Below, in pieces: positions 1 to 64,000 of a stretch of 64,000 bases of DNA. The stretch lies in contig CACORJ010000002.1 of the NCBI GenBank assembly GCA_902629575.1, positions 62,001 to 126,000 on the forward strand, written 5' to 3'. A program made the position numbers and the translations under genes. How positions within the stretch are numbered: the first letter of the stretch is position 1; each line of letters starts with the position of its first letter. This DNA is from an uncultured Pelagibacteraceae bacterium (GTDB lineage Bacteria > Pseudomonadota > Alphaproteobacteria > Pelagibacterales > Pelagibacteraceae). The notes under the pieces are model-generated. The model saw only the letters and a program-made list of their open reading frames with translations. It was not told the origin of the DNA and searched no databases.

Positions 1-627
1 CCATTGTTTAATTTTTTTTTCATTTTTTTCATTTTCATTAACTTCTTCCCTTGAATCAAAATTTAAGTCTTTAATTAATGAAAAAGAAACTACAGGCAAA
101 AAAATCAAAACTAAGAGAGAAATCGAAATCCAAATATTTTGCCAAGAAGTAATTGTCAATAAGTAGACGATAAAAACTGGTAGAATAAATTCTGCTGTTG
201 AAAGACCAAACCAAGTAGTGCTTAAAGCTTTCCCCCTAGATTTTGTAAAATATCTTGAAATTGTAGTTGTTGCGGTGTGAGACATCATACCTTGACCTGA
301 AAATCTCATTAGAAATATTGCTAAAAATAAAAAGATCACAGATGAAATTTTTGAGAAGAAAAAACATGAAAAAGAAAGAAGTAGTGTTACAAAAAAAGCA
401 AACTTAAAAATATTAATATCATCAATTTTTTTTCCAATCCATATTAATATGAAACTACTAAGTAATGTAGCTGATGCATATATTGATCCAAATTGTCCCT
501 GTGTAATAGAAAGTGTATCACGTATACTTGAATTAAATAGGCCAAGAAAAAAACTCTGTCCAAAACTTGAAAAAAATGTAAATATAAAACCAAAAATAAT
601 TACTTTTAAATTTAAACTCTTAAACAT
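1..627 (-). CDS. MFS transporter, N-terminal part (cut by window edge)
   Basis: Reading the minus strand from an ATG at 625-627 gives 209 codons with no stop to position 1, so the C-terminal half lies outside the window. The translation is a chain of hydrophobic helices with short polar loops; the stretch RFSGQGMMSHTATTTISRYF followed by KSRGKALS resembles the region around TM4-5 of major facilitator permeases, where a basic R-x-x-x-R-G cytoplasmic loop is typical. It should be an inner-membrane secondary transporter. The substrate cannot be inferred. Its start codon lies only 11 bp from the divergent start of the dehydrogenase at 639. Confidence 0.75.
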   Translation of the reverse strand, partial: MFKSLNLKVIIFGFIFTFFSSFGQSFFLGLFNSSIRDTLSITQGQFGSIYASATLLSSFILIWIGKKIDDINIFKFAFFVTLLLSFSCFFFSKISSVIFLFLAIFLMRFSGQGMMSHTATTTISRYFTKSRGKALSTTWFGLSTAEFILPVFIVYLLTITSWQNIWISISLLVLIFLPVVSFSLIKDLNFDSREEVNENEKNEKKIKQW

Positions 628-638
628 ATAAAAAATTT

Positions 639-1508
639 ATGACTTGTAATGTTGCTTTCATAGGTCTTGGGGTAATGGGCTACCCAATGGCTGGATATAT
701 ATCAAAAGCCGGACACAATGTAACTGTTTTTAATCGAACAAGATCTAAAGCTGAAAAATGGGTTGGTGAATACAAAGGTAAAATAGCTGAAACACCAGCT
801 ATTGCTGCAAAAGATGCAGAATATATTTTTACCTGTGTAGGAAATGACAATGATTTAAGAGAAGTAACATTTGGTGACAATGGTGCTTTTAGAACAATCA
901 AGAAAGGTGCAATCTATATTGATAACACTACAGCATCAGCAACAATTGCAAGAGAAATTTATGAGCACGCAAAGAAAAATGGATTCGGTGCATTAGACGC
1001 TCCTGTATCGGGTGGACAAGCTGGTGCAGAAAACGGTGCCTTAACAGTGATGATTGGTGGTGATCAGACTGACTTTGATAAAGCAAAGGATAAAATTGAT
1101 TGCTACAGCAAAAAAATGAAACTACTTGGTAAAGCTGGTAGTGGACAACTTGCAAAAATGGTTAATCAAATTTGTATAGCGGGACTTGTTCAAGGATTAT
1201 CTGAAGGAATTAATTTTGGAATGAAAGCTGGATTAAACATGGAGGATGTTATTGAAGTAATTTCAAAAGGAGCTGCACAATCCTGGCAAATGGAAAACAG
1301 ATACAAAACTATGATTGATGATAAATTTGATTTTGGTTTTGCAGTTGATTGGATGAGAAAAGATTTAAAAATTGCAATGGATGAAGCTAAAAATAATGGC
1401 TCATTATTACCTGTAACAGAACTTGTGGATAAATTTTACGGAGAAGTTCAAGGTTTAGGTGGGAACCGTTGGGACACTTCAAGTTTAATCAAAAGATTTA
1501 TAAAGTAA
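639..1508 (+). CDS. 3-hydroxyisobutyrate dehydrogenase-like NAD(P)-dependent oxidoreductase
   Basis: This 289-residue protein belongs to the beta-hydroxyacid dehydrogenase family (MmsB, GarR, GLYR1). The N-terminal Rossmann motif GLGVMG is at residues 9-14, the family signature DAPVSGG at 120-126, and the catalytic lysine lies in GQLAKMVNQ (Lys173). Length is normal for the family. It would oxidise or reduce a small 3-hydroxy acid such as 3-hydroxyisobutyrate, tartronate semialdehyde or succinate semialdehyde; the exact substrate is not readable. The split-barrel protein starts 3 bp after its stop, so the two are probably co-transcribed. Confidence 0.9.
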   Translation: MTCNVAFIGLGVMGYPMAGYISKAGHNVTVFNRTRSKAEKWVGEYKGKIAETPAIAAKDAEYIFTCVGNDNDLREVTFGDNGAFRTIKKGAIYIDNTTASATIAREIYEHAKKNGFGALDAPVSGGQAGAENGALTVMIGGDQTDFDKAKDKIDCYSKKMKLLGKAGSGQLAKMVNQICIAGLVQGLSEGINFGMKAGLNMEDVIEVISKGAAQSWQMENRYKTMIDDKFDFGFAVDWMRKDLKIAMDEAKNNGSLLPVTELVDKFYGEVQGLGGNRWDTSSLIKRFIK

Positions 1509-1511
1509 TGT

Positions 1512-2111
1512 ATGCAACCAGCATACTATGAAAATCTAAAAGAAATTAAAAATAAGTATTGGTCTATGTTAGATGATGCTGTGACCAATAGAGGTTCACC
1601 ATTTAGAATTCCTGTCTTTATCTGTGCTCATCAAGATGAAGTAGATGGTAGAATTGTTGTTTTACGTAAATCAGATAGGGCAAACAATCTATTACAATTT
1701 CACACTGATTTAAGATCTCCAAAGGTGGATATTCTTAAAAAAAATAAAAAAGCATCTCTAGTTTTTTACGACAAAGAAGAAAAGATACAGCTAAGAGTAA
1801 AAGTAGAATGTGAAGTTAATAATCAAAATTCTACAACCGAAGAATCTTGGAAAAAAACTCAACATATAAGCAGACGTTGTTATTTAACTGATAGCCCTCC
1901 AGGAACTGCTACAGAAAATCCAACTTCTGGAATGATATCTAAATTAGAAGATTTTGATTACACTATGGAACAAAGTGAAGAAGGCTACAAAAACTTTACG
2001 GTTATTAAGTGTAAAATTAAATCTATTGAGTGGTTGTATCTTGCAGCAAAAGGACATCGAAGAGCAAAATTTGATTTAGAGACTGGCAATAATGCTTGGT
2101 TAGTACCCTAA
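1512..2111 (+). CDS. Pyridoxamine 5'-phosphate oxidase-like FMN-binding split-barrel protein
   Basis: The 199-residue soluble protein has the pattern of the PNPOx-like split barrel: an early beta strand ending in VLRKSDRANNLLQFHTDLRS, then KKNKKASLVFYDKEEKIQLRV, and a C-terminal IEWLYLAAKGHRRAKF segment. Known members bind FMN or F420 and act as oxidases or reductases of diverse substrates. It lacks enough of the PdxH signature for me to call it true pyridoxamine-phosphate oxidase. It follows the hydroxyacid dehydrogenase with a 3 bp gap and probably shares its mRNA. Confidence 0.8.
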   Translation: MQPAYYENLKEIKNKYWSMLDDAVTNRGSPFRIPVFICAHQDEVDGRIVVLRKSDRANNLLQFHTDLRSPKVDILKKNKKASLVFYDKEEKIQLRVKVECEVNNQNSTTEESWKKTQHISRRCYLTDSPPGTATENPTSGMISKLEDFDYTMEQSEEGYKNFTVIKCKIKSIEWLYLAAKGHRRAKFDLETGNNAWLVP

Positions 2112-2186
2112 TAGAGTTTTAAATAAATCTTTAATCAAGTCTAAATATCGCAGTGTAATTCAAATCTACTTGTCTAAATTCGAATT

Positions 2187-2309
2187 ATGGAAACAACTAT
2201 TATAGTAATTTTAGTGATTGTTGTAGGATTTATACTTTTTAGACCAATTACTAAAAAAGAATTAGACAAATATAATGATAAAGATAATTGGTCAAATATG
2301 GGATTTTAA
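2187..2309 (+). CDS. Predicted 40-residue single-pass membrane peptide
   Basis: An ATG at 2187 opens a 40-codon frame ending in TAA at 2307-2309. Residues 4-18 are almost purely aliphatic (TIIVILVIVVGFILF) and are followed by a polar, lysine- and asparagine-rich tail, which is the layout of a small bitopic membrane protein. It sits between the split-barrel gene and the convergent carbonic-anhydrase gene. No good Shine-Dalgarno is visible, and I do not recognise the family, so it is a candidate only. Confidence 0.4.
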   Translation: METTIIVILVIVVGFILFRPITKKELDKYNDKDNWSNMGF

Positions 2310-2320
2310 TAAAACGTATC

Positions 2321-2833
2321 TTAAAAAATAGATTTTGAATATTTTTTCCAGTTATCTTGATAGTGTTTAGTATTTTCCCATACTGCTTTTTTTTCTTCCT
2401 CGGTAACTTCTCTAACAACCTTACCTGGTGAACCAATCACTAAAGAGTTGTCTGGTATTTCTTTATTCTCTGTGATTAAAGCTTTGGCACCAATAATACA
2501 ATTCTTTCCAATTTTAGCGTTGTTAAGAATCACTGCACCAATTCCAATTAGACTATTGTCCCCTATCGTACATCCATGAAGCATAACTAGATGACCAACG
2601 GTTACATCTTTTCCAACTCTTAAGGGACAGCCTGGATCTGTGTGTAATACACTTCCATCTTGGACATTTGAACCTTCACCTATATGAATATTTTCTATAT
2701 CTCCTCTTAAGGTTGCATTGAACCAAATACTTGTATTCTTTTCTAGTGTGACGTCACCGATTACAACCGCATTTGGTGCTACCCAATTTTCGCCAGAGTT
2801 TTTTGGTTTTTTGTCTTTTAAATCGTAAAACAT
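2321..2833 (-). CDS. Gamma-carbonic anhydrase family protein
   Basis: The 170-residue protein has the hexapeptide-repeat pattern of a left-handed beta-helix ([45 protein letters not shown]). Three histidines sit where gamma-class carbonic anhydrases bind their metal: His64 in VLHTDPG and His81/His86 in GHLVMLHGC. The RGDIENI segment also matches this family (YrdA/CaiE/PaaY type). It may hydrate CO2, or act as an acyl-CoA-related hydrolase as PaaY does. The gene is monocistronic, 20 bp from the divergent redoxin gene. Confidence 0.9.
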
Positions 2834-2853
2834 AATTTATATATTATTACAAT

Positions 2854-3405
2854 ATGCCAATACAAACTCCAATATGTGATTTTGGCCAAAAGGCTTATGA
2901 CTTTAAGCTTAAATCTACTGACAATGAAATTATCTCTTTAGATAATATCAAAGGTGAGAAAGGAACATTAGTTATGTTTATTTGTAATCACTGTCCTTAT
3001 GTAAAGGCTATTACTAGAGATATTGTTGAAGATTGTAAGGAATTAAAAAAAATTGGAATAAACTCAGTAGCTATTTGTGCAAATGATGCTGAAAATTATC
3101 CAGAAGACTCTTTTGACAATATGATTAAATTTGCCAAAAAAAATCAATTTAACTTTCCTTATTTATATGATGATACTCAAGAAATAGCAAAAATATATAA
3201 CGCTGTATGTACACCAGATTTTTTTGGATATAATAAAAATTTAGAATTACAATATAGAGGAAGACTTAGAGAGCTCAAAAATTTAGTGCCTATAAGAAAG
3301 GGTGATAGTGATTTACTTAATGCGATGAAGCAAATTGCCGAAACAGATAAAGGGCCAGAAACTCAGATTCCAAGCGCTGGATGTAGTATTAAGTGGAAAC
3401 AATAA
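2854..3405 (+). CDS. Thioredoxin-family (AhpC/TSA-like) redox protein
   Basis: This 183-residue protein without a signal peptide has a redoxin fold with a CxxC-type active site at residues 44-47 (Cys-Asn-His-Cys, followed by PYVKAI), plus the conserved YDDTQEIAKIYNAVCTPDFF segment that carries the cis-proline loop. Cytoplasmic proteins of this layout are usually annotated as thioredoxin-family or redoxin-domain proteins and are presumed thiol peroxidases or disulfide reductases. The glycosyltransferase begins 3 bp after its stop. Confidence 0.85.
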   Translation: MPIQTPICDFGQKAYDFKLKSTDNEIISLDNIKGEKGTLVMFICNHCPYVKAITRDIVEDCKELKKIGINSVAICANDAENYPEDSFDNMIKFAKKNQFNFPYLYDDTQEIAKIYNAVCTPDFFGYNKNLELQYRGRLRELKNLVPIRKGDSDLLNAMKQIAETDKGPETQIPSAGCSIKWKQ

Positions 3406-3408
3406 TTA

Positions 3409-4491
3409 ATGTACATAATAATAACTAGAGCCTTCCCACCCGAATTAGGTGGCATGCAAAGTTTGATGTGGGGATTAACAAAAGAAATGTCTAAAAATTT
3501 TTTGATTAAAGTTTTTGCAGATTACCAGGAAAGTCACGAAAATTTTGATAATTGTGAAAATTTTTCAATTGAAAGAGTAGGTGGTATTAAATTTTTAAGA
3601 AAAATTAGAAAAGCACAACTAGTTAATCAGTTCTTAAGAGAAAATAAAGTCAAAGGGATTATTGCTGATCACTGGAAAAGTTTAGAGCTTATAAACACTA
3701 ATAAAAAAAAGTATTGCTTAATTCATGGAAAAGAAATTAATCATCCTCAAGGAAGTTCTTTAAATCAAAGATTAATTAAAGTCTTAAATAATGTCGAAAA
3801 AGTAATCGCTAATTCTGAATATACTAAAAATTTGGCTATTAAGAGCGGTGTAGTTGAGCATAAAGTGGTTGTTATCAATCCTGGAGTAAACCCTGTGCAA
3901 GAACTAAATAAAAAAACATCTGATAAGGTCGAAAGCTTACTAAAGATAAAAACACCAAGATTAATTACTGTTTCGAGATTTGATAAAAGAAAAAATCATG
4001 AAAAAGTAATTATGGCTATTAGAAATTTAAAACAACTTTATCCTAACATAGTTTATATTTGTGTAGGATATGGTGAAGAGGAAGAAAACATTAAAAAGTT
4101 AGTAAATGAACTCGATTTGACTTCGCAAGTTATGTTTTTTAAAGAAATTAGTTTAGATTTAAAAAATTCACTAGTAGCGAAATCAGATATTTTTGTAATG
4201 CCTTCAGTAATACATAAAACCTCTGTTGAAGGATTTGGAATCTCTTACATAGAGGCCGCACAATACAATGTTCCATCATTAGGAGGTAAAGATGGTGGCG
4301 CCTCTGATGCAATTGTTCATGAAAAGACAGGATTAATATGTGATGGAAATAGTTTAGATGATATTTATTCATCATTAAATTTCATGATTAAAAATAAAAA
4401 ATATAAAGAATTGGGTGAAAATGCAAAAGAGTATGCAGCTAATTTTCAATGGGATAAGATTTTAGATAAATATAAAAAAATTTTTAATTAG
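3409..4491 (+). CDS. Glycosyltransferase family 4 protein
   Basis: The 360-residue enzyme opens with RAFPPELGGMQ, the glycine-rich acceptor-side loop of GT4 enzymes. The C-terminal Rossmann domain begins at about residue 180 (RLITVSRFDKRKNHEKVI) and carries the nucleotide-sugar-binding EGFGISYIEAAQ segment with the family's E-x7-E pattern. It should transfer a sugar to a cell-envelope glycan at the cytoplasmic face. It overlaps the convergent heptosyltransferase-like gene by 4 bp, so two envelope glycosyltransferases sit tail to tail. Confidence 0.9.
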   Translation: MYIIITRAFPPELGGMQSLMWGLTKEMSKNFLIKVFADYQESHENFDNCENFSIERVGGIKFLRKIRKAQLVNQFLRENKVKGIIADHWKSLELINTNKKKYCLIHGKEINHPQGSSLNQRLIKVLNNVEKVIANSEYTKNLAIKSGVVEHKVVVINPGVNPVQELNKKTSDKVESLLKIKTPRLITVSRFDKRKNHEKVIMAIRNLKQLYPNIVYICVGYGEEEENIKKLVNELDLTSQVMFFKEISLDLKNSLVAKSDIFVMPSVIHKTSVEGFGISYIEAAQYNVPSLGGKDGGASDAIVHEKTGLICDGNSLDDIYSSLNFMIKNKKYKELGENAKEYAANFQWDKILDKYKKIFN

Positions 4492-5429
4492 AGCAAAACG
4501 CTTTTTATTCTTTCAAAAACTTTTTCAGCACTTAAGTTATTAAGGTCAGACACTTGAATAGCTTTAAAGTTTTCCCTCTCAATACTAACTTTATAAGCTG
4601 TCGTATGTTTTCCAAACAAAGTCAAACCTTTAGCTCCTATATGAGATGCTATATGAGCAGGACCTGTATCATTTGCGACTACAAATGAACTCGTTTTAAT
4701 TAGTGAAGTAAGTTGTGAAATATCCAAGGCTCTTCCGTTGTCCAATAAGGCTATAGCATTAATATCTTTTGCTTCCTTTATTTCAAGTGGTCCCGGCGCA
4801 GAAACAATTTTAAATTTTTCTCCATATTCCCTTAAAATTAATTCTATTAAATTATTGTAATGCGGCCATTTTTTAATTTTTAAATGAGGTGAACAAAAGG
4901 GAAAGAGTAAAATATATTTATCTAATTTATAGAAATTAATTATCTCACTAATATCAGTTGCTGCCCAACTAAAATCAGGTTTTAAAGTATTTAATGTACT
5001 CAAACCAGATTCTTTTAATTGATAATCAAACCTCTCAAGAACAGAATTCTTATCAAAGTTATCTTTGTTCTGGTTGTTCGGTAGAGTGGTAAGTGAACTT
5101 GACCAAACTGTTTTATCTGCTTTAGGAAAAAGAATATTTTTGTAAAAGTTGGTCCTAGAGGAATTCTGTAAATCAAAAATTTTTGAAAAATTAGGTTTTT
5201 TTAAATCTCGCATTAAAAAATATAAATAAAGAAGGTTATATTTAGGTAATCTTTTGTCTAAAATTACCTCATGAATAAAAGGATTTTTTTTGAATAAATC
5301 AAAAAAAGGTTTTGTGGTTAATAAAAAAATCTTATCATTCTTATGATTTTCATATATATCTTGAATTGCTCCACTTGCCTGAGCTATATCTCCTAAAGAT
5401 CCATGTTTAATTATTAATATATTAGACAT
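4488..5429 (-). CDS. Glycosyltransferase family 9 (heptosyltransferase-like)
   Basis: A 313-residue protein starting with ILIIKHGSLGDIAQASGAI, the N-terminal acceptor loop typical of ADP-heptose:LPS heptosyltransferases. The C-terminal signature VVANDTGPAHIASHIGAKG followed by LFGKHTT is diagnostic of GT9. Family members extend the lipopolysaccharide core. Which sugar this one uses cannot be deduced. Its start lies 32 bp from the divergent DUF6165 gene. Confidence 0.88.
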   Translation of the reverse strand: MSNILIIKHGSLGDIAQASGAIQDIYENHKNDKIFLLTTKPFFDLFKKNPFIHEVILDKRLPKYNLLYLYFLMRDLKKPNFSKIFDLQNSSRTNFYKNILFPKADKTVWSSSLTTLPNNQNKDNFDKNSVLERFDYQLKESGLSTLNTLKPDFSWAATDISEIINFYKLDKYILLFPFCSPHLKIKKWPHYNNLIELILREYGEKFKIVSAPGPLEIKEAKDINAIALLDNGRALDISQLTSLIKTSSFVVANDTGPAHIASHIGAKGLTLFGKHTTAYKVSIERENFKAIQVSDLNNLSAEKVFERIKSVLL

Positions 5430-5461
5430 ATTTATAACAAGATAACATAGTATAAGATTTT

Positions 5462-5851
5462 ATGAATAAAATTATAATTGAAGTTTCAATAGGAGAGCTC
5501 TTAGACAAAATTTCAATTTTAGAAATAAAAAAAGATAAAATCAAAGACCCTGAAAAACTTAAATTTATCTCTAATGAACATTCAATCCTTAAAAATCAAT
5601 TAGAAAATAATATAAAATCTGACGAAAAACTTGAACAATTATTTAATTCACTTAAAAAAATAAATTCAAAATTATGGGTGATAGAAGATAATAAAAGACA
5701 ATGTGAAAAAGATAAAGATTTTGGTGAAAAGTTTATCAAACTTTCAAGGGATGTTCATTTTCTTAACGATGATCGTGCTAAAATAAAATTAGAGATTAAT
5801 AACCATACCGGGTCTACTATTAAAGAAATCAAAGAATATACTAACTATTAA
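5462..5851 (+). CDS. DUF6165 family protein
   Basis: A 129-residue, highly charged, predominantly helical protein. It opens with IIIEVSIGELLDKISILEIK and has the central KINSKLWVIEDNKR motif, a pattern I associate with DUF6165 proteins found beside glycosyltransferase and sugar genes. There is no signal peptide or membrane segment. The function is unknown; the neighbouring GT9 and GT4 genes suggest an envelope-glycan context. Its 3' end overlaps the convergent ABC permease gene by 11 bp. Confidence 0.7.
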   Translation: MNKIIIEVSIGELLDKISILEIKKDKIKDPEKLKFISNEHSILKNQLENNIKSDEKLEQLFNSLKKINSKLWVIEDNKRQCEKDKDFGEKFIKLSRDVHFLNDDRAKIKLEINNHTGSTIKEIKEYTNY

Positions 5852-6518
5852 AACTATACTTTTTCTCTAAAAATTTAATTACGTTGTGTATTATAAAAGT
5901 CATAAATAGATAAATTCCACCAGCAACAATAAATACTTCAATTGGTTTAAAAGTTGTTGAAATAATATATTTTGCTACACCAGTTAAATCCATTATTGTA
6001 ACAGTACTTGCTAAAGAAGTTCCTTTCATCATTAAAATAATCTCATTTCCGTAAGCTGGAAGAGATTGTCTGATTGCGATTGGAATTTGAATTTTATAAA
6101 ATATTATTTTATTTGAAATACCTAAGCTTTGTCCTGCCTCAATTATTCCAGGTTTAATTGTTTGGAATGCAGATCTTAAAATTTCGGATGTATAAGCTCC
6201 AGTATTTAATGCAAAAGCGATAATTGCACACCAGTAAGGTTCTTTTAAGATAACCCATAAAAAAGTAGATCTTAGATATTCAATTTGTCCCAAACCAAAA
6301 TAAATAATAAATATTTGAACTAGTAGTGGAGTACCTCTAAATATGTATGAATATCCATAAGCAAATTTATTGATAAAAATATTTTCATTTAATCTTAGAA
6401 TCGCAAATAGTAATCCTATTAATAAACCAATTATTAAAGAGACTGATAATAATTTTAAAGTTATTGCAGCAGCATTTAATAGTTTTGGAAAGCTGGTTAT
6501 CATTAACTCTAGATCCAT
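5841..6518 (-). CDS. Polar amino-acid ABC transporter permease (HisM/ArtM type)
   Basis: The 225-residue membrane protein has about five hydrophobic helices and the ABC permease EAA loop IEAGQSLGISNKIIFYKIQI at about residues 130-150, the contact site for the ATPase. The early GTPLLVQIFIIYFGLG segment is characteristic of HisM/GlnP/ArtM permeases. It probably forms a heterodimer with the upstream HisQ-like permease, which abuts it at 6518. The substrate class, basic or polar amino acids, is inferred from the binding protein at 7256. Confidence 0.93.
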   Translation of the reverse strand: MDLELMITSFPKLLNAAAITLKLLSVSLIIGLLIGLLFAILRLNENIFINKFAYGYSYIFRGTPLLVQIFIIYFGLGQIEYLRSTFLWVILKEPYWCAIIAFALNTGAYTSEILRSAFQTIKPGIIEAGQSLGISNKIIFYKIQIPIAIRQSLPAYGNEIILMMKGTSLASTVTIMDLTGVAKYIISTTFKPIEVFIVAGGIYLFMTFIIHNVIKFLEKKYSFNS

Positions 6519-7210
6519 TAATATCCCCTGCTATATTTAATTTCTAATTTATTGATTAATTTCATGCTAAAATATGTAAGCATTAAATACAGAACAGCTG
6601 CAAAAGAATAAAAAAATAAAGGATCTCGAGTAGAACCTGCTGCGATATATGATTGTCTCATAATTTCAACTAAACCTGTTACGGAAATTAAAGATGTATC
6701 TTTAAGGGTAATTTGCCAAACATTGCTTAGATTAGGAATGGCTAAACGTAAAACTTGTGGAAGTATAATTTTAAAAAATTGGGTAAATTTACTTAACCCT
6801 AAAACTTTGGCTGCCTCAAACTGGCCTTTGTCAATTGATTGAACTGCTCCCCTAAAAACCTCAGTTGAGTATGCGCCAGAAATTATTCCAATTGCAAATG
6901 CACCAGTTATAAATGCATTTATTTCTATATATTTATTATAACCAAATATTGAAGCAACATACATTACTGCACCTGTTCCTCCAAAAAAGAAAAGATAGAT
7001 TACTAATAATTCTGGAACACCTCTAATTACTGTTGTGTAAGAGTTCGCTAAAAAATTTAATAATATATTTTTTGATAGTTTAAGAGGGGTAAAAATAGCA
7101 GCAAAACTAAAACCAATTATCATTGCTGTAATTGATACAGCTATAGTCATCAGGGTAGCATAAAATAATTCATCACCCCAACCAGTATCTCCAAATGCTA
7201 GAAGTTCCAT
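6518..7210 (-). CDS. Polar amino-acid ABC transporter permease (HisQ/ArtQ type)
   Basis: This 230-residue inner-membrane protein carries the RGVPELLVIYLFFF motif near helix 2 and the EAA loop FEAAKVLGLSKFTQFFKIIL, both hallmarks of HisQ-like permeases. It shares one base with the downstream HisM-like permease gene, so translation is probably coupled. It is separated from the upstream binding-protein gene by 45 bp holding a strong hairpin. No ATP-binding subunit is encoded nearby. Confidence 0.93.
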   Translation of the reverse strand: MELLAFGDTGWGDELFYATLMTIAVSITAMIIGFSFAAIFTPLKLSKNILLNFLANSYTTVIRGVPELLVIYLFFFGGTGAVMYVASIFGYNKYIEINAFITGAFAIGIISGAYSTEVFRGAVQSIDKGQFEAAKVLGLSKFTQFFKIILPQVLRLAIPNLSNVWQITLKDTSLISVTGLVEIMRQSYIAAGSTRDPLFFYSFAAVLYLMLTYFSMKLINKLEIKYSRGY

Positions 7211-7216
7211 ACAGAT

Positions 7217-7241
7217 TGGCGACTATACATTATAGTCGCCA
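7217..7241 (-). other. Intercistronic hairpin between binding-protein and permease genes
   Basis: Positions 7218-7227 (ggcgactata) and 7231-7240 (tatagtcgcc) form a perfect 10 bp stem with a 3 nt loop, extended by a T-A pair at 7217/7241. It lies between the stop of the binding-protein gene and the start of the first permease gene, both on the minus strand. No run of T follows it in that direction, so it looks more like an mRNA-stabilising or attenuating structure than a full terminator. It would favour excess binding protein over permease. Confidence 0.75.
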
Positions 7242-7255
7242 GATCTAAAATTTAA

Positions 7256-8083
7256 TTACATAGATGCATCGAAGCCGAACCACTTAGTTGCAATTCTGCT
7301 TATGTCACCATTTTTTCTTGCTTTATCAATAGCTTTGTTAAATTTGTTTAAAAGTTCAGTATCATCTTTCCTGATACCAACTCCAACTCCATTTCCAAAT
7401 GCACCACCTGAAAAAGTTGGGCCAGTTAGAACAACTGGTTTTCCAGATTTCTCAGCATAATCACTAAAGGCAACAGCTGCAGCTAACGCCGCATCGCATC
7501 TACCAGATGCTAAATCAAGGTTAACTTCATCTTGAGTTTTATAGGTTCTTACATTTACTTTTCCAACATCACCAGAATCTAAAAAGTTTTGATGAATTGT
7601 AGCTGTCTGAACACATACTGTTTTTCCAGCTAAAGCTGCAGTAAGAGTTTTTAATGCTTTTTTTGCTGCACCATCAGGTTTAGTCAAGTTAATACCTGCA
7701 GGTGTATCTAAACCTTCTAGACTAGAACCTTTCATAACAGCTAATGAAGCAACTTCGTCTGCATAACCTTGTGAAAAGTTAATTGCTTTTTGTCTCTCAG
7801 CAGTAATTGACATTCCTGCCATTATTGCATCAAACTTTCTCATGATTAATGCTGGTATCATTCCATCCCAATCTTGCTCAACGATAGTACATTGTTGACC
7901 AATATATCTGCAAAGAGTGTAAGCTAACTCTACTTCAAATCCTATTAACTTACCTGCCTCATTTTTTGAGTTCCATGGAGGATACGCGCCTTCTGTTCCA
8001 ATTTTTATTTTGTCAGCATTAGCACTCCCGATTACCAATAGAGAAAGTAAAACTGAAAAAATAGTTTTTTTGAATATATTCAT
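7256..8083 (-). CDS. Amino-acid ABC transporter periplasmic binding protein (LAO/ArtJ type)
   Basis: The 275-residue protein has a Sec signal peptide (about residues 1-23, cleavage after IGSANA). The mature start IKIGTEGAYPPWNSKNEAGK is typical of family 3 solute-binding proteins for lysine, arginine, ornithine, histidine or octopine-like compounds. The WDGMIPALIMRKFDAIMAGM and AERQKAINFSQGYADE segments are the conserved hinge-region blocks. A purine-rich SD (AAAGGAGATCAT) precedes the ATG. It is transcribed ahead of the two permeases. The exact ligand is not deducible. Confidence 0.93.
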   Translation of the reverse strand: MNIFKKTIFSVLLSLLVIGSANADKIKIGTEGAYPPWNSKNEAGKLIGFEVELAYTLCRYIGQQCTIVEQDWDGMIPALIMRKFDAIMAGMSITAERQKAINFSQGYADEVASLAVMKGSSLEGLDTPAGINLTKPDGAAKKALKTLTAALAGKTVCVQTATIHQNFLDSGDVGKVNVRTYKTQDEVNLDLASGRCDAALAAAVAFSDYAEKSGKPVVLTGPTFSGGAFGNGVGVGIRKDDTELLNKFNKAIDKARKNGDISRIATKWFGFDASM

Positions 8084-8144
8084 TATGATCTCCTTTAATA
8101 AAAGAGGAAGTATTTCACAATTTAGAGGTTTAAAAAAGAAAAAA

Positions 8145-9185
8145 TTAATGATTTATTGAGGAAGAAAAATTCCAAGAACAATCAAAACTAGGTATATAAA
8201 CCCTTGATAATTTAGTATTTCCGAAGTGATGATTAAATACATTTAACCAGTTTTCGACTTGATAAGGTTTTTTGTCTTGACTTCCAACTTGAGCTGTAAT
8301 TACACCCTTGGGTTTTAAAATCCTTACAAGAGAATCCATATTTTTTTCTGCCAGATCTATGCAAAATTGGTCATCATTGAGATCAACAAAAATATGATCA
8401 TAAGTATCATCGCTAACTGACTTTATGCTCTTGAAAGCGTCACCCCAAACACATTTTACTGAATTTTTTTCAGTAGCCTTATTTCCAATATTACCTAAAT
8501 GTTTATTACAAACTTCAACCACTTCAGGATCAAGTTCGTACCAATCAACAAAATTAAATTTTTTAGAAATACATTCTCTTGCCACACCACCATCGCCACC
8601 ACCAATGATCGCTACTCTTTCATTAGACTTATTTAACTTTAATCCTGCACCTACGAAAGTTGAACTATATAAATGCTCATCAGAAGCTGCCACTTGAATT
8701 TCACCATCAATAAATAATGATTTTCCAAACTGTTCCAGATCTAAAATTTCGATGTGTTGCCCAACTTTTGATTTAAAATCCTCTAAAACCTCATTTACTA
8801 CGTATGATTTTTGCAAGCCAGGTGAGCTATATATGTCATGGTAAAGTGATCTTGTATCTCTATTAAATTCTTTTTTGACTATTCTTTTATGTTCAAATTC
8901 ATTCTTAATAATATCAATTGCAACAGATGGACTTATTTTTCCACAAGTAAAAAAATCAAAACTTATAATTCCTTTTTCTGGGAAAGTATGAAAACTTATA
9001 TGACTTTCTGCAAGTAAAGCTAAGATTGTAAATCCTTGAGGTTCAAATTTATATTTTGAAATTTTTAAGACAGTTACATTAGCTGCTTTGGCGATTTTAT
9101 TGATAACTCTCTCATAAACTGAAGGATCGTATTCCTTGGAATTTCCAATTATATCTAAAGTAATATGCTCCCCAACTTTTATCAT
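8145..9185 (-). CDS. speDE: Fused S-adenosylmethionine decarboxylase-spermidine synthase
   Basis: Residues 1-120 are a prokaryotic class-1B AdoMet decarboxylase: ESHISFHTFPEKG holds the Glu60-Ser61 self-cleavage site that would form the pyruvoyl cofactor, and Cys81 in FFTCGK matches the catalytic cysteine. Residues 120-346 are an aminopropyltransferase with the decarboxylated-SAM-binding motif GGGDGG (195-200) and the acidic YELDPEVVEV block. One polypeptide could thus decarboxylate SAM and transfer its aminopropyl group to a diamine, releasing methylthioadenosine (MTA). Such fusions have been described in bacteria including Pelagibacter. The aldolase gene ends 1 bp upstream, and the whole operon handles MTA. 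Confidence 0.93.
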   Translation of the reverse strand: MIKVGEHITLDIIGNSKEYDPSVYERVINKIAKAANVTVLKISKYKFEPQGFTILALLAESHISFHTFPEKGIISFDFFTCGKISPSVAIDIIKNEFEHKRIVKKEFNRDTRSLYHDIYSSPGLQKSYVVNEVLEDFKSKVGQHIEILDLEQFGKSLFIDGEIQVAASDEHLYSSTFVGAGLKLNKSNERVAIIGGGDGGVARECISKKFNFVDWYELDPEVVEVCNKHLGNIGNKATEKNSVKCVWGDAFKSIKSVSDDTYDHIFVDLNDDQFCIDLAEKNMDSLVRILKPKGVITAQVGSQDKKPYQVENWLNVFNHHFGNTKLSRVYIPSFDCSWNFSSSINH

Positions 9186-9186
9186 G

Positions 9187-9843
9187 TTACCCTTTTTTAT
9201 AATTTTTAGCTTTTTCCAAAACTTTTTTCATCTCTTCAAATGAAAGAATCTTTGGTTCTCCCAACCTTAGTGCAATAGTGTATTGATGACAAATATTTTC
9301 TATCTCTTGTGCAAGTTCAAAAGCTTCATCTAAATTTTTTCCAAAAGCAACCTGTCCGTGATTAGACATCAAGCAAGCACTTCTATTTTCTAAAGCTTTA
9401 ATTACATTATTGGAAAGCTCTTCTGTTCCAAAAGTAGCGTAATCAGCACATTTAATGTCCTCACCGCCAGCTAGGGCAATCATGTAATGGAAAGGAGGAA
9501 TTGCTTTACCATGTGAAGATACAGCTACTGCGTGTGGAGAATGAGCATGGACAATCGCTTGAGCATTCTTTTTATCTACATAAATATCTCTATGAAATCT
9601 CCACTCAGATGAAGGGTTGTTTCCTGAGTAGTTTTTTTCTATCTCTTCGTTTAAACTCATAAAAACAATATCTTCTGGTTTCAGAGTTTCATACTTTTTT
9701 CCTGAGGGTGTAATTAAATATCCATCTTTATCATCTTCTTTAGCTCTTACGGATATATTTCCTGATCTTAGAGGGGAAAGATTTGTTGAATTTAATTTTA
9801 AAGAATATTCGATAATTTGATTTTTTTGATCTAAATTTTTCAT
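9187..9843 (-). CDS. Class II aldolase of MTA salvage (Ald2-like, or MtnB-like dehydratase)
   Basis: A 218-residue member of the class II aldolase/adducin family. The metal site is visible as His99 and His101 (VHAHSPHAVAV) and His162 (MSNHGQVA), with the catalytic Glu80 in PSSEWRFH. The overall pattern resembles fuculose-phosphate aldolase. Because it overlaps mtnA by 4 bp and lies in an operon with mtnP, the likely substrate is 5-methylthioribulose-1-phosphate. It could be split to dihydroxyacetone phosphate and methylthioacetaldehyde (DHAP shunt) or dehydrated as by MtnB. No other methionine-salvage genes (mtnC, mtnD) are nearby, which favours the aldolase reading. Confidence 0.85.
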   Translation of the reverse strand: MKNLDQKNQIIEYSLKLNSTNLSPLRSGNISVRAKEDDKDGYLITPSGKKYETLKPEDIVFMSLNEEIEKNYSGNNPSSEWRFHRDIYVDKKNAQAIVHAHSPHAVAVSSHGKAIPPFHYMIALAGGEDIKCADYATFGTEELSNNVIKALENRSACLMSNHGQVAFGKNLDEAFELAQEIENICHQYTIALRLGEPKILSFEEMKKVLEKAKNYKKG

Positions 9844-10910
9844 TTAAATAATTTACTTAATCCCTCTGATGATGCTTCACATATACCTTTTTCAGTAATT
9901 AATCCTGTTACATATTTTGCAGGTGTTACATCAAAAGCTAAATTCATAGCTTTACTTTTTTTTGGATAGATATGTATTTTTTTTACATCTCCCTTTTCAT
10001 CATAACCCTCAATATGAGATAATTCCTCTGAATTTCTTTCCTCGATAGGAATATCTTTAGGGTTTTTTATATTCCAATCAATTGTTGAACTAGGTAGCGC
10101 TACATAAAAAGGAATATCATTATCATGAGCAGCCAAAGCTTTAAGATAAGTCCCAACTTTATTGCAAACATCCCCGTTTGATAAAGTTCTATCTGTTCCA
10201 ACAATACACATATCAACCTCTCCTCTTTGCATCAAAATTCCACCTGTGTTATCTGCAATGATAGTATTTTTAATTCCTTCTTCATTTAATTCATATGAAG
10301 TGAGATTTGCACCTTGATTTCTTGGTCTAGTTTCATCTGCCCAAACATGGATTGGGATACCTTTTTTATGAGCATGATATATGGGAGATGTTGCTGTCCC
10401 CCAATTTATTGTTGCAAGCCATCCAGCATTACAATGAGTTAAAATATTAACTGTATCTTTTTTTTTATTATAAATTTCCTCTATAATTTTAAGACCATTT
10501 AACCCTATATTTTCACAAAACTTTATATCCTCCTCACAGATTTCTTTTGTTTCACTTAAAGCTATTTCTAAAATTTTATCACTTTTTACGCCTGATAATT
10601 TATTCATCATTCTATCAACGGCCCACTTAAGATTAATTGCTGTAGGTCTTGAATTAACTAAATCTTCAGCAGATTTTTTTAGAAAAGATTGATTATTATT
10701 TTCAATAATAGCTAATACTAATCCATAAGCTGCTGTTGCTCCTATTAATGGCGCACCTCTCACCTCCATTGCTTTAATTGCTCTTATTGCATCTTCAACC
10801 GTTTTAAGGTCTTTTATAACAAATCGATGTGGAAGTTTGGTTTGATCAATAATCTTTACGACATTGTTTTCAAACCAAATCGTACGATATTCTTTTCCCT
10901 CTATTTTCAT
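9840..10910 (-). CDS. mtnA: S-methyl-5-thioribose-1-phosphate isomerase
   Basis: The 356-residue protein is related to eIF2B subunits and has the MtnA landmarks: RGAPLIGATAAYG (residues 51-63), the catalytic cysteine in THCNAGWLAT (Cys160) and the catalytic aspartate in VGTDRT (Asp240). It isomerises methylthioribose-1-phosphate, the MtnP product, to methylthioribulose-1-phosphate. It starts directly after the hydrolase stop and overlaps the aldolase gene by 4 bp, so it sits in the middle of a tightly coupled operon. Confidence 0.95.
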   Translation of the reverse strand: MKIEGKEYRTIWFENNVVKIIDQTKLPHRFVIKDLKTVEDAIRAIKAMEVRGAPLIGATAAYGLVLAIIENNNQSFLKKSAEDLVNSRPTAINLKWAVDRMMNKLSGVKSDKILEIALSETKEICEEDIKFCENIGLNGLKIIEEIYNKKKDTVNILTHCNAGWLATINWGTATSPIYHAHKKGIPIHVWADETRPRNQGANLTSYELNEEGIKNTIIADNTGGILMQRGEVDMCIVGTDRTLSNGDVCNKVGTYLKALAAHDNDIPFYVALPSSTIDWNIKNPKDIPIEERNSEELSHIEGYDEKGDVKKIHIYPKKSKAMNLAFDVTPAKYVTGLITEKGICEASSEGLSKLFK

Positions 10911-11819
10911 TTAATCAACTCTTGAATCAATAAAATCAATAATTTTCTGATTAAATGCTTTGAAACAATTTGCTCTGTCCATATCATGATAATTTTTAAT
11001 TGGTTTTCCCCATACACTACAACTTTTTCCATTAACTTTGTTGTCTTGGGAAATGACTATTCTTTCGACACCTGAAACTTCCTCAACCCAATCAGATACT
11101 AATCCACCAAATGGATCTTTAGGATGAGTAAAAACTAATACTGGTAAATTTGAGCTTTTTTTAATCTCATCTATTTGCATTTGCCTCATATTAGCTGGAC
11201 CAGCACCATCTTTTTCTTTAAATTTTTTTAAAGCATCATCTACTCCAACTTTTTTAACTTTATAAGTTTTGGTTAAACGACCATAGCACTCAGGTACAAA
11301 AGAAATACCACCAGCAACAATATCTTGATATCTACTGAGTAACATCATTGTCATCCATCCACCACAAGATCGCCCAGTTATAAATATTTGTTTTTTATTA
11401 AATCCTTGAGCAGTAAAATCCTCAATAAGTTTTAAATTTGCATCTAATCTTTTTTCAAGTTTTGGCTTACCTTTATATGGTTCTGAAAATTTTTTTTTAT
11501 TCCATAATCTTTTATAATCGTCTCCTTTAAGTTTGCCTGTACAAAAAAGATAAACCACTATCTCTTTATCTTTAACTTTTTTTCCTACTAAAGATGACAT
11601 ATTTTGCATTCCTCCCTTCCATGCGCAATCACTGGAAGGACCATCATGAGTAGTTTGACCATGATTATAAATTAATAGAATTTTATTTTGTGGATTATCT
11701 ATTTTTTGTTCTTTTGAATAGCTAACTTTGTCAGTCAAAAATCCACTCTTAGTCATTTTATCAGCCAAGACATTTGTGTTAAATAAAATGATAAATGATA
11801 TTGCTATAATTTTTTTCAT
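10911..11819 (-). CDS. Exported alpha/beta-hydrolase-like protein in the MTA operon
   Basis: The 302-residue protein starts with a probable signal peptide (residues 1-19, ending NTNVLA). It carries an alpha/beta-hydrolase nucleophile elbow GRSCGGW with Ser151, an early LLIYNHGQTTHDG block of the oxyanion-hole type, and a late LVFTHPKDPFGG block where the acid is expected. Its position between mtnP (4 bp overlap) and mtnA (no gap) is odd, because those enzymes are cytoplasmic. The substrate is unknown; a periplasmic esterase or dienelactone-hydrolase-like role is possible. Confidence 0.78.
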   Translation of the reverse strand: MKKIIAISFIILFNTNVLADKMTKSGFLTDKVSYSKEQKIDNPQNKILLIYNHGQTTHDGPSSDCAWKGGMQNMSSLVGKKVKDKEIVVYLFCTGKLKGDDYKRLWNKKKFSEPYKGKPKLEKRLDANLKLIEDFTAQGFNKKQIFITGRSCGGWMTMMLLSRYQDIVAGGISFVPECYGRLTKTYKVKKVGVDDALKKFKEKDGAGPANMRQMQIDEIKKSSNLPVLVFTHPKDPFGGLVSDWVEEVSGVERIVISQDNKVNGKSCSVWGKPIKNYHDMDRANCFKAFNQKIIDFIDSRVD

Positions 11820-12688
11820 TTACTTAGTACTCTCCCGGCTATCGTATTAAGTTTATCTTTTGTTTCTTTGCTCCTTTTTTCAGGTGCTGTAATAATTGCC
11901 ACATCCAAACAATTATTTGTTGGATCATTTGGATCAATATGATTTTCAAAATTTTCTATTAAATCTTTAATCATATTTTTCGCTTTAACTGCATTTCCTA
12001 AAAGAACTCTTATTACTTGTTGTACATCTACATTTTCATGATCTGGATGCCAGCAATCATAATCAGTCACCATAGATACAGAGGCATATCTAATTTCTGC
12101 CTCCCTTGCTAATTTTGCTTCTGGCATATTTGTCATGCCAACTACATCTGCTTTCCAAGATCTATATAAATTGGACTCTGCCAATGTTGAAAATTGAGGT
12201 CCCTCCATAACAACATAAGTACCATTTCTTTGATATTCAATTTTTTTATTTTTAATTGCTTCTTCGCATGCATTCATTAATCCATTGGAGGTTGGATGAG
12301 CCATTGAAACATGAGCTACAATCTCATCATCAAAAAATGTGTTTTTTCTTGCAAATGTTCTATCTATAAACTGATCAACGATTACAAATGTTCCTGGTGG
12401 CAAATCCTCTTTTAAAGAACCAACTGCAGAAATTGAAACTATATCTGTTACCCCTAATTGTTTTAAAGCATCAATATTAGCTCTAAAGTTTATTCTCGAT
12501 GGGGAAATAAAATGACCTCTTCCATGTCTTGGTAAAAAGTAAACTTCTTTATCATTATAATTGGTTTTTAATATTTGATCAGAAGGTTTTCCCCAAGGAG
12601 TGTTTAAATCCAATAATTCTCTATTTTTGAACTCTTCAACATCATAAAGACCGCTACCACCTATTATTGCTAATTTATTTATTGTCAT
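11816..12688 (-). CDS. mtnP: S-methyl-5'-thioadenosine phosphorylase
   Basis: A 290-residue purine phosphorylase-fold enzyme. AIIGGSGLYDVEEF at the N-terminus, FLPRHGRGHFISPS (phosphate and ribose contacts), and YVVMEGPQFSTLAES plus GMTNMPEAKLAREAE are all MtnP signatures. It cleaves MTA phosphorolytically to adenine and methylthioribose-1-phosphate. It is the first gene of an operon with mtnA, the aldolase and the speD-speE fusion, and it diverges from apt (40 bp apart), which can recycle the adenine. Confidence 0.95.
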   Translation of the reverse strand: MTINKLAIIGGSGLYDVEEFKNRELLDLNTPWGKPSDQILKTNYNDKEVYFLPRHGRGHFISPSRINFRANIDALKQLGVTDIVSISAVGSLKEDLPPGTFVIVDQFIDRTFARKNTFFDDEIVAHVSMAHPTSNGLMNACEEAIKNKKIEYQRNGTYVVMEGPQFSTLAESNLYRSWKADVVGMTNMPEAKLAREAEIRYASVSMVTDYDCWHPDHENVDVQQVIRVLLGNAVKAKNMIKDLIENFENHIDPNDPTNNCLDVAIITAPEKRSKETKDKLNTIAGRVLSK

Positions 12689-12728
12689 GTTAAAAATTTA
12701 ATTTATCTATATTTTATATTTAAGTATT

Positions 12729-13256
12729 ATGAATTTAAAAGACTTTATCAGATCTATTCCTGATTATCCTAAAAAAGGCATATTATTTAGGGATATAACA
12801 ACACTCATAAAAAACGAAAAAGCTTTTGAAAATTGTATTAACCAAATAGTTGAAAGATCAAAAAATTATAAGATAGACAAAATTGCAGCTATAGAATCTA
12901 GAGGTTTCGTTTTCGCCTCTGCAGTTTCATACTTATTAAAGAAACCTTTTGTAATGTTGCGAAAAAAAAATAAATTACCTGCTGATGTTTATTCAGTCGA
13001 TTTTAAATTAGAATATGGTACTGCAACAATTGAAATTCATAAAGATTCTGTTAAAAAAAATGATAATGTATTAGTTATTGATGATTTAATTGCTACAGGA
13101 GGAACTGCAGAAGCAGCGGCTAAATTAATTGAAATTTCAGGGGGAAAAGTCTCGTGTTTTATATTTGTTATTAATCTTTTTGATTTAAATGGATGTGAAA
13201 ATTTAGTTAAAAAAGGATATAAAGTCGAAAATTTGATAGAGTTTCCAGGACATTAA
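12729..13256 (+). CDS. apt: Adenine phosphoribosyltransferase
   Basis: The 175-residue protein starts MNLKDFIRSIPDYPKKGILF, the conserved Apt N-terminus. It has RDITTLI, the IESRGFVFASA purine-binding block and the PRPP-binding motif VLVIDDLIATGGTA (residues 114-127). It converts adenine and PRPP to AMP in the cytoplasm. Divergent placement from mtnP links it to adenine released from MTA. The sugar-nucleotide gene starts 7 bp downstream. Confidence 0.96.
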   Translation: MNLKDFIRSIPDYPKKGILFRDITTLIKNEKAFENCINQIVERSKNYKIDKIAAIESRGFVFASAVSYLLKKPFVMLRKKNKLPADVYSVDFKLEYGTATIEIHKDSVKKNDNVLVIDDLIATGGTAEAAAKLIEISGGKVSCFIFVINLFDLNGCENLVKKGYKVENLIEFPGH

Positions 13257-13263
13257 ATTTGAA

Positions 13264-14277
13264 ATGAAAAAAATAATTGTTACAGGTGGATTAGGTTTTA
13301 TAGGGAGTAATTTAATAGATCTTTTAATTAGTAAAAATTATTATGTAGTAAATATAGATAAAGTGACATATTCGTCTAATTTTTATAATACACAAAATTT
13401 TAAAAAAACAAATAAATATAAATTCATTAAATGTGATATCGGAGAGAAAAAAATTAAAAAAATTTTATATCAATATAAACCAGTTGCAATTTTTAATCTT
13501 GCAGCTGAAACTCATGTTGATAGATCAATAGATAATCCTGAAAATTTTATTAAAAGTAATATAATTGGAGTATTTAATCTTTTAAAATATTTTAGAGAAT
13601 ATACAAAAAAATATAAATCAAAATTGATCCATATTTCTACTGATGAAGTTTATGGTGATATTTTATCTGGTAGATCATCTGAGAAATATCCTTACAAACC
13701 AAGTTCACCATACGCTGCAAGTAAAGCAGCTTCAGACCATTTAGTTTATTCGTATGTAAGAACTTTTAATATTCCAGCAATAATTACAAATTGTTCGAAT
13801 AACTACGGTCCTAAACAACATCCAGAAAAATTAATTCCAAAACTTATCTACAATATAATAAATAATAAACCTTTACCAATTTATGGGAAAGGAACAAACT
13901 CAAGAGAATGGATTTATGTAAAAGATCATTGTGAAGCTTTGTTTAAAGTATTTAATAAAGGAAAAATTGGAGAGTTTTATAACATAGGCTCAAATAAAAA
14001 TTTGAATAATTTAGAAGTTTCAAAGGAATTAATAAACATTTCAAAATCTAAAATCAAAACTGGAAGAAAAGTAAAAATCTTGTTTGTAAAAGATCGACCA
14101 GGACATGATGTTAGATATGCTCTAAACAGTAACAAAATTAAGACTAAACTAAACTGGAAACCGAGAACAAATTTTAAACAAGGTATTAAATTAACTTTTG
14201 AATGGTATCTTAAAAATAAAGAGTATTATAAATCTTTATCAAAGAAAGATATTATTAAAAGATTGGGCACAAAATGA
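13264..14277 (+). CDS. rmlB: dTDP-glucose 4,6-dehydratase-like protein
   Basis: A 337-residue extended SDR with the NAD-binding motif GGLGFIGSN (8-16), the TDEVYGDI catalytic block (Asp127-Glu128) that separates RmlB from plain epimerases, and the YxxxK pair Tyr150/Lys154 in SPYAASKAASDH. The downstream NNYGPKQHPEKLIPKL segment is also RmlB-typical. It would make dTDP-4-keto-6-deoxyglucose from dTDP-glucose. It overlaps rmlA by 4 bp. No rmlC is present, so the final sugar may not be rhamnose. Confidence 0.92.
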   Translation: MKKIIVTGGLGFIGSNLIDLLISKNYYVVNIDKVTYSSNFYNTQNFKKTNKYKFIKCDIGEKKIKKILYQYKPVAIFNLAAETHVDRSIDNPENFIKSNIIGVFNLLKYFREYTKKYKSKLIHISTDEVYGDILSGRSSEKYPYKPSSPYAASKAASDHLVYSYVRTFNIPAIITNCSNNYGPKQHPEKLIPKLIYNIINNKPLPIYGKGTNSREWIYVKDHCEALFKVFNKGKIGEFYNIGSNKNLNNLEVSKELINISKSKIKTGRKVKILFVKDRPGHDVRYALNSNKIKTKLNWKPRTNFKQGIKLTFEWYLKNKEYYKSLSKKDIIKRLGTK

Positions 14278-15143
14278 TTAAAAAAGGAATTATATTAGCT
14301 GGTGGTAAGGGTACTAGGATGAGTCCCCTAACTAAAGCGGTTAATAAACAATTGCTGCCTGTTTATGATAAACCACTGATTTTTTATCCCTTATCAATTT
14401 TGATGTTAGCAAAAATAAGAGATATCTTAATAATTGTTAACAAAGGTCAACTAGAGCAATATAAAAAAATATTACCAAATGGAGATAATTTGGGAATAAA
14501 AATTACTTATATAGAGCAAGAGAAGCCCAGGGGTTTACCGGATGCATTCATTTTAGGTGAAAAATTTATAGGAAATCAAAATGTAGCAATGATATTAGGG
14601 GATAATTTTTTTTATGGTCAAAATTTATCAGGCAAACTTCTTGAAAATACAAAGCTTAAGATCGGAGCGAAAATAGTTTTATATAAAGTTCAAAAGCCAG
14701 AAGCGTTTGGAGTTGCAAAAATAAATTCAAAAAATAAAATTATTTCTATTAAAGAAAAACCAAAAAAATTTTTCTCTGATCTTGCTATCACAGGACTTTA
14801 TTTTTTTGATAATAAAGTAATTAATTTTGCAAAAAAATTGAAACCTTCAAAAAGAAATGAATTAGAAATTGTTGATTTATTAAATCTTTATAAAAAAAGA
14901 AATAATTTGACAGCTGACCTAATTGGAAGAGGAGGTGCATGGTTAGATACTGGGTCAATTGAAGATTTTTATAAAACCTCTGCTTTTGTTTCTGCTATAG
15001 AAAACAGACAGGGTTTTAAAATTGCATGTTTAGAAGAAATAGCATTCAATTTTAAATGGATTAAAAAAAGTCATATTAAGAAAGCGATTAAGTTTTACGG
15101 TAGTTGTAATTATTCAAAATATCTAAATAACCTAATTTCTTGA
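14274..15143 (+). CDS. rmlA: Glucose-1-phosphate thymidylyltransferase
   Basis: The 289-residue enzyme begins KGIILAGGKGTRMSPLT, the nucleotidyltransferase signature, followed by KQLLPVYDKPLIFYPLS. MILGDNFFYGQNL and AWLDTGSIEDFYK are further RmlA blocks, and Lys-containing SIKEKPKKF supplies the sugar-phosphate contact. It activates glucose-1-phosphate with dTTP to give dTDP-glucose, the substrate of the RmlB-like enzyme encoded immediately upstream. Confidence 0.95.
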   Translation: MIKKGIILAGGKGTRMSPLTKAVNKQLLPVYDKPLIFYPLSILMLAKIRDILIIVNKGQLEQYKKILPNGDNLGIKITYIEQEKPRGLPDAFILGEKFIGNQNVAMILGDNFFYGQNLSGKLLENTKLKIGAKIVLYKVQKPEAFGVAKINSKNKIISIKEKPKKFFSDLAITGLYFFDNKVINFAKKLKPSKRNELEIVDLLNLYKKRNNLTADLIGRGGAWLDTGSIEDFYKTSAFVSAIENRQGFKIACLEEIAFNFKWIKKSHIKKAIKFYGSCNYSKYLNNLIS

Positions 15144-15148
15144 TTAAA

Positions 15149-15856
15149 ATGTTTAAACAAAAAATTCTTGTAACTGGGGGAAATGGTAGATTTGCAAAAG
15201 TTCTTAAAAAACAAAATCCAGGACTAAATCTTTATTTTGCATCTAAAAAAGAATGTAATATTTTAGATGAAAAATCCATTTTAACGGTAATTAAGAAAAT
15301 TAAACCTAGTGTAGTTCTTCACACTGCAGCTTTATCAAGACCAATGAAAATTCATGAACATAATATAATTAAAAGTATAGAACTGAATATTGTTGGGACG
15401 GCAAATTTAGTCAAAATTTGTAGTAAATTAAAAATTAAAATAGTCTATTTTTCAACTAGTTATGTTTATGAAGGAAGAAAAGGAAATTATTCTGAAGATA
15501 GCCCTTTAAAACCTTTTAATAATTATGGTTTATCAAAATTAGGTGGGGAATGTTCAGTTTCTATGTACAAAAATTCATTGATTTTAAGAATTACAATGAC
15601 TGAAAAACCATTTATGTATAAAAAAGCATACAATAATTTGATTTCAAATTATATGTATCATGAAGATTTAGTAAAGATGTTACCTAAACTTATAAAAGAG
15701 AGAGGTATTATTAATGTCGGCGGAAAATCTCAATCTGTTTACTCTTTTGCAAAAAAAAACAATGATAAAATAATAAAAATCAAAGCAAATTCAAATTTAA
15801 AAATGCCTTTACAGCAAAGTATGAGTCTTAAAAAACTATACAAAATTATGAAATAA
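15149..15856 (+). CDS. Short SDR-family sugar-nucleotide reductase (RmlD-like)
   Basis: I chose the ATG at 15149 rather than an in-frame TTG at 15140, because the ATG sits right before FKQKILVTGGNGRFAKVL, the Rossmann start. The protein (about 235 residues) has LHTAALSRPM, YFSTSYVYEG and NNYGLSKLGGE (YxxxK), as in dTDP-4-dehydrorhamnose reductases. It is shorter than RmlD (about 290 residues), lacking part of the C-terminal substrate domain. It probably reduces the 4-keto sugar made by the upstream genes; an alternative is a fucose-type or 4-epimerase role. Confidence 0.75.
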   Translation: MFKQKILVTGGNGRFAKVLKKQNPGLNLYFASKKECNILDEKSILTVIKKIKPSVVLHTAALSRPMKIHEHNIIKSIELNIVGTANLVKICSKLKIKIVYFSTSYVYEGRKGNYSEDSPLKPFNNYGLSKLGGECSVSMYKNSLILRITMTEKPFMYKKAYNNLISNYMYHEDLVKMLPKLIKERGIINVGGKSQSVYSFAKKNNDKIIKIKANSNLKMPLQQSMSLKKLYKIMK

Positions 15857-15952
15857 ATAATGATTTCTTTTTATCTTCTTTGAAAAATATTTTAAACTTA
15901 ATAAATTTCTTTCAAAATATTCTATTAAAATATGTTTTATTGTAATTTAATT

Positions 15953-16029
15953 TGGTAGCGGGAAGTGGGATCGAACCACTGACCTCGGGCTTATGAGTCC
16001 CGCGCTCTAACCAACTGAGCTACCCCGCC
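15953..16029 (-). tRNA. tRNA-Met (anticodon CAT), probably elongator
   Basis: The minus strand folds into a full cloverleaf: acceptor GGCGGGG pairs with TCCCGCT (two G-T wobbles at the ends), D arm GCTC/GAGC, anticodon loop CTCATAA, T arm AGTGG/CCACT with loop TTCGATC, and an encoded CCA at 15953-15955. The first pair is G-T and the anticodon stem lacks the three stacked G-C pairs next to the loop, so it is not the initiator. A lysidine-modified tRNA-Ile2 with a CAT anticodon is the main alternative. The innermost anticodon-stem pair appears to be A-G. Confidence 0.93.
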
Positions 16030-16154
16030 TACACGGTTCGGTACGTATATGGTACTTAGACCAAAACCTACCAACTAATTCTAATTCTTCTCTAAAACGA
16101 ATTACTTATACAATATAATATTTTATATAAAATGATACAATTATGAATGGTATT

Positions 16155-16361
16155 TTAAAATATCAAAGCACCGAAGAGTATAACGCCTAATGATGTAGCA
16201 GCTGTAAATAATAGTTTTTTTCTGCTCTCTTTTTTTTGATCTAATCTTACTCTGTTTAATAATACATTTATGTCCGTTGATTTTATATTGCTCTTAGTTT
16301 CATCTTTAACAATATATCTTGAGATCATTTTATTTTTTACTGATGCAAGGACATTTTTCAT
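16155..16361 (-). CDS. Small hypothetical membrane protein (68 residues)
   Basis: The N-terminal 48 residues are polar and basic, and residues 49-68 form one hydrophobic helix (LLFTAATSLGVILFGALIF), so it is a C-tail-anchored or bitopic small protein. A segment STDINVLLNRVRLDQKKESRKK resembles VDINILKARAQKIQDKENKK in the next protein (16402-16653), so the two are probably related. I do not recognise the family. The two genes are 40 bp apart on the same strand. Confidence 0.65.
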   Translation of the reverse strand: MKNVLASVKNKMISRYIVKDETKSNIKSTDINVLLNRVRLDQKKESRKKLLFTAATSLGVILFGALIF

Positions 16362-16401
16362 AAGTTTATTTAATCACGTAAAAGTTTAATTTTCAAATTA
16401 A

Positions 16402-16653
16402 TTATACTGAAAGATAGATACCTACTGCACTAAAAATTACCAAGAAGAATAAAAATATAGAAATATTTTTCTTGTTCTCCTTATCTTGTATTTTTTGAGC
16501 TCTAGCTTTTAGTATATTGATATCAACTTTTTTAGATGGTTTATCCTGATGTTTCAAAGGCTTATCAGCTGTCTTTATGAGCTTTGGGGTCTCCTCAATA
16601 TAGACACTCGCTTCTGCTTCTAAGCCTTTTTTTAACATATTCCAATTAAACAC
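16402..16653 (-). CDS. Small hypothetical membrane protein (83 residues)
   Basis: The first 60 residues are charged and probably cytoplasmic. The last 20 (SIFLFFLVIFSAVGIYLSV) form a single transmembrane helix at the extreme C-terminus. The pre-membrane segment shares the DIN-x-L-x-x-R/A-x-x-x-x-x-Q-x-x-E-x-x-K spacing with the downstream 68-residue protein, suggesting an old tandem duplication. No function can be assigned. Confidence 0.65.
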   Translation of the reverse strand: MFNWNMLKKGLEAEASVYIEETPKLIKTADKPLKHQDKPSKKVDINILKARAQKIQDKENKKNISIFLFFLVIFSAVGIYLSV

Positions 16654-16683
16654 AATTTTTTTTTAATTCAAAGTTTCAATGTT

Positions 16684-16722
16684 CAAAATGGGGCTAATTT
16701 AAATTGACAAGTGACCATTTTG
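16684..16722. repeat. Inverted repeat flanking the -35 of the regulator promoter
   Basis: caaaatgg at 16684-16691 and its exact complement ccattttg at 16715-16722 lie on either side of the ttgaca box at 16704-16709, 23 bp apart. The spacing and position suit an operator for a dimeric winged-helix protein, possibly autoregulation by the gene at 16747. This is inference from position only. Confidence 0.45.
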
Positions 16723-16732
16723 GGTCTCTAAT
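16704..16732 (+). promoter_or_regulatory. Sigma-70-type promoter for the double winged-helix regulator
   Basis: A perfect -35 box ttgaca (16704-16709) is followed, after 17 bp, by tctaat (16727-16732), a five-of-six match to the -10 consensus. The ATG at 16747 is 14 bp downstream of the -10, so the leader would be very short. The promoter lies within an 8 bp inverted repeat. Confidence 0.55.
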
Positions 16733-16746
16733 AAAATCTAAAAATT

Positions 16747-17724
16747 ATGGATATAAATCAAATAGATTTTTCAAAAACACTAAATGATGATCAAGTCTAC
16801 GAGAGTATAATGAATAATTATTCGAAGCTAAGCAAAGAATGGATTTCGCATCAATGGATTTGGATGAATAATGTTTATCTGGCATTTAAAGATCATTACA
16901 AATACATGATAGTAGTTTCGCTAATTGAAAAAACACTTCAATTTTATGACCAGATGAATGTTCAATATTCTTATGATGAATTTTATTCTTTTTCATATGT
17001 ACAAATTGAAAAATTTAGTATTTCTGAGCTTTGCGAAAAATTAAATTTACCTAAAGAAACAGTAAGAAGAAAAGTTATAGAGCTTGAAAAAGAAGGAGTG
17101 ATTATTCGTTCTAAGAAAAAAATTATAATCAATCGAAAAGCTTTTCCTTTAGTTAAACCAGAAAATCAAATAAAAATCTCATCAAAATATATTTATTTAG
17201 TTTATGAAAATCTTTGGAGTGAAAGAATTTATTCAAAAAAACTTAATCAAAAAAATATAGAGCACGTAATAAAAAAAAATTTTACTTTATGCTGGAGATG
17301 GTATTACAGAATGCAAATTCCTCTTGTGATCGGTTATGATAAGTTTATGGAAGATTTAACATCATTTCATATTTGGGGTACAATTTGTATGAATCAGGTG
17401 TTGAATATGTCAAAAGAACTTAATGACAATGAACAGAAACTGCCATTAGATTATTTAACTACGAGTAAAAAACTTATTGAAAACGTGGGAACATCTTCAG
17501 GTATCAGTGCCATGTCGATCTCTGAAATGACAAAAATTCCTCGCGCAACAATTATTAGAAAATGTAAAGATTTAATTAAAAGGGATCTAATTAAAGTTAA
17601 TGAAAAAAAACAATATGTTTTAACATCTTTAAATTTTAAAAAAATTTTACCGTATCAAACAGAAGCTTTTAAATTTAAAGCTAAATTCATACGTAAAATT
17701 TTGAATCTTCTTGTAATTTCGTAA
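16747..17724 (+). CDS. Transcriptional regulator with two winged-helix HTH domains
   Basis: The 325-residue cytoplasmic protein has two separate helix-turn-helix units. One lies around residues 90-130 (SISELCEKLNLPKETVRRKV, then LEKEGVIIRSKKKIIINRK). A second lies around 255-300 (MSISEMTKIPRATIIRKCKD, then IKRDLIKVNEKKQYVLTS). Each recognition helix is followed by a basic wing. The middle (about 140-240) is aromatic-rich and helical and may be a sensing or dimerisation domain. I do not recognise the family. It may control itself or the transporter gene at 17780, which starts 55 bp downstream on the same strand. Confidence 0.75.
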   Translation: MDINQIDFSKTLNDDQVYESIMNNYSKLSKEWISHQWIWMNNVYLAFKDHYKYMIVVSLIEKTLQFYDQMNVQYSYDEFYSFSYVQIEKFSISELCEKLNLPKETVRRKVIELEKEGVIIRSKKKIIINRKAFPLVKPENQIKISSKYIYLVYENLWSERIYSKKLNQKNIEHVIKKNFTLCWRWYYRMQIPLVIGYDKFMEDLTSFHIWGTICMNQVLNMSKELNDNEQKLPLDYLTTSKKLIENVGTSSGISAMSISEMTKIPRATIIRKCKDLIKRDLIKVNEKKQYVLTSLNFKKILPYQTEAFKFKAKFIRKILNLLVIS

Positions 17725-17779
17725 ATTTTAAATAAATTATAAAATATACAATTGCGGATAATATTTTCAGAGGGGGTCT

Positions 17780-18631
17780 ATGGAAATAGTAACAAAAATT
17801 GCACCAATTATTTTAGCATTAATAATGCTCGGATTGGGTTTGGGTTTAAAAATTGAGAACTTTGCAAGAGTATTAAAAACACCAAAAGATTTTTTTGTTG
17901 GTTTTTTTTCACAATTAATAATTCTTCCAGTTATTGCTTATCTATTAATAATAATTTTAAAAGTATCTCCTGAAATTGCAATTGGAGTAATGATCATTGC
18001 AGCTGCACCAGGTGGAGTTACATCAAATATATTAACTAAGTTTGCAAATGGAGATGTTGCATTATCAATCACTTTAACAGCTATAATTAGTTTAATTAGT
18101 ATCATTACAGTTCCTTTAATAATTTTTACATCTGCTGATTTATTTGGAATTACAAGTTTCTCAAAAGAAATCTCCATGAGTGGTATTGCAATAAAAATGT
18201 TTTTAGTTGTTACAGTGCCTGTTATTTTAGGAATGGTTATCAGAAAATTTGCTGAAAACTTTGTAACTTCTAAAATAGCAATATTCAATAAAATTAATAT
18301 CATATTTTTTATTATTTTTTTTATAGCTGCGTTTTACCAAGAGAGAGAAAGCTTTATTGATTTTTTAAAACAAGCTGGCTTAATTGTTTTAATTTTAAAT
18401 CTAACAATGATGATTATAGCTTATTATCTTGCAAAAGCTTTTGCATCAGGAATTAAACAAATGAAATGTATTGCTTTAGAGTGTGGTCTTCAGAATGGTA
18501 CTTTAGCAATATTTGTTTCTACACAAATTTTTGGTACCGATATAATATATGTAACTCCAACAGCAGCATATGCACTAATGATGTACATAACAGGTCTTTT
18601 ATTTGTTTTCTTTCTCAGAAATAAAACTTAA
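17780..18631 (+). CDS. Bile acid:sodium symporter (BASS) family transporter
   Basis: A 283-residue protein with about nine or ten hydrophobic helices. The AAAPGGVTSNILTKFANGDVALSITLTAI segment carries the conserved P-G-G and N/S residues of the first crossover motif of BASS transporters, and ECGLQNGTLAIFVS is the second (E-x-G-x-Q-N). A strong SD (AGAGGGGG) precedes the ATG at 17780. Members import organic acids with sodium; the substrate is unknown. It overlaps the convergent oxidoreductase by 4 bp. Confidence 0.9.
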   Translation: MEIVTKIAPIILALIMLGLGLGLKIENFARVLKTPKDFFVGFFSQLIILPVIAYLLIIILKVSPEIAIGVMIIAAAPGGVTSNILTKFANGDVALSITLTAIISLISIITVPLIIFTSADLFGITSFSKEISMSGIAIKMFLVVTVPVILGMVIRKFAENFVTSKIAIFNKINIIFFIIFFIAAFYQERESFIDFLKQAGLIVLILNLTMMIIAYYLAKAFASGIKQMKCIALECGLQNGTLAIFVSTQIFGTDIIYVTPTAAYALMMYITGLLFVFFLRNKT

Positions 18632-21072
18632 TCATTTTTAAAATTAGTTTGCTTTAAAGGCTTATCGATTACATCAATAGGATATTTCTTTTTTTCTACC
18701 TCAATGAATAAGTTTTTGTTTTGAAGTTCTTCAGTAGAGAAAACATTTTCTATATAACCAAAAGATATGTTCTTTTTAAAATTGAATGAATAATTTCCAG
18801 AAGTTGATCTTCCTATTATCTTATTATCCAAATATATAGGCTCATCGTGAAGTAATAATGGTTCGCCAGGTTTACTATCTTGCAAAGTAAACATTGCAAA
18901 TTTTCTTTTAACCTTATGTTTATTAATTTTTTCTAAGGCTTTTTTACCTATGAAATCTATATTTTTTTTGTTTGAAATTGTGAAGGATAATCCAGCTTGA
19001 TATTGATTTTCCTCAGGAGAAATATCGTGTCCCCAATGTAAGAAGCCACTTTCCATTCTCATAATATCCATTGCATGCATTCCACAATTTGAGAGGTTAA
19101 ATTCCTTACCTTTTTCAATAAGTAATTCATATATTTGTTTAGCTTCTCCTATTTTTACATAAAGTTCGTAACCTAATTCCCCCACATAAGATAACCTTTG
19201 GGCCCAAACATTTATTTCATTAATTTTTATATTTTTTGCTGTTCCAAATCTGAAAACATCATTATCAAAATTATCTTTGCTTATTGTTTTAATTAGTTCT
19301 CTACTTTTAGGTCCAAATAATCCAAAAACACAATAATCATCTGTAACATCTTTCAAATCAATATTGTCAGGAAGATGCTTAATAATATGAAATTTATCTC
19401 TTTCTCGTGTAGCTGCTGAGCTTATTATTCTAAAATGATTTTCATTTAAACATACAATTGTTAAATCTGTTTCTATACCACCATCTGGATTTAACATATG
19501 TGTATAAACACATTTTCCAACTTCATTTTTTATATTGGCTGTACAAATTCTCTGTAGTTCTTGATGGGCTAGATTTGATTTGATTTCAAACTTAGAAAAA
19601 GGAGTTAAATCAAATAATCCTACATTTCTAATTGTATTATTTGTCTCATATTCTGCGGATGGATACCAGCTCTGATAGTTATAACTATAGTTGTATTCCG
19701 CTTTTTCTCCATCTAAAGCAAACCACATTGGCCTTTCATATCCACCCGAAACCCCAAAGCATGCCCCAAAACTTTTTAAGTCTTCATGATGAGGAAGAGT
19801 TTTAATATTTCTTGAAGTTTTATGTTGTTTAAAAGGCCAATGCATTCCATATAAGTCTCCAAGAGACTCTGTAATTCTTTTTTTAATGAAGTTTAATTCA
19901 GAATGAAATTTCTGGAATCTTTTTATGTCATAACAAAAAATATCTTCATTTATATGACCATTTATCATCCACTCAGCAGTAACTTTGCCAACACCCCCTC
20001 CGCTTCCAATACCAATACTGTTTAAGCCACAACAAACAAAAAAATTTTTTATTTCTGGTACTTCTCCTAATAAAGAGTTTGTATCTGGTGTAAATGATTC
20101 AGGTCCTGAAAAAAATTTTCTTATACCTGCTGTCTCTAGAACCGGAAATCTTTTTATAGCAGAATTGAGATATGGCTCAAAATGTTCAAAATTTTCTTGA
20201 AATTCTCCAAATGAGAAATCCTCAGGTACCTTATTTGATTTATTCCATGCTGGGATTGAATTACCTTCAAAAATTCCTAACAGAATTTTACCTGCATCTT
20301 CTTTAATATATATTCTGTTATCAAAATCTCTTATAGTTGGTAACGTTTTTGATAAATTATTAATCGGCTCAGAAATTACATAAAAATGTTCCGCAGGATA
20401 AAGAGGAACGCTCACACCAACTTTTTCTCCAATTTGTCTAGACCACATTCCTGATGCTAAAACAATATATTCACAATCAATTTTTTGACCATTAACCATA
20501 ACACCAGAAATTTTTCCTTTTTTTGTAAGAATTTCTTCAACCGGAGATTTTTCAAATATTTTTACACCTTCAATTCTGGCAGCTTTTGCTAACATATGTG
20601 TAACACCTGAAGGGTCAGCAGCACCATCTCCTGGCATGAAAATTCCTCCTATAACATCTTGAGTGTTAACAATGGGGTAATCTTTTTTAATTTGCTCTTT
20701 ATCTAAAATTTTTACGTTTACATTAAAAAGTTGAGCCGTAGTAGCTTGTCTCAAAAGTTCTTGCCATCTACCTTTATTTTCAGCTATTGAAAGTGCTCCG
20801 TTTAATCTTAAACCCGCTGAATGATCTACCTTTTTTTCAAGTTCTTTATACAGATCTAGAGTATATTTTCTTATTTTTGTAATTGCTGCTGAAGGACCTA
20901 ATTGACTAACAAGTCCAGCCGCATGCCAAGTTGTTCCAGAGGTTAATTGATCCCTTTCTAAGAGAATTGTATCTTTCCACCCAAATTTTGCTAAGTGATA
21001 AGCTACGGAACATCCAATAACTCCCCCACCAATTACAACCGTTTTTACTGATTGAGGTAAATTTTTACTCAT
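18628..21072 (-). CDS. Dimethylglycine/sarcosine dehydrogenase-like flavoprotein
   Basis: The 814-residue protein has an N-terminal DAO-type FAD domain (GGGVIG at 15-20) with the [11 protein letters not shown] block, in which His50 matches the covalent FAD attachment site of dimethylglycine dehydrogenase. The C-terminal half (about 430-800) is a GcvT-like tetrahydrofolate-binding aminomethyltransferase domain ([26 protein letters not shown]). This architecture and length fit demethylation of dimethylglycine or sarcosine with transfer of the one-carbon unit to folate. It overlaps the upstream epimerase gene by 8 bp. Confidence 0.88.
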
Positions 21073-22123
21073 TTAATCTCTTTTCATGATAAATCATTTT
21101 CTCAAGTGAACTTTTTAAATTTATTTTAATACTCCAATTCGGAAAATCTTTTTTAAATTTTGAATTATCCGAAATCCACCATACATGATCGCCAATTCTA
21201 TTTTTACTTAAAATTTTAAAATTACTTTTTTTTCCACTTAAGTTCTCAATCATTTCAATTGCTTCAAGTATAGAACAGCTATTCTCTCTTCCTCCACCTA
21301 AATTATAAACCTTACCACCCCTTAATGGTTTATTTAAGAATTGATCAAAGGCATTTACTACATCCATACTGTGAATATTATCACGAACCTGTTTTCCTTT
21401 ATAACCAAATATTGAATATTCTTTTCCAGACAAAATAGATTTCACTAAATAAGATAAAAAGCCATGTAGTTGAGCTCCAGAATGACTCTCTCCTGTTAAA
21501 CATCCTCCTCTAAAAGTTACTGTTTTCAAATTAAAATATTTTCCGTATTCTTGAACTAAAAGATCAGCTGCTGATTTAGATACACCAAATAAAGAATGAG
21601 TGGTTTGATCTATAGACATACTCTCATTGATTCCTCTTTTATAAAAAATATGTTTTTTATCAATTTCATATCTAAATCTTTTTTCTTTTAAGGGAAGGTA
21701 ATTAGGTCTATCTCCGTAAACTTTATTTGTTGAAGTAAAAATAAATGATGCGTCTGGGCAGTAAATTCTTAATGCCTCTAGAAGATTTAAAGTTCCATTA
21801 GCATTAACTTCAAAATCTGTGATTGGTTCCTTCGCAGCCCAATCGTGTGATGGTTGAGCAGCAGTATGAATAACTGATTTTATTTTTTTTCCAAATTTTT
21901 TAAAAATATAGAAAACCTTTTTTTTATCTCTGATATCAATTGAAAAATGATTATATCTTTTGTTTTTTTTTAAGATTAATTCCTTCCACTTATTACTCCC
22001 AATTTTTCCAAAAAAATATCTTCTAAGATCATTATCGATGCCTAAAACAGTTTTTTTTTTATTCAAATAAAACAGAGAAGCATCAAAACCAATTAATCCT
22101 ATAGATCCAGTAATTAAAATCAT
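21065..22123 (-). CDS. NAD-dependent epimerase, CDP-paratose 2-epimerase-like
   Basis: I start the gene at the ATG at 22121-22123, directly before [18 protein letters not shown], rather than at an in-frame TTG at 22183 that would add a 20-residue tail. The resulting 352-residue SDR protein has [12 protein letters not shown] and [20 protein letters not shown], blocks characteristic of CDP-tyvelose/paratose 2-epimerases, and the Y-x-x-x-K catalytic pair in the [14 protein letters not shown] region appears shifted or replaced (Phe before GVSK). It should act on a nucleotide sugar for envelope glycan. It is transcribed upstream of the dimethylglycine dehydrogenase-like gene. Confidence 0.82.
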
Positions 22124-22191
22124 TTTTAAGTTGTTTGATAAATTTAAACTAATGTATATTCTAAAATATAAATTATTAAACAAAATACTCT

Positions 22192-23196
22192 ATGAAAATA
22201 TTAATCACTGGTTCATCTGGATTTATAGGATTTCATCTTTCTAAACTTTTTTTATCAAAAGGGCACAAGGTTTATGGGATTGATAGCATGAACAGCTATT
22301 ACGATGTAAAATTGAAAAGAAAAAGACTCAATATTTTAAAAAAATATGAAAATTTTTCATTTACTAAAATTAATATAGAAAATGAAAAAAAACTTAATAT
22401 TATATTTAAAAAATTCAGGCCAAAAGTTGTAGTTCACCTAGCAGCACAAGCTGGAGTAAGATATAGTATTAGGAAACCTAGAGTATATTTGGGATCTAAT
22501 ATAAATGGATCATTCAATATAATTGAAGCTTCACACAAAACAAATGTTAAGCATTTAATTATGGCTTCTAGCTCATCAGTTTATGGCGCAAATAAAAAAA
22601 TTCCTTTTAAAGAAACTGATAAAGCTGAAACTCAATTAAGTATTTATGCAGCTACTAAAAAAGCAAATGAAAGTATGGCACACTCATATTCAAACATATG
22701 GAACATACCAATAACTATGTTAAGATTTTTTACTGTCTATGGTCCATGGGGAAGACCTGATATGGCTTTATTCAAATTTACAAAAAGAGTTTTAGAAAAT
22801 AAGAAAATAGACATTTATAATTATGGAAAAATGCATAGGGACTTCACTTATATTGATGATATCGTAAAAGGGATACAGCTCTTGATAAATAAAGCACCAA
22901 AATTAAATCAAAATGGGAAATATAGAAATGACAGTTTATCCCCAGTTGCACCTTTTAGAATTCTCAATATCGGTAACACAAAAAAAGTTTATTTATTAAA
23001 TTTTATAAAACAAATTGAATTAATTTTAGGAAAAAAAGCTTTAAGAAATTATATGCCATTACAACAAGGTGATGTTAAGCAAACTTTATCCGACACAAAA
23101 CTTCTTAAAGAAATAACTGGCTATAATCCAAGGACTAGTTACAAAACAGGAATAAAAAAGTTTATAGATTGGTATAAAAAATATTATTATAGTTAA
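22192..23196 (+). CDS. NAD-dependent epimerase, UDP-glucuronate 4-epimerase-like
   Basis: The 334-residue SDR protein begins MKILITGSSGFIGFHLSKLF and continues with GIDSMNSYYDVKLKRKRL, the signature of UDP-glucuronate 4-epimerases (CapI/LspL type). HLAAQAGVRYSIRKPRVY, ASSSSVYGANKKIPF and IYAATKKANE (YxxxK) complete the active site. It would make UDP-galacturonate from UDP-glucuronate for surface polysaccharide. It is followed 27 bp later by a GT4 gene. Confidence 0.88.
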   Translation: MKILITGSSGFIGFHLSKLFLSKGHKVYGIDSMNSYYDVKLKRKRLNILKKYENFSFTKINIENEKKLNIIFKKFRPKVVVHLAAQAGVRYSIRKPRVYLGSNINGSFNIIEASHKTNVKHLIMASSSSVYGANKKIPFKETDKAETQLSIYAATKKANESMAHSYSNIWNIPITMLRFFTVYGPWGRPDMALFKFTKRVLENKKIDIYNYGKMHRDFTYIDDIVKGIQLLINKAPKLNQNGKYRNDSLSPVAPFRILNIGNTKKVYLLNFIKQIELILGKKALRNYMPLQQGDVKQTLSDTKLLKEITGYNPRTSYKTGIKKFIDWYKKYYYS

Positions 23197-23223
23197 TGTT
23201 TATCTACACCTTCTATTTAATAG

Positions 23224-24339
23224 ATGATTAAAAACTTAAAAAAAAAAAGAATTATCTTTTTTCTTCCAAATTTTGCTAGAGGTGGTGCCTCTGAATCCAT
23301 ATTAAAGCTCATAAAATTTTTGATTGATCATAATTTTTCAATTTTAGTTATATCAATTGGAAAAAATTTTTATAGGCAAGAGCTTAAAAAAATCGGGTGC
23401 GATATATCAGAAATTAGTTCAACAAGATCATCACTTTCATTATTTAAATTAAGAAATTTAATAAAAGAAGAAATAAATAGAAGTTTTCAAAAAATTATCT
23501 TTATTTCAAATATTCATTATGCAAACGTAATTTCATTAATATCATGTTTTGGTTTAAAAAAAATTAAAATAATCTTAATTGAAAGAAGCTCAATTAGTGA
23601 ACTAAATATTTTTGAAAACCTTATATTATTTTTAAAAAATAAATTTATTTTTTTGCTTGCTAAGTATCTATACCAATTTGCAGATCTAGTAATAACAAAT
23701 TCTAAATATGAAAAAAATTTCATCGAAAAAAAATTCAAAGTTAATAAAATAAAATGTATTTATCCACCTTCTATTAAGATGGTAAAATCATTAAAAAAAT
23801 CAAAAAATGAATTAAATAATAATAAAAAAATCATCTATGTGGGAAGATTATCCAGAGAAAAAGGTGTTATTACAATACTAAAAGCCCTTTCAGAATTAAA
23901 GTCATTAAACTTTAAATTTGAAATATTTGGTGAGGGTATTGAAAAAGAAAAATTAAAACTATTTGTGAAATACAATGATTTGAATAAAAAAGTTGTATTT
24001 AAAGGTTTTCAAAAAAATCAAGATTTAATATTCAGAAATTCAAATCTTTTTATAAATGCTTCTTGGTTTGAGGGTTTACCCAATGCATTGGTTCAATCAA
24101 TAAATAATGATGTTTTTCCGATTTGTAGTAATGCCCCTGGAGGTAATATTGAAGTTATCAAAAATGGAAAATTAGGTCTGTCATTTGAATGTGAAAATGT
24201 CTTAGATTTAAAAAAAAAAATATTATTATTTTTCAAAAAAAAATTAAAAATTAATCAATCGATTAAGAGAAAACATTTATTAAATTATGTTGAAAAGAGA
24301 TCGCACCAAGAATACTTAAAAACTATTAATAATCTTTAA
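23224..24339 (+). CDS. Glycosyltransferase family 4 protein
   Basis: This 371-residue protein begins with FFLPNFARGGASESILKLIK, the GT4 acceptor loop. The donor-binding half starts near residue 200 with IIYVGRLSREKGVITILKA and ends with SWFEGLPNALVQSINN plus CSNAPGGNIEVI, matching N-acetylgalactosamine-type GT4 enzymes. It is very lysine- and isoleucine-rich, in line with local AT content. It probably acts with the epimerase just upstream in envelope polysaccharide assembly. Confidence 0.88.
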   Translation: MIKNLKKKRIIFFLPNFARGGASESILKLIKFLIDHNFSILVISIGKNFYRQELKKIGCDISEISSTRSSLSLFKLRNLIKEEINRSFQKIIFISNIHYANVISLISCFGLKKIKIILIERSSISELNIFENLILFLKNKFIFLLAKYLYQFADLVITNSKYEKNFIEKKFKVNKIKCIYPPSIKMVKSLKKSKNELNNNKKIIYVGRLSREKGVITILKALSELKSLNFKFEIFGEGIEKEKLKLFVKYNDLNKKVVFKGFQKNQDLIFRNSNLFINASWFEGLPNALVQSINNDVFPICSNAPGGNIEVIKNGKLGLSFECENVLDLKKKILLFFKKKLKINQSIKRKHLLNYVEKRSHQEYLKTINNL

Positions 24340-24348
24340 TTTCGAACA

Positions 24349-25467
24349 TTATTTAATTATACAAGAAGATGGGTCTACATACTGATGACCAAATAAATCT
24401 GCAACTGCTTTGTAGGTTACTTGTCCTTTACAAACATTTAGTCCAGCTAAGAAATTTTTATCTTCTCCCAATGCTTTTTGATAACCTTTATTTGCTAGTC
24501 TAACTAAATAAGGAAGAGTTGCTTGATTTAATGCAAAAGTAGATGTTCTAGGAACTCCTCCTGGCATATTAGCAACACAATAATGTACCACTTCATCAAC
24601 TATATATGTAGGGTTACCATGAGTTGTTGGTTTACTAGTTTCAACACATCCTCCTTGATCTATTGCAACATCGACAATTACTGAACCTCTTTTCATCAAT
24701 TTCAACATATCTTTAGTTACCAATTTTGGTGCTTCTGCTCCTGGAATTAAAACTCCACCTACAACTAAATCCGCTTCTGACACTAATCTATTTAAATCTA
24801 TTTGATCACTTTGCTCAGGTATTATTTTATCCCCAAATATTTCAACCAACTGTTTTAACCTTGCTTCAGATTTATCTACAACATGCACCTTGGCTTTCAT
24901 ACCAGTCGCTATAATCGCAGCATTTTCACCAACGACTCCGCCACCGAGAATTAATACATTAGCTGGTTCACCACCAGGTGCCCCACCTAATAATACTCCT
25001 CTACCTTTTTGATTTTTTTCAAGACAATGAGCTCCTGCTTGAACTGACATACGACCAGCAACTGCACTCATTGGAGCTAGCAATGGAAGTCTGCCATTAT
25101 CATCTGTTACAGTTTCATAAGCAATATTTATACTTTTTGATTTTATTAACCCCTCTGTCAACTCTTTTGCAGCAGCAAGATGTAAGTAAGTGTAAATAAT
25201 TTGATTTTCTCTTATCATGTCAACTTCGACTTTTTGAGGCTCTTTAACTTTTACAATTATTTCTGAGTCGTTAAAAATATCTGAGGCTTTATTAACAATT
25301 TTTGCTCCAGCATTTATGTACTGTTCATTTTCAAAACCTGCTTCGAAGCCACCATTATTTTCAACTAACACTTCATGACCTTCGGATATGAGTGTTTTTA
25401 CACTTTCAGGGGTTAAGCCAATTCGATTCTCTTGTGGTTTTATTTCTTTTGGGACGCCTATTTTCAT
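24349..25467 (-). CDS. ald: Alanine dehydrogenase
   Basis: The 372-residue protein begins MKIGVPKEIKPQENRIGLTP, the conserved alanine dehydrogenase start. It has the YTYLHLAAA block, the dinucleotide-binding GGGVVGENAA and the VDVAIDQGGCVETSKPTTH signature. It interconverts alanine and pyruvate plus ammonia with NAD. The gene lies 9 bp downstream of an omega-aminotransferase that would generate alanine from pyruvate, next to a taurine importer. In taurine users such a pair regenerates the pyruvate acceptor. Confidence 0.96.
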   Translation of the reverse strand: MKIGVPKEIKPQENRIGLTPESVKTLISEGHEVLVENNGGFEAGFENEQYINAGAKIVNKASDIFNDSEIIVKVKEPQKVEVDMIRENQIIYTYLHLAAAKELTEGLIKSKSINIAYETVTDDNGRLPLLAPMSAVAGRMSVQAGAHCLEKNQKGRGVLLGGAPGGEPANVLILGGGVVGENAAIIATGMKAKVHVVDKSEARLKQLVEIFGDKIIPEQSDQIDLNRLVSEADLVVGGVLIPGAEAPKLVTKDMLKLMKRGSVIVDVAIDQGGCVETSKPTTHGNPTYIVDEVVHYCVANMPGGVPRTSTFALNQATLPYLVRLANKGYQKALGEDKNFLAGLNVCKGQVTYKAVADLFGHQYVDPSSCIIK

Positions 25468-25476
25468 TATTGAAGG

Positions 25477-26823
25477 CTAATTTTTTTTACTTTTTGCGTA
25501 ATTCGTAATTCCAGTTCTAAGTTTATCAATTATTTCATCTATGTGTTTTTTTTCACAAATAAACATTGGTGCAATTATTAAACAATCTCCAGTGGCTTTA
25601 AAATTCACCCCTGCTTCATAACAATGTTTAAAACATGTAAATCCAGCTGCTCCAGGTTTTTTATCCATCTTTATATCTATACCACCCATCATTCCATAAC
25701 CTCTTATGTTATCCACTACATCTATATCTTTTAAAGACATAAGACCTTTTTGAAAATATGGAGCTAAATTTTTTGCTCTATTAAAAATATCATCCTTTTC
25801 AAAAATATCTTGAACTGCCAAACCTGCTGCAACTGAGATTGGAATTCCAGAATAAGTATATCCATGAAATAGTTCGATCGTTCCTTTGGGTGCACTATCC
25901 ATTATTGCATCATAAATTTCTTCCTTACATGCGACTACACCGAGAGGACAAATTCCATTTGTTGTAGCTTTTGCCATTGTCATTAAATCCGGTGTGACAC
26001 CATACTCTTGTGATGCAAATGGTGACCCTGTTCTTCCCCAACCAGTTATTACTTCATCAAAGATCAATAAAATTCCATGCTTGTCACAGATTTCTCTTAA
26101 TCTTTGTAAATATCCCTTAGGCGGCACTAAAGTTCCTGTAGATCCAGCGATTGGTTCAACAATACAAGCTGCAATATTTTCAGCACCAAAATTTGTACAT
26201 ATACGCTCTAAATCTTCCGCAAGCTCTACACCTGTTTCGGGTTGACCGCTTATAAATTTATGATCAGGTAAGTGAGTATGTCTCATGTGAACAACTCCTG
26301 GCATTAATACACTAGCAAACGTTTTTACATTATTGACCATTCCACCAACTGAAGTAGCACCAATATTCATTCCATGATAACCTCGCTCTCGACCAACAAA
26401 TCTAAATCTTTGGCTATCTCCTCTAGCTCTGTGATAGGCTATTCCAATTTTAATAGCAGTTTCAACTGCTGTTGATCCACAAATCGTATAAAATATTCTA
26501 TTTAAATTTCCTGGAGTATGTTTTGAAATTCTTGTGGCTAGTTCAAAAGATCCACCAAAACCTTGTTGAAAGGGTTGACAATAGTCTAAAGTTTTTAATT
26601 GATTGCTTATTGCATCAATAATTTCTTGTCTACCATGTCCTAACGGATTACAAAATAACCCTGAACTTGCATCAATTTGAGTTTTGCCTTGATGATTTTT
26701 TAAATATACTCCCTTTGCTTCAACTATTAATCTAGGATTTTCTTTAAAATCTTTATTCGATGAAAACGGCATCCAATGTTCATTTAAAGAGTTTGGTACA
26801 GATGTTCTTTTTTCTGAGCTCAT
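25477..26823 (-). CDS. Omega-amino acid (taurine or beta-alanine):pyruvate aminotransferase
   Basis: A 448-residue class III PLP aminotransferase. The HWMPFSSNKDFKENPRL start and DASSGLFCNPLGHGR block resemble omega-amino acid:pyruvate transaminases. Asp256 in LLIFDEVITGWGRTG contacts the PLP ring nitrogen, and Lys285 in MAKATTNG is the Schiff-base lysine. Its operon partner is alanine dehydrogenase and it diverges from tauABC, so taurine:pyruvate transamination to sulfoacetaldehyde is the most economical reading. Beta-alanine or other omega-amines are alternatives that sequence alone does not exclude. Confidence 0.88.
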   Translation of the reverse strand: MSSEKRTSVPNSLNEHWMPFSSNKDFKENPRLIVEAKGVYLKNHQGKTQIDASSGLFCNPLGHGRQEIIDAISNQLKTLDYCQPFQQGFGGSFELATRISKHTPGNLNRIFYTICGSTAVETAIKIGIAYHRARGDSQRFRFVGRERGYHGMNIGATSVGGMVNNVKTFASVLMPGVVHMRHTHLPDHKFISGQPETGVELAEDLERICTNFGAENIAACIVEPIAGSTGTLVPPKGYLQRLREICDKHGILLIFDEVITGWGRTGSPFASQEYGVTPDLMTMAKATTNGICPLGVVACKEEIYDAIMDSAPKGTIELFHGYTYSGIPISVAAGLAVQDIFEKDDIFNRAKNLAPYFQKGLMSLKDIDVVDNIRGYGMMGGIDIKMDKKPGAAGFTCFKHCYEAGVNFKATGDCLIIAPMFICEKKHIDEIIDKLRTGITNYAKSKKN

Positions 26824-26902
26824 AGGTTTTTATATTTTTAAATGTATTGCTTAAGAATTCTTTAGACTAAATAAGTATAATTAACCACATAAATTATTGA
26901 CG

Positions 26903-26915
26903 CAACTTTAAGTTG
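26903..26915. promoter_or_regulatory. Perfect palindrome in the divergent taurine-gene promoter region
   Basis: caactt (26903-26908), one central t, then aagttg (26910-26915). It begins right after a ttgacg sequence (26897-26902) that could be a -35 box directed towards tauA. The 181 bp region between the aminotransferase and tauA starts is the longest divergent spacer nearby. An operator for a taurine-responsive regulator is plausible but unproven. Confidence 0.4.
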
Positions 26916-27004
26916 TATCATGATTTATTTGTTTTTTTTTGTTTTACATCCAAGTCATTTTAATTTTAAACTTAGAACATATAAATAAATAACAAAGGGG
27001 AAAA

Positions 27005-27946
27005 ATGAAAAAAATAATTAGTTTTATTCTTGGATGTTTTGTAGCTCTTAATCTTTCAATTTCTGTAGCTAATTCAGCTGCTAATGAAGTAAGAGTAGCA
27101 TACTTTCTAGAGTGGCCAAGTCCAAATCTAGAGGACATGATGAAGAAAAACTTCGCCAAAGCTCTTGGAGTTCCTGTAAAGTGGACAAACTTTACTAATG
27201 GTGGTGCAATGACTGATGCTATGTTAGCAGGAGATATTGATATCTCTTACTCTCAGGGTTTAGTTCCATTCATTAATGCTGTTAAATCAAAAGCTCCTAT
27301 TAAACTTGTAGACATAGCTATGGAATACGGAATGGGTGGTACAACATGTGTAACATCTAATGCTTCTGGTATAACAAAAGCTAACGCTACAGAACTTGAA
27401 GGTAAAAAAGTTGCTGTTCCGCTAGGTACAATGGCTGAGTATGTTTTTGATGAAAGTATGAAAGTTGTTGGTGCGGACAGAAAAAAAATGGACATCATTC
27501 AAATGGATCCTGAAGAAGGTGCTGCTGCTTTGGTAAGCGGTGATGTTGTAATGGCATGTTTATTTGGTGGTAATTCAATTAAAGCTGCAACTGCAGTTGG
27601 ATCTAGATTACTTACAGTTCAAGAGGCTAGAGACGCAGGTATCTTAGGTATAGATATCACTTCAGTAACTACTAAGTTTATGAAGGAAAATCCAGGTATG
27701 CTAAGAACTTTTATTGAAGTAACTCATGAGGCTAATGCGAGATATAGAGCTGGAAAAAGCGATATGAACTCAATGTCAAAAGCTTCTGAAATGAAAGTTG
27801 CTGATATGAAAGAAACTTTAAGTGGCTTTAAATTTCTAACACCTGAGGAAACTAAACAATCTATGGAAAGTGGAAATCTTGATGCATTCTTAAAAGGAAT
27901 GGGAACACCAAGAGGAAACGTAGATACTAGTTTCTTACCTTTATAA
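27005..27946 (+). CDS. tauA: Taurine-type ABC transporter periplasmic binding protein
   Basis: The 313-residue protein has a Sec signal peptide (about residues 1-25) followed by NEVRVAYFLEWPSPN. The fold and blocks (FTNGGAMTDAMLAGDIDISY, GKKVAVPLGTMAEY, VTTKFMKENPGMLRTFIEVT) match the TauA/SsuA/NrtA family of binding proteins. A strong SD (AAAGGGGAAAAATG) suggests high expression. It is followed by a terminator-like hairpin and then tauB and tauC. Taurine is the likely ligand from gene context; other small sulfonates or amines are possible. Confidence 0.88.
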   Translation: MKKIISFILGCFVALNLSISVANSAANEVRVAYFLEWPSPNLEDMMKKNFAKALGVPVKWTNFTNGGAMTDAMLAGDIDISYSQGLVPFINAVKSKAPIKLVDIAMEYGMGGTTCVTSNASGITKANATELEGKKVAVPLGTMAEYVFDESMKVVGADRKKMDIIQMDPEEGAAALVSGDVVMACLFGGNSIKAATAVGSRLLTVQEARDAGILGIDITSVTTKFMKENPGMLRTFIEVTHEANARYRAGKSDMNSMSKASEMKVADMKETLSGFKFLTPEETKQSMESGNLDAFLKGMGTPRGNVDTSFLPL

Positions 27947-27970
27947 TCTAAGGGTAATTTAAATTTTAAT

Positions 27971-28006
27971 AGGCGCCAATTGTAATAAATTGGTGCCTAT
28001 TTTTTT
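27971..28006 (+). terminator. Terminator or attenuator hairpin between tauA and tauB
   Basis: aggcgccaatt (27971-27981) and aattggtgcct (27988-27998) form an 11 bp stem with one G-T wobble and a 6 nt loop. A t-rich tract (28000-28006) follows directly. It lies 24 bp after the tauA stop and would end most transcripts there, leaving partial read-through into tauB and tauC. Confidence 0.85.
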
Positions 28007-28034
28007 ATTAAAAATTCAAATATAAAGTCTCTAT

Positions 28035-28832
28035 ATGAGTGATTTAATCTCCCAAAATCTTAATATGATTTTTAAGACTCCTAAGGGAGAAACTGTTCAT
28101 GCGCTAAAGGATTTAAATTTCACTCTAAAAAAAGGAGAACTTCTTACTGTGCTAGGTCCTTCAGGTTGTGGAAAAACTACTTTATTAAATATAACTGCTG
28201 GATTTATCAAACCAACTTCAGGAAATATCACTCTAAACAATAAAGAGATAGATGGCCCAGGTGTTGAAAGAGGAATGGTTTTTCAACAAGGTGCTTTATT
28301 TGAATGGCTAACAGTAGCTGAGAATGTGAATTTTGGATTAAGAATGAAAAAAGAAGATCCAATTGAAACCCAGAGAAAAGTTGATGAATGGTTAGATATT
28401 GTTGGATTAAAGGGTTTCGGTAATACTCCAACTTATCAATTATCTGGAGGAATGCAGCAAAGAGTTGCTCTTGCAAGATGTCTAATCAATAATCCGGATT
28501 TGATTTTAATGGATGAACCACTGGGAGCTCTCGATGCTCTTACTAGAGAAAAAATGCAGTCACTAGTTTTAAAAATTTGGAAAGAAACTGGAAAAACAAT
28601 TATACTTATTACTCATTCAGTCGAGGAGGCATTGCTTCTTGGGGAAAGACTATATGTGATGGCTCCAAGACCAGGAAGAATACATAAAGAATATAATCTG
28701 CCGTTCGCTTCAATGGGATTAAAGGAAGATTTAAGGGAAATAAAAAAAAACAAGGAGTTTTCTCAAAAACGAGAGGAAATCCTTGAAATGATTTGGAACA
28801 TGGAAGAGGAAATAATGGGGAAAGATAATTAA
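28035..28832 (+). CDS. tauB: Taurine-type ABC transporter ATP-binding protein
   Basis: A 265-residue ABC ATPase with Walker A GPSGCGKTT (41-49), the Q-loop VFQQGALFEWLTVAENV, the signature LSGGMQQR (136-143) and Walker B LILMDEP (156-162), followed by the D-loop and the ITHSVEEA switch histidine. It belongs to the TauB/SsuB/NrtD branch. The permease gene starts on the next base after its stop, so the two are translationally coupled. Confidence 0.94.
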   Translation: MSDLISQNLNMIFKTPKGETVHALKDLNFTLKKGELLTVLGPSGCGKTTLLNITAGFIKPTSGNITLNNKEIDGPGVERGMVFQQGALFEWLTVAENVNFGLRMKKEDPIETQRKVDEWLDIVGLKGFGNTPTYQLSGGMQQRVALARCLINNPDLILMDEPLGALDALTREKMQSLVLKIWKETGKTIILITHSVEEALLLGERLYVMAPRPGRIHKEYNLPFASMGLKEDLREIKKNKEFSQKREEILEMIWNMEEEIMGKDN

Positions 28833-30758
28833 ATGTTAACTCAAATATTAACTTTTCTAATATTCTTTGCTGTAATTGGCTGTATTCTTTATGGAAGGAG
28901 ATTAATTAGAACTGAAAAAGTAGATGCAGTATTTGGAAATCCTGAAAGAGCATTGGGCGGTACTCACTGGGTAATTGTTGGAAGTAGTTTTTTACTTTTG
29001 GTTTGGCTCTATTATTCTTGGGATATTGCAAAAGGATTTTATCCAAAATCTGCCAATGAACTATGCCAAGTTGCAAAAGTTAATGATTCTCTACTTGGAT
29101 TAAAATATCAATTTCCAATTGAGGAAAGAGAATTCAAAAGTACTTCACAAATTAAAAAAGAAAATAAAAATTTGAAAATAATCAAAAATGAAATTCAAAA
29201 TTCTGAAGAGCTAAATGGTCAACAAAAAACAATATTAATCAGTTATATAATTAAAACTAAACAACTTATCCCATTACTTACAAATGAGAATTTAATAGAA
29301 GATGAAACTAAACAAAAAATAGATGATATCACTGGAAAAATAAATCTTTTAACTGAGAATTTTCAAAAGCCAGATTATCCATTTGAAACTGAGAGGGAAT
29401 TAAATGAAAGACTAAAAGCGGTAAAAGAGGAAGGTGGTTGGGGTATTACCAAAGTCGATGCAGGCTCAGGCTCTATTGAAAATACACTAGAAGTACCTTT
29501 AGTGCCTGCAACCTATAGAGGTTTAAAGTTTCATGCTGCAGCTCAAAAGCTTAATTTAATAAGTGATGAATTTTTTAAGTTAAGAAATCATAATCCTTTG
29601 TTCAAAAGTAAGATTAAAGAACTTAAAGAGGAAATAAAATCGTATAGAAAGAATTTGGGTGATAATGAAGAAATTGCATCAACATACGCAAAGAATATTG
29701 TTAAGATTGCAAGAAGAATTGAATTTGCGAGTATTTATCCTCCAAATGCATTAGATAAAATGCAAGCAGCAATTATCAAATTTGATAATGCACAGAAAGA
29801 TGCTCAGGGTGGACTTAGGTTTATTGATATGTTTTTATTTCCCGCTGGAACAATAATTGCAAGTGGTCCAAGTTGTTCAGAGCAAGGCTCAGGTAGATGG
29901 CTCCCTAAACCATCTGATACTTTCAATAAATTCGTATTAATGTCTAAACCTAGTGTTGGTTATAAAGATATTCCTCTTTTATGGATACAAATGGTCGATG
30001 TGAGCAAAATGATTGGTTTTATTTTGCCAGACTGGATTGCAGATATTTTACCAGGTGAATATCCTGTTCATACTAAAGATGGAATTGTAAAACAAAATTT
30101 TAAGGGTGGAGTTTTAAAAATTGTGACAGGTGATTTTAATTTATTTAAAGTTCCTGTTCCTTACGGACATATTTGGGATTCCTTTTTGAGAGTTTTTCTT
30201 GGTTTAATTTTTGGAATATTAATTGGTGTACCGCTTGGTTTATTTATGGGATTAAATAGATTTGCAAAAGGTTTTTTTGACCCTTTAATTGAGCTTTATA
30301 GACCAGTCCCTCCTCTCGCGTGGGCTCCTTTAATTATTTCAGTTTTGGGAATCGATAATACAGGAAAAGTATTTTTGTTATTTATGGTCTCTTTGTCGAT
30401 AATGATTATTTCCGCTCGAGCAGGAGCTTCTGGAACACAACTTTCAAAAATTCATGCAGCACACTCTTTAGGTGCATCAAAAAAACAGATTTTAAGGCAT
30501 GTAATTTTTCCAAATTCGTTACCAGAAATTCTAACTGGTATAAGAGTGGCAGTCGGTATGTGTTGGGGAACTCTTGTGGCTGCTGAATTTTTAGCCGGTA
30601 CTACAGGCATTGGATTTGTTGAGAACGTTGCTAAAAAATATTTCCAATATGAAGTTATTTGGATAACTATATTTATTATGGGAATGCTAGGTTTATTATT
30701 TGATATAACACTAAGAAAAATAATTGACAAAACAATTCCTTGGCGCGGTAAAGGTTAA
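28833..30758 (+). CDS. tauC: Taurine-type ABC transporter permease with large N-terminal extension
   Basis: At 641 residues this is more than twice the usual length (about 250-280). Residues from about 445 on are a normal TauC/SsuC permease, with the EAA loop IHAAHSLGASKKQILRHVIF and RPVPPLAWAPLIISVLGI. Residues 1-440 are extra: two hydrophobic helices near 1-20 and 45-65, then some 370 mostly hydrophilic residues rich in helix-forming Glu and Lys (about 100-310). If the helices span the membrane, this region would face the periplasm and could bind TauA. Frame and composition are continuous, so it is not a sequencing join. Confidence 0.88.
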   Translation: MLTQILTFLIFFAVIGCILYGRRLIRTEKVDAVFGNPERALGGTHWVIVGSSFLLLVWLYYSWDIAKGFYPKSANELCQVAKVNDSLLGLKYQFPIEEREFKSTSQIKKENKNLKIIKNEIQNSEELNGQQKTILISYIIKTKQLIPLLTNENLIEDETKQKIDDITGKINLLTENFQKPDYPFETERELNERLKAVKEEGGWGITKVDAGSGSIENTLEVPLVPATYRGLKFHAAAQKLNLISDEFFKLRNHNPLFKSKIKELKEEIKSYRKNLGDNEEIASTYAKNIVKIARRIEFASIYPPNALDKMQAAIIKFDNAQKDAQGGLRFIDMFLFPAGTIIASGPSCSEQGSGRWLPKPSDTFNKFVLMSKPSVGYKDIPLLWIQMVDVSKMIGFILPDWIADILPGEYPVHTKDGIVKQNFKGGVLKIVTGDFNLFKVPVPYGHIWDSFLRVFLGLIFGILIGVPLGLFMGLNRFAKGFFDPLIELYRPVPPLAWAPLIISVLGIDNTGKVFLLFMVSLSIMIISARAGASGTQLSKIHAAHSLGASKKQILRHVIFPNSLPEILTGIRVAVGMCWGTLVAAEFLAGTTGIGFVENVAKKYFQYEVIWITIFIMGMLGLLFDITLRKIIDKTIPWRGKG

Positions 30759-30787
30759 TAGTTCTGTTTTAATAATTTAAAAAATTA

Positions 30788-31477
30788 ATGAAAAAATATG
30801 TTCAGATAGGAGCAGGTTCTTCAAATTTTGATAAAAATTTTAAAGACGGTTTTACAAATTTTATAAAACAAAATAATAAAAATACTGAAATTTTTATAGT
30901 TGAAGCTAACTCTATTCATATCAAAAAGTTGAAAAAAATTTGGAAAAGATACAAAAAAACTCAAATATTTAATTTTGCAATTATTCCGGACAACATTAAT
31001 CAAAAAAAAATGACCTTTTTTTACTCAGAAAAAGATTCACCAGATTTTCAGATTTTTTCAAACTCTATTAAATTTGTTAGAAAACATTTTACAACTGGTA
31101 AAATAAGAAGAAAAACAGTTAAATGTAAATCATTATCAGTTTTTTTAGATCAAAATTTTTTGAAGAAAATAGATTTTTTATCATTAGATATTGAAGGAAT
31201 GGATTATGAGGTAATCAAAAATTTTAACTTTAAAAGATTTGATATAAAAAATATTTCTTTTGAACATTTGCATCTTTCTTTTTTTGAAAAAATTATGATT
31301 ATATATAAATTAACTCTTTCAGATTATTTTTTTTCAGGGATGGGATTTGATTTGAGAAAATCAGATTGGATGTTCACAAAAAATTATAAAAAATTTTTTT
31401 TAAAAACATTTTTTCTTCCAATTACTCCAAGAAGAATTTGGAAAAAATATGATTTTTCAAAATTTTTAAAGAAATAG
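30788..31477 (+). CDS. FkbM-family methyltransferase
   Basis: The 229-residue protein begins KYVQIGAGSSNFDKNFKDGF, the SAM-binding first strand and loop, followed by IFIVEANSIHIKKLKK. The KIDFLSLDIEGMDYEVIKNF block is the typical FkbM motif (LDIEG). FkbM enzymes O-methylate sugars or other small groups on polysaccharides and lipids. It is very lysine- and phenylalanine-rich. It lies tail to tail with an epimerase gene, so a surface-glycan role is likely. Confidence 0.85.
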   Translation: MKKYVQIGAGSSNFDKNFKDGFTNFIKQNNKNTEIFIVEANSIHIKKLKKIWKRYKKTQIFNFAIIPDNINQKKMTFFYSEKDSPDFQIFSNSIKFVRKHFTTGKIRRKTVKCKSLSVFLDQNFLKKIDFLSLDIEGMDYEVIKNFNFKRFDIKNISFEHLHLSFFEKIMIIYKLTLSDYFFSGMGFDLRKSDWMFTKNYKKFFLKTFFLPITPRRIWKKYDFSKFLKK

Positions 31478-31505
31478 TAAATTAAAATTTTAGATTTTAT
31501 TTAAT

Positions 31506-32387
31506 TTATGAAGAAATAATTTCTTTTATATAATCTTTTAATCTTATTTTACCAAAGTGCTTATATACTTTGTTAGAGAGATTCATGTTAGTTAATGCTG
31601 AAGAGTATCTTTCGCCTGGTCTTTTCTTAAGAAGTTTTGTCTTTGATCTAAACATTTTTGCAACTTCTAAAATTGAGAAACTTTGTTTATGAGAAATCGA
31701 GTAATGTCTCGATAAATTTTTTTTCCACGCTAAATAACAAACATTAACTGTATCATTTATATGAGTAAATCTTCTAGACTGTGTGCCTGGTAAAACTACG
31801 GGTAAGGGTTTTCTATTTCTAAAAGCTTCTTCAAAAATACCAATAACTGTCGCCATTTTACCCTTAGATATTTGCCCAGGTCCATATACATTATAAAAAT
31901 AGATTACCTCGTATTCAAATTTAAACCATTTTTTTAAATTTTCTAAAAGCTCCAAATTTTTTGCTTTTGTGAATGCATAAGGTGATAAATTTTTATCATT
32001 TCCTTTATTACCTAATGATGCAGAGGTTGCAGAATAAATTAATTTTATTTTATTTTCTAAACAAAAATTAAAAACTGAATTAGTCCCAATAGTATTAGAA
32101 TCTAAACATTCATTCATATTTAAAAAGCTTTGATAAATTCTTGCAAATTCACCAAAATGAAACACTGAGTGAATTTTTTTTGGATTTTTAAAAAATAACT
32201 TAATGTCTTTAGATTCTCCTTTCAGATATTTCACACGTGAATTTTTTATATGATTTTTTTTAAATCCAGAGGAGTAATTGTCTAAACTTATTATATGAAA
32301 GTTTGTTTTATTAATTAATAACTTTATCAAGTTTGAGCCAACAAAACCGGCTCCACCTGTGATTAATATGCTTTTTTTATTTTTCAT
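31506..32387 (-). CDS. NAD-dependent epimerase/dehydratase
   Basis: I start at the ATG at 32385-32387, directly before KNKKSILITGGAGFVGSNLI. An in-frame TTG at 32423 would add only a short hydrophobic tail. The 293-residue SDR has SLDNYSSG, SATSASLGN, the catalytic Y-x-x-x-K in SPYAFTKAKNLEL, and YFYNVYGPGQ, as in UDP-glucose 4-epimerase-like proteins. It is somewhat shorter than GalE. The substrate is a nucleotide sugar of unknown identity. Confidence 0.85.
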   Translation of the reverse strand: MKNKKSILITGGAGFVGSNLIKLLINKTNFHIISLDNYSSGFKKNHIKNSRVKYLKGESKDIKLFFKNPKKIHSVFHFGEFARIYQSFLNMNECLDSNTIGTNSVFNFCLENKIKLIYSATSASLGNKGNDKNLSPYAFTKAKNLELLENLKKWFKFEYEVIYFYNVYGPGQISKGKMATVIGIFEEAFRNRKPLPVVLPGTQSRRFTHINDTVNVCYLAWKKNLSRHYSISHKQSFSILEVAKMFRSKTKLLKKRPGERYSSALTNMNLSNKVYKHFGKIRLKDYIKEIISS

Positions 32388-32481
32388 AGATTTAAATAAA
32401 ATTAAGTAATGTAAAATTAACAAAATGAGTTTTTATATCATTATTGTTATTTTTAAAACATGATATAGAGATATTATTTAG

Positions 32482-33486
32482 ATGAAAGTAAAAAAACTCA
32501 AATTTATATTAAAAAAAATTTTTAATAAATATGGTTTAAATGATAATCATGCTAATATTTCTTCGGAAGCTCTTATAAATGCAGAACTTGTTGGTGCTCA
32601 TAGCCACGGATTATCAAGACTTAAAATGTATTGTGATCGTATTGATAAAAAAGTTATTAATCCAAAACCAAAAATTAAAATTAAAAAAATTTCTCATTCC
32701 ATATCACATATTGATGCGGATAACTGTATAGGTTTTGTAGCTGCTGATGTTGGGATTAATATCGCAATTAAAAATGCGAGAAAAACAGGAATTGGTTTTG
32801 TTGGAGTTAAAAACAGTGGGCATTATGGATTATCTGGATATTATGCAGAACGAGCTGTTAAAAAAGGTTTAATCGCTATGATTTTTACAAATGCTCCTCC
32901 AGCGATAGCTCCTCATGGATCTTTAAAAAGTGTATTTGGCACTAATCCAATTTGTTTCGGGTCACCAACTGGATCTAAAATTCCATTTATTTTGGATACT
33001 TCCATGTCAATGATTAATAGAGGAAAAATAAGAGTAGCAGCGCGTAATAATAAAAAAATACCCAATGGTGTTGCACTGGATAAATTTGGAAATTTAACTA
33101 ATAATCCATTAAAAGCCTTAGCTGGTGTTCAATTGCCAATCGCAAGTTATAGAGGATCTGGTTTAGCTTGGATGGTTGATATTTTAAGTGGAGTATTAAC
33201 TGGGAGTAATCATGCAGGAAAAGTAAAAGATCCCTTTGACGATTTTACTGGTCCTCAAAATGTTGGACATCTATTTATCACATTTAAAACAAATTTATTT
33301 ATTAAAAACTATAATAATAGAATAAAAGAAAACTTAAGAATAATCAAAAATTTACCAAAGATAAAAGGAGTAAAAAAAATATTATATCCTGGTCAAAATA
33401 AATATAAAAGATTTGTTATGAATTCAAAAAAAGAGATTAAATTATCAAAAACTATTAAAAAAGATTTAAAATTTTTAAATGTTTAG
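32482..33486 (+). CDS. Malate/L-lactate dehydrogenase (Ldh_2) family oxidoreductase
   Basis: A 334-residue member of the YlbC/ComC/SlcC family, which lacks a Rossmann fold and reduces or oxidises 2-hydroxy acids with NAD(P). Characteristic blocks are AHSHGLSRLKMYCDRI, VKNSGHYGLSGYYAERAVKKG and GTNPICFGSPTG. The family includes (R)-sulfolactate dehydrogenase, malate dehydrogenase and ureidoglycolate dehydrogenase. Being 2 bp ahead of a pta-like gene and near an HpsN-like gene and taurine transporter, a sulfolactate/sulfopyruvate role is an attractive inference. Confidence 0.85.
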   Translation: MKVKKLKFILKKIFNKYGLNDNHANISSEALINAELVGAHSHGLSRLKMYCDRIDKKVINPKPKIKIKKISHSISHIDADNCIGFVAADVGINIAIKNARKTGIGFVGVKNSGHYGLSGYYAERAVKKGLIAMIFTNAPPAIAPHGSLKSVFGTNPICFGSPTGSKIPFILDTSMSMINRGKIRVAARNNKKIPNGVALDKFGNLTNNPLKALAGVQLPIASYRGSGLAWMVDILSGVLTGSNHAGKVKDPFDDFTGPQNVGHLFITFKTNLFIKNYNNRIKENLRIIKNLPKIKGVKKILYPGQNKYKRFVMNSKKEIKLSKTIKKDLKFLNV

Positions 33487-33488
33487 TT

Positions 33489-34400
33489 ATGTTATCAAAT
33501 AAAGAAATAGTTTGTCCAAATAATCTACTTAATGTTGCGCATCAAAAAAAAGGTGTTAAAGCTGGAATTGTTAATGCAGGAAAACCTTTACCAATGCAAT
33601 CAGTTCAAGATGCTGTAAATGAAAATTTAATAGAACCAATTTTTATTGGGGATGAGAAAGAAATTTTTAAATGTGCTGAAGATTTAAAGTGGGATATTTC
33701 TAAATATGAGATAATTAATGAGCCAATTGAAAATAATACTGCTGCTATAGCTGCAAAACTTGCAAGTGAACAAAAAATTAAAATTATAGTTAAAGGTCAT
33801 ATTCATACAGACATTTTAATGAAAGAAGTGCTTAAACGAGAATATAACTTGTTAGGAAAAACAAGATTAAGTCACATATGGCATATGACATTAAATAAAG
33901 AGGATAAACCTCTTATAATTACAGATGGTGCATTAAATGTTTTGCCAAACATTAAAACTAAAATGCATATATTAAAAAATGTGATTAATTTTTCCCATAG
34001 AATTGGTATTCAAAGACCTAAAATTGCAATTTTATCAGCAACGGAAGAGGTATTAGATAGTGTTCCAAGCTCTAAAGAAGCAGAGGAAATAACTAAACTT
34101 GCAAAAAAAGAAAATCTAAATGCAGATGTATTTGGACCCTTGGCATTTGATAATAGTGTATCAAAAAAATCTGCAGCTATTAAAGGTATTAAGAATGATG
34201 TTGCTGGTATCGCAGATGTTTTATTGGTCCCTAGTGTTGAGACAGGTAACGCGTTAGTTAAAATGTTAATTTATTTTAGTGGTGCATGTGCTGCAGGGGT
34301 TGTTGTGGGAGGAAAAGTTCCAGTAGTAATAACTAGTCGTTCCGATGAGGCACCCGCAAGATTGGCTTCTATAGCAGCAGCTGTAGTTGCTTTAGATTAA
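33489..34400 (+). CDS. pta: Phosphate acetyl/butyryltransferase
   Basis: The 303-residue protein has the Pta/Ptb fold signatures VFGPLAFDNSVSKKSAAIKG and VITSRSDEAPARLASIA at the C-terminus, plus IVKGHIHTDILMKEVL. It would convert acetyl phosphate and CoA to acetyl-CoA. Sulfoacetaldehyde acetyltransferase (Xsc) releases acetyl phosphate, and Pta genes commonly accompany xsc in taurine users. No xsc or acetate kinase is encoded in the window, so the donor reaction must lie elsewhere. The symbol is given by family; a butyryl preference is possible. Confidence 0.88.
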   Translation: MLSNKEIVCPNNLLNVAHQKKGVKAGIVNAGKPLPMQSVQDAVNENLIEPIFIGDEKEIFKCAEDLKWDISKYEIINEPIENNTAAIAAKLASEQKIKIIVKGHIHTDILMKEVLKREYNLLGKTRLSHIWHMTLNKEDKPLIITDGALNVLPNIKTKMHILKNVINFSHRIGIQRPKIAILSATEEVLDSVPSSKEAEEITKLAKKENLNADVFGPLAFDNSVSKKSAAIKGIKNDVAGIADVLLVPSVETGNALVKMLIYFSGACAAGVVVGGKVPVVITSRSDEAPARLASIAAAVVALD

Positions 34401-34460
34401 AAGTTTCATTGCAATAAAATATAATATACTTTAAATAAATCAGAAATTATATTTGTAACT

Positions 34461-35747
34461 ATGGCTATCAAATACTTAAAAAAATCTCCTAAAACTCCTT
34501 CGACTGATGACTCGAAAACAGCAGAAATTGTTAAAAAATTATTAAAAGAAATTGAAGAGTCAAAAGAAGAAGCATGTATAAATCTAACTAAAAAATTTGA
34601 TGACTATGATGGTGAAATCATTGTCTCTAAAGAAAAAATTGAAAAGATTTCAAAAGAATTAGACCAAAAAACAAAAGATGATATCCAATTTTCGCATGAA
34701 AGAGTAAAAAAATTTGCTGAAGCACAACTTAAAAATTATGGTCAAGATTTTGAAGTTGAACTTTCACCTGGTTTATATGCTGGACAAAAATTAATACCTG
34801 TTAATACAGCAGGTTGTTATATACCTGGGGGTAGATATGCTCATATAGCTTCTGCGGTTATGAGTGTTACAACAGCTAAGGTTGCTGGAGTTAAGAATAT
34901 TATTGCATGTAGTCCACCAAAAAAAAGTATAGGAGCTCATCCTGCAATTATTTACACAGCTAATTTATGTGGTGCAGATATAATTTTAAATTTAGGGGGA
35001 GTTCCAGGAATTGCAGCAATGACAAACGGTTTATTTAATAATCCACCAGCAGATATATTGGTAGGCCCAGGAAACCAATTTGTTGCAGAAGCTAAAAGAA
35101 TTTTATTTGGGAAAGTTGGAATTGATTTATTTGCAGGTCCAACTGAGATTGCTGTTATTGCAGATGATAAGGCTGATGCAGAAATGGTAGCAGTAGACTT
35201 AGTAGGTCAAGCAGAACATGGATATAATTCACCTGCGTGGTTGTACACTACAAGTAAAAGAGTTGCTGATGTTGTAATGAAAAGAGTACCAGAATTAATT
35301 GCTGAACTTCCTGAAATGCCTAGAAAAAGTGCTGAAGCTGCTTGGAGAGATTATGGTGAAATAATTTTATGTGACACTGATGAGGAAATGGCATCTATCA
35401 GTGATGAATATGCACCTGAACATTTAGAGGTTCAAACACAAAATCTAGAATGGTTTCATAAAAGATTAAAGAATTACGGATCACTATTTATTGGTGAGGA
35501 AACGACTGTTGCATATGGTGACAAATGCTCTGGAACTAACCATATTTTACCAACTAAAGGTGCGGGCAAATATACTGGTGGATTATTTGTTGGTAAATTT
35601 ATAAAAACTTTAAGTTTTCAAAGAATGACAAAAGAGTCTACTAAATCTGTTGGTGCAGCTTGTGCTCGTATCTCAAGATATGAGGGAATGGAAGCCCATG
35701 CTCGAACAGGCGATGCACGTCTTAGAAAATATGGGTTTTCAAACTAG
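34461..35747 (+). CDS. Histidinol dehydrogenase-family protein, HpsN-like (sulfopropanediol 3-dehydrogenase)
   Basis: A 428-residue zinc-dependent NAD dehydrogenase. Gln250 and His253 in VDLVGQAEHG match HisD zinc ligands, and Glu320/His321 in EYAPEHLE are the catalytic pair. The GCYIPGGRYAHIASAVMSV block and the ARTGDARLRKYG end differ from biosynthetic HisD and recall HpsN, which oxidises dihydroxypropanesulfonate to sulfolactate. No other his biosynthesis gene adjoins it, while Ldh_2 and Pta genes do. Genuine histidinol dehydrogenase is the alternative. Confidence 0.82.
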   Translation: MAIKYLKKSPKTPSTDDSKTAEIVKKLLKEIEESKEEACINLTKKFDDYDGEIIVSKEKIEKISKELDQKTKDDIQFSHERVKKFAEAQLKNYGQDFEVELSPGLYAGQKLIPVNTAGCYIPGGRYAHIASAVMSVTTAKVAGVKNIIACSPPKKSIGAHPAIIYTANLCGADIILNLGGVPGIAAMTNGLFNNPPADILVGPGNQFVAEAKRILFGKVGIDLFAGPTEIAVIADDKADAEMVAVDLVGQAEHGYNSPAWLYTTSKRVADVVMKRVPELIAELPEMPRKSAEAAWRDYGEIILCDTDEEMASISDEYAPEHLEVQTQNLEWFHKRLKNYGSLFIGEETTVAYGDKCSGTNHILPTKGAGKYTGGLFVGKFIKTLSFQRMTKESTKSVGAACARISRYEGMEAHARTGDARLRKYGFSN

Positions 35748-36205
35748 TTTTCAGGTCTAAAAATTAAACACAAACCATTATTACAAAATCTTTTTCCAGT
35801 AGAGGAAGGTCCATCATCAAAAACATGTCCGTGATGAACTCCACAATTCGCACAATGATATTCAATTCTTTTCATACCAAAAGAATAATCAACCTTTGTT
35901 TTAAATGCCCCTGGCAATGCCTCTGTAAATGAGGGCCACCCTGTGCCACTATCAAATTTAGCGTTTGATGCAAATAATTTTGCTCCACAATTAGCACAAT
36001 GGTAAAAGCCGGCTCTTTTTTCATCTAAAAGTTTGCTTGTAAAAGGTTTTTCAGTACCCTCATTGAACATTATATCCTTCTGTTCATTTGTAAGCTCTAG
36101 ATTAATAATTTTTTTTGTGGCTGAATATAAATATTTATAGGGTAAAAGAATTAATGAAATAAAAGATACACTTAAAAATTTAAGTGTTTGACGTCTATTA
36201 AACAT
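35744..36205 (-). CDS. msrB: Peptide-methionine (R)-S-oxide reductase, Tat-exported
   Basis: The 153-residue protein carries an N-terminal twin-arginine-like signal (NRRQTLKFL, then a hydrophobic stretch to about residue 28), so it should act outside the cytoplasm. The MsrB domain shows zinc cysteines 70, 73, 118 and 121, the GTGWPSF block, and the catalytic Cys141 in GKRFCNNG. It reduces methionine-R-sulfoxide in proteins. It is followed upstream by flavodoxin and alternative oxidase genes on the same strand, a redox-stress grouping. Confidence 0.93.
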   Translation of the reverse strand: MFNRRQTLKFLSVSFISLILLPYKYLYSATKKIINLELTNEQKDIMFNEGTEKPFTSKLLDEKRAGFYHCANCGAKLFASNAKFDSGTGWPSFTEALPGAFKTKVDYSFGMKRIEYHCANCGVHHGHVFDDGPSSTGKRFCNNGLCLIFRPEN

Positions 36206-36207
36206 TT

Positions 36208-36648
36208 TTAGACTTTAATTTTATCCAAAAAATTATTACTCCAATCCTCAGATCCCTCATCAGAGCCATCACAATCTTGTCTATCTAATATCTTTTGAGC
36301 ACCTAATTGATTTAGTTTTTCATCAATTTTTTTTCCAGCTCCACAAAAAATATCGTGAGAACTGTCGCCTAAAGCACATACGCTATACTTAAGTTTATCT
36401 AAACTTTGCTCAGAACTTTTAAGATCATCCCAAAAATCCTCACCATTTGTAGGCAAATCTCCTTCTCCAGTGGTAGAAGTAACTATGGCTACATTCTTCA
36501 TGTTTGAAAGATCTTTCATCGTGACTTGGTTTAATTCTAATATATTAGTATTAATACCTACTGATATAGCTTTTTCATTTAAGCTGTTAGCTACATTTTC
36601 AGCAGTACCAGACATTGACGCCCAAAGAATATTTAATTTGTTTTCCAT
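36208..36648 (-). CDS. Flavodoxin-domain protein
   Basis: A 146-residue protein with a flavodoxin fold. The FMN phosphate loop is ASMSGTAENVAN (about residues 10-21), TSTTGEGDLPTNGEDFWDDL supplies the isoalloxazine loop, and CALGDSSHDIFCGAGKKID the third. It resembles MioC or the N-terminal domain of sulfite reductase flavoprotein more than long-chain flavodoxins. It should carry electrons in the cytoplasm. It lies 2 bp upstream of msrB and 9 bp after the alternative oxidase gene. Confidence 0.9.
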   Translation of the reverse strand: MENKLNILWASMSGTAENVANSLNEKAISVGINTNILELNQVTMKDLSNMKNVAIVTSTTGEGDLPTNGEDFWDDLKSSEQSLDKLKYSVCALGDSSHDIFCGAGKKIDEKLNQLGAQKILDRQDCDGSDEGSEDWSNNFLDKIKV

Positions 36649-36657
36649 AACAACCTT

Positions 36658-37356
36658 CTATTTGTTTGAGAAATTTTTTTCTTTGTAAGAAATATTCTCT
36701 TTTTTTGATGCGATTTCATTTTCCTCATTATGTTTTTTGAAATTTTTTCTTTTATCAATTACATTTGCAAAATTATGATTTACATCTCTATGTCCTGCCT
36801 CATCATTCCTTATGACTCTTACCACATCTTTTAAAGTTGAATGCAGTGGTAAATTCCAATAATTAATTGCAACTTCAGGAGCTGGTTCATCAATAATAGT
36901 ACCGTTTTCTAATTCGTTTAAGTATTCTGTGTAACTAATTACAGCTTCTTCTTCAAAATATCCGACTATTCTATGAGCAGTTCTTTGTGAGATTAAATAT
37001 ATAATTGCATAAGTAATAATGAAAATAAACTGCGCGATAAGAATTATTAACCTTTCAATAAATGTTGGCTTTGCTACATGAATAAATGTCATTAGATGCA
37101 TTCTTTCGTTTTCTGCTTCATCCAATAATGTTTTTATCCAACCTCTATCATCCTCCATTTTTCTTAAAGACTTTAAATGAAGCAACATACCCGCAACCAT
37201 TCCTGGAACTGCAGCTATTGTTTCTAATACAACGGCCCTATGTCCGTACCTTTTTCTAAAAAAGGTGTCAGCAAGTAGTCTTAAAAACTTTGTAAATAAC
37301 AAAGCTACTCTGTCACTTAAATTTTTTGGTACAAAATGTTTATTTAAATCATCCAT
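36658..37356 (-). CDS. aox: Alternative oxidase (diiron ubiquinol oxidase)
   Basis: The 232-residue protein has the four-helix diiron ligand set: Glu45 in VLETIAAVPGM, Glu84-x-x-His87 in ENERMHLM, a Glu in YFEEEAV (135-137), and Glu186-x-x-His189 in NDEAGHRDVNH. Two hydrophobic segments (about 49-62 and 100-123) anchor it in the membrane. It oxidises ubiquinol with oxygen without pumping protons. It is shorter than plant AOX, lacking the N-terminal regulatory cysteine region, as expected for bacteria. It heads a three-gene unit with flavodoxin and msrB. Confidence 0.95.
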   Translation of the reverse strand: MDDLNKHFVPKNLSDRVALLFTKFLRLLADTFFRKRYGHRAVVLETIAAVPGMVAGMLLHLKSLRKMEDDRGWIKTLLDEAENERMHLMTFIHVAKPTFIERLIILIAQFIFIITYAIIYLISQRTAHRIVGYFEEEAVISYTEYLNELENGTIIDEPAPEVAINYWNLPLHSTLKDVVRVIRNDEAGHRDVNHNFANVIDKRKNFKKHNEENEIASKKENISYKEKNFSNK

Positions 37357-37421
37357 AACTTTTAGATAAACAGTTTAAAAAAAATTGCTATGCGCTAAAG
37401 TTACCTAAAAAAAGCATTGTA

Positions 37422-38036
37422 TTATAACAAATTAATTGTTTCTTTTATTATATAAACTGTAAGTGACGACATAAAAACTATTATGAATAAATTAATATAT
37501 TTCCATGTTTTTTCGTTCTGTGCATATTTGGAAAAATAGGTAGATAAATAACCTAACCCAAAAAAAAATAGAAAAGATGCTATTGATGCTCCAACCCCAA
37601 AATAAACTTTTTCATGAAATTGAAAATTTTTAGAAAAATTCCCCAAAAAGAAAACAGTATCTGAATAAACATGTGCATTTAAATATGTGAAACTAAGAGC
37701 TTTGAAAAATACTTTTGATTTTGTAATTTCTTTCACATCTTTATTTAAGTGAAGATAATTTTTAAAAGATTTTACTTTAACATAAACAAAATATATTAAG
37801 AATATTACCAATAATATATTCAAAACAAGCTCAACCAAAAAATTGAAGTATTGATTGAAAAAATGAAATAAGAAAATTCCTAGAAAAATTAAAATAAAAT
37901 CTGATATTGAGCAAACTATACAAACTAAAAAAATATATTGTTTTTTAAGACCCTGTTCTATAACAAATATATTCTGGGCACCAATTGCCAATATGAGGCT
38001 TAAACCTGAAAAAAATCCTAGAACTAGAAATTCCAT
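37422..38036 (-). CDS. LysE/RhtB-family amino-acid exporter
   Basis: A 204-residue membrane protein with about six helices. The first helix and loop LGFFSGLSLILAIGAQNIFVIEQGL is the LysE family signature (G-A-Q-N-x-F-V). The family exports basic amino acids and related compounds. Its ATG lies inside the end of the upstream methyltransferase gene (13 bp overlap), indicating coupled translation. The substrate is unknown. Confidence 0.9.
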   Translation of the reverse strand: MEFLVLGFFSGLSLILAIGAQNIFVIEQGLKKQYIFLVCIVCSISDFILIFLGIFLFHFFNQYFNFLVELVLNILLVIFLIYFVYVKVKSFKNYLHLNKDVKEITKSKVFFKALSFTYLNAHVYSDTVFFLGNFSKNFQFHEKVYFGVGASIASFLFFFGLGYLSTYFSKYAQNEKTWKYINLFIIVFMSSLTVYIIKETINLL

Positions 38037-38752
38037 GTCTTTTTTTTTCTTTGAGTAACTACAAAAAGTTTTCTTGGAAAACTTCCCTCATTTAGCTCAA
38101 AAATATCTTCAATTTTAAAACCTTTTGAAATTTGATTTATTTTTTCTTTATCAAAAAAATGAACTATAAATCCGTCGTTTTGATACAAATCTTCTCCAAT
38201 ATATTTTCCTTTTTTAAAATCACCATCTCCTGTGTGTCTAACAGTAAATATATTTATTCCACCAGGTTTTAAAATTCTATGAACTTCTTGGCTCAGTTTA
38301 ATAATTTCTGAAGTAGTTAAGGCCATACAATAAAGCATGTGTGAGTAACACCCGTCAAAAGAATTATCCTTATAAGGAATTCCATCACGTACATCCCAAA
38401 CTTTTGTAGTAATTTTATCTGCAACAGGTCTATCATCAGCCATTGTAAGATCAGAATAGTATCCTTTTTTTTTTTTATTAATATTTTTAATTGCCTCAGA
38501 ACTATAATCTAATGCTGTAACATGGATTAAATTTGAATTTGCTGCAAAATAAGTTGTATCCCTACCTAAACCAGCACCTAATTCGAGAATATTAATTTTT
38601 TTTCTAGTAAAAAAAGTTTTTATTTTTTGATTTTCAAATTTTTCTTTTGCATATATAGCAGATACGCTTGGATCTAAGCCAAACATTTCTGGCTTACTTG
38701 AGAAGCTATTTTCCCAATGTTGAAATTGTAGGTCTAAATCTTTTTTATTCAA
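38024..38752 (-). CDS. Class I SAM-dependent methyltransferase
   Basis: The 242-residue protein has the SAM-binding motif I NILELGAGLGRDT at about residues 50-62, an acidic loop VTALDYSSEA, and a motif IV-like SFDGCYSHMLYCMAL followed by EVHRILKPGGINIF. The acceptor is not identifiable. It lies 1 bp after the peroxiredoxin gene and overlaps the LysE exporter gene, so the three form an operon of mixed function. Confidence 0.9.
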   Translation of the reverse strand: MNKKDLDLQFQHWENSFSSKPEMFGLDPSVSAIYAKEKFENQKIKTFFTRKKINILELGAGLGRDTTYFAANSNLIHVTALDYSSEAIKNINKKKKGYYSDLTMADDRPVADKITTKVWDVRDGIPYKDNSFDGCYSHMLYCMALTTSEIIKLSQEVHRILKPGGINIFTVRHTGDGDFKKGKYIGEDLYQNDGFIVHFFDKEKINQISKGFKIEDIFELNEGSFPRKLFVVTQRKKKTWNF

Positions 38753-38753
38753 T

Positions 38754-39416
38754 CTATTTTGAAGGATCCGGAACTTTTCTCAAGTATGGTTTAACAGCAT
38801 TCCAGCCATCTGGAAATAATTTTTTAGCCTCATCATCCTTCACTGCCGGCACAATAATTACTTCCTCCCCTTTTTTCCAATCTGCAGGTGTTGCAACTTT
38901 ATGTTTGGCTGTTAATTGCATAGAGTCAATCGCTCGCAAAAGCTCCATAAAGTTTCTGCCTGTTGCCATTGGATAAGTAAGAAAAAGACCAATTCTTTTA
39001 TCAGGTCTAATTATAAAAACAGTTCTAACTGTTTGATTATCTACTGCAGTTCTACCCATTGATGTAACTCCAGCGTCTCCTTCTAACATGTTGTATAGTT
39101 TAGCTACCTCTAAATTTTCATCTGCTATTATTGGATAACTTGGTTTATTTCCAGTTACATCCTTTATATCCTCTAGCCATTTTACGTGGTCAGAGACTGG
39201 ATCAACACTTAAGCCAATAACTTTCACATTTCTTTTATCAAATTCAGGTTTCATTTTTGCTAAAGAACCTAATTCAGTTGTACAAACTGGAGTAAAATCT
39301 TTTGGGTGCGAAAACAAAACTCCCCAACTATCTCCTAACCATTCATGAAAAGATATATCACCAAGTTGTGTTTTTGCTTTAAAATCTGGAGCCACGCTAT
39401 TTATTTTTAAACTCAT
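38754..39416 (-). CDS. 1-Cys peroxiredoxin (Prdx6/AhpC-TSA family)
   Basis: The 220-residue protein has the peroxidatic Cys45 in HPKDFTPVCTTELG and the C-terminal domain of the Prdx6 type, with PSYPIIADENLEVAKLYNML and RTVFIIRPDKRIGLFLTYP. No obvious resolving cysteine is in the usual 2-Cys position. It should reduce hydrogen peroxide and organic peroxides in the cytoplasm. A good SD (GGAGG) lies just upstream of the ATG. Confidence 0.94.
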   Translation of the reverse strand: MSLKINSVAPDFKAKTQLGDISFHEWLGDSWGVLFSHPKDFTPVCTTELGSLAKMKPEFDKRNVKVIGLSVDPVSDHVKWLEDIKDVTGNKPSYPIIADENLEVAKLYNMLEGDAGVTSMGRTAVDNQTVRTVFIIRPDKRIGLFLTYPMATGRNFMELLRAIDSMQLTAKHKVATPADWKKGEEVIIVPAVKDDEAKKLFPDGWNAVKPYLRKVPDPSK

Positions 39417-39564
39417 TAAACCTCCTATTATATTTTAAAAATTATATGCAAGATTGATACGCTATGCAAACTTTTGTGTTGCTTTTTTTAATAACAATAA
39501 AGGATAAAAATACTTCAAGTTATTAAGGTTTAAATTTAATAAAAAACAATTATATAGCCTATAT

Positions 39565-40131
39565 ATGAATGAATATTTGCAATCCATAATTGATAGAGAT
39601 CCTGCAGCAAAGTCGAAGATAAGTCTAATTTTGTCTTATCCAGGAGTTAAGGCTATTTTCTTTCATAAAATTGCAAATTTTTTTGCTAAAGCTAAGTTTG
39701 ATTTAGTAGCAAGAGTGATTTCTCAATTCTCTAGATTTTTAACTGGTATAGAAATTCACCCAAAAGCTAAGATTGGAAAAAATTTATTTATTGACCACGG
39801 TATGGGAGTTGTAATTGGAGAAACATCTGAAATTGGGGACAACGTAACCATTTACCATATGGTTACTCTTGGTGGTATTTCTCCAAGTATAAATTCAGAC
39901 AGTCAAAGGCAAATTAAAAGGCATCCAACATTAATGGACAATGTCGTTGTTGGATCAGGTGCTCAAATACTAGGTCCTGTTATCATAGGAAAAAATTCTT
40001 TAATAGGAGCTAATGCTGTTGTTACAAAAGACGTACCTGAAAAATCAGTAATGGCTGGAATACCTGCTAAAAGAATTGGTGATGCAACAAAAGGATTTAA
40101 ACCTTATGGTGTTAGCGATAAGGAAGAGTAA
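39565..40131 (+). CDS. cysE: Serine O-acetyltransferase
   Basis: A 188-residue hexapeptide-repeat acetyltransferase of the short EpsC/CysE class. [27 protein letters not shown] with the catalytic His-Asp pair and YHMVTLGG are diagnostic, followed by the [18 protein letters not shown] coil. It makes O-acetylserine, the substrate of the CysK encoded directly downstream (1 bp overlap). The pair provides sulfide-dependent cysteine synthesis. Confidence 0.95.
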
Positions 40132-41132
40132 TGCTTAATATTAAAAATAATTTTATAGACTCTATTGGTAATACACCTTTAATAAAACTTAAGGCTGCCT
40201 CAGAACTAACAGGTTGCAATATTTTTGGCAAAGCAGAATTCATGAATCCTGGTGGCTCTGTAAAAGATAGAGCGGCTCTTGCGCTACTTAAAGATGCTCA
40301 AGAAAAAAAGTTGATTTCAAAAGGTGGAATTGTTGTAGAAGGAACTGCAGGTAATACTGGTATTGGTTTAGGCCTACTAGGTAACTCCTTAGGATATAAA
40401 ACAATTATTGTAATGAACGACAATCAAACTCAAGAAAAAAAGGATACTATTAGAAACTTAGGGGCTGAATTAAGATTAGTTACCGCAAAACCATATAAAG
40501 ATGAAAATAATTTTGTGAAAATTGCTGGTCGATTAGCTGATGAATTAAGGCCAACAAATAATAATGGTGTAGTTTGGGCTAACCAATTTGATAACGTAGC
40601 TAATGCGAAAGGACATTACGAGGGAACAGGAAGAGAAATTTGGGAACAAACTGAAGGTAAAGTTGACGGATTTGTTTGTTCATCAGGAACTGGAGGAACT
40701 ATTTCAGGAGTAAGTAACGCACTGAAAGAAAAAAATAAAGATATCAAAATTTATCTTTCAGATCCAAAAGGATCAGCTCTCTACAACTACATAAAAAATG
40801 GTGAACTAAAATCCGAGGGTGGTTCTATTACAGAAGGTATTGGATCTAGTCGTATTACAAAAAATTTTGAAAATGCAAAAATTGATGACGCGTATTCAAT
40901 CGACGATCATGAAGCGCTTCCAATTCTTTATAATTTAATTCAAAATGAAGGTTTAAGTTTAGGCACAAGTTGTGGAATAAATATTGCTGGAGCTATAAGG
41001 TTAGGAAAAGAACTTGGTCCTGGTAAAACAATTGTTACAATCCTTTGTGATAAATCAGATAAATACAACTCAAAGATGTTTAATAAATCTTTTTTACAGG
41101 AAAAAAACTTACCTATTCCTAGCTGGTTATAA
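40131..41132 (+). CDS. cysK: Cysteine synthase A
   Basis: The 333-residue PLP enzyme has Lys45 in NPGGSVKDRAAL as Schiff-base lysine and a phosphate-binding GTGGTISGV loop. The substrate loop reads VEGTAGNTGIGL, where most CysK proteins have EPTSGNTG, a small deviation also seen in some related beta-synthases. It replaces the acetyl group of O-acetylserine with sulfide. It overlaps cysE by one base. Confidence 0.93.
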   Translation: MLNIKNNFIDSIGNTPLIKLKAASELTGCNIFGKAEFMNPGGSVKDRAALALLKDAQEKKLISKGGIVVEGTAGNTGIGLGLLGNSLGYKTIIVMNDNQTQEKKDTIRNLGAELRLVTAKPYKDENNFVKIAGRLADELRPTNNNGVVWANQFDNVANAKGHYEGTGREIWEQTEGKVDGFVCSSGTGGTISGVSNALKEKNKDIKIYLSDPKGSALYNYIKNGELKSEGGSITEGIGSSRITKNFENAKIDDAYSIDDHEALPILYNLIQNEGLSLGTSCGINIAGAIRLGKELGPGKTIVTILCDKSDKYNSKMFNKSFLQEKNLPIPSWL

Positions 41133-41196
41133 TATCGCATACCAAGTATCTAACAAAAAAGTTACATTTCAAAATATCAATTTAAATATAAATTTT

Positions 41197-41571
41197 ATGA
41201 AAAAATGTATTTTAATAATCTTTTCTTTTTTATTTTTTAATACTGCTCATGCAGGAATGAGTAACAGTGACAAATCAAAAGCATGGGAGTGTAGTGGTAT
41301 TTACATGGCTAACTATTTTTTACCATCTGGTGAGAGCTTTGAATACAGCATGAAAGAAAAATCAATGGCATCAGTTAAGGTTATGAAGTCATATGCACTT
41401 GAAATTGGAATACCAGAAAACGAATGGGATGAGGGAGTAAACAAAGCTGTAGATAAATACTATGGATCTAAATATGACAAAAATAAAACTGAAGATTGTC
41501 ATTCATTTATTGCAAATTCAATTCCTAACGGAGCTGAAAGAGTAAAAAAAGTAGTTCAAACATTATACTAA
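41197..41571 (+). CDS. Hypothetical exported protein (124 residues)
   Basis: I start at the ATG at 41197, because it gives a clean signal peptide (MKKCILIIFSFLFFNTAHA, about 19 residues); the longer frame overlaps cysK. The mature part has two cysteines (in AWECSG and DCHSF) that could form a disulfide in the periplasm. I do not recognise the family. It is first in a co-oriented run of small genes. Confidence 0.7.
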   Translation: MKKCILIIFSFLFFNTAHAGMSNSDKSKAWECSGIYMANYFLPSGESFEYSMKEKSMASVKVMKSYALEIGIPENEWDEGVNKAVDKYYGSKYDKNKTEDCHSFIANSIPNGAERVKKVVQTLY

Positions 41572-41591
41572 AAAATAAGAGAGGAGATATA

Positions 41592-42068
41592 ATGAAAAAA
41601 ATAATTATAACGTTAACTTTTACATTTATTTCAACTGTAGCTTTTGCTAATTCAGGTAAATTTAATGCAAGTGGTATGGGGTCTTGGGAAATGAATATTA
41701 TGAACGCTGGTAATGGTAATATGGCAATTACTTATGATGGCAATGCAGGTCTAACAGATGAGAACCCAGATAGTATATTTAATAAATCTACAATGAATTG
41801 CGTTGGAGGACTTACATTAGTAGGTGGGAAGTTTGAAGATGAAACAGGTATGTGCACTTTTTATTTAGCTGATGGTGAAAAAGTTTTTATAAATTACAAA
41901 GGTAAAGGAACCGGTGGTCAAGGTGGTTCTGGTACTTTTATAATTGTTGGAGGAACTGGAAAATATGAAAAAATTTCAGGTACCGGTTTTTCTAGTAGGC
42001 AAAATCTTAAAGGTAAAGAGGGATTTGCTCATTCAATGAATCAAATGAGCGGTGAATACACATATTAA
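41592..42068 (+). CDS. Hypothetical exported beta-rich protein (158 residues)
   Basis: The protein has a signal peptide (about residues 1-20, ending AFA) and an excellent SD (GAGAGGAGATATAATG). The mature chain is rich in Gly, Thr and beta-formers. FIIVGGTGKYEKISGTG resembles the end of allene-oxide-cyclase-like or lipocalin-like barrels. Two cysteines (NCVGG and MCTFY) may pair. Its function is unknown; a small ligand-binding periplasmic barrel is a reasonable guess. Confidence 0.75.
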   Translation: MKKIIITLTFTFISTVAFANSGKFNASGMGSWEMNIMNAGNGNMAITYDGNAGLTDENPDSIFNKSTMNCVGGLTLVGGKFEDETGMCTFYLADGEKVFINYKGKGTGGQGGSGTFIIVGGTGKYEKISGTGFSSRQNLKGKEGFAHSMNQMSGEYTY

Positions 42069-42092
42069 AGATATTGAACTAAAGGAGATAAA

Positions 42093-42338
42093 ATGAAAAA
42101 AATAATTGTAACATTAGCTTTTGTGCTTTTTACAACTTCGGCATTTTCTTATTCTTGTCCGATGCTTTGGGGAGAAGTAGATGAGCTTTTAAAAACAGCA
42201 AAAGACAGTGGCAAAACTGCCGCTCAAATTGAAGAAGCTCAAACTTTAAGAGATAAAGGTAAAAAAGCTCATGATGAAGGAAGTCATGAAATGTCTGAAA
42301 TCTTTTTAAAGAAAGCTTTAACAATTCTTAAAGGTTAA
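42093..42338 (+). CDS. Hypothetical small exported helical protein (81 residues)
   Basis: The signal peptide MKKIIVTLAFVLFTTSAFS is followed by a 60-residue mature helix pair (CPMLWGEVDELLKTAKDSG, EAQTLRDKGKKAHDEGSHE) rich in Glu, Lys and Ala. A strong SD (AAAGGAGATAAAATG) supports translation. A single mature cysteine near the cleavage site is unpaired. No family recognised. Confidence 0.72.
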   Translation: MKKIIVTLAFVLFTTSAFSYSCPMLWGEVDELLKTAKDSGKTAAQIEEAQTLRDKGKKAHDEGSHEMSEIFLKKALTILKG

Positions 42339-42357
42339 TAATCAAAAAAAGATAAAC

Positions 42358-42651
42358 ATGAAAAACTATATGGTAACCCATACTTTTAAATCAAAAGAAG
42401 CAAAAGCTAAAATGATGGAAATGGTTGGTTCGATGAAAATGGAAGATATTGTTAAATCGATGACTGGCGATAATGCAAAATGTCAAATGACATGGAATAC
42501 TCCTGGTGACACTTTGACAATGTTTTGTTGGTGGAAAGGAACTGATACTGAATCAATTAACAAGCAATTAGGTCAAATGAATGATTTCTTTGAACCTCAT
42601 AATTTTGTTGAATGTGAAGACAATGTAATGGATTATAACGCTAAAGAATGA
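42358..42651 (+). CDS. Hypothetical small protein (97 residues)
   Basis: A cytoplasmic protein without signal peptide. The alternating pattern YMVTHTFKSKEAKAKMMEMV ... CQMTWNTPGDTLTMFCWWKG suggests a ferredoxin-like alpha/beta barrel of the dimeric alpha-beta type. It overlaps the next gene by 4 bp, so the two are coupled. I cannot assign a function. Confidence 0.65.
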   Translation: MKNYMVTHTFKSKEAKAKMMEMVGSMKMEDIVKSMTGDNAKCQMTWNTPGDTLTMFCWWKGTDTESINKQLGQMNDFFEPHNFVECEDNVMDYNAKE

Positions 42652-42962
42652 AAGTAATTTATACAAGAACCATTGGTGTTTATGATGATAAACTTGACGA
42701 GGCTATGGAAATTTCTAAGGGGCTAGCTGAAGTAAGAAAGAAGCATTATCCTGATCATGAGGTTTATTTTTCATTTCAAGTCGGTGGAAATCCTAGAACA
42801 GTGAGAGAAACTCTTATTGGTGAACAATTTACAGATAAAGCATTTCAGAATGATCAAAATATGTCTGCAGATCCTAAGTTTATAGAACTTCAAAAAAAAA
42901 TGAAGAGTGTTTTTAAAGAGGGAACTATTCAGGACGAAATGAGAGTGATCTTTAACAATTAA
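42648..42962 (+). CDS. Hypothetical small protein (104 residues), dimeric alpha-beta barrel-like
   Basis: The chain MKVIYTRTIGVYDDKLDEAMEI then VYFSFQVGGNPRTVRETLI has the beta-alpha-beta alternation of small dimeric alpha-beta barrel proteins. It shares its start with the end of the preceding gene (ATGA overlap). No catalytic motif stands out. Confidence 0.65.
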   Translation: MKVIYTRTIGVYDDKLDEAMEISKGLAEVRKKHYPDHEVYFSFQVGGNPRTVRETLIGEQFTDKAFQNDQNMSADPKFIELQKKMKSVFKEGTIQDEMRVIFNN

Positions 42963-42971
42963 AGTGAATTA

Positions 42972-43292
42972 ATGTCTATATTAAAAAGATATACTGATGC
43001 AATTAATAAGAAAGATGAAGCGACAATGAATGAACTTTTACATGATGATTTTAAGTTCACGATGCATAAATCTGGAAATTTTTTAGGAAAAGCTGATGTA
43101 ATCAAATGGGCAATGAGTGGTGATATTAATCAAGATAAAGCAAGAGTTATTTATGAAAATGATGATGTTGGCGTACATCATTCAATTGTAACTTTTAATG
43201 ATGGAAATGTAGAAGCTGTAATGGCAGTTTACAAATATAAAGATGGGAAAATTATTAGCTTAGAAACTGGTGCAACAAAACTTTCAAAATAA
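42972..43292 (+). CDS. NTF2-like/SnoaL-type small protein (106 residues)
   Basis: The protein begins LKRYTDAINKKDEATMNELLHDDFKFTMH, the cone-forming helix and strand of NTF2-like folds, and continues with KADVIKWAMSGDI and beta strands ending GKIISLETGATKL. Such proteins bind or isomerise small hydrophobic ligands. The specific role is unknown. The isomerase gene starts on the next base after its stop. Confidence 0.72.
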   Translation: MSILKRYTDAINKKDEATMNELLHDDFKFTMHKSGNFLGKADVIKWAMSGDINQDKARVIYENDDVGVHHSIVTFNDGNVEAVMAVYKYKDGKIISLETGATKLSK

Positions 43293-43889
43293 GTGAAAGA
43301 AATAGATTTTTACTTTTCGATAGGTAGTACATACACTTATTTGTCTGTTACTAGAATTCTTGATGTTGAAAAAAATCATAAAGTAAAATTTCATTGGAAA
43401 CCATTCAGTGTCAGAGCAATTATGAAGGAAATGAATAATATACCTTTTCCTAAAGACAAAATGAATAAAGTAAATTACATGTGGAGAGATATAGAAAGAC
43501 GTGCTGAAAATTATGGTTTCTTTGCTAAAACTCCAGTTCCCTATCCTCTTTCTGAGTTTGATCTTGCTAATCAAATTGCTATTTATGGGCTAAATAAGGG
43601 ATGGGGTGTTGATTACATAAGACTAACATACAAAAAGTGGTTTCAGGAAGGAAAGGAACCTGCGATTGATCCTAGCATTTCTGAAATTTGTGAAAAACTA
43701 AAAATTAATAGAGATGAAATAATTTTAAAAGCAAAATCAAAAGAAATTGAGAATAAATATATTTCGAATACTAACGACGCGAGGAATAATAAAATTTTCG
43801 GTAGTCCTACATTTATTGTTAATAATGAAATTTTCTGGGGAGATGATAGAATGGAAGATGCTGTAACTTGGTTTAAAAAAAATGACTAA
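43293..43889 (+). CDS. 2-hydroxychromene-2-carboxylate isomerase-like DsbA-family protein
   Basis: A 198-residue protein starting with GTG at 43293, adjoining the previous stop. IDFYFSIGSTYTYLS carries the serine that replaces the DsbA cysteine in HCCA isomerases and kappa-class GSTs, and NNKIFGSPTFIVNNEIFWGDDRM is the conserved C-terminal block. It likely uses glutathione for isomerisation or conjugation. The true substrate in this organism is not evident. It overlaps the SMR gene by 8 bp. Confidence 0.85.
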   Translation: MKEIDFYFSIGSTYTYLSVTRILDVEKNHKVKFHWKPFSVRAIMKEMNNIPFPKDKMNKVNYMWRDIERRAENYGFFAKTPVPYPLSEFDLANQIAIYGLNKGWGVDYIRLTYKKWFQEGKEPAIDPSISEICEKLKINRDEIILKAKSKEIENKYISNTNDARNNKIFGSPTFIVNNEIFWGDDRMEDAVTWFKKND

Positions 43890-44220
43890 TTTTTCAGCTT
43901 ATCTAACACTTATTGTTGCAGTAATTTTAGGAACTGTAGCTAATGGCTTTGCTAAAGGAGCACAAGGTTTCACTTTACTTATACCAAGCGTATTAACTGC
44001 AATTACGATTATTGGATGTATGTATACTTTATCTTTAGTAATGAAAATTATTCCTATTGGAGTTACATATGCCTCTTTTGCTGGATTGTGTATTATAGCC
44101 ACTACATTTATTGGAGTATATAAATTTAAACAAATGCCAGATTTTTATACCATAATTGGATTAATTCTCATAATTGCTGGTGTCCTAATTGTAAATTTAT
44201 TAGGAAATCTAAAAAATTAA
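43882..44220 (+). CDS. Small multidrug resistance (SMR)-like four-helix transporter, copy 1
   Basis: This 112-residue protein has four hydrophobic helices and the SMR-like first helix ILGTVANGFAKGAQGFTLL. When the conserved lysine of that helix (Lys25) is aligned with EmrE Lys22, Gly17 falls on EmrE Glu14, the residue that binds proton and substrate. A second copy at 44456 shows the same substitution. The GVTYASFAGLCIIAT block matches the SMR helix-3 region. It may export or flip a small molecule by another mechanism. Confidence 0.82.
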   Translation: MTNFSAYLTLIVAVILGTVANGFAKGAQGFTLLIPSVLTAITIIGCMYTLSLVMKIIPIGVTYASFAGLCIIATTFIGVYKFKQMPDFYTIIGLILIIAGVLIVNLLGNLKN

Positions 44221-44441
44221 TGTTCCAAAAAAAATATTCAAATCTTATTTTTATATTGATAATGGGTTTTGGAATGAGCTTACTAATGACTCTTATAATT
44301 ACCTTTGTTAACACAGGTATGGATAATCAATATATAAATAGGTTTCTAAAAGCATGGACTGTAAGTTTGCCAATTGCAATATTTACAGCCCTTATTGTAG
44401 GTCCTCCAATTAAAAAATTTGTAGATAAAATTACCAAATAA
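44220..44441 (+). CDS. DUF2798-like small membrane protein (73 residues)
   Basis: A two-helix membrane protein: helix 1 LIFILIMGFGMSLLMTLIITFVNTG, loop, then RFLKAWTVSLPIAIFTALIVGPPIKKFVDKI. This layout and the final GPPIKKFV match DUF2798 proteins, whose function is unknown. It lies between the two SMR-like genes, sharing one base with the first, so it is probably co-expressed with them. Confidence 0.78.
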   Translation: MFQKKYSNLIFILIMGFGMSLLMTLIITFVNTGMDNQYINRFLKAWTVSLPIAIFTALIVGPPIKKFVDKITK

Positions 44442-44455
44442 TCATAATCTTAGAC

Positions 44456-44791
44456 GTGAGTAATTTTTCAGGATATATTTTTTTAGTATTAGGAGTTGTT
44501 TTAGGAATCGTCTCAAATGGGTTTTTGAAATCTACAAATGGATTTACAATTTTAGTTCCAACTATATTTTGTATTTTTTCTATAATTGCATGTATTTTTT
44601 GTTTGTCTAAGGCAATGAACGTTATTCCTGTTGGTTTTACTTATGCAACTTATGGAGGATTAACAATAACAGCTGTTACTTTATTTGGTGTGTTTAAGTA
44701 TAATCAAATTCCAAACTTTTATGGAATTATGGGAATAATATTAATAATAATTGGAGTTATTTTGCTAAATACCCTTGGCAAAACTACTTAG
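44456..44791 (+). CDS. SMR-like four-helix transporter, copy 2
   Basis: A 111-residue paralogue of the protein at 43882, with a GTG start at 44456. The N-termini (TNFSAYL / SNFSGYI) and helix 1 (VLGIVSNGFLKSTNGFT) align without gaps, and Gly17 again replaces the usual glutamate. SMR proteins of the MdtIJ type work as heterodimers of two tandem genes, so the two copies may pair. Its end overlaps the convergent phosphatase by 8 bp. Confidence 0.82.
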   Translation: MSNFSGYIFLVLGVVLGIVSNGFLKSTNGFTILVPTIFCIFSIIACIFCLSKAMNVIPVGFTYATYGGLTITAVTLFGVFKYNQIPNFYGIMGIILIIIGVILLNTLGKTT

Positions 44792-45590
44792 ATACTGGTT
44801 TTAGTAAATTAAGAAATTTTTTATGAATTAACTTATTTGCAGAAACTAAAATATTACCTGCATAAATAGCACTTCTATTATCCCAAGTGCTTATGCACCC
44901 ACCTGCTGCATTAATAATTGGTATTAAAGGATGAATATCCCATATTTTATTTGAACATTGAATAACAATATCAACCCTACCCTCTGCTAAATGAGAATAG
45001 CTCAAAGCATCACTACATGGAAATTGCATAAGTTTTAAAATCTTTGGAATTTTTTTTTGTTTATATAAGGGTAGCCAACCATGAAAAGCTGCTGAAACTC
45101 TTACGCTTTTAAAGATAGCTTTTTTATTGACTGAAATTTTTTTCTTTTTACCTTTTTCAAATACAAAAGCAGTTTTATCAGAATAATTTAAATAATATTT
45201 ATTAAGCATTGGAAAATTCGCTAATCCTAAAATTGGAACTCCTTTAAAATTTAGAGATACTAAATTGCTCCAAGTAGGATTACCAATTACAAATGATCTT
45301 GTTCCATCTATTGGATCAATAACCCAAGTGAAATCACTTTTAGATTTTTTTGTTCCATATTCCTCACCAATAACTTGATGATTCGGGAATTTTTTTTTAA
45401 TTTTTTTCCTTATAAATTTTTCGAAAGCTTTATCAGATGAGGTTACGGGGTCATAACCGCTTCCTTGAAGTTTGTTAGTTACTCTAAAATTTTTTTTTAA
45501 ATTTGAAAAATAATATTTAGTTAAGTCTTTTGCTAGTTTATTTAAAAAGCTAGCAAATATAGGGTATTTTTTTCTATCAAATTTACTCAC
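44784..45590 (-). CDS. Inositol monophosphatase-family phosphatase, HisN-like
   Basis: The 268-residue enzyme has the two metal-binding blocks of the family: VIGEEYGTKK and WVIDPIDGTRSF, plus CSNKIWDIHPLIPIINAAGG at the C-terminus. The ITGRSF-type continuation after DPIDGT and the DPVTSSDKAFE block resemble histidinol-phosphatase HisN of alphaproteobacteria. Inositol monophosphatase activity is the alternative. It is monocistronic and diverges from the dioxygenase at 45658. Confidence 0.87.
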   Translation of the reverse strand: MSKFDRKKYPIFASFLNKLAKDLTKYYFSNLKKNFRVTNKLQGSGYDPVTSSDKAFEKFIRKKIKKKFPNHQVIGEEYGTKKSKSDFTWVIDPIDGTRSFVIGNPTWSNLVSLNFKGVPILGLANFPMLNKYYLNYSDKTAFVFEKGKKKKISVNKKAIFKSVRVSAAFHGWLPLYKQKKIPKILKLMQFPCSDALSYSHLAEGRVDIVIQCSNKIWDIHPLIPIINAAGGCISTWDNRSAIYAGNILVSANKLIHKKFLNLLKPVSK

Positions 45591-45657
45591 AGGAAACTCA
45601 TACTATTTAATTTATGTTGATTAAAGTTAAATTTTAAATAATTGTTACCTTATAATT

Positions 45658-46761
45658 ATGAAAATTGAACTTGAACAAAACAAAGTTTTCTTCAAAAATG
45701 GATCTGAGAAAAAAGAGATACATCCATTTTGGTTAAGAGAAAGAGTAAATGGAGAAGAATATTTAGATAAAGGAACTCAACAAAGACTATTTGATCCAAC
45801 TTTCTTAAATAATGATATTTCTATTAATAAAGCAAATATCAGTGAAAATTTTCTTGAAATAAATTTTAATGACGGTGTCAATTCAAAATTAGAGATTGAA
45901 AAAATCACATCAGAATTTTCCAAAGAGGATGTGGTTATTAAATCAATAGAAAAACAAAAATGGGACTCTTCTCTTAAAAATATAAAAAATTTTAAATTTC
46001 AAGAAAATTTTTATGACAGTAGAGAAATGTATGAGTTGTTAGTCTCATTTTATAAATATGGATTTGTAATTATAAAGGATGTTCCATCTACAAAAAATTA
46101 CATTGTTGATTTTGCGAATTCTATAGGAAGTGTTAGAAGAACGAATTTTGGAGAATATTTTGATGTAAAATCAAAACCAGATCCTAATGATCTTGCATAC
46201 ACATCATTAGCTTTAGCTCCTCATACAGATAATCCATACAGAAATCCTGTGCCATGCATTCAGCTCTTACATTGTATAGAGAGTAAAGTGACTGGGGGGC
46301 TATCTACTCTAGTAGATGGATTCACTGTTACTGAAGATTTGAAAAAAGAAAACCCTGATTTTTATAAAATATTAACAGAGGTCAAAGTTAGATTCAGATT
46401 TATTGACAAAGAAGTAATATTGGAAACAATTTGCCCATTAATTGAGCTAGATGAAAATAACAGTTTTAAACAAGTAAGATTTAGCCCAAGGCTAGATTAT
46501 GTTCCTATTTTAGATAAAGAAAAATTAGATCTTTATTATCAAGCAAGGAAAAAATTATCAGAAATGTATAATTCTGAAAAATATAGAATTGAATTTAAAC
46601 TCAAACCAAAAGATTTAATGATGATGGATAACCATAGACTGCTACATGGAAGAACATCTTACGAAACCAAAGAAGGTGAAAGATATTTACAAGGCTGTTA
46701 TATCGATTACGATAGCTCAGAAGGTAAACTTAGACACTTAAAAAGAAAATTTAATCTTTAA
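45658..46761 (+). CDS. Gamma-butyrobetaine hydroxylase-like 2-oxoglutarate dioxygenase
   Basis: A 367-residue TauD/TfdA-fold protein with an N-terminal GBBH-type domain (about 1-90; HPFWLRERVNGEEYLD) and a catalytic domain. The iron ligands are visible as His189-x-Asp191 in APHTDNPYR and the distal His330 in DNHRLLHGRTSY; the latter is followed by the 2OG-binding arginine. The family hydroxylates gamma-butyrobetaine or trimethyllysine towards carnitine. In this setting it may instead open degradation of quaternary-amine osmolytes. It overlaps the convergent azoreductase by 11 bp. Confidence 0.88.
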   Translation: MKIELEQNKVFFKNGSEKKEIHPFWLRERVNGEEYLDKGTQQRLFDPTFLNNDISINKANISENFLEINFNDGVNSKLEIEKITSEFSKEDVVIKSIEKQKWDSSLKNIKNFKFQENFYDSREMYELLVSFYKYGFVIIKDVPSTKNYIVDFANSIGSVRRTNFGEYFDVKSKPDPNDLAYTSLALAPHTDNPYRNPVPCIQLLHCIESKVTGGLSTLVDGFTVTEDLKKENPDFYKILTEVKVRFRFIDKEVILETICPLIELDENNSFKQVRFSPRLDYVPILDKEKLDLYYQARKKLSEMYNSEKYRIEFKLKPKDLMMMDNHRLLHGRTSYETKEGERYLQGCYIDYDSSEGKLRHLKRKFNL

Positions 46762-47338
46762 ACAAATTTTCAATTTGTTTTTCAGCTTGAATAATTGATT
46801 TCTCATAATCAATTGACATTTGATCTGCTGAAATAGTTTGGATATTTTTTATTCCAAAAAAATTTAGCACATGTTTTAACCATGGTGTCAAATAATCATC
46901 TTTACCTCCAATTTTTGTTCCTCCAGAGGTAATAACTAGATATACTTTTTTATCTTCTAGCAAACCAATTTGTTTTCCGTCAGATGAATATTTAAAAGTT
47001 GACTTAACTCTAGCTGCAAGATCAGACCAAGCTTTTAAAGTAGCAGGAGGACCAAAATTATAAATTGGTGTAGAAATAATTACTATATCACTTTCTTTCA
47101 ATTCTTTCACCAATTTATCTGAAAGTTCAAACATTTTCTTATGTTGTTTAGTTCTTTCATTATCGGGTATCGACATTCCTGACTCTGTTAAACCCGCTAC
47201 AAAAAGCATTTCATCATCTAAATCTCTATATATAATTTTATCACCAGGCTTTTTTATTTTATCTAACAATTTTTTTGCTAATGCCCTTGAAGTTGAGCCT
47301 TTTTTTCTAGCACTAGAGTCAATTTGATATATTTTCAT
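46751..47338 (-). CDS. azoR: FMN-dependent NADH azoreductase/quinone reductase
   Basis: The 195-residue flavodoxin-like enzyme has IYQIDSSARKKGSTSRALAK at the N-terminus and the STPIYNFGPPATLKAWSD block that binds FMN in AzoR/AcpD proteins, plus VITSGGTKIGG. It performs two-electron reduction of quinones or azo compounds. The gene lies 9 bp downstream of ccdA on the same strand. Confidence 0.9.
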   Translation of the reverse strand: MKIYQIDSSARKKGSTSRALAKKLLDKIKKPGDKIIYRDLDDEMLFVAGLTESGMSIPDNERTKQHKKMFELSDKLVKELKESDIVIISTPIYNFGPPATLKAWSDLAARVKSTFKYSSDGKQIGLLEDKKVYLVITSGGTKIGGKDDYLTPWLKHVLNFFGIKNIQTISADQMSIDYEKSIIQAEKQIENLFKD

Positions 47339-47347
47339 GTAATATAA

Positions 47348-48055
47348 TTAACCTAAATCTTGTAAAAAAGGAAAAAATTCTAATAAATAAAAACCTAATA
47401 TTTGAAGTTTGTCTATTAGAATTAAAATACCCGTCAACATTAAAATAATACCACCAATTTTTGTAATTAAATTTATATTTTTTTTAAAATTTTTTGAAAA
47501 TATGAGAAATTTCTGTATCAAAGCTCCTGATATAATAAAAGGAATTGCTAAACCGATTGAATAAAAAGAAAGCAAAATAACAGCTTTATTTAAAGTATCT
47601 TCAATAGCAGCTAAAGTTAAAATAGATCCTAATATTGGACCTATACAAGGTGTCCACCCAAAACCAAAAGCGAGACCTATCACATAAGGAAAAAAAATAT
47701 TACTTGATTTTTTTGCCTCAAATCTTTTTTCAAAATTTAAAAAAGGTAAATTAATTATCCCAATTATTTGAAGAGAAAATAAAATTATTACTATTCCTGC
47801 TATAATTCTTAAAATTTCTGAGTTTTGTAAAAATGTTTGGCCAATAATTGATGCAGAAGCTCCTAGAATTATAAAAACAGTTGAAAAACCAGTGCAAAAT
47901 AAGACTAAAGAAAATATATTAATTTTTTTTGAAGTGATAACTTCTTGAAGTGATTGGCCAGTAACATAAGAGACATAACCTGGTATCAAAGGCAAAACAC
48001 ATGGAGACAAAAAACTCACTAATCCTGCAATAAAAGCAATTAAATATTCCATCAT
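47348..48055 (-). CDS. ccdA: Cytochrome c biogenesis protein CcdA
   Basis: A 235-residue polytopic membrane protein of the DsbD-beta/CcdA family. FLSPCVLPLIPGYVSYVTG holds the first conserved cysteine and AFGFGWTPCIGPILGSIL the second, the pair that moves electrons across the membrane. It supplies reductant for cytochrome c maturation and periplasmic disulfide reduction. Its ATG follows the ppc stop codon without a gap. Confidence 0.93.
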   Translation of the reverse strand: MMEYLIAFIAGLVSFLSPCVLPLIPGYVSYVTGQSLQEVITSKKINIFSLVLFCTGFSTVFIILGASASIIGQTFLQNSEILRIIAGIVIILFSLQIIGIINLPFLNFEKRFEAKKSSNIFFPYVIGLAFGFGWTPCIGPILGSILTLAAIEDTLNKAVILLSFYSIGLAIPFIISGALIQKFLIFSKNFKKNINLITKIGGIILMLTGILILIDKLQILGFYLLEFFPFLQDLG

Positions 48056-50743
48056 TTATCCAGTATTTTTCATTGCTGCTGATATACCGGCTATAGAGGT
48101 CAATAAAGCATCATTCAAAAATTTTTTATTCTCAGTATTTTTATCTTTTTTTAATTTTTTAATCACAATTGGCTGAATTATATTTAGCACTTCAGAATAT
48201 ATATTTCTTACAATAACAGATGTCCTAAACTGTTTTCTAGATTTTATTATTTCTTTTGGTGTAATCTTTTTATTTAATCTTTTTATAACGTCAAATTGAA
48301 ATCTTAATTTTTTGCCTACTCTTTTTAAACTCTCATCAGCAAGATATTCTTCATAAATTTTGGATATCTCTGGATCAGCTTTAGAGATAACCATATCCAA
48401 CATATCGAGCATAGAGTTAAAAAAGGGCCAGTTTCTCTCCATGTCATAAAGGGTTTTTCGAAATTGTTTGATATATGAGTATCTTAATGCCTCTGCGCTT
48501 CCTAACCAAGCTGGTAGCATTAGTCTAATCTGTGTCCAGGCAAAAACCCACGGTATTGCTCTTAAACTTTTTATATTATCAACATTTTTTCTTTTAGATG
48601 GTCTAGATCCAATTGAAAGTTTCCCTAATGCTCTGTGTGGAGTAACTGTTTCAAAATATTTTATAAAATCTGAACTTTGATTTATATTTTTTCTATAAGA
48701 GTTTTTTGAAATTTCTGACATTTTTTCGATCAATGATCTCCAGTCATTTTTTGGATAAGGTGGTGGATTTAAAGTCGCCTCTGTCACTGCACCTATATAA
48801 CTACATAAATTATATTTAGCTAGCGGCTCATATCCATATTTTTGCTGAATTACTTCTCCTTGATCTGTAATTCTTATTTTACCATTAACAGAGTTTGGGG
48901 GTTGTGATCTTAAAGTTGCTTGAATTGGGCCGCCTCCTCTTCCTGCTGAACCTCCTCTTCCATGAAAAAATGTAATGTTAATATTAAATTTTTTACCTAA
49001 TTTAATTATCTCCTCTTGTGCTTTGTATTGATGCCAACTTGCACAAATTTTTCCAGCATCTTTACTTGAATCTGAATACCCAATCATAACTTCTTGATTA
49101 TTTCTAATTAATTTCCTGTACCAGGATTGAGAAAATAAACTTTCCATTATCTCTTTAGCATTAATTAGATCATCTAAAGTTTCAAACAAAGGAACAACTC
49201 TAAGTTTTTTTTTTATATTTGCCTCTTTCTGTAAAAAAGATACTGATAAAATGTCAGAGGCTGAGGTAGTCATTGAAATTACATAAGCTCCTAAACATTC
49301 AGCTGGCTCATTAGCTAATATTTTAAAAGTTGACCAAACTTCTTTATTTTCTTTATTTTTAAATTGAAATTCTTTAATTTGATTTTTTTTTGAACTTAAT
49401 TTATGTCTTAAAAATTCGATTTTTTCCTTTTCACTCATTTCTAAATATTCTTTATTAAATTTTTTTTTAACAAATTCTGATATTAACTGACTATGTCTTG
49501 AGGATTCTTGCCTTATATCTAATCTAGCAAGATTTATACCAAAACACTTAGCTCTTCTCATAAGATCTAATAGTTCACCACTAGCTATATTTTCGTTTTG
49601 ATTTTGCTCTAATGACTCTCTGACTATTCTTAAAGGCTTTAATATCTCTTCTCTTGAATGAAGTAATTTTTTTTGATCTAAAGGTTTATTGTGGACTAAA
49701 TGTTGTTCAATAGATCTATGTGTTACTCTCATTTTATCTCTTAATGGTCTTAAAAAGACTCTGTAAGGCTCATACGATTTGCCAACTTTACGTAAGATTT
49801 TTTTTGAACATTTTTCCATTGAGTAAGATCTAATTATTTTGGTTAATGCTTTCTCATATAATTTAGCAGCCTCCCATCTAGATAATAAAATTACATCCTT
49901 TGTTACTTTTGCTGTAACATTTGGGTTCCCATCTCTATCTCCTCCCATCCATGAACCAAATTCAATTGGGTTAAAATTTTTGGGTAATCCTTTATCCATA
50001 TTCTTCAGAAAAATTGAATTTAATCTTCGATAAACTTTTGGAATAGTGTCCCAAAGACTATCTTCAATAATTGCTAGTCCCCATCTTGCTTCATCATACG
50101 GTGATGGTTTGGAGCGTTTAAGGTCATCTGTATTCCAGATTATTGTCAATTCATCAAATAATTTTTTATCTAATATTCTTAATTTAGATGGAAAAGCTTT
50201 GAAAAGTTCTCTTTGTTCAAGTAACTCAATTATTTTATGATATTTTTGAATTAACGTTCTTCTTTTGACCTCAGTAGGGTGAGCTGTTAATACTATTCCA
50301 ATATTTAAATTTTTAGCTGTATCATAGATCTTACCTTCAGAAATATTTTTATTATCAAAAAGATTCTCAAATATTTCTTCTATAAATAAGTTGTTCTTTG
50401 CAATTTTTTTTTTGTTATTTTCGTACTCATTTAAACTTCTTGAGGCATCTATTAATTCTGCTAAATTAATAAAATTCATAAAATGGGTAAATGCTCTTGT
50501 TAATTTTAAAGTATTTTTCGGACTAAGATTTTTTATTGCTCTTATAACTTTTCTATTTGTTTGATTTAAATTTGGATTAATTTTATTTGCTTTGGATAAT
50601 TTTCTTACTTTTTCAACCAATTCAAAGAAATTTTTACCTTCTTGGAATTTAATTACTTTGCCTAAAATATTGCCTAAATATCTAACATCTTCTCTTAGAA
50701 GTTTTGTGGGAATTCTCTCATAATATAAATCTCGTTTTTGCAT
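48056..50743 (-). CDS. ppc: Phosphoenolpyruvate carboxylase
   Basis: At 895 residues it has the normal family length. The first active-site motif VLTAHPTEVKRR includes the catalytic His155, and the second, FHGRGGSAGRGGGPI, is intact, as is MIGYSDSSKDAG, which contains the lysine of the PEP site. The C-terminus ends MKNTG, matching the usual -NTG of PEPC. It carboxylates PEP to oxaloacetate for anaplerosis. In a streamlined genome this is a key entry of bicarbonate into the TCA cycle. Confidence 0.97.
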   Translation of the reverse strand: MQKRDLYYERIPTKLLREDVRYLGNILGKVIKFQEGKNFFELVEKVRKLSKANKINPNLNQTNRKVIRAIKNLSPKNTLKLTRAFTHFMNFINLAELIDASRSLNEYENNKKKIAKNNLFIEEIFENLFDNKNISEGKIYDTAKNLNIGIVLTAHPTEVKRRTLIQKYHKIIELLEQRELFKAFPSKLRILDKKLFDELTIIWNTDDLKRSKPSPYDEARWGLAIIEDSLWDTIPKVYRRLNSIFLKNMDKGLPKNFNPIEFGSWMGGDRDGNPNVTAKVTKDVILLSRWEAAKLYEKALTKIIRSYSMEKCSKKILRKVGKSYEPYRVFLRPLRDKMRVTHRSIEQHLVHNKPLDQKKLLHSREEILKPLRIVRESLEQNQNENIASGELLDLMRRAKCFGINLARLDIRQESSRHSQLISEFVKKKFNKEYLEMSEKEKIEFLRHKLSSKKNQIKEFQFKNKENKEVWSTFKILANEPAECLGAYVISMTTSASDILSVSFLQKEANIKKKLRVVPLFETLDDLINAKEIMESLFSQSWYRKLIRNNQEVMIGYSDSSKDAGKICASWHQYKAQEEIIKLGKKFNINITFFHGRGGSAGRGGGPIQATLRSQPPNSVNGKIRITDQGEVIQQKYGYEPLAKYNLCSYIGAVTEATLNPPPYPKNDWRSLIEKMSEISKNSYRKNINQSSDFIKYFETVTPHRALGKLSIGSRPSKRKNVDNIKSLRAIPWVFAWTQIRLMLPAWLGSAEALRYSYIKQFRKTLYDMERNWPFFNSMLDMLDMVISKADPEISKIYEEYLADESLKRVGKKLRFQFDVIKRLNKKITPKEIIKSRKQFRTSVIVRNIYSEVLNIIQPIVIKKLKKDKNTENKKFLNDALLTSIAGISAAMKNTG

Positions 50744-50770
50744 TATTTAAAATAAATCAATTTTGAATTA

Positions 50771-52213
50771 CTATCCTCTAATACCCATATGTGTATATTT
50801 AACATTCAAATAGTCTTTGATTGCCTCTGAGCCTCCCTCTCTTCCATATCCACTTTGTTTAATTCCACCAAATGGTGCTTCAGCAATTGCTATCATCCCT
50901 GTGTTAACTCCTACACTTCCAGTTTCAAGTTGCTCAGAAGCAAGATGAGCTGTTTCCATAGAATTAGTGCAAACATAGCTACACAAACCAAGTTCATGAT
51001 TATTTGCTCTTTGAATAACTTCATCGAAGGATTTAAATGAAAGAATGGGTACCAGTGGTCCAAATGGTTCTTGTTTCATTATAGTAAAATCATCTTTCAC
51101 ATTATCAAAAATTGTTGGTTCATAAAAAAAACCTTTGTTAAATCCAGCTGGTCTTTTTCCACCTAATAAAACTTTAGCACCCTCCTGTATTGTTTTTTCT
51201 ACAAGATCTTCTATCTCATTTAATCTTTTTTTTGTTGTTAATGGACCAAGCTGTGTATTTGGATCCATTCCATCACCAATTTTTAATTTTTTTGTTTTAT
51301 CCATAAATAAATTTACAAATTCTTCTTTTTTATTCTCATGAATATAAAATCTATTAGGAGAAATACATACTTGGCCGTTATTTCTAAATTTAGCTGCAAT
51401 AGCTATTTCAGCTGCTTTTTTAATATCTGCATCATCAAAAACAATAAAAGGTGAATGACCACTTAGCTCCATGGTAACTCTTTGGACTTTATCAGCAGCT
51501 TGTTTTAAAATGAGTTTTCCTACTCTTGATGATCCAGTAATAGAAATTTTCTTAATAACATCAGAGGAAATCAATTGTTGCGCAATACTTGGTGGGTCGC
51601 CCGATAATAAATTAACAACACCTGGTGGAACTCCACATTCTCTACATATATCAACCATTTCCATCACAACTCCTGGGGTAATAATATCAGGTTTAATAAT
51701 AACTGAACATCCTGCTGCTAAAGCAGTTGAAATTTTTCTAGCTGATAAAACAGCTGGGAAGTTCCAAGGAGTTAAAGCCGCCACAACACCAACTGGCTGA
51801 TAATAAACATGAACTCTAGTATCTTCCAATCTGCTTTCAACTGTTTGACCATAAATTCTTTTTGTTTCTTCTGCGTTCCATTCAAAGATATCTGCTGCAC
51901 CACTAATTTCTCCTTTGGCCTCTAATAAAGGTTTTCCGACTTCAAGAGTCATCCATTTAGCCAGAACATTTTGCTTTTCTCTAATTTTGTCTGCAATTTT
52001 TCTTATAATATATGCTCTTTGCCATGGTGCTGTTTTTTTCCAAACTTTTAATCCTGTAGCTGCAGATTTAAGAGCAGAATCAATATCTTCTGTAGTAGCT
52101 TTAGATGCATGACCTATAATTTCCTCATTAGCAGGATTAATCACTTCATAAGTTCCTTTGTCTGAAGATTGTTGCCACTTACCATTTATAAATTGACCGA
52201 ATTTTTCGTACAT
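50771..52213 (-). CDS. NAD(P)-dependent succinate-semialdehyde dehydrogenase-like aldehyde dehydrogenase
   Basis: A 480-residue aldehyde dehydrogenase with catalytic Cys283 (NNGQVCISPNRF) and general base Glu249 (MELSGHSPFIVF). TPWNFPAVLSARKISTALAAGC is the NAD-binding block. The length and the GSVGVNTGMIAIAEAPFGGIKQSGYGREGG end resemble GabD. It may oxidise succinate semialdehyde or a related short aldehyde. It is 27 bp upstream of ppc on the same strand. Confidence 0.9.
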   Translation of the reverse strand: MYEKFGQFINGKWQQSSDKGTYEVINPANEEIIGHASKATTEDIDSALKSAATGLKVWKKTAPWQRAYIIRKIADKIREKQNVLAKWMTLEVGKPLLEAKGEISGAADIFEWNAEETKRIYGQTVESRLEDTRVHVYYQPVGVVAALTPWNFPAVLSARKISTALAAGCSVIIKPDIITPGVVMEMVDICRECGVPPGVVNLLSGDPPSIAQQLISSDVIKKISITGSSRVGKLILKQAADKVQRVTMELSGHSPFIVFDDADIKKAAEIAIAAKFRNNGQVCISPNRFYIHENKKEEFVNLFMDKTKKLKIGDGMDPNTQLGPLTTKKRLNEIEDLVEKTIQEGAKVLLGGKRPAGFNKGFFYEPTIFDNVKDDFTIMKQEPFGPLVPILSFKSFDEVIQRANNHELGLCSYVCTNSMETAHLASEQLETGSVGVNTGMIAIAEAPFGGIKQSGYGREGGSEAIKDYLNVKYTHMGIRG

Positions 52214-52316
52214 AACTCAATCTAACACCACATTAGGTTGTGTCTACTATGTAATTTTTGCACATTAATAAATTCAAATTCAATGATATTATATATTTTA
52301 AAAAAAAGGAGGATTA

Positions 52317-52643
52317 ATGGCTAGATACTTTGTAATGGGTAATTATACAGCGAAAGCTTTTCAGGGTTTTATTAAAGATCCAAGTCAAGATAGATCTGCT
52401 GCAGTTAAAGCGCTTACTGAGTCGGCGGGGGGTAAATTAGAGTCATTTGCTATAACAAGAGGTCAATATGATTTCTGCGCAGTGACATCTGGTAATATGC
52501 CTTTTGAAAATTTTGCTGGTGTAAAATTAGCTGTAGAGGCAAGTGGTACAGTGGAAAATATGATTATCCTTGAAGAAATGGATATGAATAAAGCTGCTGA
52601 ACAAGCTGCGAAATCTATGGCTGGTTATAAACCTGCAGGTTAA
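52317..52643 (+). CDS. GYD domain-containing protein
   Basis: The 108-residue protein has the GYD-domain pattern: GNYTAKAFQGFIKDPSQDRS, then ITRGQYDFCAVTSGNMPFENF. These small dimeric alpha-beta-barrel proteins are of unknown function. A strong SD (AAAAGGAGGATTAATG) precedes the ATG, and a strong terminator follows, so it is a self-contained, probably well-expressed unit. Confidence 0.88.
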   Translation: MARYFVMGNYTAKAFQGFIKDPSQDRSAAVKALTESAGGKLESFAITRGQYDFCAVTSGNMPFENFAGVKLAVEASGTVENMIILEEMDMNKAAEQAAKSMAGYKPAG

Positions 52644-52650
52644 ATAAAAT

Positions 52651-52680
52651 AAACTTCCAGTTGCGGACTGGAAGTTTTAT
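52651..52680 (+). terminator. Rho-independent terminator after the GYD gene
   Basis: aaacttccagt (52651-52661) and actggaagttt (52667-52677) form a perfect 11 bp stem with loop tgcgg, followed by tattt. It lies 8 bp after the GYD stop codon. The stem is nearly symmetrical, so it may also slow transcription of the convergent DUF779 gene. Confidence 0.88.
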
Positions 52681-52701
52681 TTGATTTTATTATTAAAAAA
52701 A

Positions 52702-53055
52702 TTAATTTTTTTTAGTTTCATTATCAACAACTAAACAAATCTCAGATTTTGTCAGAAACCTTTTTCCTGTTCCATTATCTAATGAAAACATTCCACCAAT
52801 ACCTTTTACAGCATCTATAGTTAAATCAGTATGTTTCCACTTTTCGTATTGATCATCATTCATATAAAAAGGTACACCACCGATTTCGCCTAATTTTACA
52901 TCACTACTACCAACCATGTACTCGTTTCTAGGATAACACATTGGTGCACTTCCATCACAACAGCCTCCCGATTGATGGAATAAAAGTTCATCTCCATGTT
53001 GAGCTTTAAGCTCTTCGATAAGTTTTAATGCTGAGTCTGTTGCTTTTACTTTCAT
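52702..53055 (-). CDS. DUF779 domain-containing protein
   Basis: I start at the ATG at 53053-53055 (about 117 residues). The longer version from 53088 would translate the arms of a strong hairpin. QSGGCCDGSAPMCYPRNEYM is the cysteine-rich DUF779 signature. The family is unstudied but is often encoded next to aldehyde or alcohol dehydrogenases, as here. The four clustered cysteines may bind metal. Confidence 0.85.
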   Translation of the reverse strand: MKVKATDSALKLIEELKAQHGDELLFHQSGGCCDGSAPMCYPRNEYMVGSSDVKLGEIGGVPFYMNDDQYEKWKHTDLTIDAVKGIGGMFSLDNGTGKRFLTKSEICLVVDNETKKN

Positions 53056-53088
53056 AAAAAATATGGCCCGTGATTCCTCACGGGCCAT
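53056..53088 (-). terminator. Strong hairpin with U-tract directly before the DUF779 start
   Basis: On the minus strand, tcacgggccat (complement of 53063-53073) pairs perfectly with atggcccgtga (complement of 53078-53088) around a 4 nt ggaa loop, followed by a run of six T (53056-53061). It has the full form of an intrinsic terminator for the aldehyde dehydrogenase gene, yet the next gene begins at the last T. It may regulate read-through into DUF779. Confidence 0.85.
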
Positions 53089-53105
53089 TATATATAAGTT
53101 ACTTT

Positions 53106-54845
53106 TTAAAAGAAGCCTAATTTTTTCTCACTGTAAGACACATGAAGATTTTTCACTTGTCTGTAATGATTAAGCATCATTTTATGTGTTTCTCTTCCAA
53201 TACCAGATTGTTTGTAACCACCAAATGCAGCATGTGCAGGATAAGCGTGGTAACAGTTTGTCCAAACTCTACCGGCTTGTATTTCTCTGCCCATTCTGTA
53301 AGCGATGTTTCCATTTCTAGTCCAAACACCAGCACCTAAACCATAAAGTGTATCATTAGCAATTTCCAATGCCTCTGCTTCATCTTTAAATTTGGTTACC
53401 GATACAACTGGTCCAAAAATTTCTTCTTGGAAGATACGCATTGAATTATTACCTTCAAAAATAGTTGGCTCAATATAATTTCCTTTTTCTAAACCACTAT
53501 TGATTTTAGCAACATTTCCACCACATAGAACTTTTGCACCTTCTTTCTTACCTAAATCAAGATAAGATTTAATTTTTTCCATTTGTTCTAATGATGCCTG
53601 TGCACCAATCATTGTTTCCATTTTCAAAGGATTATCTTGCTTGACAGCTTTAGTTCTAGCAATAGCTTTTTCCATGAATTTATCATAAATAGACTCTTGA
53701 ACTAGCACTCTACTTGGGCAAGTACAAACTTCACCTTGGTTTAAAGTGAACATTGCAAAACCTTCAAGACATTTATCAAAGAAATCATCATCTTTAGCCA
53801 TGACATCTTCAAAGAAAATGTTTGGAGATTTTCCACCTAACTCTAACGTAATTGGTATTAAGTTTTGAGATGCATATTGCATGATCAATCTACCAGTCGT
53901 TGTTTCACCAGTAAAAGCAATCTTTTTGATTCTTTTAGATGATGCTAGTGGTTTACCTGCTTCCAAACCATAACCACTTACAACGTTTACTACTCCTGGA
54001 GGTAATAAGTCTCCAATGAGTTCCATAAGTAGCATGATTGATGCTGGTGTTTGCTCAGCTGGTTTTAGCACTACACAGTTACCTGCAGCTAAAGCTGGAG
54101 CAAGTTTCCAAGTTGCCATTAATAATGGAAAATTCCAAGGAATAATCTGACCAACTACACCTAGTGGTTCTGGAATGTGATAAGAATATTCGCTATTACT
54201 TATTTCTGCAACAGAACCTTCTTCTGCTCTGATTACTCCAGCAAAATATCTCCAATGATCTATCACCAGTGGTAAATCAGCAGCCATACATTCTCTTATT
54301 GGCTTACCATTATCTAAACATTCTGCAGTTGCTAATACATTAAGATTTTTCTCAATGACATCTGCAATTTTAAGAAGAATGTTTGATCTTTCCGTGATTG
54401 AAGTCTTACCCCAAGTTGGGAAAGCTGCGTGAGCTGCATCTAATGCAGCATCTACGTCTTTTTCATTTGATCGTGCGATCGAACAGATTACCTCATTTGA
54501 AATCGGAGAAGTATTATCGAAATACTTACCTGATTTTGGCTCCACAAACTTTCCATTTATGTAATTTCCATATTTCGATTTAAATGGAAATTTAACTTTC
54601 AAATGAGAAGTATCTAATACAGATGACACTTTCATAGCTTCTGCACTCATTTTTTTTACTCCTCTTGTTTTTTTTGTTGATTTGAGCTTATTATTTTTTC
54701 TAGATTTTTTTGAACGTTTCTTAGTCGCAGACTTTTTTGTCCTAACTTTTTTTTTCGTTTTTATTTTTTTTCTAGATCTTTTGACCAATTTTTCTTTTCT
54801 TTTTTTGGTCTTTGGCTTTGTTTTGTTCTTTCTTTTAATAGCCAT
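53106..54845 (-). CDS. Aldehyde dehydrogenase with lysine-rich N-terminal extension
   Basis: The frame encodes 579 residues. The ALDH part, from about residue 90, has [16 protein letters not shown] (catalytic Glu) and [15 protein letters not shown] (catalytic Cys) and an end typical of acetaldehyde/AldB-type enzymes. Residues 1-65 are extraordinarily basic (many K-K, K-R, S-R-K repeats), like histone H1 tails. An internal ATG at 54650 (Met66, MSAEAMK) has a near-ideal SD (GAGGAG), so the 514-residue form is probably the main enzyme and the basic tail an alternative N-terminus. Which start is used cannot be settled from sequence. Confidence 0.85.
54659..54665 (-). promoter_or_regulatory. Strong internal Shine-Dalgarno within the aldehyde dehydrogenase frame
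   Basis: AGAGGAG on the minus strand, 8 nt before the ATG at 54648-54650. It suits initiation at Met66 of the long frame, bypassing the lysine-rich tail. The upstream ATG at 54845 has only a weak TAGGT-like element. Confidence 0.65.
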
Positions 54846-54979
54846 GACCTATTTAACTAACATTATTTAAGGGTGTCCAATTGTAAAAATTTAATTTTAC
54901 TACTTATAAGTGTATAAACACAATATATTGTGTTTATTTAAAATTTTATAATATTTTTTATTTAGTATAAATAAACATT

Positions 54980-55570
54980 GTGAAAAATATAAAACCTTTC
55001 GGCCCTTCAATTGGAAAAGTCAATATCTCGAAATTTTTCTTAAAAAAAATAAATAATGAATTTGATTTAAGAACAAATAATAAAAATTTAGATTATAGCG
55101 CAAAATTAGCTAGTCAAATTAAAAATGAGGTCAAGCTTAATAAAGATTTTGTTAAAAAATATTTATCTAAAGAAATAAAGAAAAATATTAAATCTTTCTT
55201 AAAAAAAGAAAAAATTAACAATATTAAGGATATAAAATTATTAGATTTATGGGTCGTAAGACAATTTAAAGGTGAATATAATCCAATTCATTACCACGAA
55301 GGGGATATTTCTGGAGTAGGGTATATTAAAATACCTAAAAATATGACTGAAAATAAAAAAGTTAAAAATAAAAAAATAAAAACTAATGGAACCATTGATT
55401 TTATAAATGGCCAAAAAAATTTTTTAAGTAAAAGTATTTATAACGTTGTACCGAAAATAGGAGAGTTATATTTATTTCCAAACTATTTAATGCATACTGC
55501 TTATCCATTTAATGTTGATGGTGAAAGAAGATCTTTTTCTTTCAACGTAAAATTAACATTCAAAAAGTAG
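54980..55570 (+). CDS. 2OG-Fe(II) oxygenase-like protein
   Basis: A 196-residue protein starting with GTG at 54980. NPIHYHEGDISGVGYIKIP carries the H-x-D/H-type metal loop seen in a family of small 2OG-Fe(II) oxygenases common in marine bacteria and phages, and LFPNYLMHTAYPFNVDGERRSFSFNVKL supplies the distal His and the 2OG-binding Arg. The first 80 residues are lysine-rich and helical. The substrate is unknown. Confidence 0.75.
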   Translation: MKNIKPFGPSIGKVNISKFFLKKINNEFDLRTNNKNLDYSAKLASQIKNEVKLNKDFVKKYLSKEIKKNIKSFLKKEKINNIKDIKLLDLWVVRQFKGEYNPIHYHEGDISGVGYIKIPKNMTENKKVKNKKIKTNGTIDFINGQKNFLSKSIYNVVPKIGELYLFPNYLMHTAYPFNVDGERRSFSFNVKLTFKK

Positions 55571-55604
55571 TTTACAACAACCATAAAAAAAACTATAAAT
55601 AATT

Positions 55605-55647
55605 AGCCGATTTGATCCTATTGCGGGCTTTAACAGCTAAAATGGAG
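55605..55647 (+). promoter_or_regulatory. SAM-II-type riboswitch aptamer upstream of bhmT
   Basis: agcc (55605-55608) pairs with ggct (55626-55629) around a 17 nt loop gatttgatcctattgcg. This loop matches the SAM-II consensus at most conserved positions (gauuu, then cc, then uauugc). Downstream agctaaaatggag supplies the conserved AGCUAAA and the GG bases that pair with the loop CC to form the pseudoknot. It should bind S-adenosylmethionine. I judged the match against the known SAM-II aptamer sequence from memory, not by covariance search. Confidence 0.78.
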
Positions 55648-55667
55648 TCTTCAATAAATCAATAAGC

Positions 55668-55725
55668 GGGTATTTGAACTATATTGTGCACCTTGCATAA
55701 AGCTAAAGCACTAAAAAAGTGAGGA
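55668..55725 (+). promoter_or_regulatory. SAM-V-type riboswitch aptamer overlapping the bhmT ribosome-binding site
   Basis: A second element repeats the SAM-II-like core: gtatttgaac ... agctaaag. Inside it tgtgc (55685-55689) and gcata (55695-55699) form a small stem, and cactaaaaaagtg (55710-55721 area) can fold on itself directly before the SD gagga (55721-55725). SAM binding would thus hide the SD and lower BhmT translation. Tandem SAM-II/SAM-V in front of this gene type has been described in Pelagibacter. Confidence 0.72.
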
Positions 55726-55729
55726 TATA

Positions 55730-56638
55730 ATGAACTTAGATTTTTTTAAACAAACAAGAATTTTAGATGGTGGAATGGGTCAAGAACTTCTTTCAAGAGG
55801 TATGATTCCTTATGGAACTCTATGGAGTGCAAGTGCTTTAATCCAAGAAAAATACCACAAACTTTTACTGGACACTCATTTAGACTTTATTAAATCTGGT
55901 GCCGAAGTAATTGTTACTACAACATTCACCACTAGAAAAACCAGATTAAAAGATAATGGCGTAGAAGATAAATTTGAATATTTGAATAGAAAAGCTGGAG
56001 AGATTGCTTGTAAAGCAAAAAAGATTTATCCTAATATATTAATTGCAGGCGGTTTACCCCCTCAATATTCAACTTATGAAGCTGACACAAGATCTGATAA
56101 AGAAATTGCTGATGATTTTAGTGAACAAGCAAATTTATTAGATCCATACATAGATTTTTTTTATTTTGATGTTTTAAGTAGTGTGAGAGAGTTTCAAATA
56201 GCAATCGACAGTATAAGATCATTTAATAAACCGTATTTAATTGGTGCTCATATTTCTGAAGGGATTCATTTACCGAGTGGGGAAAAAATTTCTGAGATTG
56301 TAACAAAAATTAATCATGAAAAACTTCTGGGAATAATGTTGTCTTGTATATCTCCTGAAAATTATGAATTAAATCAAAATGAGCTTAAGAACCTAAAAAT
56401 ACCCTTTGGATTTAAGCTCAATGCATTTATAAGAACCAATCCCAAACCAAATTACACAGGGGCCTATAAAAAAAGTAAGTCAGGAAATCCGAATGAATTT
56501 TTAGGTGTAAGAGATGACCTTACCCCTAATAAAATGCTTGAGTTTGCTAAAAAATTTAAAAAAAATGGTGCTACTATTTTGGGTGGATGTTGTGAAATTG
56601 GTCCAGCTCATATAAAAGAATTTGCAAAACTTAAATAA
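55730..56638 (+). CDS. bhmT: Homocysteine S-methyltransferase-family protein (betaine-homocysteine methyltransferase-like)
   Basis: The 302-residue protein begins with ILDGGMGQELLSRG. The zinc triad is visible: Cys206 in MLSCISPEN and Cys287-Cys288 in LGGCCEIGPAHI. The family transfers a methyl group from betaine, S-methylmethionine or DMSP-like donors to homocysteine, making methionine. Control by the SAM-responsive leader just upstream fits methionine/SAM supply. The donor is not determined; it is shorter than mammalian BHMT (about 400 residues). Confidence 0.9.
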   Translation: MNLDFFKQTRILDGGMGQELLSRGMIPYGTLWSASALIQEKYHKLLLDTHLDFIKSGAEVIVTTTFTTRKTRLKDNGVEDKFEYLNRKAGEIACKAKKIYPNILIAGGLPPQYSTYEADTRSDKEIADDFSEQANLLDPYIDFFYFDVLSSVREFQIAIDSIRSFNKPYLIGAHISEGIHLPSGEKISEIVTKINHEKLLGIMLSCISPENYELNQNELKNLKIPFGFKLNAFIRTNPKPNYTGAYKKSKSGNPNEFLGVRDDLTPNKMLEFAKKFKKNGATILGGCCEIGPAHIKEFAKLK

Positions 56639-56658
56639 TTTACAAAATAAAATAGTAA

Positions 56659-57555
56659 ATGAAAAATTTAAAAGATTTAACTGTTTTAATTGTTACTTAT
56701 AATACTGACAAAAAAATACTTTTAAATTGCATAAAAAAAATCGATAAAAAAGTAAAAGTTCTAATTGTTGAAAACTCAAAAAAATTTATTCACAAAAAAA
56801 TTTTTGAAAAATTTAGAAATGTCAAATCTATTTGCAGTGGAGATAATTTAGGTTATGCTAATGGAAATAATTTTGGTTTAAATAAAATTAAAACAAAATA
56901 CGTTTTAATTTTAAATCCAGATGTCTTATGTGATAAAAACTTATTTAGAAATATATCTAATTTAATCAAAAAAAAAATAAATTTTCATATTGTTGGTTGT
57001 CAATATTTAAAAGATAAAATTTTTATGCCCGCTGGGTTTTTTGACAAAAAAAAGAATAATGATTTTAAAGAAAAGTTTAGAAAAAAAAACTTGAAGTATC
57101 TAACTAAAGTTGAATGGGTAACTGGTTGTTCGATGTTAATAGACCTCTCTAAATTCAAGAAAAAAAATATTTTTGATAAAAATTACTTTTTATTTTTTGA
57201 AGAATTTGATCTATGTAAAAAAATCATAAAAAATGGGGGAAATGTCTATACTTGTAATGATTTAAAAATACATCATTTGGGGTTCAAAAGTTCGTTAGGG
57301 AATAATATTGATGATAGAAAAAATGCAAATATTGTTAGAGAATGGCATTGGATGTGGTCAAGTTTTTATTTCTATAAGAAGCATAATGGATACTTTTTTT
57401 CTTTAAAAAAATTTATTGGTAAGTTCACAAGGTCATTCATAAAAATGATATTTTATTCATTAATGTTTAATCACAATCAAAAAAATAAGTATAAATACAG
57501 ACTTCTTGGTCTTTATAATTCGTCAACAAACAAACCCGCATTATTTAGGGGATAA
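56659..57555 (+). CDS. Glycosyltransferase family 2 protein
   Basis: A 298-residue GT-A enzyme. TVLIVTYNTDKKILLNCI opens the nucleotide-binding domain, GDNLGYANGNNFG and YVLILNPDV contain the metal-binding aspartate region, and VEWVTGCSMLIDL with NYFLFFEEFDLCKKI is characteristic of rhamnosyltransferase-like GT2 proteins. It probably adds a sugar to a surface glycan. It is unusually lysine-rich. It stops one base before the convergent DMT gene's end. Confidence 0.88.
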   Translation: MKNLKDLTVLIVTYNTDKKILLNCIKKIDKKVKVLIVENSKKFIHKKIFEKFRNVKSICSGDNLGYANGNNFGLNKIKTKYVLILNPDVLCDKNLFRNISNLIKKKINFHIVGCQYLKDKIFMPAGFFDKKKNNDFKEKFRKKNLKYLTKVEWVTGCSMLIDLSKFKKKNIFDKNYFLFFEEFDLCKKIIKNGGNVYTCNDLKIHHLGFKSSLGNNIDDRKNANIVREWHWMWSSFYFYKKHNGYFFSLKKFIGKFTRSFIKMIFYSLMFNHNQKNKYKYRLLGLYNSSTNKPALFRG

Positions 57556-58428
57556 TTAGTTTGCTTTTTTTACAAAATAAATTCCTATCACAACAGCAAT
57601 TAAAGAAATCAATACCTTAAACGTAATCATTTCTTTAAGAAAAATATAGCTTAAGATTATTCCAAAAATAGGTATCAAATAAGAAACTTGTGACTGAAAA
57701 ATTAAACCATTATTTACCAAGATTCTAAATCTCAACAGCCAAGCAATACCAGTAGAAACTAACCCTAGATAAATTACAGAAATAGACGAGTCTAATCTCA
57801 ATGAGACTTGCCAAGGTTGTTCAATAAAAATAACAAGAGGTATCAAAATAATTATTGCCCAAATTAAAATTGAACCTGTTACATTTTCATTTTTTTTCTT
57901 ACTAATTTTTAAAGTTAATACCCCACCTATCACATAACATGTAGAGCCAAGAAGAATAAGTAATGCAGATATAAAATTATTTTCATCAATCAAAAGATTA
58001 TCTGAGAATAAATATAATATTCCTGAAAAACCTATTAAAATACCAAATGTCTTTAAAAAATTAAATTTTTCATTTTTTGTATAGAAATGTCCTAATACAG
58101 TTGAGCTGAGAGGAGTTGTTGACATCAAAATAGCAGCTAAATTACTTTGAACAGATTGAACTCCGTAGGCAATTAAAAAGAATGGTGCGACTAAATTTAT
58201 AAAGCCTATCATGGCAAACCAATGCCAATCTTTTGAAAATGCTTCAATCTTTATTTTTTTAAAATAACAAAGTAATAAGACAGGAATCGCACCAAAAAAA
58301 ACTCTTAAAAAAGCAATAGTGACTGGTCCGAATGAGTAAGTCGCAATTTTGATATTAAAAAACGCTGAAGCCCAAATTAAAGCTAATAAAATCAAAAGTA
58401 GATAATCTATTAATTTTGGTTTCCTCAT
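57556..58428 (-). CDS. DMT-superfamily (EamA) transporter
   Basis: The 290-residue protein has ten hydrophobic helices in two EamA repeats. LLILLALIWASAFFNIKIATYSFGPVTIAF opens the first repeat and GSTCYVIGGVLTLKI the second. The ALIWASAFF motif is the EamA start. Family members export amino acids or metabolites. It overlaps the upstream YbaK gene by 4 bp. Confidence 0.9.
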   Translation of the reverse strand: MRKPKLIDYLLLILLALIWASAFFNIKIATYSFGPVTIAFLRVFFGAIPVLLLCYFKKIKIEAFSKDWHWFAMIGFINLVAPFFLIAYGVQSVQSNLAAILMSTTPLSSTVLGHFYTKNEKFNFLKTFGILIGFSGILYLFSDNLLIDENNFISALLILLGSTCYVIGGVLTLKISKKKNENVTGSILIWAIIILIPLVIFIEQPWQVSLRLDSSISVIYLGLVSTGIAWLLRFRILVNNGLIFQSQVSYLIPIFGIILSYIFLKEMITFKVLISLIAVVIGIYFVKKAN

Positions 58429-58904
58429 TCTGTAATTTCTTTTATTGATCCATTTGTTATTTTTTGTAAATCTTTAAAATTCATTTTAAATACACAGTTT
58501 GGATGACCTGCTGCTGCAAATAAAAAATTAAATCTTTCAAATGAATTATCAATCATAATTTTAATATTACCTAAATGGCCAATGGGAGAGACGCCTCCAA
58601 TAGAGTAACCCGTTATAGTTTTTACATCATCAGCTGATGCCATTGAAACATCAATAATATTTAAAATTTTTTTTATCTTTTTAAGTGAAGCCTTTTTATC
58701 ACCCGCGATTAAACAAAGTGTATGTGATTTATCGGTTTTAAAAAGAAGGCTTTTCACAATAGCTCCTACCTCACAACCTAAAGATGAAGCTGCCTCCTCA
58801 GCTGTTCTTGCAGAAGTGTCTAAAATTATCACCTTTTGCTTTGGGTCAAATTTTTTTAATGATTTTTCAACTCGTTTTACTGGTTCTTTGTTTAATAAAC
58901 TCAT
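58425..58904 (-). CDS. YbaK/EbsC-family aminoacyl-tRNA deacylase-like protein
   Basis: A 159-residue single-domain editing protein. GAIVKSLLFKTDKSHTLCLIAGD and SADDVKTITGYSIGGVSPIGH are the YbaK/ProX core, including the catalytic Lys in the first block and the conserved G-x-S-P. It hydrolyses mischarged aminoacyl-tRNAs (such as Cys- or Ala-tRNA-Pro) in trans. It is co-transcribed with the DMT transporter gene. Confidence 0.9.
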   Translation of the reverse strand: MSLLNKEPVKRVEKSLKKFDPKQKVIILDTSARTAEEAASSLGCEVGAIVKSLLFKTDKSHTLCLIAGDKKASLKKIKKILNIIDVSMASADDVKTITGYSIGGVSPIGHLGNIKIMIDNSFERFNFLFAAAGHPNCVFKMNFKDLQKITNGSIKEITE

Positions 58905-59043
58905 TATTCAACTTAAAATTGATAGTTATTTTTACGTTTTATTTATACACTTATGTGAATATTGCATAGGTGTTATTAATTAAAAGAACATTATTTTACA
59001 GTCTTTTTTTGTTAATACAATAAGTAGTACTAAAGGAGCTATT

Positions 59044-60450
59044 ATGAGTAATCAAAATGTTTTAAAATTTATCAAGGAAAAAGAAGTTGAATTTGTTGAT
59101 CTAAGATTCACAGATCCAAGGGGTAAATTACAACACTTAACGATGGACTCTTCAATTGTAGACGATGACATGTTGAATGATGGTGTATTCTTTGATGGTT
59201 CCTCTATAGCAGGTTGGAAGGCAATAAATGAGTCAGACATGATTTTAAAACCTGACCCTTCAAGAATTTTTTTAGATCCTTTTACATCACATAATACAGC
59301 TGTTTTATTTTGTGATATCTTAGATGCGGTGAAAAGAAGTCCCTATGAAAGAGATCCAAGAGGGGTAGCTAAAAAAGCTGAAGAATATTTAAAAGCATCA
59401 GGAATTGGTGATAAAGCATTTTTTGGACCTGAGCCAGAATTTTTCGTATTTGACGATGTGAGAATTAAAAATGATATGAATGAATGTGGTTTTAAATTAG
59501 ATAGTAAAGAAGGTCCTTATAACTCTGGTAAAGAATATGAAAACGGAAATATGGCCCATAGACCGCCTGTTAAAGGAGGTTATTTCCCAGTTCCACCAGT
59601 TGACAGTGAACAAGATATGAGAGGTGAATATCTTAAAAACCTTAAAGAGGTTGGTATTAAAGTTGAAAAACATCACCATGAAGTTGCGCCAAGTCAACAT
59701 GAATTAGGTATGTATTTTGGAACTTTAGTAGATCAGGCAGACAATGTTCAACTTTACAAGTATGTTGTTCAAATGGTTACTCACTCTTTCGGAAAAACTG
59801 CTACTTTCATGCCTAAGCCAGTTGCAGGTGATAATGGTTCAGGAATGCATATTCATCAATCAATTTGGAAAGGTGATACTCCAATATTTTCTGGTGATGC
59901 CTACGCTGGACTTTCAGAGACAGCGCTATATTATATTGGTGGGATTTTAAAGCATGCGAAAGCTATAAATGCATTTGCAAATTCTACTACAAATAGTTAC
60001 AAAAGATTAGTGCCAGGCTTTGAAGCCCCTGTCTTACTAGCATACTCGGCAAGAAATAGGTCTGCGTCCTGCCGAATTCCAATAACATTAAGTAAAAAAG
60101 GTGCAAGATGTGAAATTAGATTTCCAGATGCCTCTGGTAATCCTTATCTTACATTTGCTGCGATGTTAATGGCTGGTTTAGATGGTATAAAAAATAAGAT
60201 CCACCCAGGTGAGTCATTTGATAAAGATTTATATGACCTCCCACCGGAGGAAGTAAAAGCTATACCAACTGTTTGTGGTTCATTAAGAGAGGCTATGGAA
60301 AGCTTAGACAAAGACAGAGAATTTCTAACTCAAGGTGGGGTATTTACTGATGACCAAATTGATGCTTACATTGCTTTAAAATTTGAGGAAATTCACAAAT
60401 TTGAACACGCACCTCATCCAGTTGAATTCGAGATGTATTACAGCAGTTAG
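59044..60450 (+). CDS. glnA: Glutamine synthetase type I
   Basis: The 468-residue enzyme begins with a GSI N-terminal domain ([16 protein letters not shown]), and has the [24 protein letters not shown] and NRSASCRIP blocks. The DLYDLPPEE segment contains the tyrosine adenylylated by GlnE in GSI-beta enzymes, so covalent regulation is possible. It assimilates ammonia. A clear SD (AAAGGAGCTATTATG) precedes it. No neighbouring glnB is seen. Confidence 0.97.
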
Positions 60451-60621
60451 TTACTGTCTTGTTGTAGCAACAGTATCTTTGTTAATACCTTTTTTAACGA
60501 CGTAATCCTGAGTACCATTTGCACCAGTGTTTACTTCCTTTCGTAAATCCTTAAAAAATGTTTTTTCCTTTAAAGAGTCTTTAAGGTTTTTAACAAGATT
60601 TTTAAATTCAAACTTATTCAT
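60451..60621 (-). CDS. Hypothetical small protein (56 residues)
   Basis: The ATG at 60619-60621 has an AGAGA-like SD and opens a 56-codon charged, helical frame (NKFEFKNLVKNLKDSLKEK, then a tail of small polar residues). A longer start at 60753 would overlap erpA by 65 bp and is not used. The stop abuts the convergent glnA stop. Family unknown; it could be real given tight packing, but support is limited. Confidence 0.5.
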   Translation of the reverse strand: MNKFEFKNLVKNLKDSLKEKTFFKDLRKEVNTGANGTQDYVVKKGINKDTVATTRQ

Positions 60622-60688
60622 TAGTCTCTTATATATTAGATATGCATATAATGCAATACTGATATGCAACTTATGGGAGACTAAATAT

Positions 60689-61024
60689 TTATTCGACTTT
60701 AAAGGACTCCCCACAACCACATCTCTCGGTTTCATTGGGATTATTGAACACAAAAGTTGAGGAAAAATCCTCTGTTTTATAGTCCATTTCAGTTCCTAAT
60801 AAATACATAATTGCTGCTGAATCCACAAAAACTTTGACACCTTTATCTTCTATAATTTCGTCGTTAGGATTTAATTTTTTAGAATACTCCATTACATACG
60901 ACATCCCTGCACAACCACCTGATTTTACAGATACTCTAACTCCTAAAGCATCTTTTTCAGCATTTGACATTATTTCTCTAATTTTATTAGCTGCATTTTC
61001 ACTTAGTTTAATAATTGGGCTCAT
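60689..61024 (-). CDS. A-type iron-sulfur cluster carrier (ErpA/IscA/SufA)
   Basis: A 111-residue A-type carrier with the three conserved cysteines: Cys38 in SGGCAGMSY and Cys102/Cys104 in RCGCGESF. It delivers Fe-S clusters to apoproteins. Which subclass (ErpA, IscA or SufA) is not separable by eye. It is the last gene of the SUF operon and shares one base with the SufT-like gene upstream. Confidence 0.93.
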   Translation of the reverse strand: MSPIIKLSENAANKIREIMSNAEKDALGVRVSVKSGGCAGMSYVMEYSKKLNPNDEIIEDKGVKVFVDSAAIMYLLGTEMDYKTEDFSSTFVFNNPNETERCGCGESFKVE

Positions 61025-61320
61025 TATAAATTCAATTCTAATTTTGCTGCATCAGACATCATTTCTTTATTCCAGGGCGGATCCCAAACTAATTGAAGAT
61101 CTACATCATCTATTCCATCCACTTGTAAAGCTCCCTCTTTAACTTCCTTAGGTAATGTTTCTGCTACTGGACAGTTTGGAGTAGTCAATGTCATTTTAAT
61201 TTCAGCCTTACTTCCTTTAACTTGAATATCATAAATTAATCCAAGTTCATAAATATTTACTGGTAGCTCAGGATCATAGATTTTTCTTATCTCATCTATA
61301 ATTTTATTTTTAACTTCCAT
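61024..61320 (-). CDS. sufT: SufT-like (DUF59/MIP18 family) Fe-S assembly protein
   Basis: The 98-residue protein has IYDPELPVNIYELGLIYDI and TTPNCPVAETLP, the MIP18/SufT core with its conserved cysteine. The family helps Fe-S protein maturation. It is encoded between sufU-like and A-type carrier genes of the SUF operon, which supports the assignment. Confidence 0.9.
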   Translation of the reverse strand: MEVKNKIIDEIRKIYDPELPVNIYELGLIYDIQVKGSKAEIKMTLTTPNCPVAETLPKEVKEGALQVDGIDDVDLQLVWDPPWNKEMMSDAAKLELNL

Positions 61321-61325
61321 AATAA

Positions 61326-61790
61326 TTAGTCTTCCGTACTTACTTGTTTACCATTATTTTCCATAGCAGAAACTAAAGTATGCCAAGATAGTGTAGCACA
61401 TTTTACTCTCATAGGATATTGTTTTACTCCCGAAAGACACATTAATTTTGTTTTATCATCTTCTTTTAAAATTTTATTTTTAAGTTCAGGACTCTCTTTT
61501 ATCATTCCTAAAAAATCTTCAATAATCTCTTTAGCTTCATTATCACTTTTACCTTTTATTAAATCGGTCATAATTGAAGCTGATGCCATTGAAATAGCAC
61601 ATCCACTACCTTCAAATGATATATCCTCTACTTTTCTTTGATCATTGAGTTTTAAATAAACGTGTACATTATCACCGCATAAAGGATTATTACCTTTTGC
61701 ATCTTTATTGAAATTATCTGTCTTTCCTAAGTTTCTAGGATTTTTACCATGTTCTAAAATTATTTCTTGATATAATTCTTTTAAATTCAT
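61326..61790 (-). CDS. sufU: SUF-type iron-sulfur scaffold or sulfur-transfer protein
   Basis: A 154-residue NifU-like protein with ligands Cys38 (NPLCGD), Cys64 (GSGCAISMA) and Cys131 (RVKCATLSWHTL). The region after Cys64 has the insertion typical of SufU compared with IscU. In SUF systems it accepts sulfur from SufS. It overlaps sufS by 4 bp. Confidence 0.93.
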   Translation of the reverse strand: MNLKELYQEIILEHGKNPRNLGKTDNFNKDAKGNNPLCGDNVHVYLKLNDQRKVEDISFEGSGCAISMASASIMTDLIKGKSDNEAKEIIEDFLGMIKESPELKNKILKEDDKTKLMCLSGVKQYPMRVKCATLSWHTLVSAMENNGKQVSTED

Positions 61791-63007
61791 TTTAAATTAA
61801 AAATCTTTTTACATTTATTTATTGAATCATTTAATTGATCAAAATCCTCTTTTGTATTGTATACACCTACCGAGGCTCTAGCGCTAGCAGGTATCTCTAG
61901 TTTATCATGTAATATTTGACAACAATGATGTCCCGCTCTTATAGCTACTCCATCTTCGTCTAAAATTGTTGCAATATCATGTGGGTGTACACCCTCTATT
62001 GTGAAAGATAAAACTCCACCTCTATTTTTTGGATTTCCAATAAGTCTTACTGAATTATTTTTTCTCAAAACTTCTTGACCATACTCAACAAGCTCTTTTT
62101 CATGTCTCATTATGTTCTCTATCCCAATATTTTCTAAAAATTTTATTGACTGATCAAAAGCTATCACTTGGGCAGTAGCCATTGTTCCTGCTTCATATTT
62201 GTTTGGTAAATCTCCATAAGTAATTCTATCTTTTTTTACTTCTTTTATCATTCCTCCACCGCCTTGATAAGGAGGTAATTCCTCAAGCCATTTTTTTTTA
62301 CCATACAAAATACCAAGTCCGGTTGGGCCATACATTTTATGGCATGAGATTGCATAAAAATCACAATCAAGATCTTGAACATCTATTTTTAAATGAGGAG
62401 CACCCTGACAACCATCTACAACAACAATTATTCCTTTTGAATGCGCAAGTTCTGAAATTTCCTTAATTGGCAGTATTGCTCCTGTAACATTAGACAAGTG
62501 ATTAATGGCTATAATTTTCGTTTTTGAAGTTATTTTTTTTTCGATATTCTCAATTGGTATCTCCCCCAATTCATTTATTTCTGCAAAATTAATTTTTATA
62601 TTTTTTGATTTTCTTAAATAATGCCACGGTACGTAATTAGAATGATGCTCTAATTCAGTTAATAATATTTCATCACCCTCCTTTAGATATTTTTGTCCTA
62701 AGGTATTTGCAACCAAGTTTAGTGCCTCTGTAGCACCTTTAGTAAATACAATCTCATTTTTGTCCTTCGCATTAATATATTTTTGCACAGAGGACCTAGT
62801 ACTTTCATATAAGTTAGTAGCTGCAACAGCTAAATAATGAATACTTCTACCCACATTTGAAAATTCTTTTGTATAAAACTCATTTATTCGATCAATTACT
62901 ACTCTGGGTTTTTGAGACGAATTTGCGCTATCTAAGTAAACTAAGTCATTATTTTGAATTTTTTCCTCAAATATTGGAAATTCTTTTTTTATTGCATTTA
63001 TATTCAT
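61787..63007 (-). CDS. sufS: Cysteine desulfurase SufS
   Basis: The 406-residue class V PLP enzyme has Lys224 in SCHKMYGPTG as Schiff-base lysine and the catalytic cysteine in RAGHHCCQ (Cys362). The GHHC motif and length mark the group II, SufS type. It frees sulfur from cysteine as a persulfide for cluster assembly. It overlaps sufD and sufU by 4 bp each. Confidence 0.96.
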   Translation of the reverse strand: MNINAIKKEFPIFEEKIQNNDLVYLDSANSSQKPRVVIDRINEFYTKEFSNVGRSIHYLAVAATNLYESTRSSVQKYINAKDKNEIVFTKGATEALNLVANTLGQKYLKEGDEILLTELEHHSNYVPWHYLRKSKNIKINFAEINELGEIPIENIEKKITSKTKIIAINHLSNVTGAILPIKEISELAHSKGIIVVVDGCQGAPHLKIDVQDLDCDFYAISCHKMYGPTGLGILYGKKKWLEELPPYQGGGGMIKEVKKDRITYGDLPNKYEAGTMATAQVIAFDQSIKFLENIGIENIMRHEKELVEYGQEVLRKNNSVRLIGNPKNRGGVLSFTIEGVHPHDIATILDEDGVAIRAGHHCCQILHDKLEIPASARASVGVYNTKEDFDQLNDSINKCKKIFNLK

Positions 63008-64000
63008 TCTTTTAAACCGATCATGTTCTTTATTAAATTTTTAATTTCTGAGTCAGTAATTTTTTCGATAACATCTAATAAAAAACCATTAATCAAAAGT
63101 TCCTTTGCTTGTTTATAATTTAAGCCTCTAGACATTAAATAAAAAATAGAATTTTCGTTAAGGCTTCCAGATGCTGATCCATGTGAACATTTTACATCAT
63201 CAGCATATATTTCTAATTCTGGTTTTGCATTAAATTCTGATGACTCATCTAATAATATTGCTTTACTTAATTGGTAACCATCAGTTTTCTGAGCTTTTGA
63301 GTCTACATAAATCCTTCCTTGATAAGCGGCTTTAGTATTTTTACCAAGCACACTCTTTATTAACTGATAGCTCTTTGTGTTTTCGACTAAGTGATTTATT
63401 GTTGTTCTTATCTCATGTTGCTGACCATCTCTTAGAGAAAAAATACCATTTACAAATGCTGATGAGTACTCACCTTTTAAGTTACAATTTATTTCATTTT
63501 TAAAATAATTTGACCCAGACGATAAAATAAATGTTTCTGAAATGCTATTTTTTTCTTGTTCAATATTATTGAATGAATATCTAAAGTTTTTATTAGATGA
63601 TTTATCAATTTTAAAATTTTTTAAAATTGAGTACGTTTTCAAATCAAAATTATATACAATATTTGTAAAATTTTTGACAGTTTTATCACTAAAGTAATCT
63701 ATTAATTTTAAAGAGCTATTTTGTTCAAGCTCAAAATCTAATCTTAAATTTATATTTTTAGAATTAATTTTCTCGTTAGCAAAATGATAAATTATAAGAG
63801 GTTTTTTTATCGAGTAATTCTTTTTAACTAAAATTTTATAATATTTATTTCTGAAAGCATTATTAAGATTAATTAAAGAATTACTATTTTCAAAAGAGTC
63901 ATTTATCAAGACATCGTCATAGATTTCAATTTGATTTTTATCTTCATAACTAAAATCTATTTTCTCTATTCGGCCATTTATAAAAATAATCTTGTTATGT
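63004..64000 (-). CDS. sufD: SUF complex protein SufD, N-terminus beyond the window
   Basis: The frame stays open from 63004 to the right edge, so a TTG-based start at 63909 is not the true one; the upstream part reads NKIIFINGRIEKIDFSYEDK in frame. VDSKAQKTDGYQLSKAILL and EIYADDVKCSHGSASGSLNE are the conserved SufB/SufD core block. SufD scaffolds Fe-S assembly with SufB and SufC, which are expected just beyond the edge. Confidence 0.92.
   Translation of the reverse strand, partial: HNKIIFINGRIEKIDFSYEDKNQIEIYDDVLINDSFENSNSLINLNNAFRNKYYKILVKKNYSIKKPLIIYHFANEKINSKNINLRLDFELEQNSSLKLIDYFSDKTVKNFTNIVYNFDLKTYSILKNFKIDKSSNKNFRYSFNNIEQEKNSISETFILSSGSNYFKNEINCNLKGEYSSAFVNGIFSLRDGQQHEIRTTINHLVENTKSYQLIKSVLGKNTKAAYQGRIYVDSKAQKTDGYQLSKAILLDESSEFNAKPELEIYADDVKCSHGSASGSLNENSIFYLMSRGLNYKQAKELLINGFLLDVIEKITDSEIKNLIKNMIGLKE

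Follow-up and report, generated by a model that had tools for sequence, protein, structure and literature searches.

The closest described relatives of the leader analyzed here are the tandem SAM-II/SAM-V riboswitches, such as the one ahead of bhmT in Pelagibacter ubique HTCC1062. According to PMC9481103, every one of the original 120 tandems has an intrinsic terminator after SAM-II, and 149 tandems are now known, a count made with Rfam 12.2 and published alignments. A 2009 survey, in the part available, gives SAM-II/SAM-V only for bhmt and gives SAM-V for metY and mmuM (PMC2704228). A 2016 paper placed SAM-II before bhmT and metX and described methionine synthesis in HTCC1062 as controlled by a unique riboswitch array (PMC5069961). 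SAM-V typically lies no more than ten nucleotides (nt) from the start codon of a methionine gene (PMC2704228), and in its SAM-bound structure part of the Shine-Dalgarno (SD) sequence is pulled into a short P2a beside P2 (PMC6061858). Text searches of the accessible literature returned no description of a terminator-free SAM-II/SAM-V form; Poiata et al. 2009 may mention one.

Here we analyzed a window of 64,000 nt from an uncultured Pelagibacteraceae bacterium and compared one of its leaders with these systems. We consider it probable (about 0.6) that this leader is a compact, terminator-free SAM-II/SAM-V tandem in which SAM-V blocks ribosome access and SAM-II acts otherwise than by intrinsic termination.

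RESULTS

The leader precedes an mmuM-type gene

The downstream gene (55730-56638, + strand) encodes a homocysteine S-methyltransferase (PF02574, E = 4.2e-47) of 302 amino acids (aa), which we classed as mmuM-type from its identity to the protein of the HTCC1062 mmuM locus. As our HTCC1062 reference we took a genome with SAM-V coordinates identical to those published for HTCC1062. The product shares 70.9% identity over 302 aa with the mmuM-locus protein of this HTCC1062-like genome versus 27.7% over 119 aa with its bhmT product, and on this ground we rejected bhmT as the downstream gene. The two mmuM loci also have the gene upstream in common (66% over 196 aa). An NCBIfam search with the product reached no cutoff, and its solved relatives (MetH, MmuM, and BHMT proteins) had similar scores. 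The protein carries Cys206 and GGCC at residues 285 to 288, which we take to be the motif of the zinc-site members of the family. Both rho and RNase E/G are encoded in the window's genome.

On the other strand, 53106-54845 (−) encodes an ExaC-like aldehyde dehydrogenase of 579 aa, in which a lysine-rich N-terminal stretch of roughly 65 residues precedes the enzyme domain; the profile aligns from residue 86 onward. By eye, the homocysteine methyltransferase (HMT) genes of L069-L076 also have a reversed start of this kind upstream.

A SAM-V riboswitch adjoins the ribosome binding site

Searching the whole window with Rfam 15 gave two matches above the curated cutoffs, one tRNA and one SAM-V riboswitch (RF01826). 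The latter, at 55659-55722 (+), scored 69.3 bits against a gathering cutoff of 41 (E = 3.1e-9 for the whole window). P1 pairs 55668-55671 with 55690-55693, the pseudoknot P2 pairs 55684-55689 with 55708-55714, and P3 pairs 55695-55696 with 55702-55703. An SD-like GAGGA (55721-55725, +) adjoins P2, and the end of the element at 55722 is within ten nt of the start codon of the methionine gene (ATG, 55730). The layout is that of the published structure, with part of the SD drawn into P2a beside P2. Across 64 sequences, 97.9% of the cells were paired and double changes were found at 5 pairs in 50 cells; 2 of 500 shuffles reached the 5 pairs, and none of 500 reached the 50 cells. The element is beyond doubt a plain, ordinary SAM-V and is predicted to bind SAM. 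The initial annotation had placed a second core copy over the SD of bhmT; its position just ahead of the start codon stands, and the gene is the mmuM-type one.

We also noted a CACU-AAAAA-AGUG stretch (55709-55721), a possible small hairpin that would use the 3′ strand of SAM-V P2 and touch the SD. This motif occurs in 52 of 149 tandems; by eye, metY-type leaders show AAGGAG there.

A short SAM-II-type element lies upstream of SAM-V

The initial annotation had described two copies of a related core, and both are there: the RF01826 match is the second, and the first is an element with an AGCC/GGCU stem, which we delimit at 55603-55649 (+). In this short-form, SAM-II-type element, P1 pairs AGCC (55605-55608) with GGCU (55626-55629). 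Its loop holds AUUU, CC, and UAUUGC, and GCUAAAA and then UGGA (55643-55646) follow downstream. The pseudoknot P2 would pair a 5′ strand at 55616-55624 (UCC, UAUUGC) with a 3′ strand at 55636-55646 (GCUAAAAUGGA), a layout that we presume from the SAM-II crystal structure. The SAM-II core AUUU..CC..AUUGC..GCUAAA is present without mismatch, and we assume that the SAM-contacting positions lie within it. Some of these positions can also be found in PMC11508383. We found the core pattern a single time in the window and in none of 100 shuffles. R1, a covariance model built from 54 distinct segments, scores the element at 66.7 bits, the window itself being 1 of the 54.

A permissive scan of 55400-55900 with the Rfam SAM-II models (RF00521 and RF01726) to an E value of 10 gave no match, and neither did leaders L013, L014, L022, L036, and L042 at an E value of ≤5. 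The Rfam models named in the initial annotation thus recovered SAM-V at 69.3 bits and no SAM-II; the gathering cutoff that the upstream element fails is a detection limit and not a structural trait. In nested folding of 80 leaders, P1 had a probability of 0 in all 80, which is no argument against SAM-II, because a nested folding model cannot hold pseudoknots.

A leader peptide starting from the AUG in UAAAAUGGA was considered and rejected; that position is T in 30 of 64 sequences and A in 29 of 64. A further SAM-II-like element in the window's genome (L005:46-120) scored 33.7 bits against a cutoff of 44 with RF01726 and 24.9 against 36 with RF00521.

Terminator-free tandems are usual among the listed SAM-V elements of the genus

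Of 399 genomes of the genus searched at the protein level, 197 had a match at an E value of ≤1e-40. We read 90 leaders from this search, one of which (L110) ends at a contig boundary, and found the strict upstream-element pattern in 49 and a version with one change in L081, L084, and L089 (52/90). L088 and L094 keep the short element, and Rfam found no SAM-V there; the SAM-V of L067 looks decayed by eye. A SAM-V search of the family matched 190 of 297 genomes at an E value of ≤0.01. Among the best 30 of these SAM-V loci, 28 have the short element upstream, mostly in metY leaders, and the remaining 2 are SAM-II plus terminator plus SAM-V. The gene behind leader L013 is above the NCBIfam cutoff for O-acetylhomoserine sulfhydrylase. 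In HTCC1062, the metY and mmuM leaders both carry the short SAM-II-type element.

Our first alignments (A1, with 64 of 80 distinct tandems; A2; and R1) were gathered with a pattern requiring GATTT, ATTGC, and GCTAAA and so carry a selection bias. Because the collecting pattern demanded the core, 16 of the 19 invariant columns and the unvarying P2 pairs are partly built in. For this reason, we sampled again by SAM-V alone, taking the 63 listed SAM-V matches of the genus regardless of SAM-II and reading all of their leaders; weaker, unlisted matches of the genus lie outside this count. We found that 57 of the 63 listed leaders carry the short element without an intrinsic terminator, and that GATTT, ATTGC, and GCTAAA are exact in all 57. 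In the same 57, which include HTCC1062 metY and mmuM, an R1 match lies 5 to 14 nt upstream of the SAM-V model. The other 6 (L029, L032, L150, L173, L174, and L175) have SAM-II, an intrinsic terminator, and SAM-V, so that SAM-II, short or classical, precedes all 63. The terminator-free tandem is the usual arrangement among the listed SAM-V elements of the genus.

We then used the 56 distinct SAM-V-chosen leaders for covariation. P1 and P2 were paired in 94.8% of cells versus 32 to 62% when slid. Double changes were found at 3 pairs in 9 cells, neither of which was matched by any of 500 shuffles, and the covariation score was likewise reached by 0 of 500; 6 of the 12 pairs show no variation. The pattern-collected set gave a weak result, with 59 of 500 shuffles reaching its paired cells, 28 its double-change cells, and 40 its score.

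The element occurs beyond the genus

R1, with the window among its 54 distinct elements, matched 84 of 297 family genomes at an E value of ≤0.01. We fetched 20 weaker matches. Twelve precede a metX-like gene, and the three of these that were checked (L153, L157, and L166) are all above the NCBIfam MetX cutoff. Another five combine a short SAM-II with a terminator and SAM-V, two (L167 and L170) have a metY-like gene downstream and no SAM-V, and one (L172) is a chance match.

A core-pattern scan of 84,980 species genomes gave at least 119 stretches, of which 80 loci are among the matches listed. SAR11 names are borne by 78 of these 80, which, together with the family SAM-V search, bears out the Pelagibacter origin that had been read from the sequence. 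Among the matches listed, 74 of the 80 elements were called tandem; of the uncalled, L219 was missed by the pattern through one SAM-V change, and L272 is cut by the end of its stretch. L237, L252, L257, and L265 have no SAM-V. Ten downstream genes of the 80 listed loci were called "other," partly through parsing failures. In IMG/VR, a search for phage carriage found 0 exact matches to the core pattern.

One core match, in a Rubrivivax bin (L237), lies before metX and is recognized by Rfam as SAM-II (36.7 bits versus a cutoff of 36); this leader carries the same core as the short SAM-II-type element. From the sequence features, we conclude that the upstream element of the window is a SAM-II-type aptamer of short form and a putative SAM binder. 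That the first copy fits SAM-II, as originally proposed, agrees with its core, its AGCC/GGCU stem, the P1 and P2 covariation, and the core of L237; the Rfam SAM-II match is what it lacks.

Two other loci deserve mention. In a Spirochaetota bin (L252, 2898-2919), the core before metK is SAM-II-like by eye and has no Rfam SAM-family match. In L265 (approximately 1773-1850), an mmuM-type leader that has no SAM-V, the SAM-II-complementary strand of the linker overlaps an SD-like CGGAU near the start codon.

The mRNA probably starts at the SAM-II-type element

Upstream of P1 we predicted a −35 box, TTTACA (55571-55576, +), and a −10 box, TATAAA (55594-55599, +), with 10 of 12 consensus matches and a spacer of 17. 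The distance from the end of the −10 box to the GCC of P1 is 6 nt, as it is in 47 of 62 mmuM-type (HMT-type) and 83 of 99 metY-type leaders. A promoter score of at least 9 was found in 55 of 62 mmuM-type and 31 of 99 metY-type leaders versus about 10% in shuffles. Since the −10 box lies 6 nt before P1, the mRNA probably starts at or beside the SAM-II-type element.

The linker lacks a terminator and is often complementary to SAM-II

The linker of the window (55647-55667, +) is about 20 nt long. A terminator scan of 54850-57000 gave 0 terminator-like sites (0.6 were expected in shuffles); the same scan found the terminators of the classical tandems L135 and L029, which served as positive controls. 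Across 149 distinct tandems, P2 and SAM-V P1 are joined by a linker of 19 to 30 nt, and its longest U run is 1 or 2 in 98, 3 or 4 in 40, and 5 or 6 in 11, with none longer than 6. The SAM-V-chosen leaders are similar (31, 20, and 5 of 56, respectively). With leaders split into metY-type and HMT (mmuM-type) by a rough pattern, the 8 nt after P2 hold a mean of 3.7 U in the former and 2.1 in the latter.

In metY-type leaders, the end of the linker (AAAUCGGU) is the reverse complement of the SAM-II 5′ strand (GCCGAUUU), and we named the resulting helix Palt. Compared with shuffled linkers, complementarity had a P value of <0.05 in 44 of 56 SAM-V-chosen leaders versus 0 of 56 for a control SAM-V segment, and in 50 of 80 versus 1 of 80 in the pattern-collected set; the sequences are related, and these P values are not independent. 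Complementarity was weak in linkers other than the YGG type (P < 0.05 in 8 of 52). Where the SAM-II 5′ strand has GUU, 19 of 23 leaders show better binding of the strand by their own linker, and 1 shows worse; with GAU, the corresponding numbers are 64 and 26 of 126. Palt was paired in 86.6% of cells of the SAM-V-chosen set versus 15 to 56% when slid, and it showed 0 double changes there, with a covariation score reached by 435 of 500 shuffles. In A1, which holds more mmuM-type leaders, it was paired in 82.1% of cells with 2 double-change cells, from C-G to U-A, and RNAalifold on A1 does not choose Palt. Pairing was also counted in 111 linkers, but these had been chosen by their last bases, and this biased count was left out of the evidence; the A3 alignment (68 of 111) enters no count.

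The linker of the window was no more complementary to the SAM-II 5′ strand than shuffles (P = 0.617 and 0.61). Its predicted pairs are CCG/CGG (55607-55609 with 55667-55669) and UUGAU/AUCAA (55612-55616 with 55658-55662). In nested ligand-free folding of 80 leaders, pairing of the SAM-II 5′ strand with the linker outweighed P1, and the rod fold of ten SAM-II-plus-linker stretches had z scores of −0.6 to −3.0, that of the window being −1.7. A ligand-free rod ending at SAM-V is therefore likely in metY-type leaders and is suggested for the window.

In classical terminator tandems, linker complementarity had a P value of <0.05 in 0 of 28, a test in which the parser cut the linker short in L032 and L150 and skipped L174. 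In intermediate tandems (short SAM-II, terminator, and SAM-V), it did so in 3 of 5. Palt cannot serve termination in these, because it lies behind the terminator. We also rejected Palt as the explanation for the linker's reported masking of SAM-II in HTCC1062 bhmT (P = 0.80 for that leader).

DISCUSSION

The two elements are present, conserved, and fixed in spacing, with no terminator, and the linker is complementary to SAM-II in most metY-type relatives. SAM binding by the first element, the rod in the window sequence, and the level and direction of the SAM-II output are what we infer beyond this. In the model that we favor, the mRNA probably begins at P1 of the short SAM-II-type aptamer, and the SAM-V aptamer starts about 20 nt past SAM-II P2 and sets its own P2 against the ribosome binding site. 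The SAM-II part would be transcribed first, and bound SAM would hold its pseudoknot. Without SAM, the SAM-II strands would pair with each other and with the linker in a rod-like hairpin ending at SAM-V. At high SAM, SAM-V would fold and hide the ribosome binding site, and the enzyme would not be made. With no terminator at hand, a SAM-dependent refolding of SAM-II must therefore act otherwise; its possible routes are the linker to SAM-V, translation directly, mRNA decay, and Rho. Its output most likely tunes SAM-V folding, translation, or mRNA survival, perhaps through the linker, and would make the response to SAM steeper. We prefer, with moderate confidence, a coupling of the two SAM sites at the level of translation.

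In sulfur-limited HTCC1062, mRNA rose 33.8-fold for bhmT, 7.1-fold for metY, and 6.1-fold for mmuM (PMC5069961). The bhmT leader of HTCC1062 is a classical tandem, and its metY and mmuM leaders are short tandems. These increases fit an mRNA-level effect in both tandem forms, larger with a terminator, and are no proof of it. Since SAM-V is called translational, the rise of metY and mmuM mRNA would count for a role of SAM-II.

The same rise can be set to the account of the classical bi-mechanism, in which SAM-II stops transcription and SAM-V acts on translation, here by way of Rho or of a pseudoknot with a weak U tract. This is the published model for SAM-II/SAM-V tandems (PMC9481103). The genome has rho, and by our own pattern the metY-type leaders average 3.7 U after P2, but mmuM-type leaders have only 2.1, none of the 149 linkers has a U run longer than 6, and a scan able to find the terminators of L135 and L029 gave none around this leader. 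We consider this explanation unlikely. The changed metY and mmuM mRNA levels, the RNase E/G gene, and the place of P1 at the predicted mRNA start in most leaders would also suit an element that sets mRNA stability, its rod or pseudoknot protecting the 5′ end from, or exposing it to, 5′-end-dependent decay. However, the 5′ end is paired in both folds, and mRNA changes may follow from translation; we regard this reading as quite unlikely. The least likely is that SAM-II is a leftover from an ancestral tandem that lost its terminator and left SAM-V to work alone. In its favor, other genera of the family retain SAM-II, terminator, and SAM-V, Rfam no longer recognizes the element, and the SAM-II domain is masked in the full-length HTCC1062 bhmT RNA (PMC11508383), so that a response cannot be taken for granted for aptamers in leaders of this kind. 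Against it, all 57 of 57 leaders hold the core without a mismatch, and they precede two unrelated genes; P1 and P2 pairing is maintained through double changes, the distance to the −10 box is fixed, and the element is kept where SAM-V was lost (L088 and L094).

The preferred terminator-free tandem, acting on translation, can be extended tentatively. Most Pelagibacter SAM-V elements, including that of HTCC1062 metY, which was crystallized by itself, could be the second half of a two-site device with an overlooked short SAM-II at the extreme 5′ end of the mRNA, a ligand-free rod ending at SAM-V, and two SAM molecules acting cooperatively on one translation decision with no terminator. Such a device would then operate in a group that ranks among the most abundant marine bacteria. 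We regard this extension as possible and rather doubtful. If it holds, the affinities determined with SAM-V alone cover half of the sensor, and 149 tandems, the published figure (PMC9481103), may be too low. The increase in metY and mmuM transcripts under sulfur limitation in HTCC1062, not an obvious outcome of purely translational switches, becomes testable. The leaders can further be ordered in a natural series, from SAM-II followed by a terminator, through a short SAM-II that has both a terminator and a complementary linker and one that lacks the terminator, to a short SAM-II with no SAM-V behind it; this series allows one to study how one expression platform turns into another.

Comparison with known systems

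Like the HTCC1062 bhmT tandem, the window has a SAM-II-type aptamer 5′ of SAM-V ahead of a SAR11 methionine-synthesis gene. The bhmT tandem, as far as its published description was available, has a longer P1, an intrinsic terminator, and an intergenic region of 261 nt; in contrast, the window has a P1 of 3 to 4 bp, a linker of about 20 nt, and no terminator. The initial annotation had equated the arrangement with that reported for Pelagibacter bhmT, and this does not hold: the published form has a terminator between the aptamers (L029; PMC9481103). Because no intrinsic terminator follows SAM-II, we do not file the window as a published bi-mechanism tandem. We noted a further SAM-V of 57.6 bits (L029:305-369, − strand) downstream of bhmT in the HTCC1062-like genome, probably in an osmC leader.

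Closer in form are L155, L159, L161, L162, and L169, from the other Pelagibacteraceae genera g3 and g6, which have a GCC-type short SAM-II as in the window but keep an intrinsic terminator in the linker. Compared with SAM-V alone (RF01826 and the metY crystal structure, PMC6061858), the SAM-V of the window is a plain member, but it has a short SAM-II upstream; the metY RNAs of 53 and 55 nt given in the available text of PMC6061858 are too short for both aptamers. Compared with SAM-II (SAM_alpha, RF00521; long loop, RF01726), the element of the window has a short P1, a short loop after P1, and a short P2a, and it shares with both families the AUUU, CC, AUUGC, and GCUAAA core and the pseudoknot layout.
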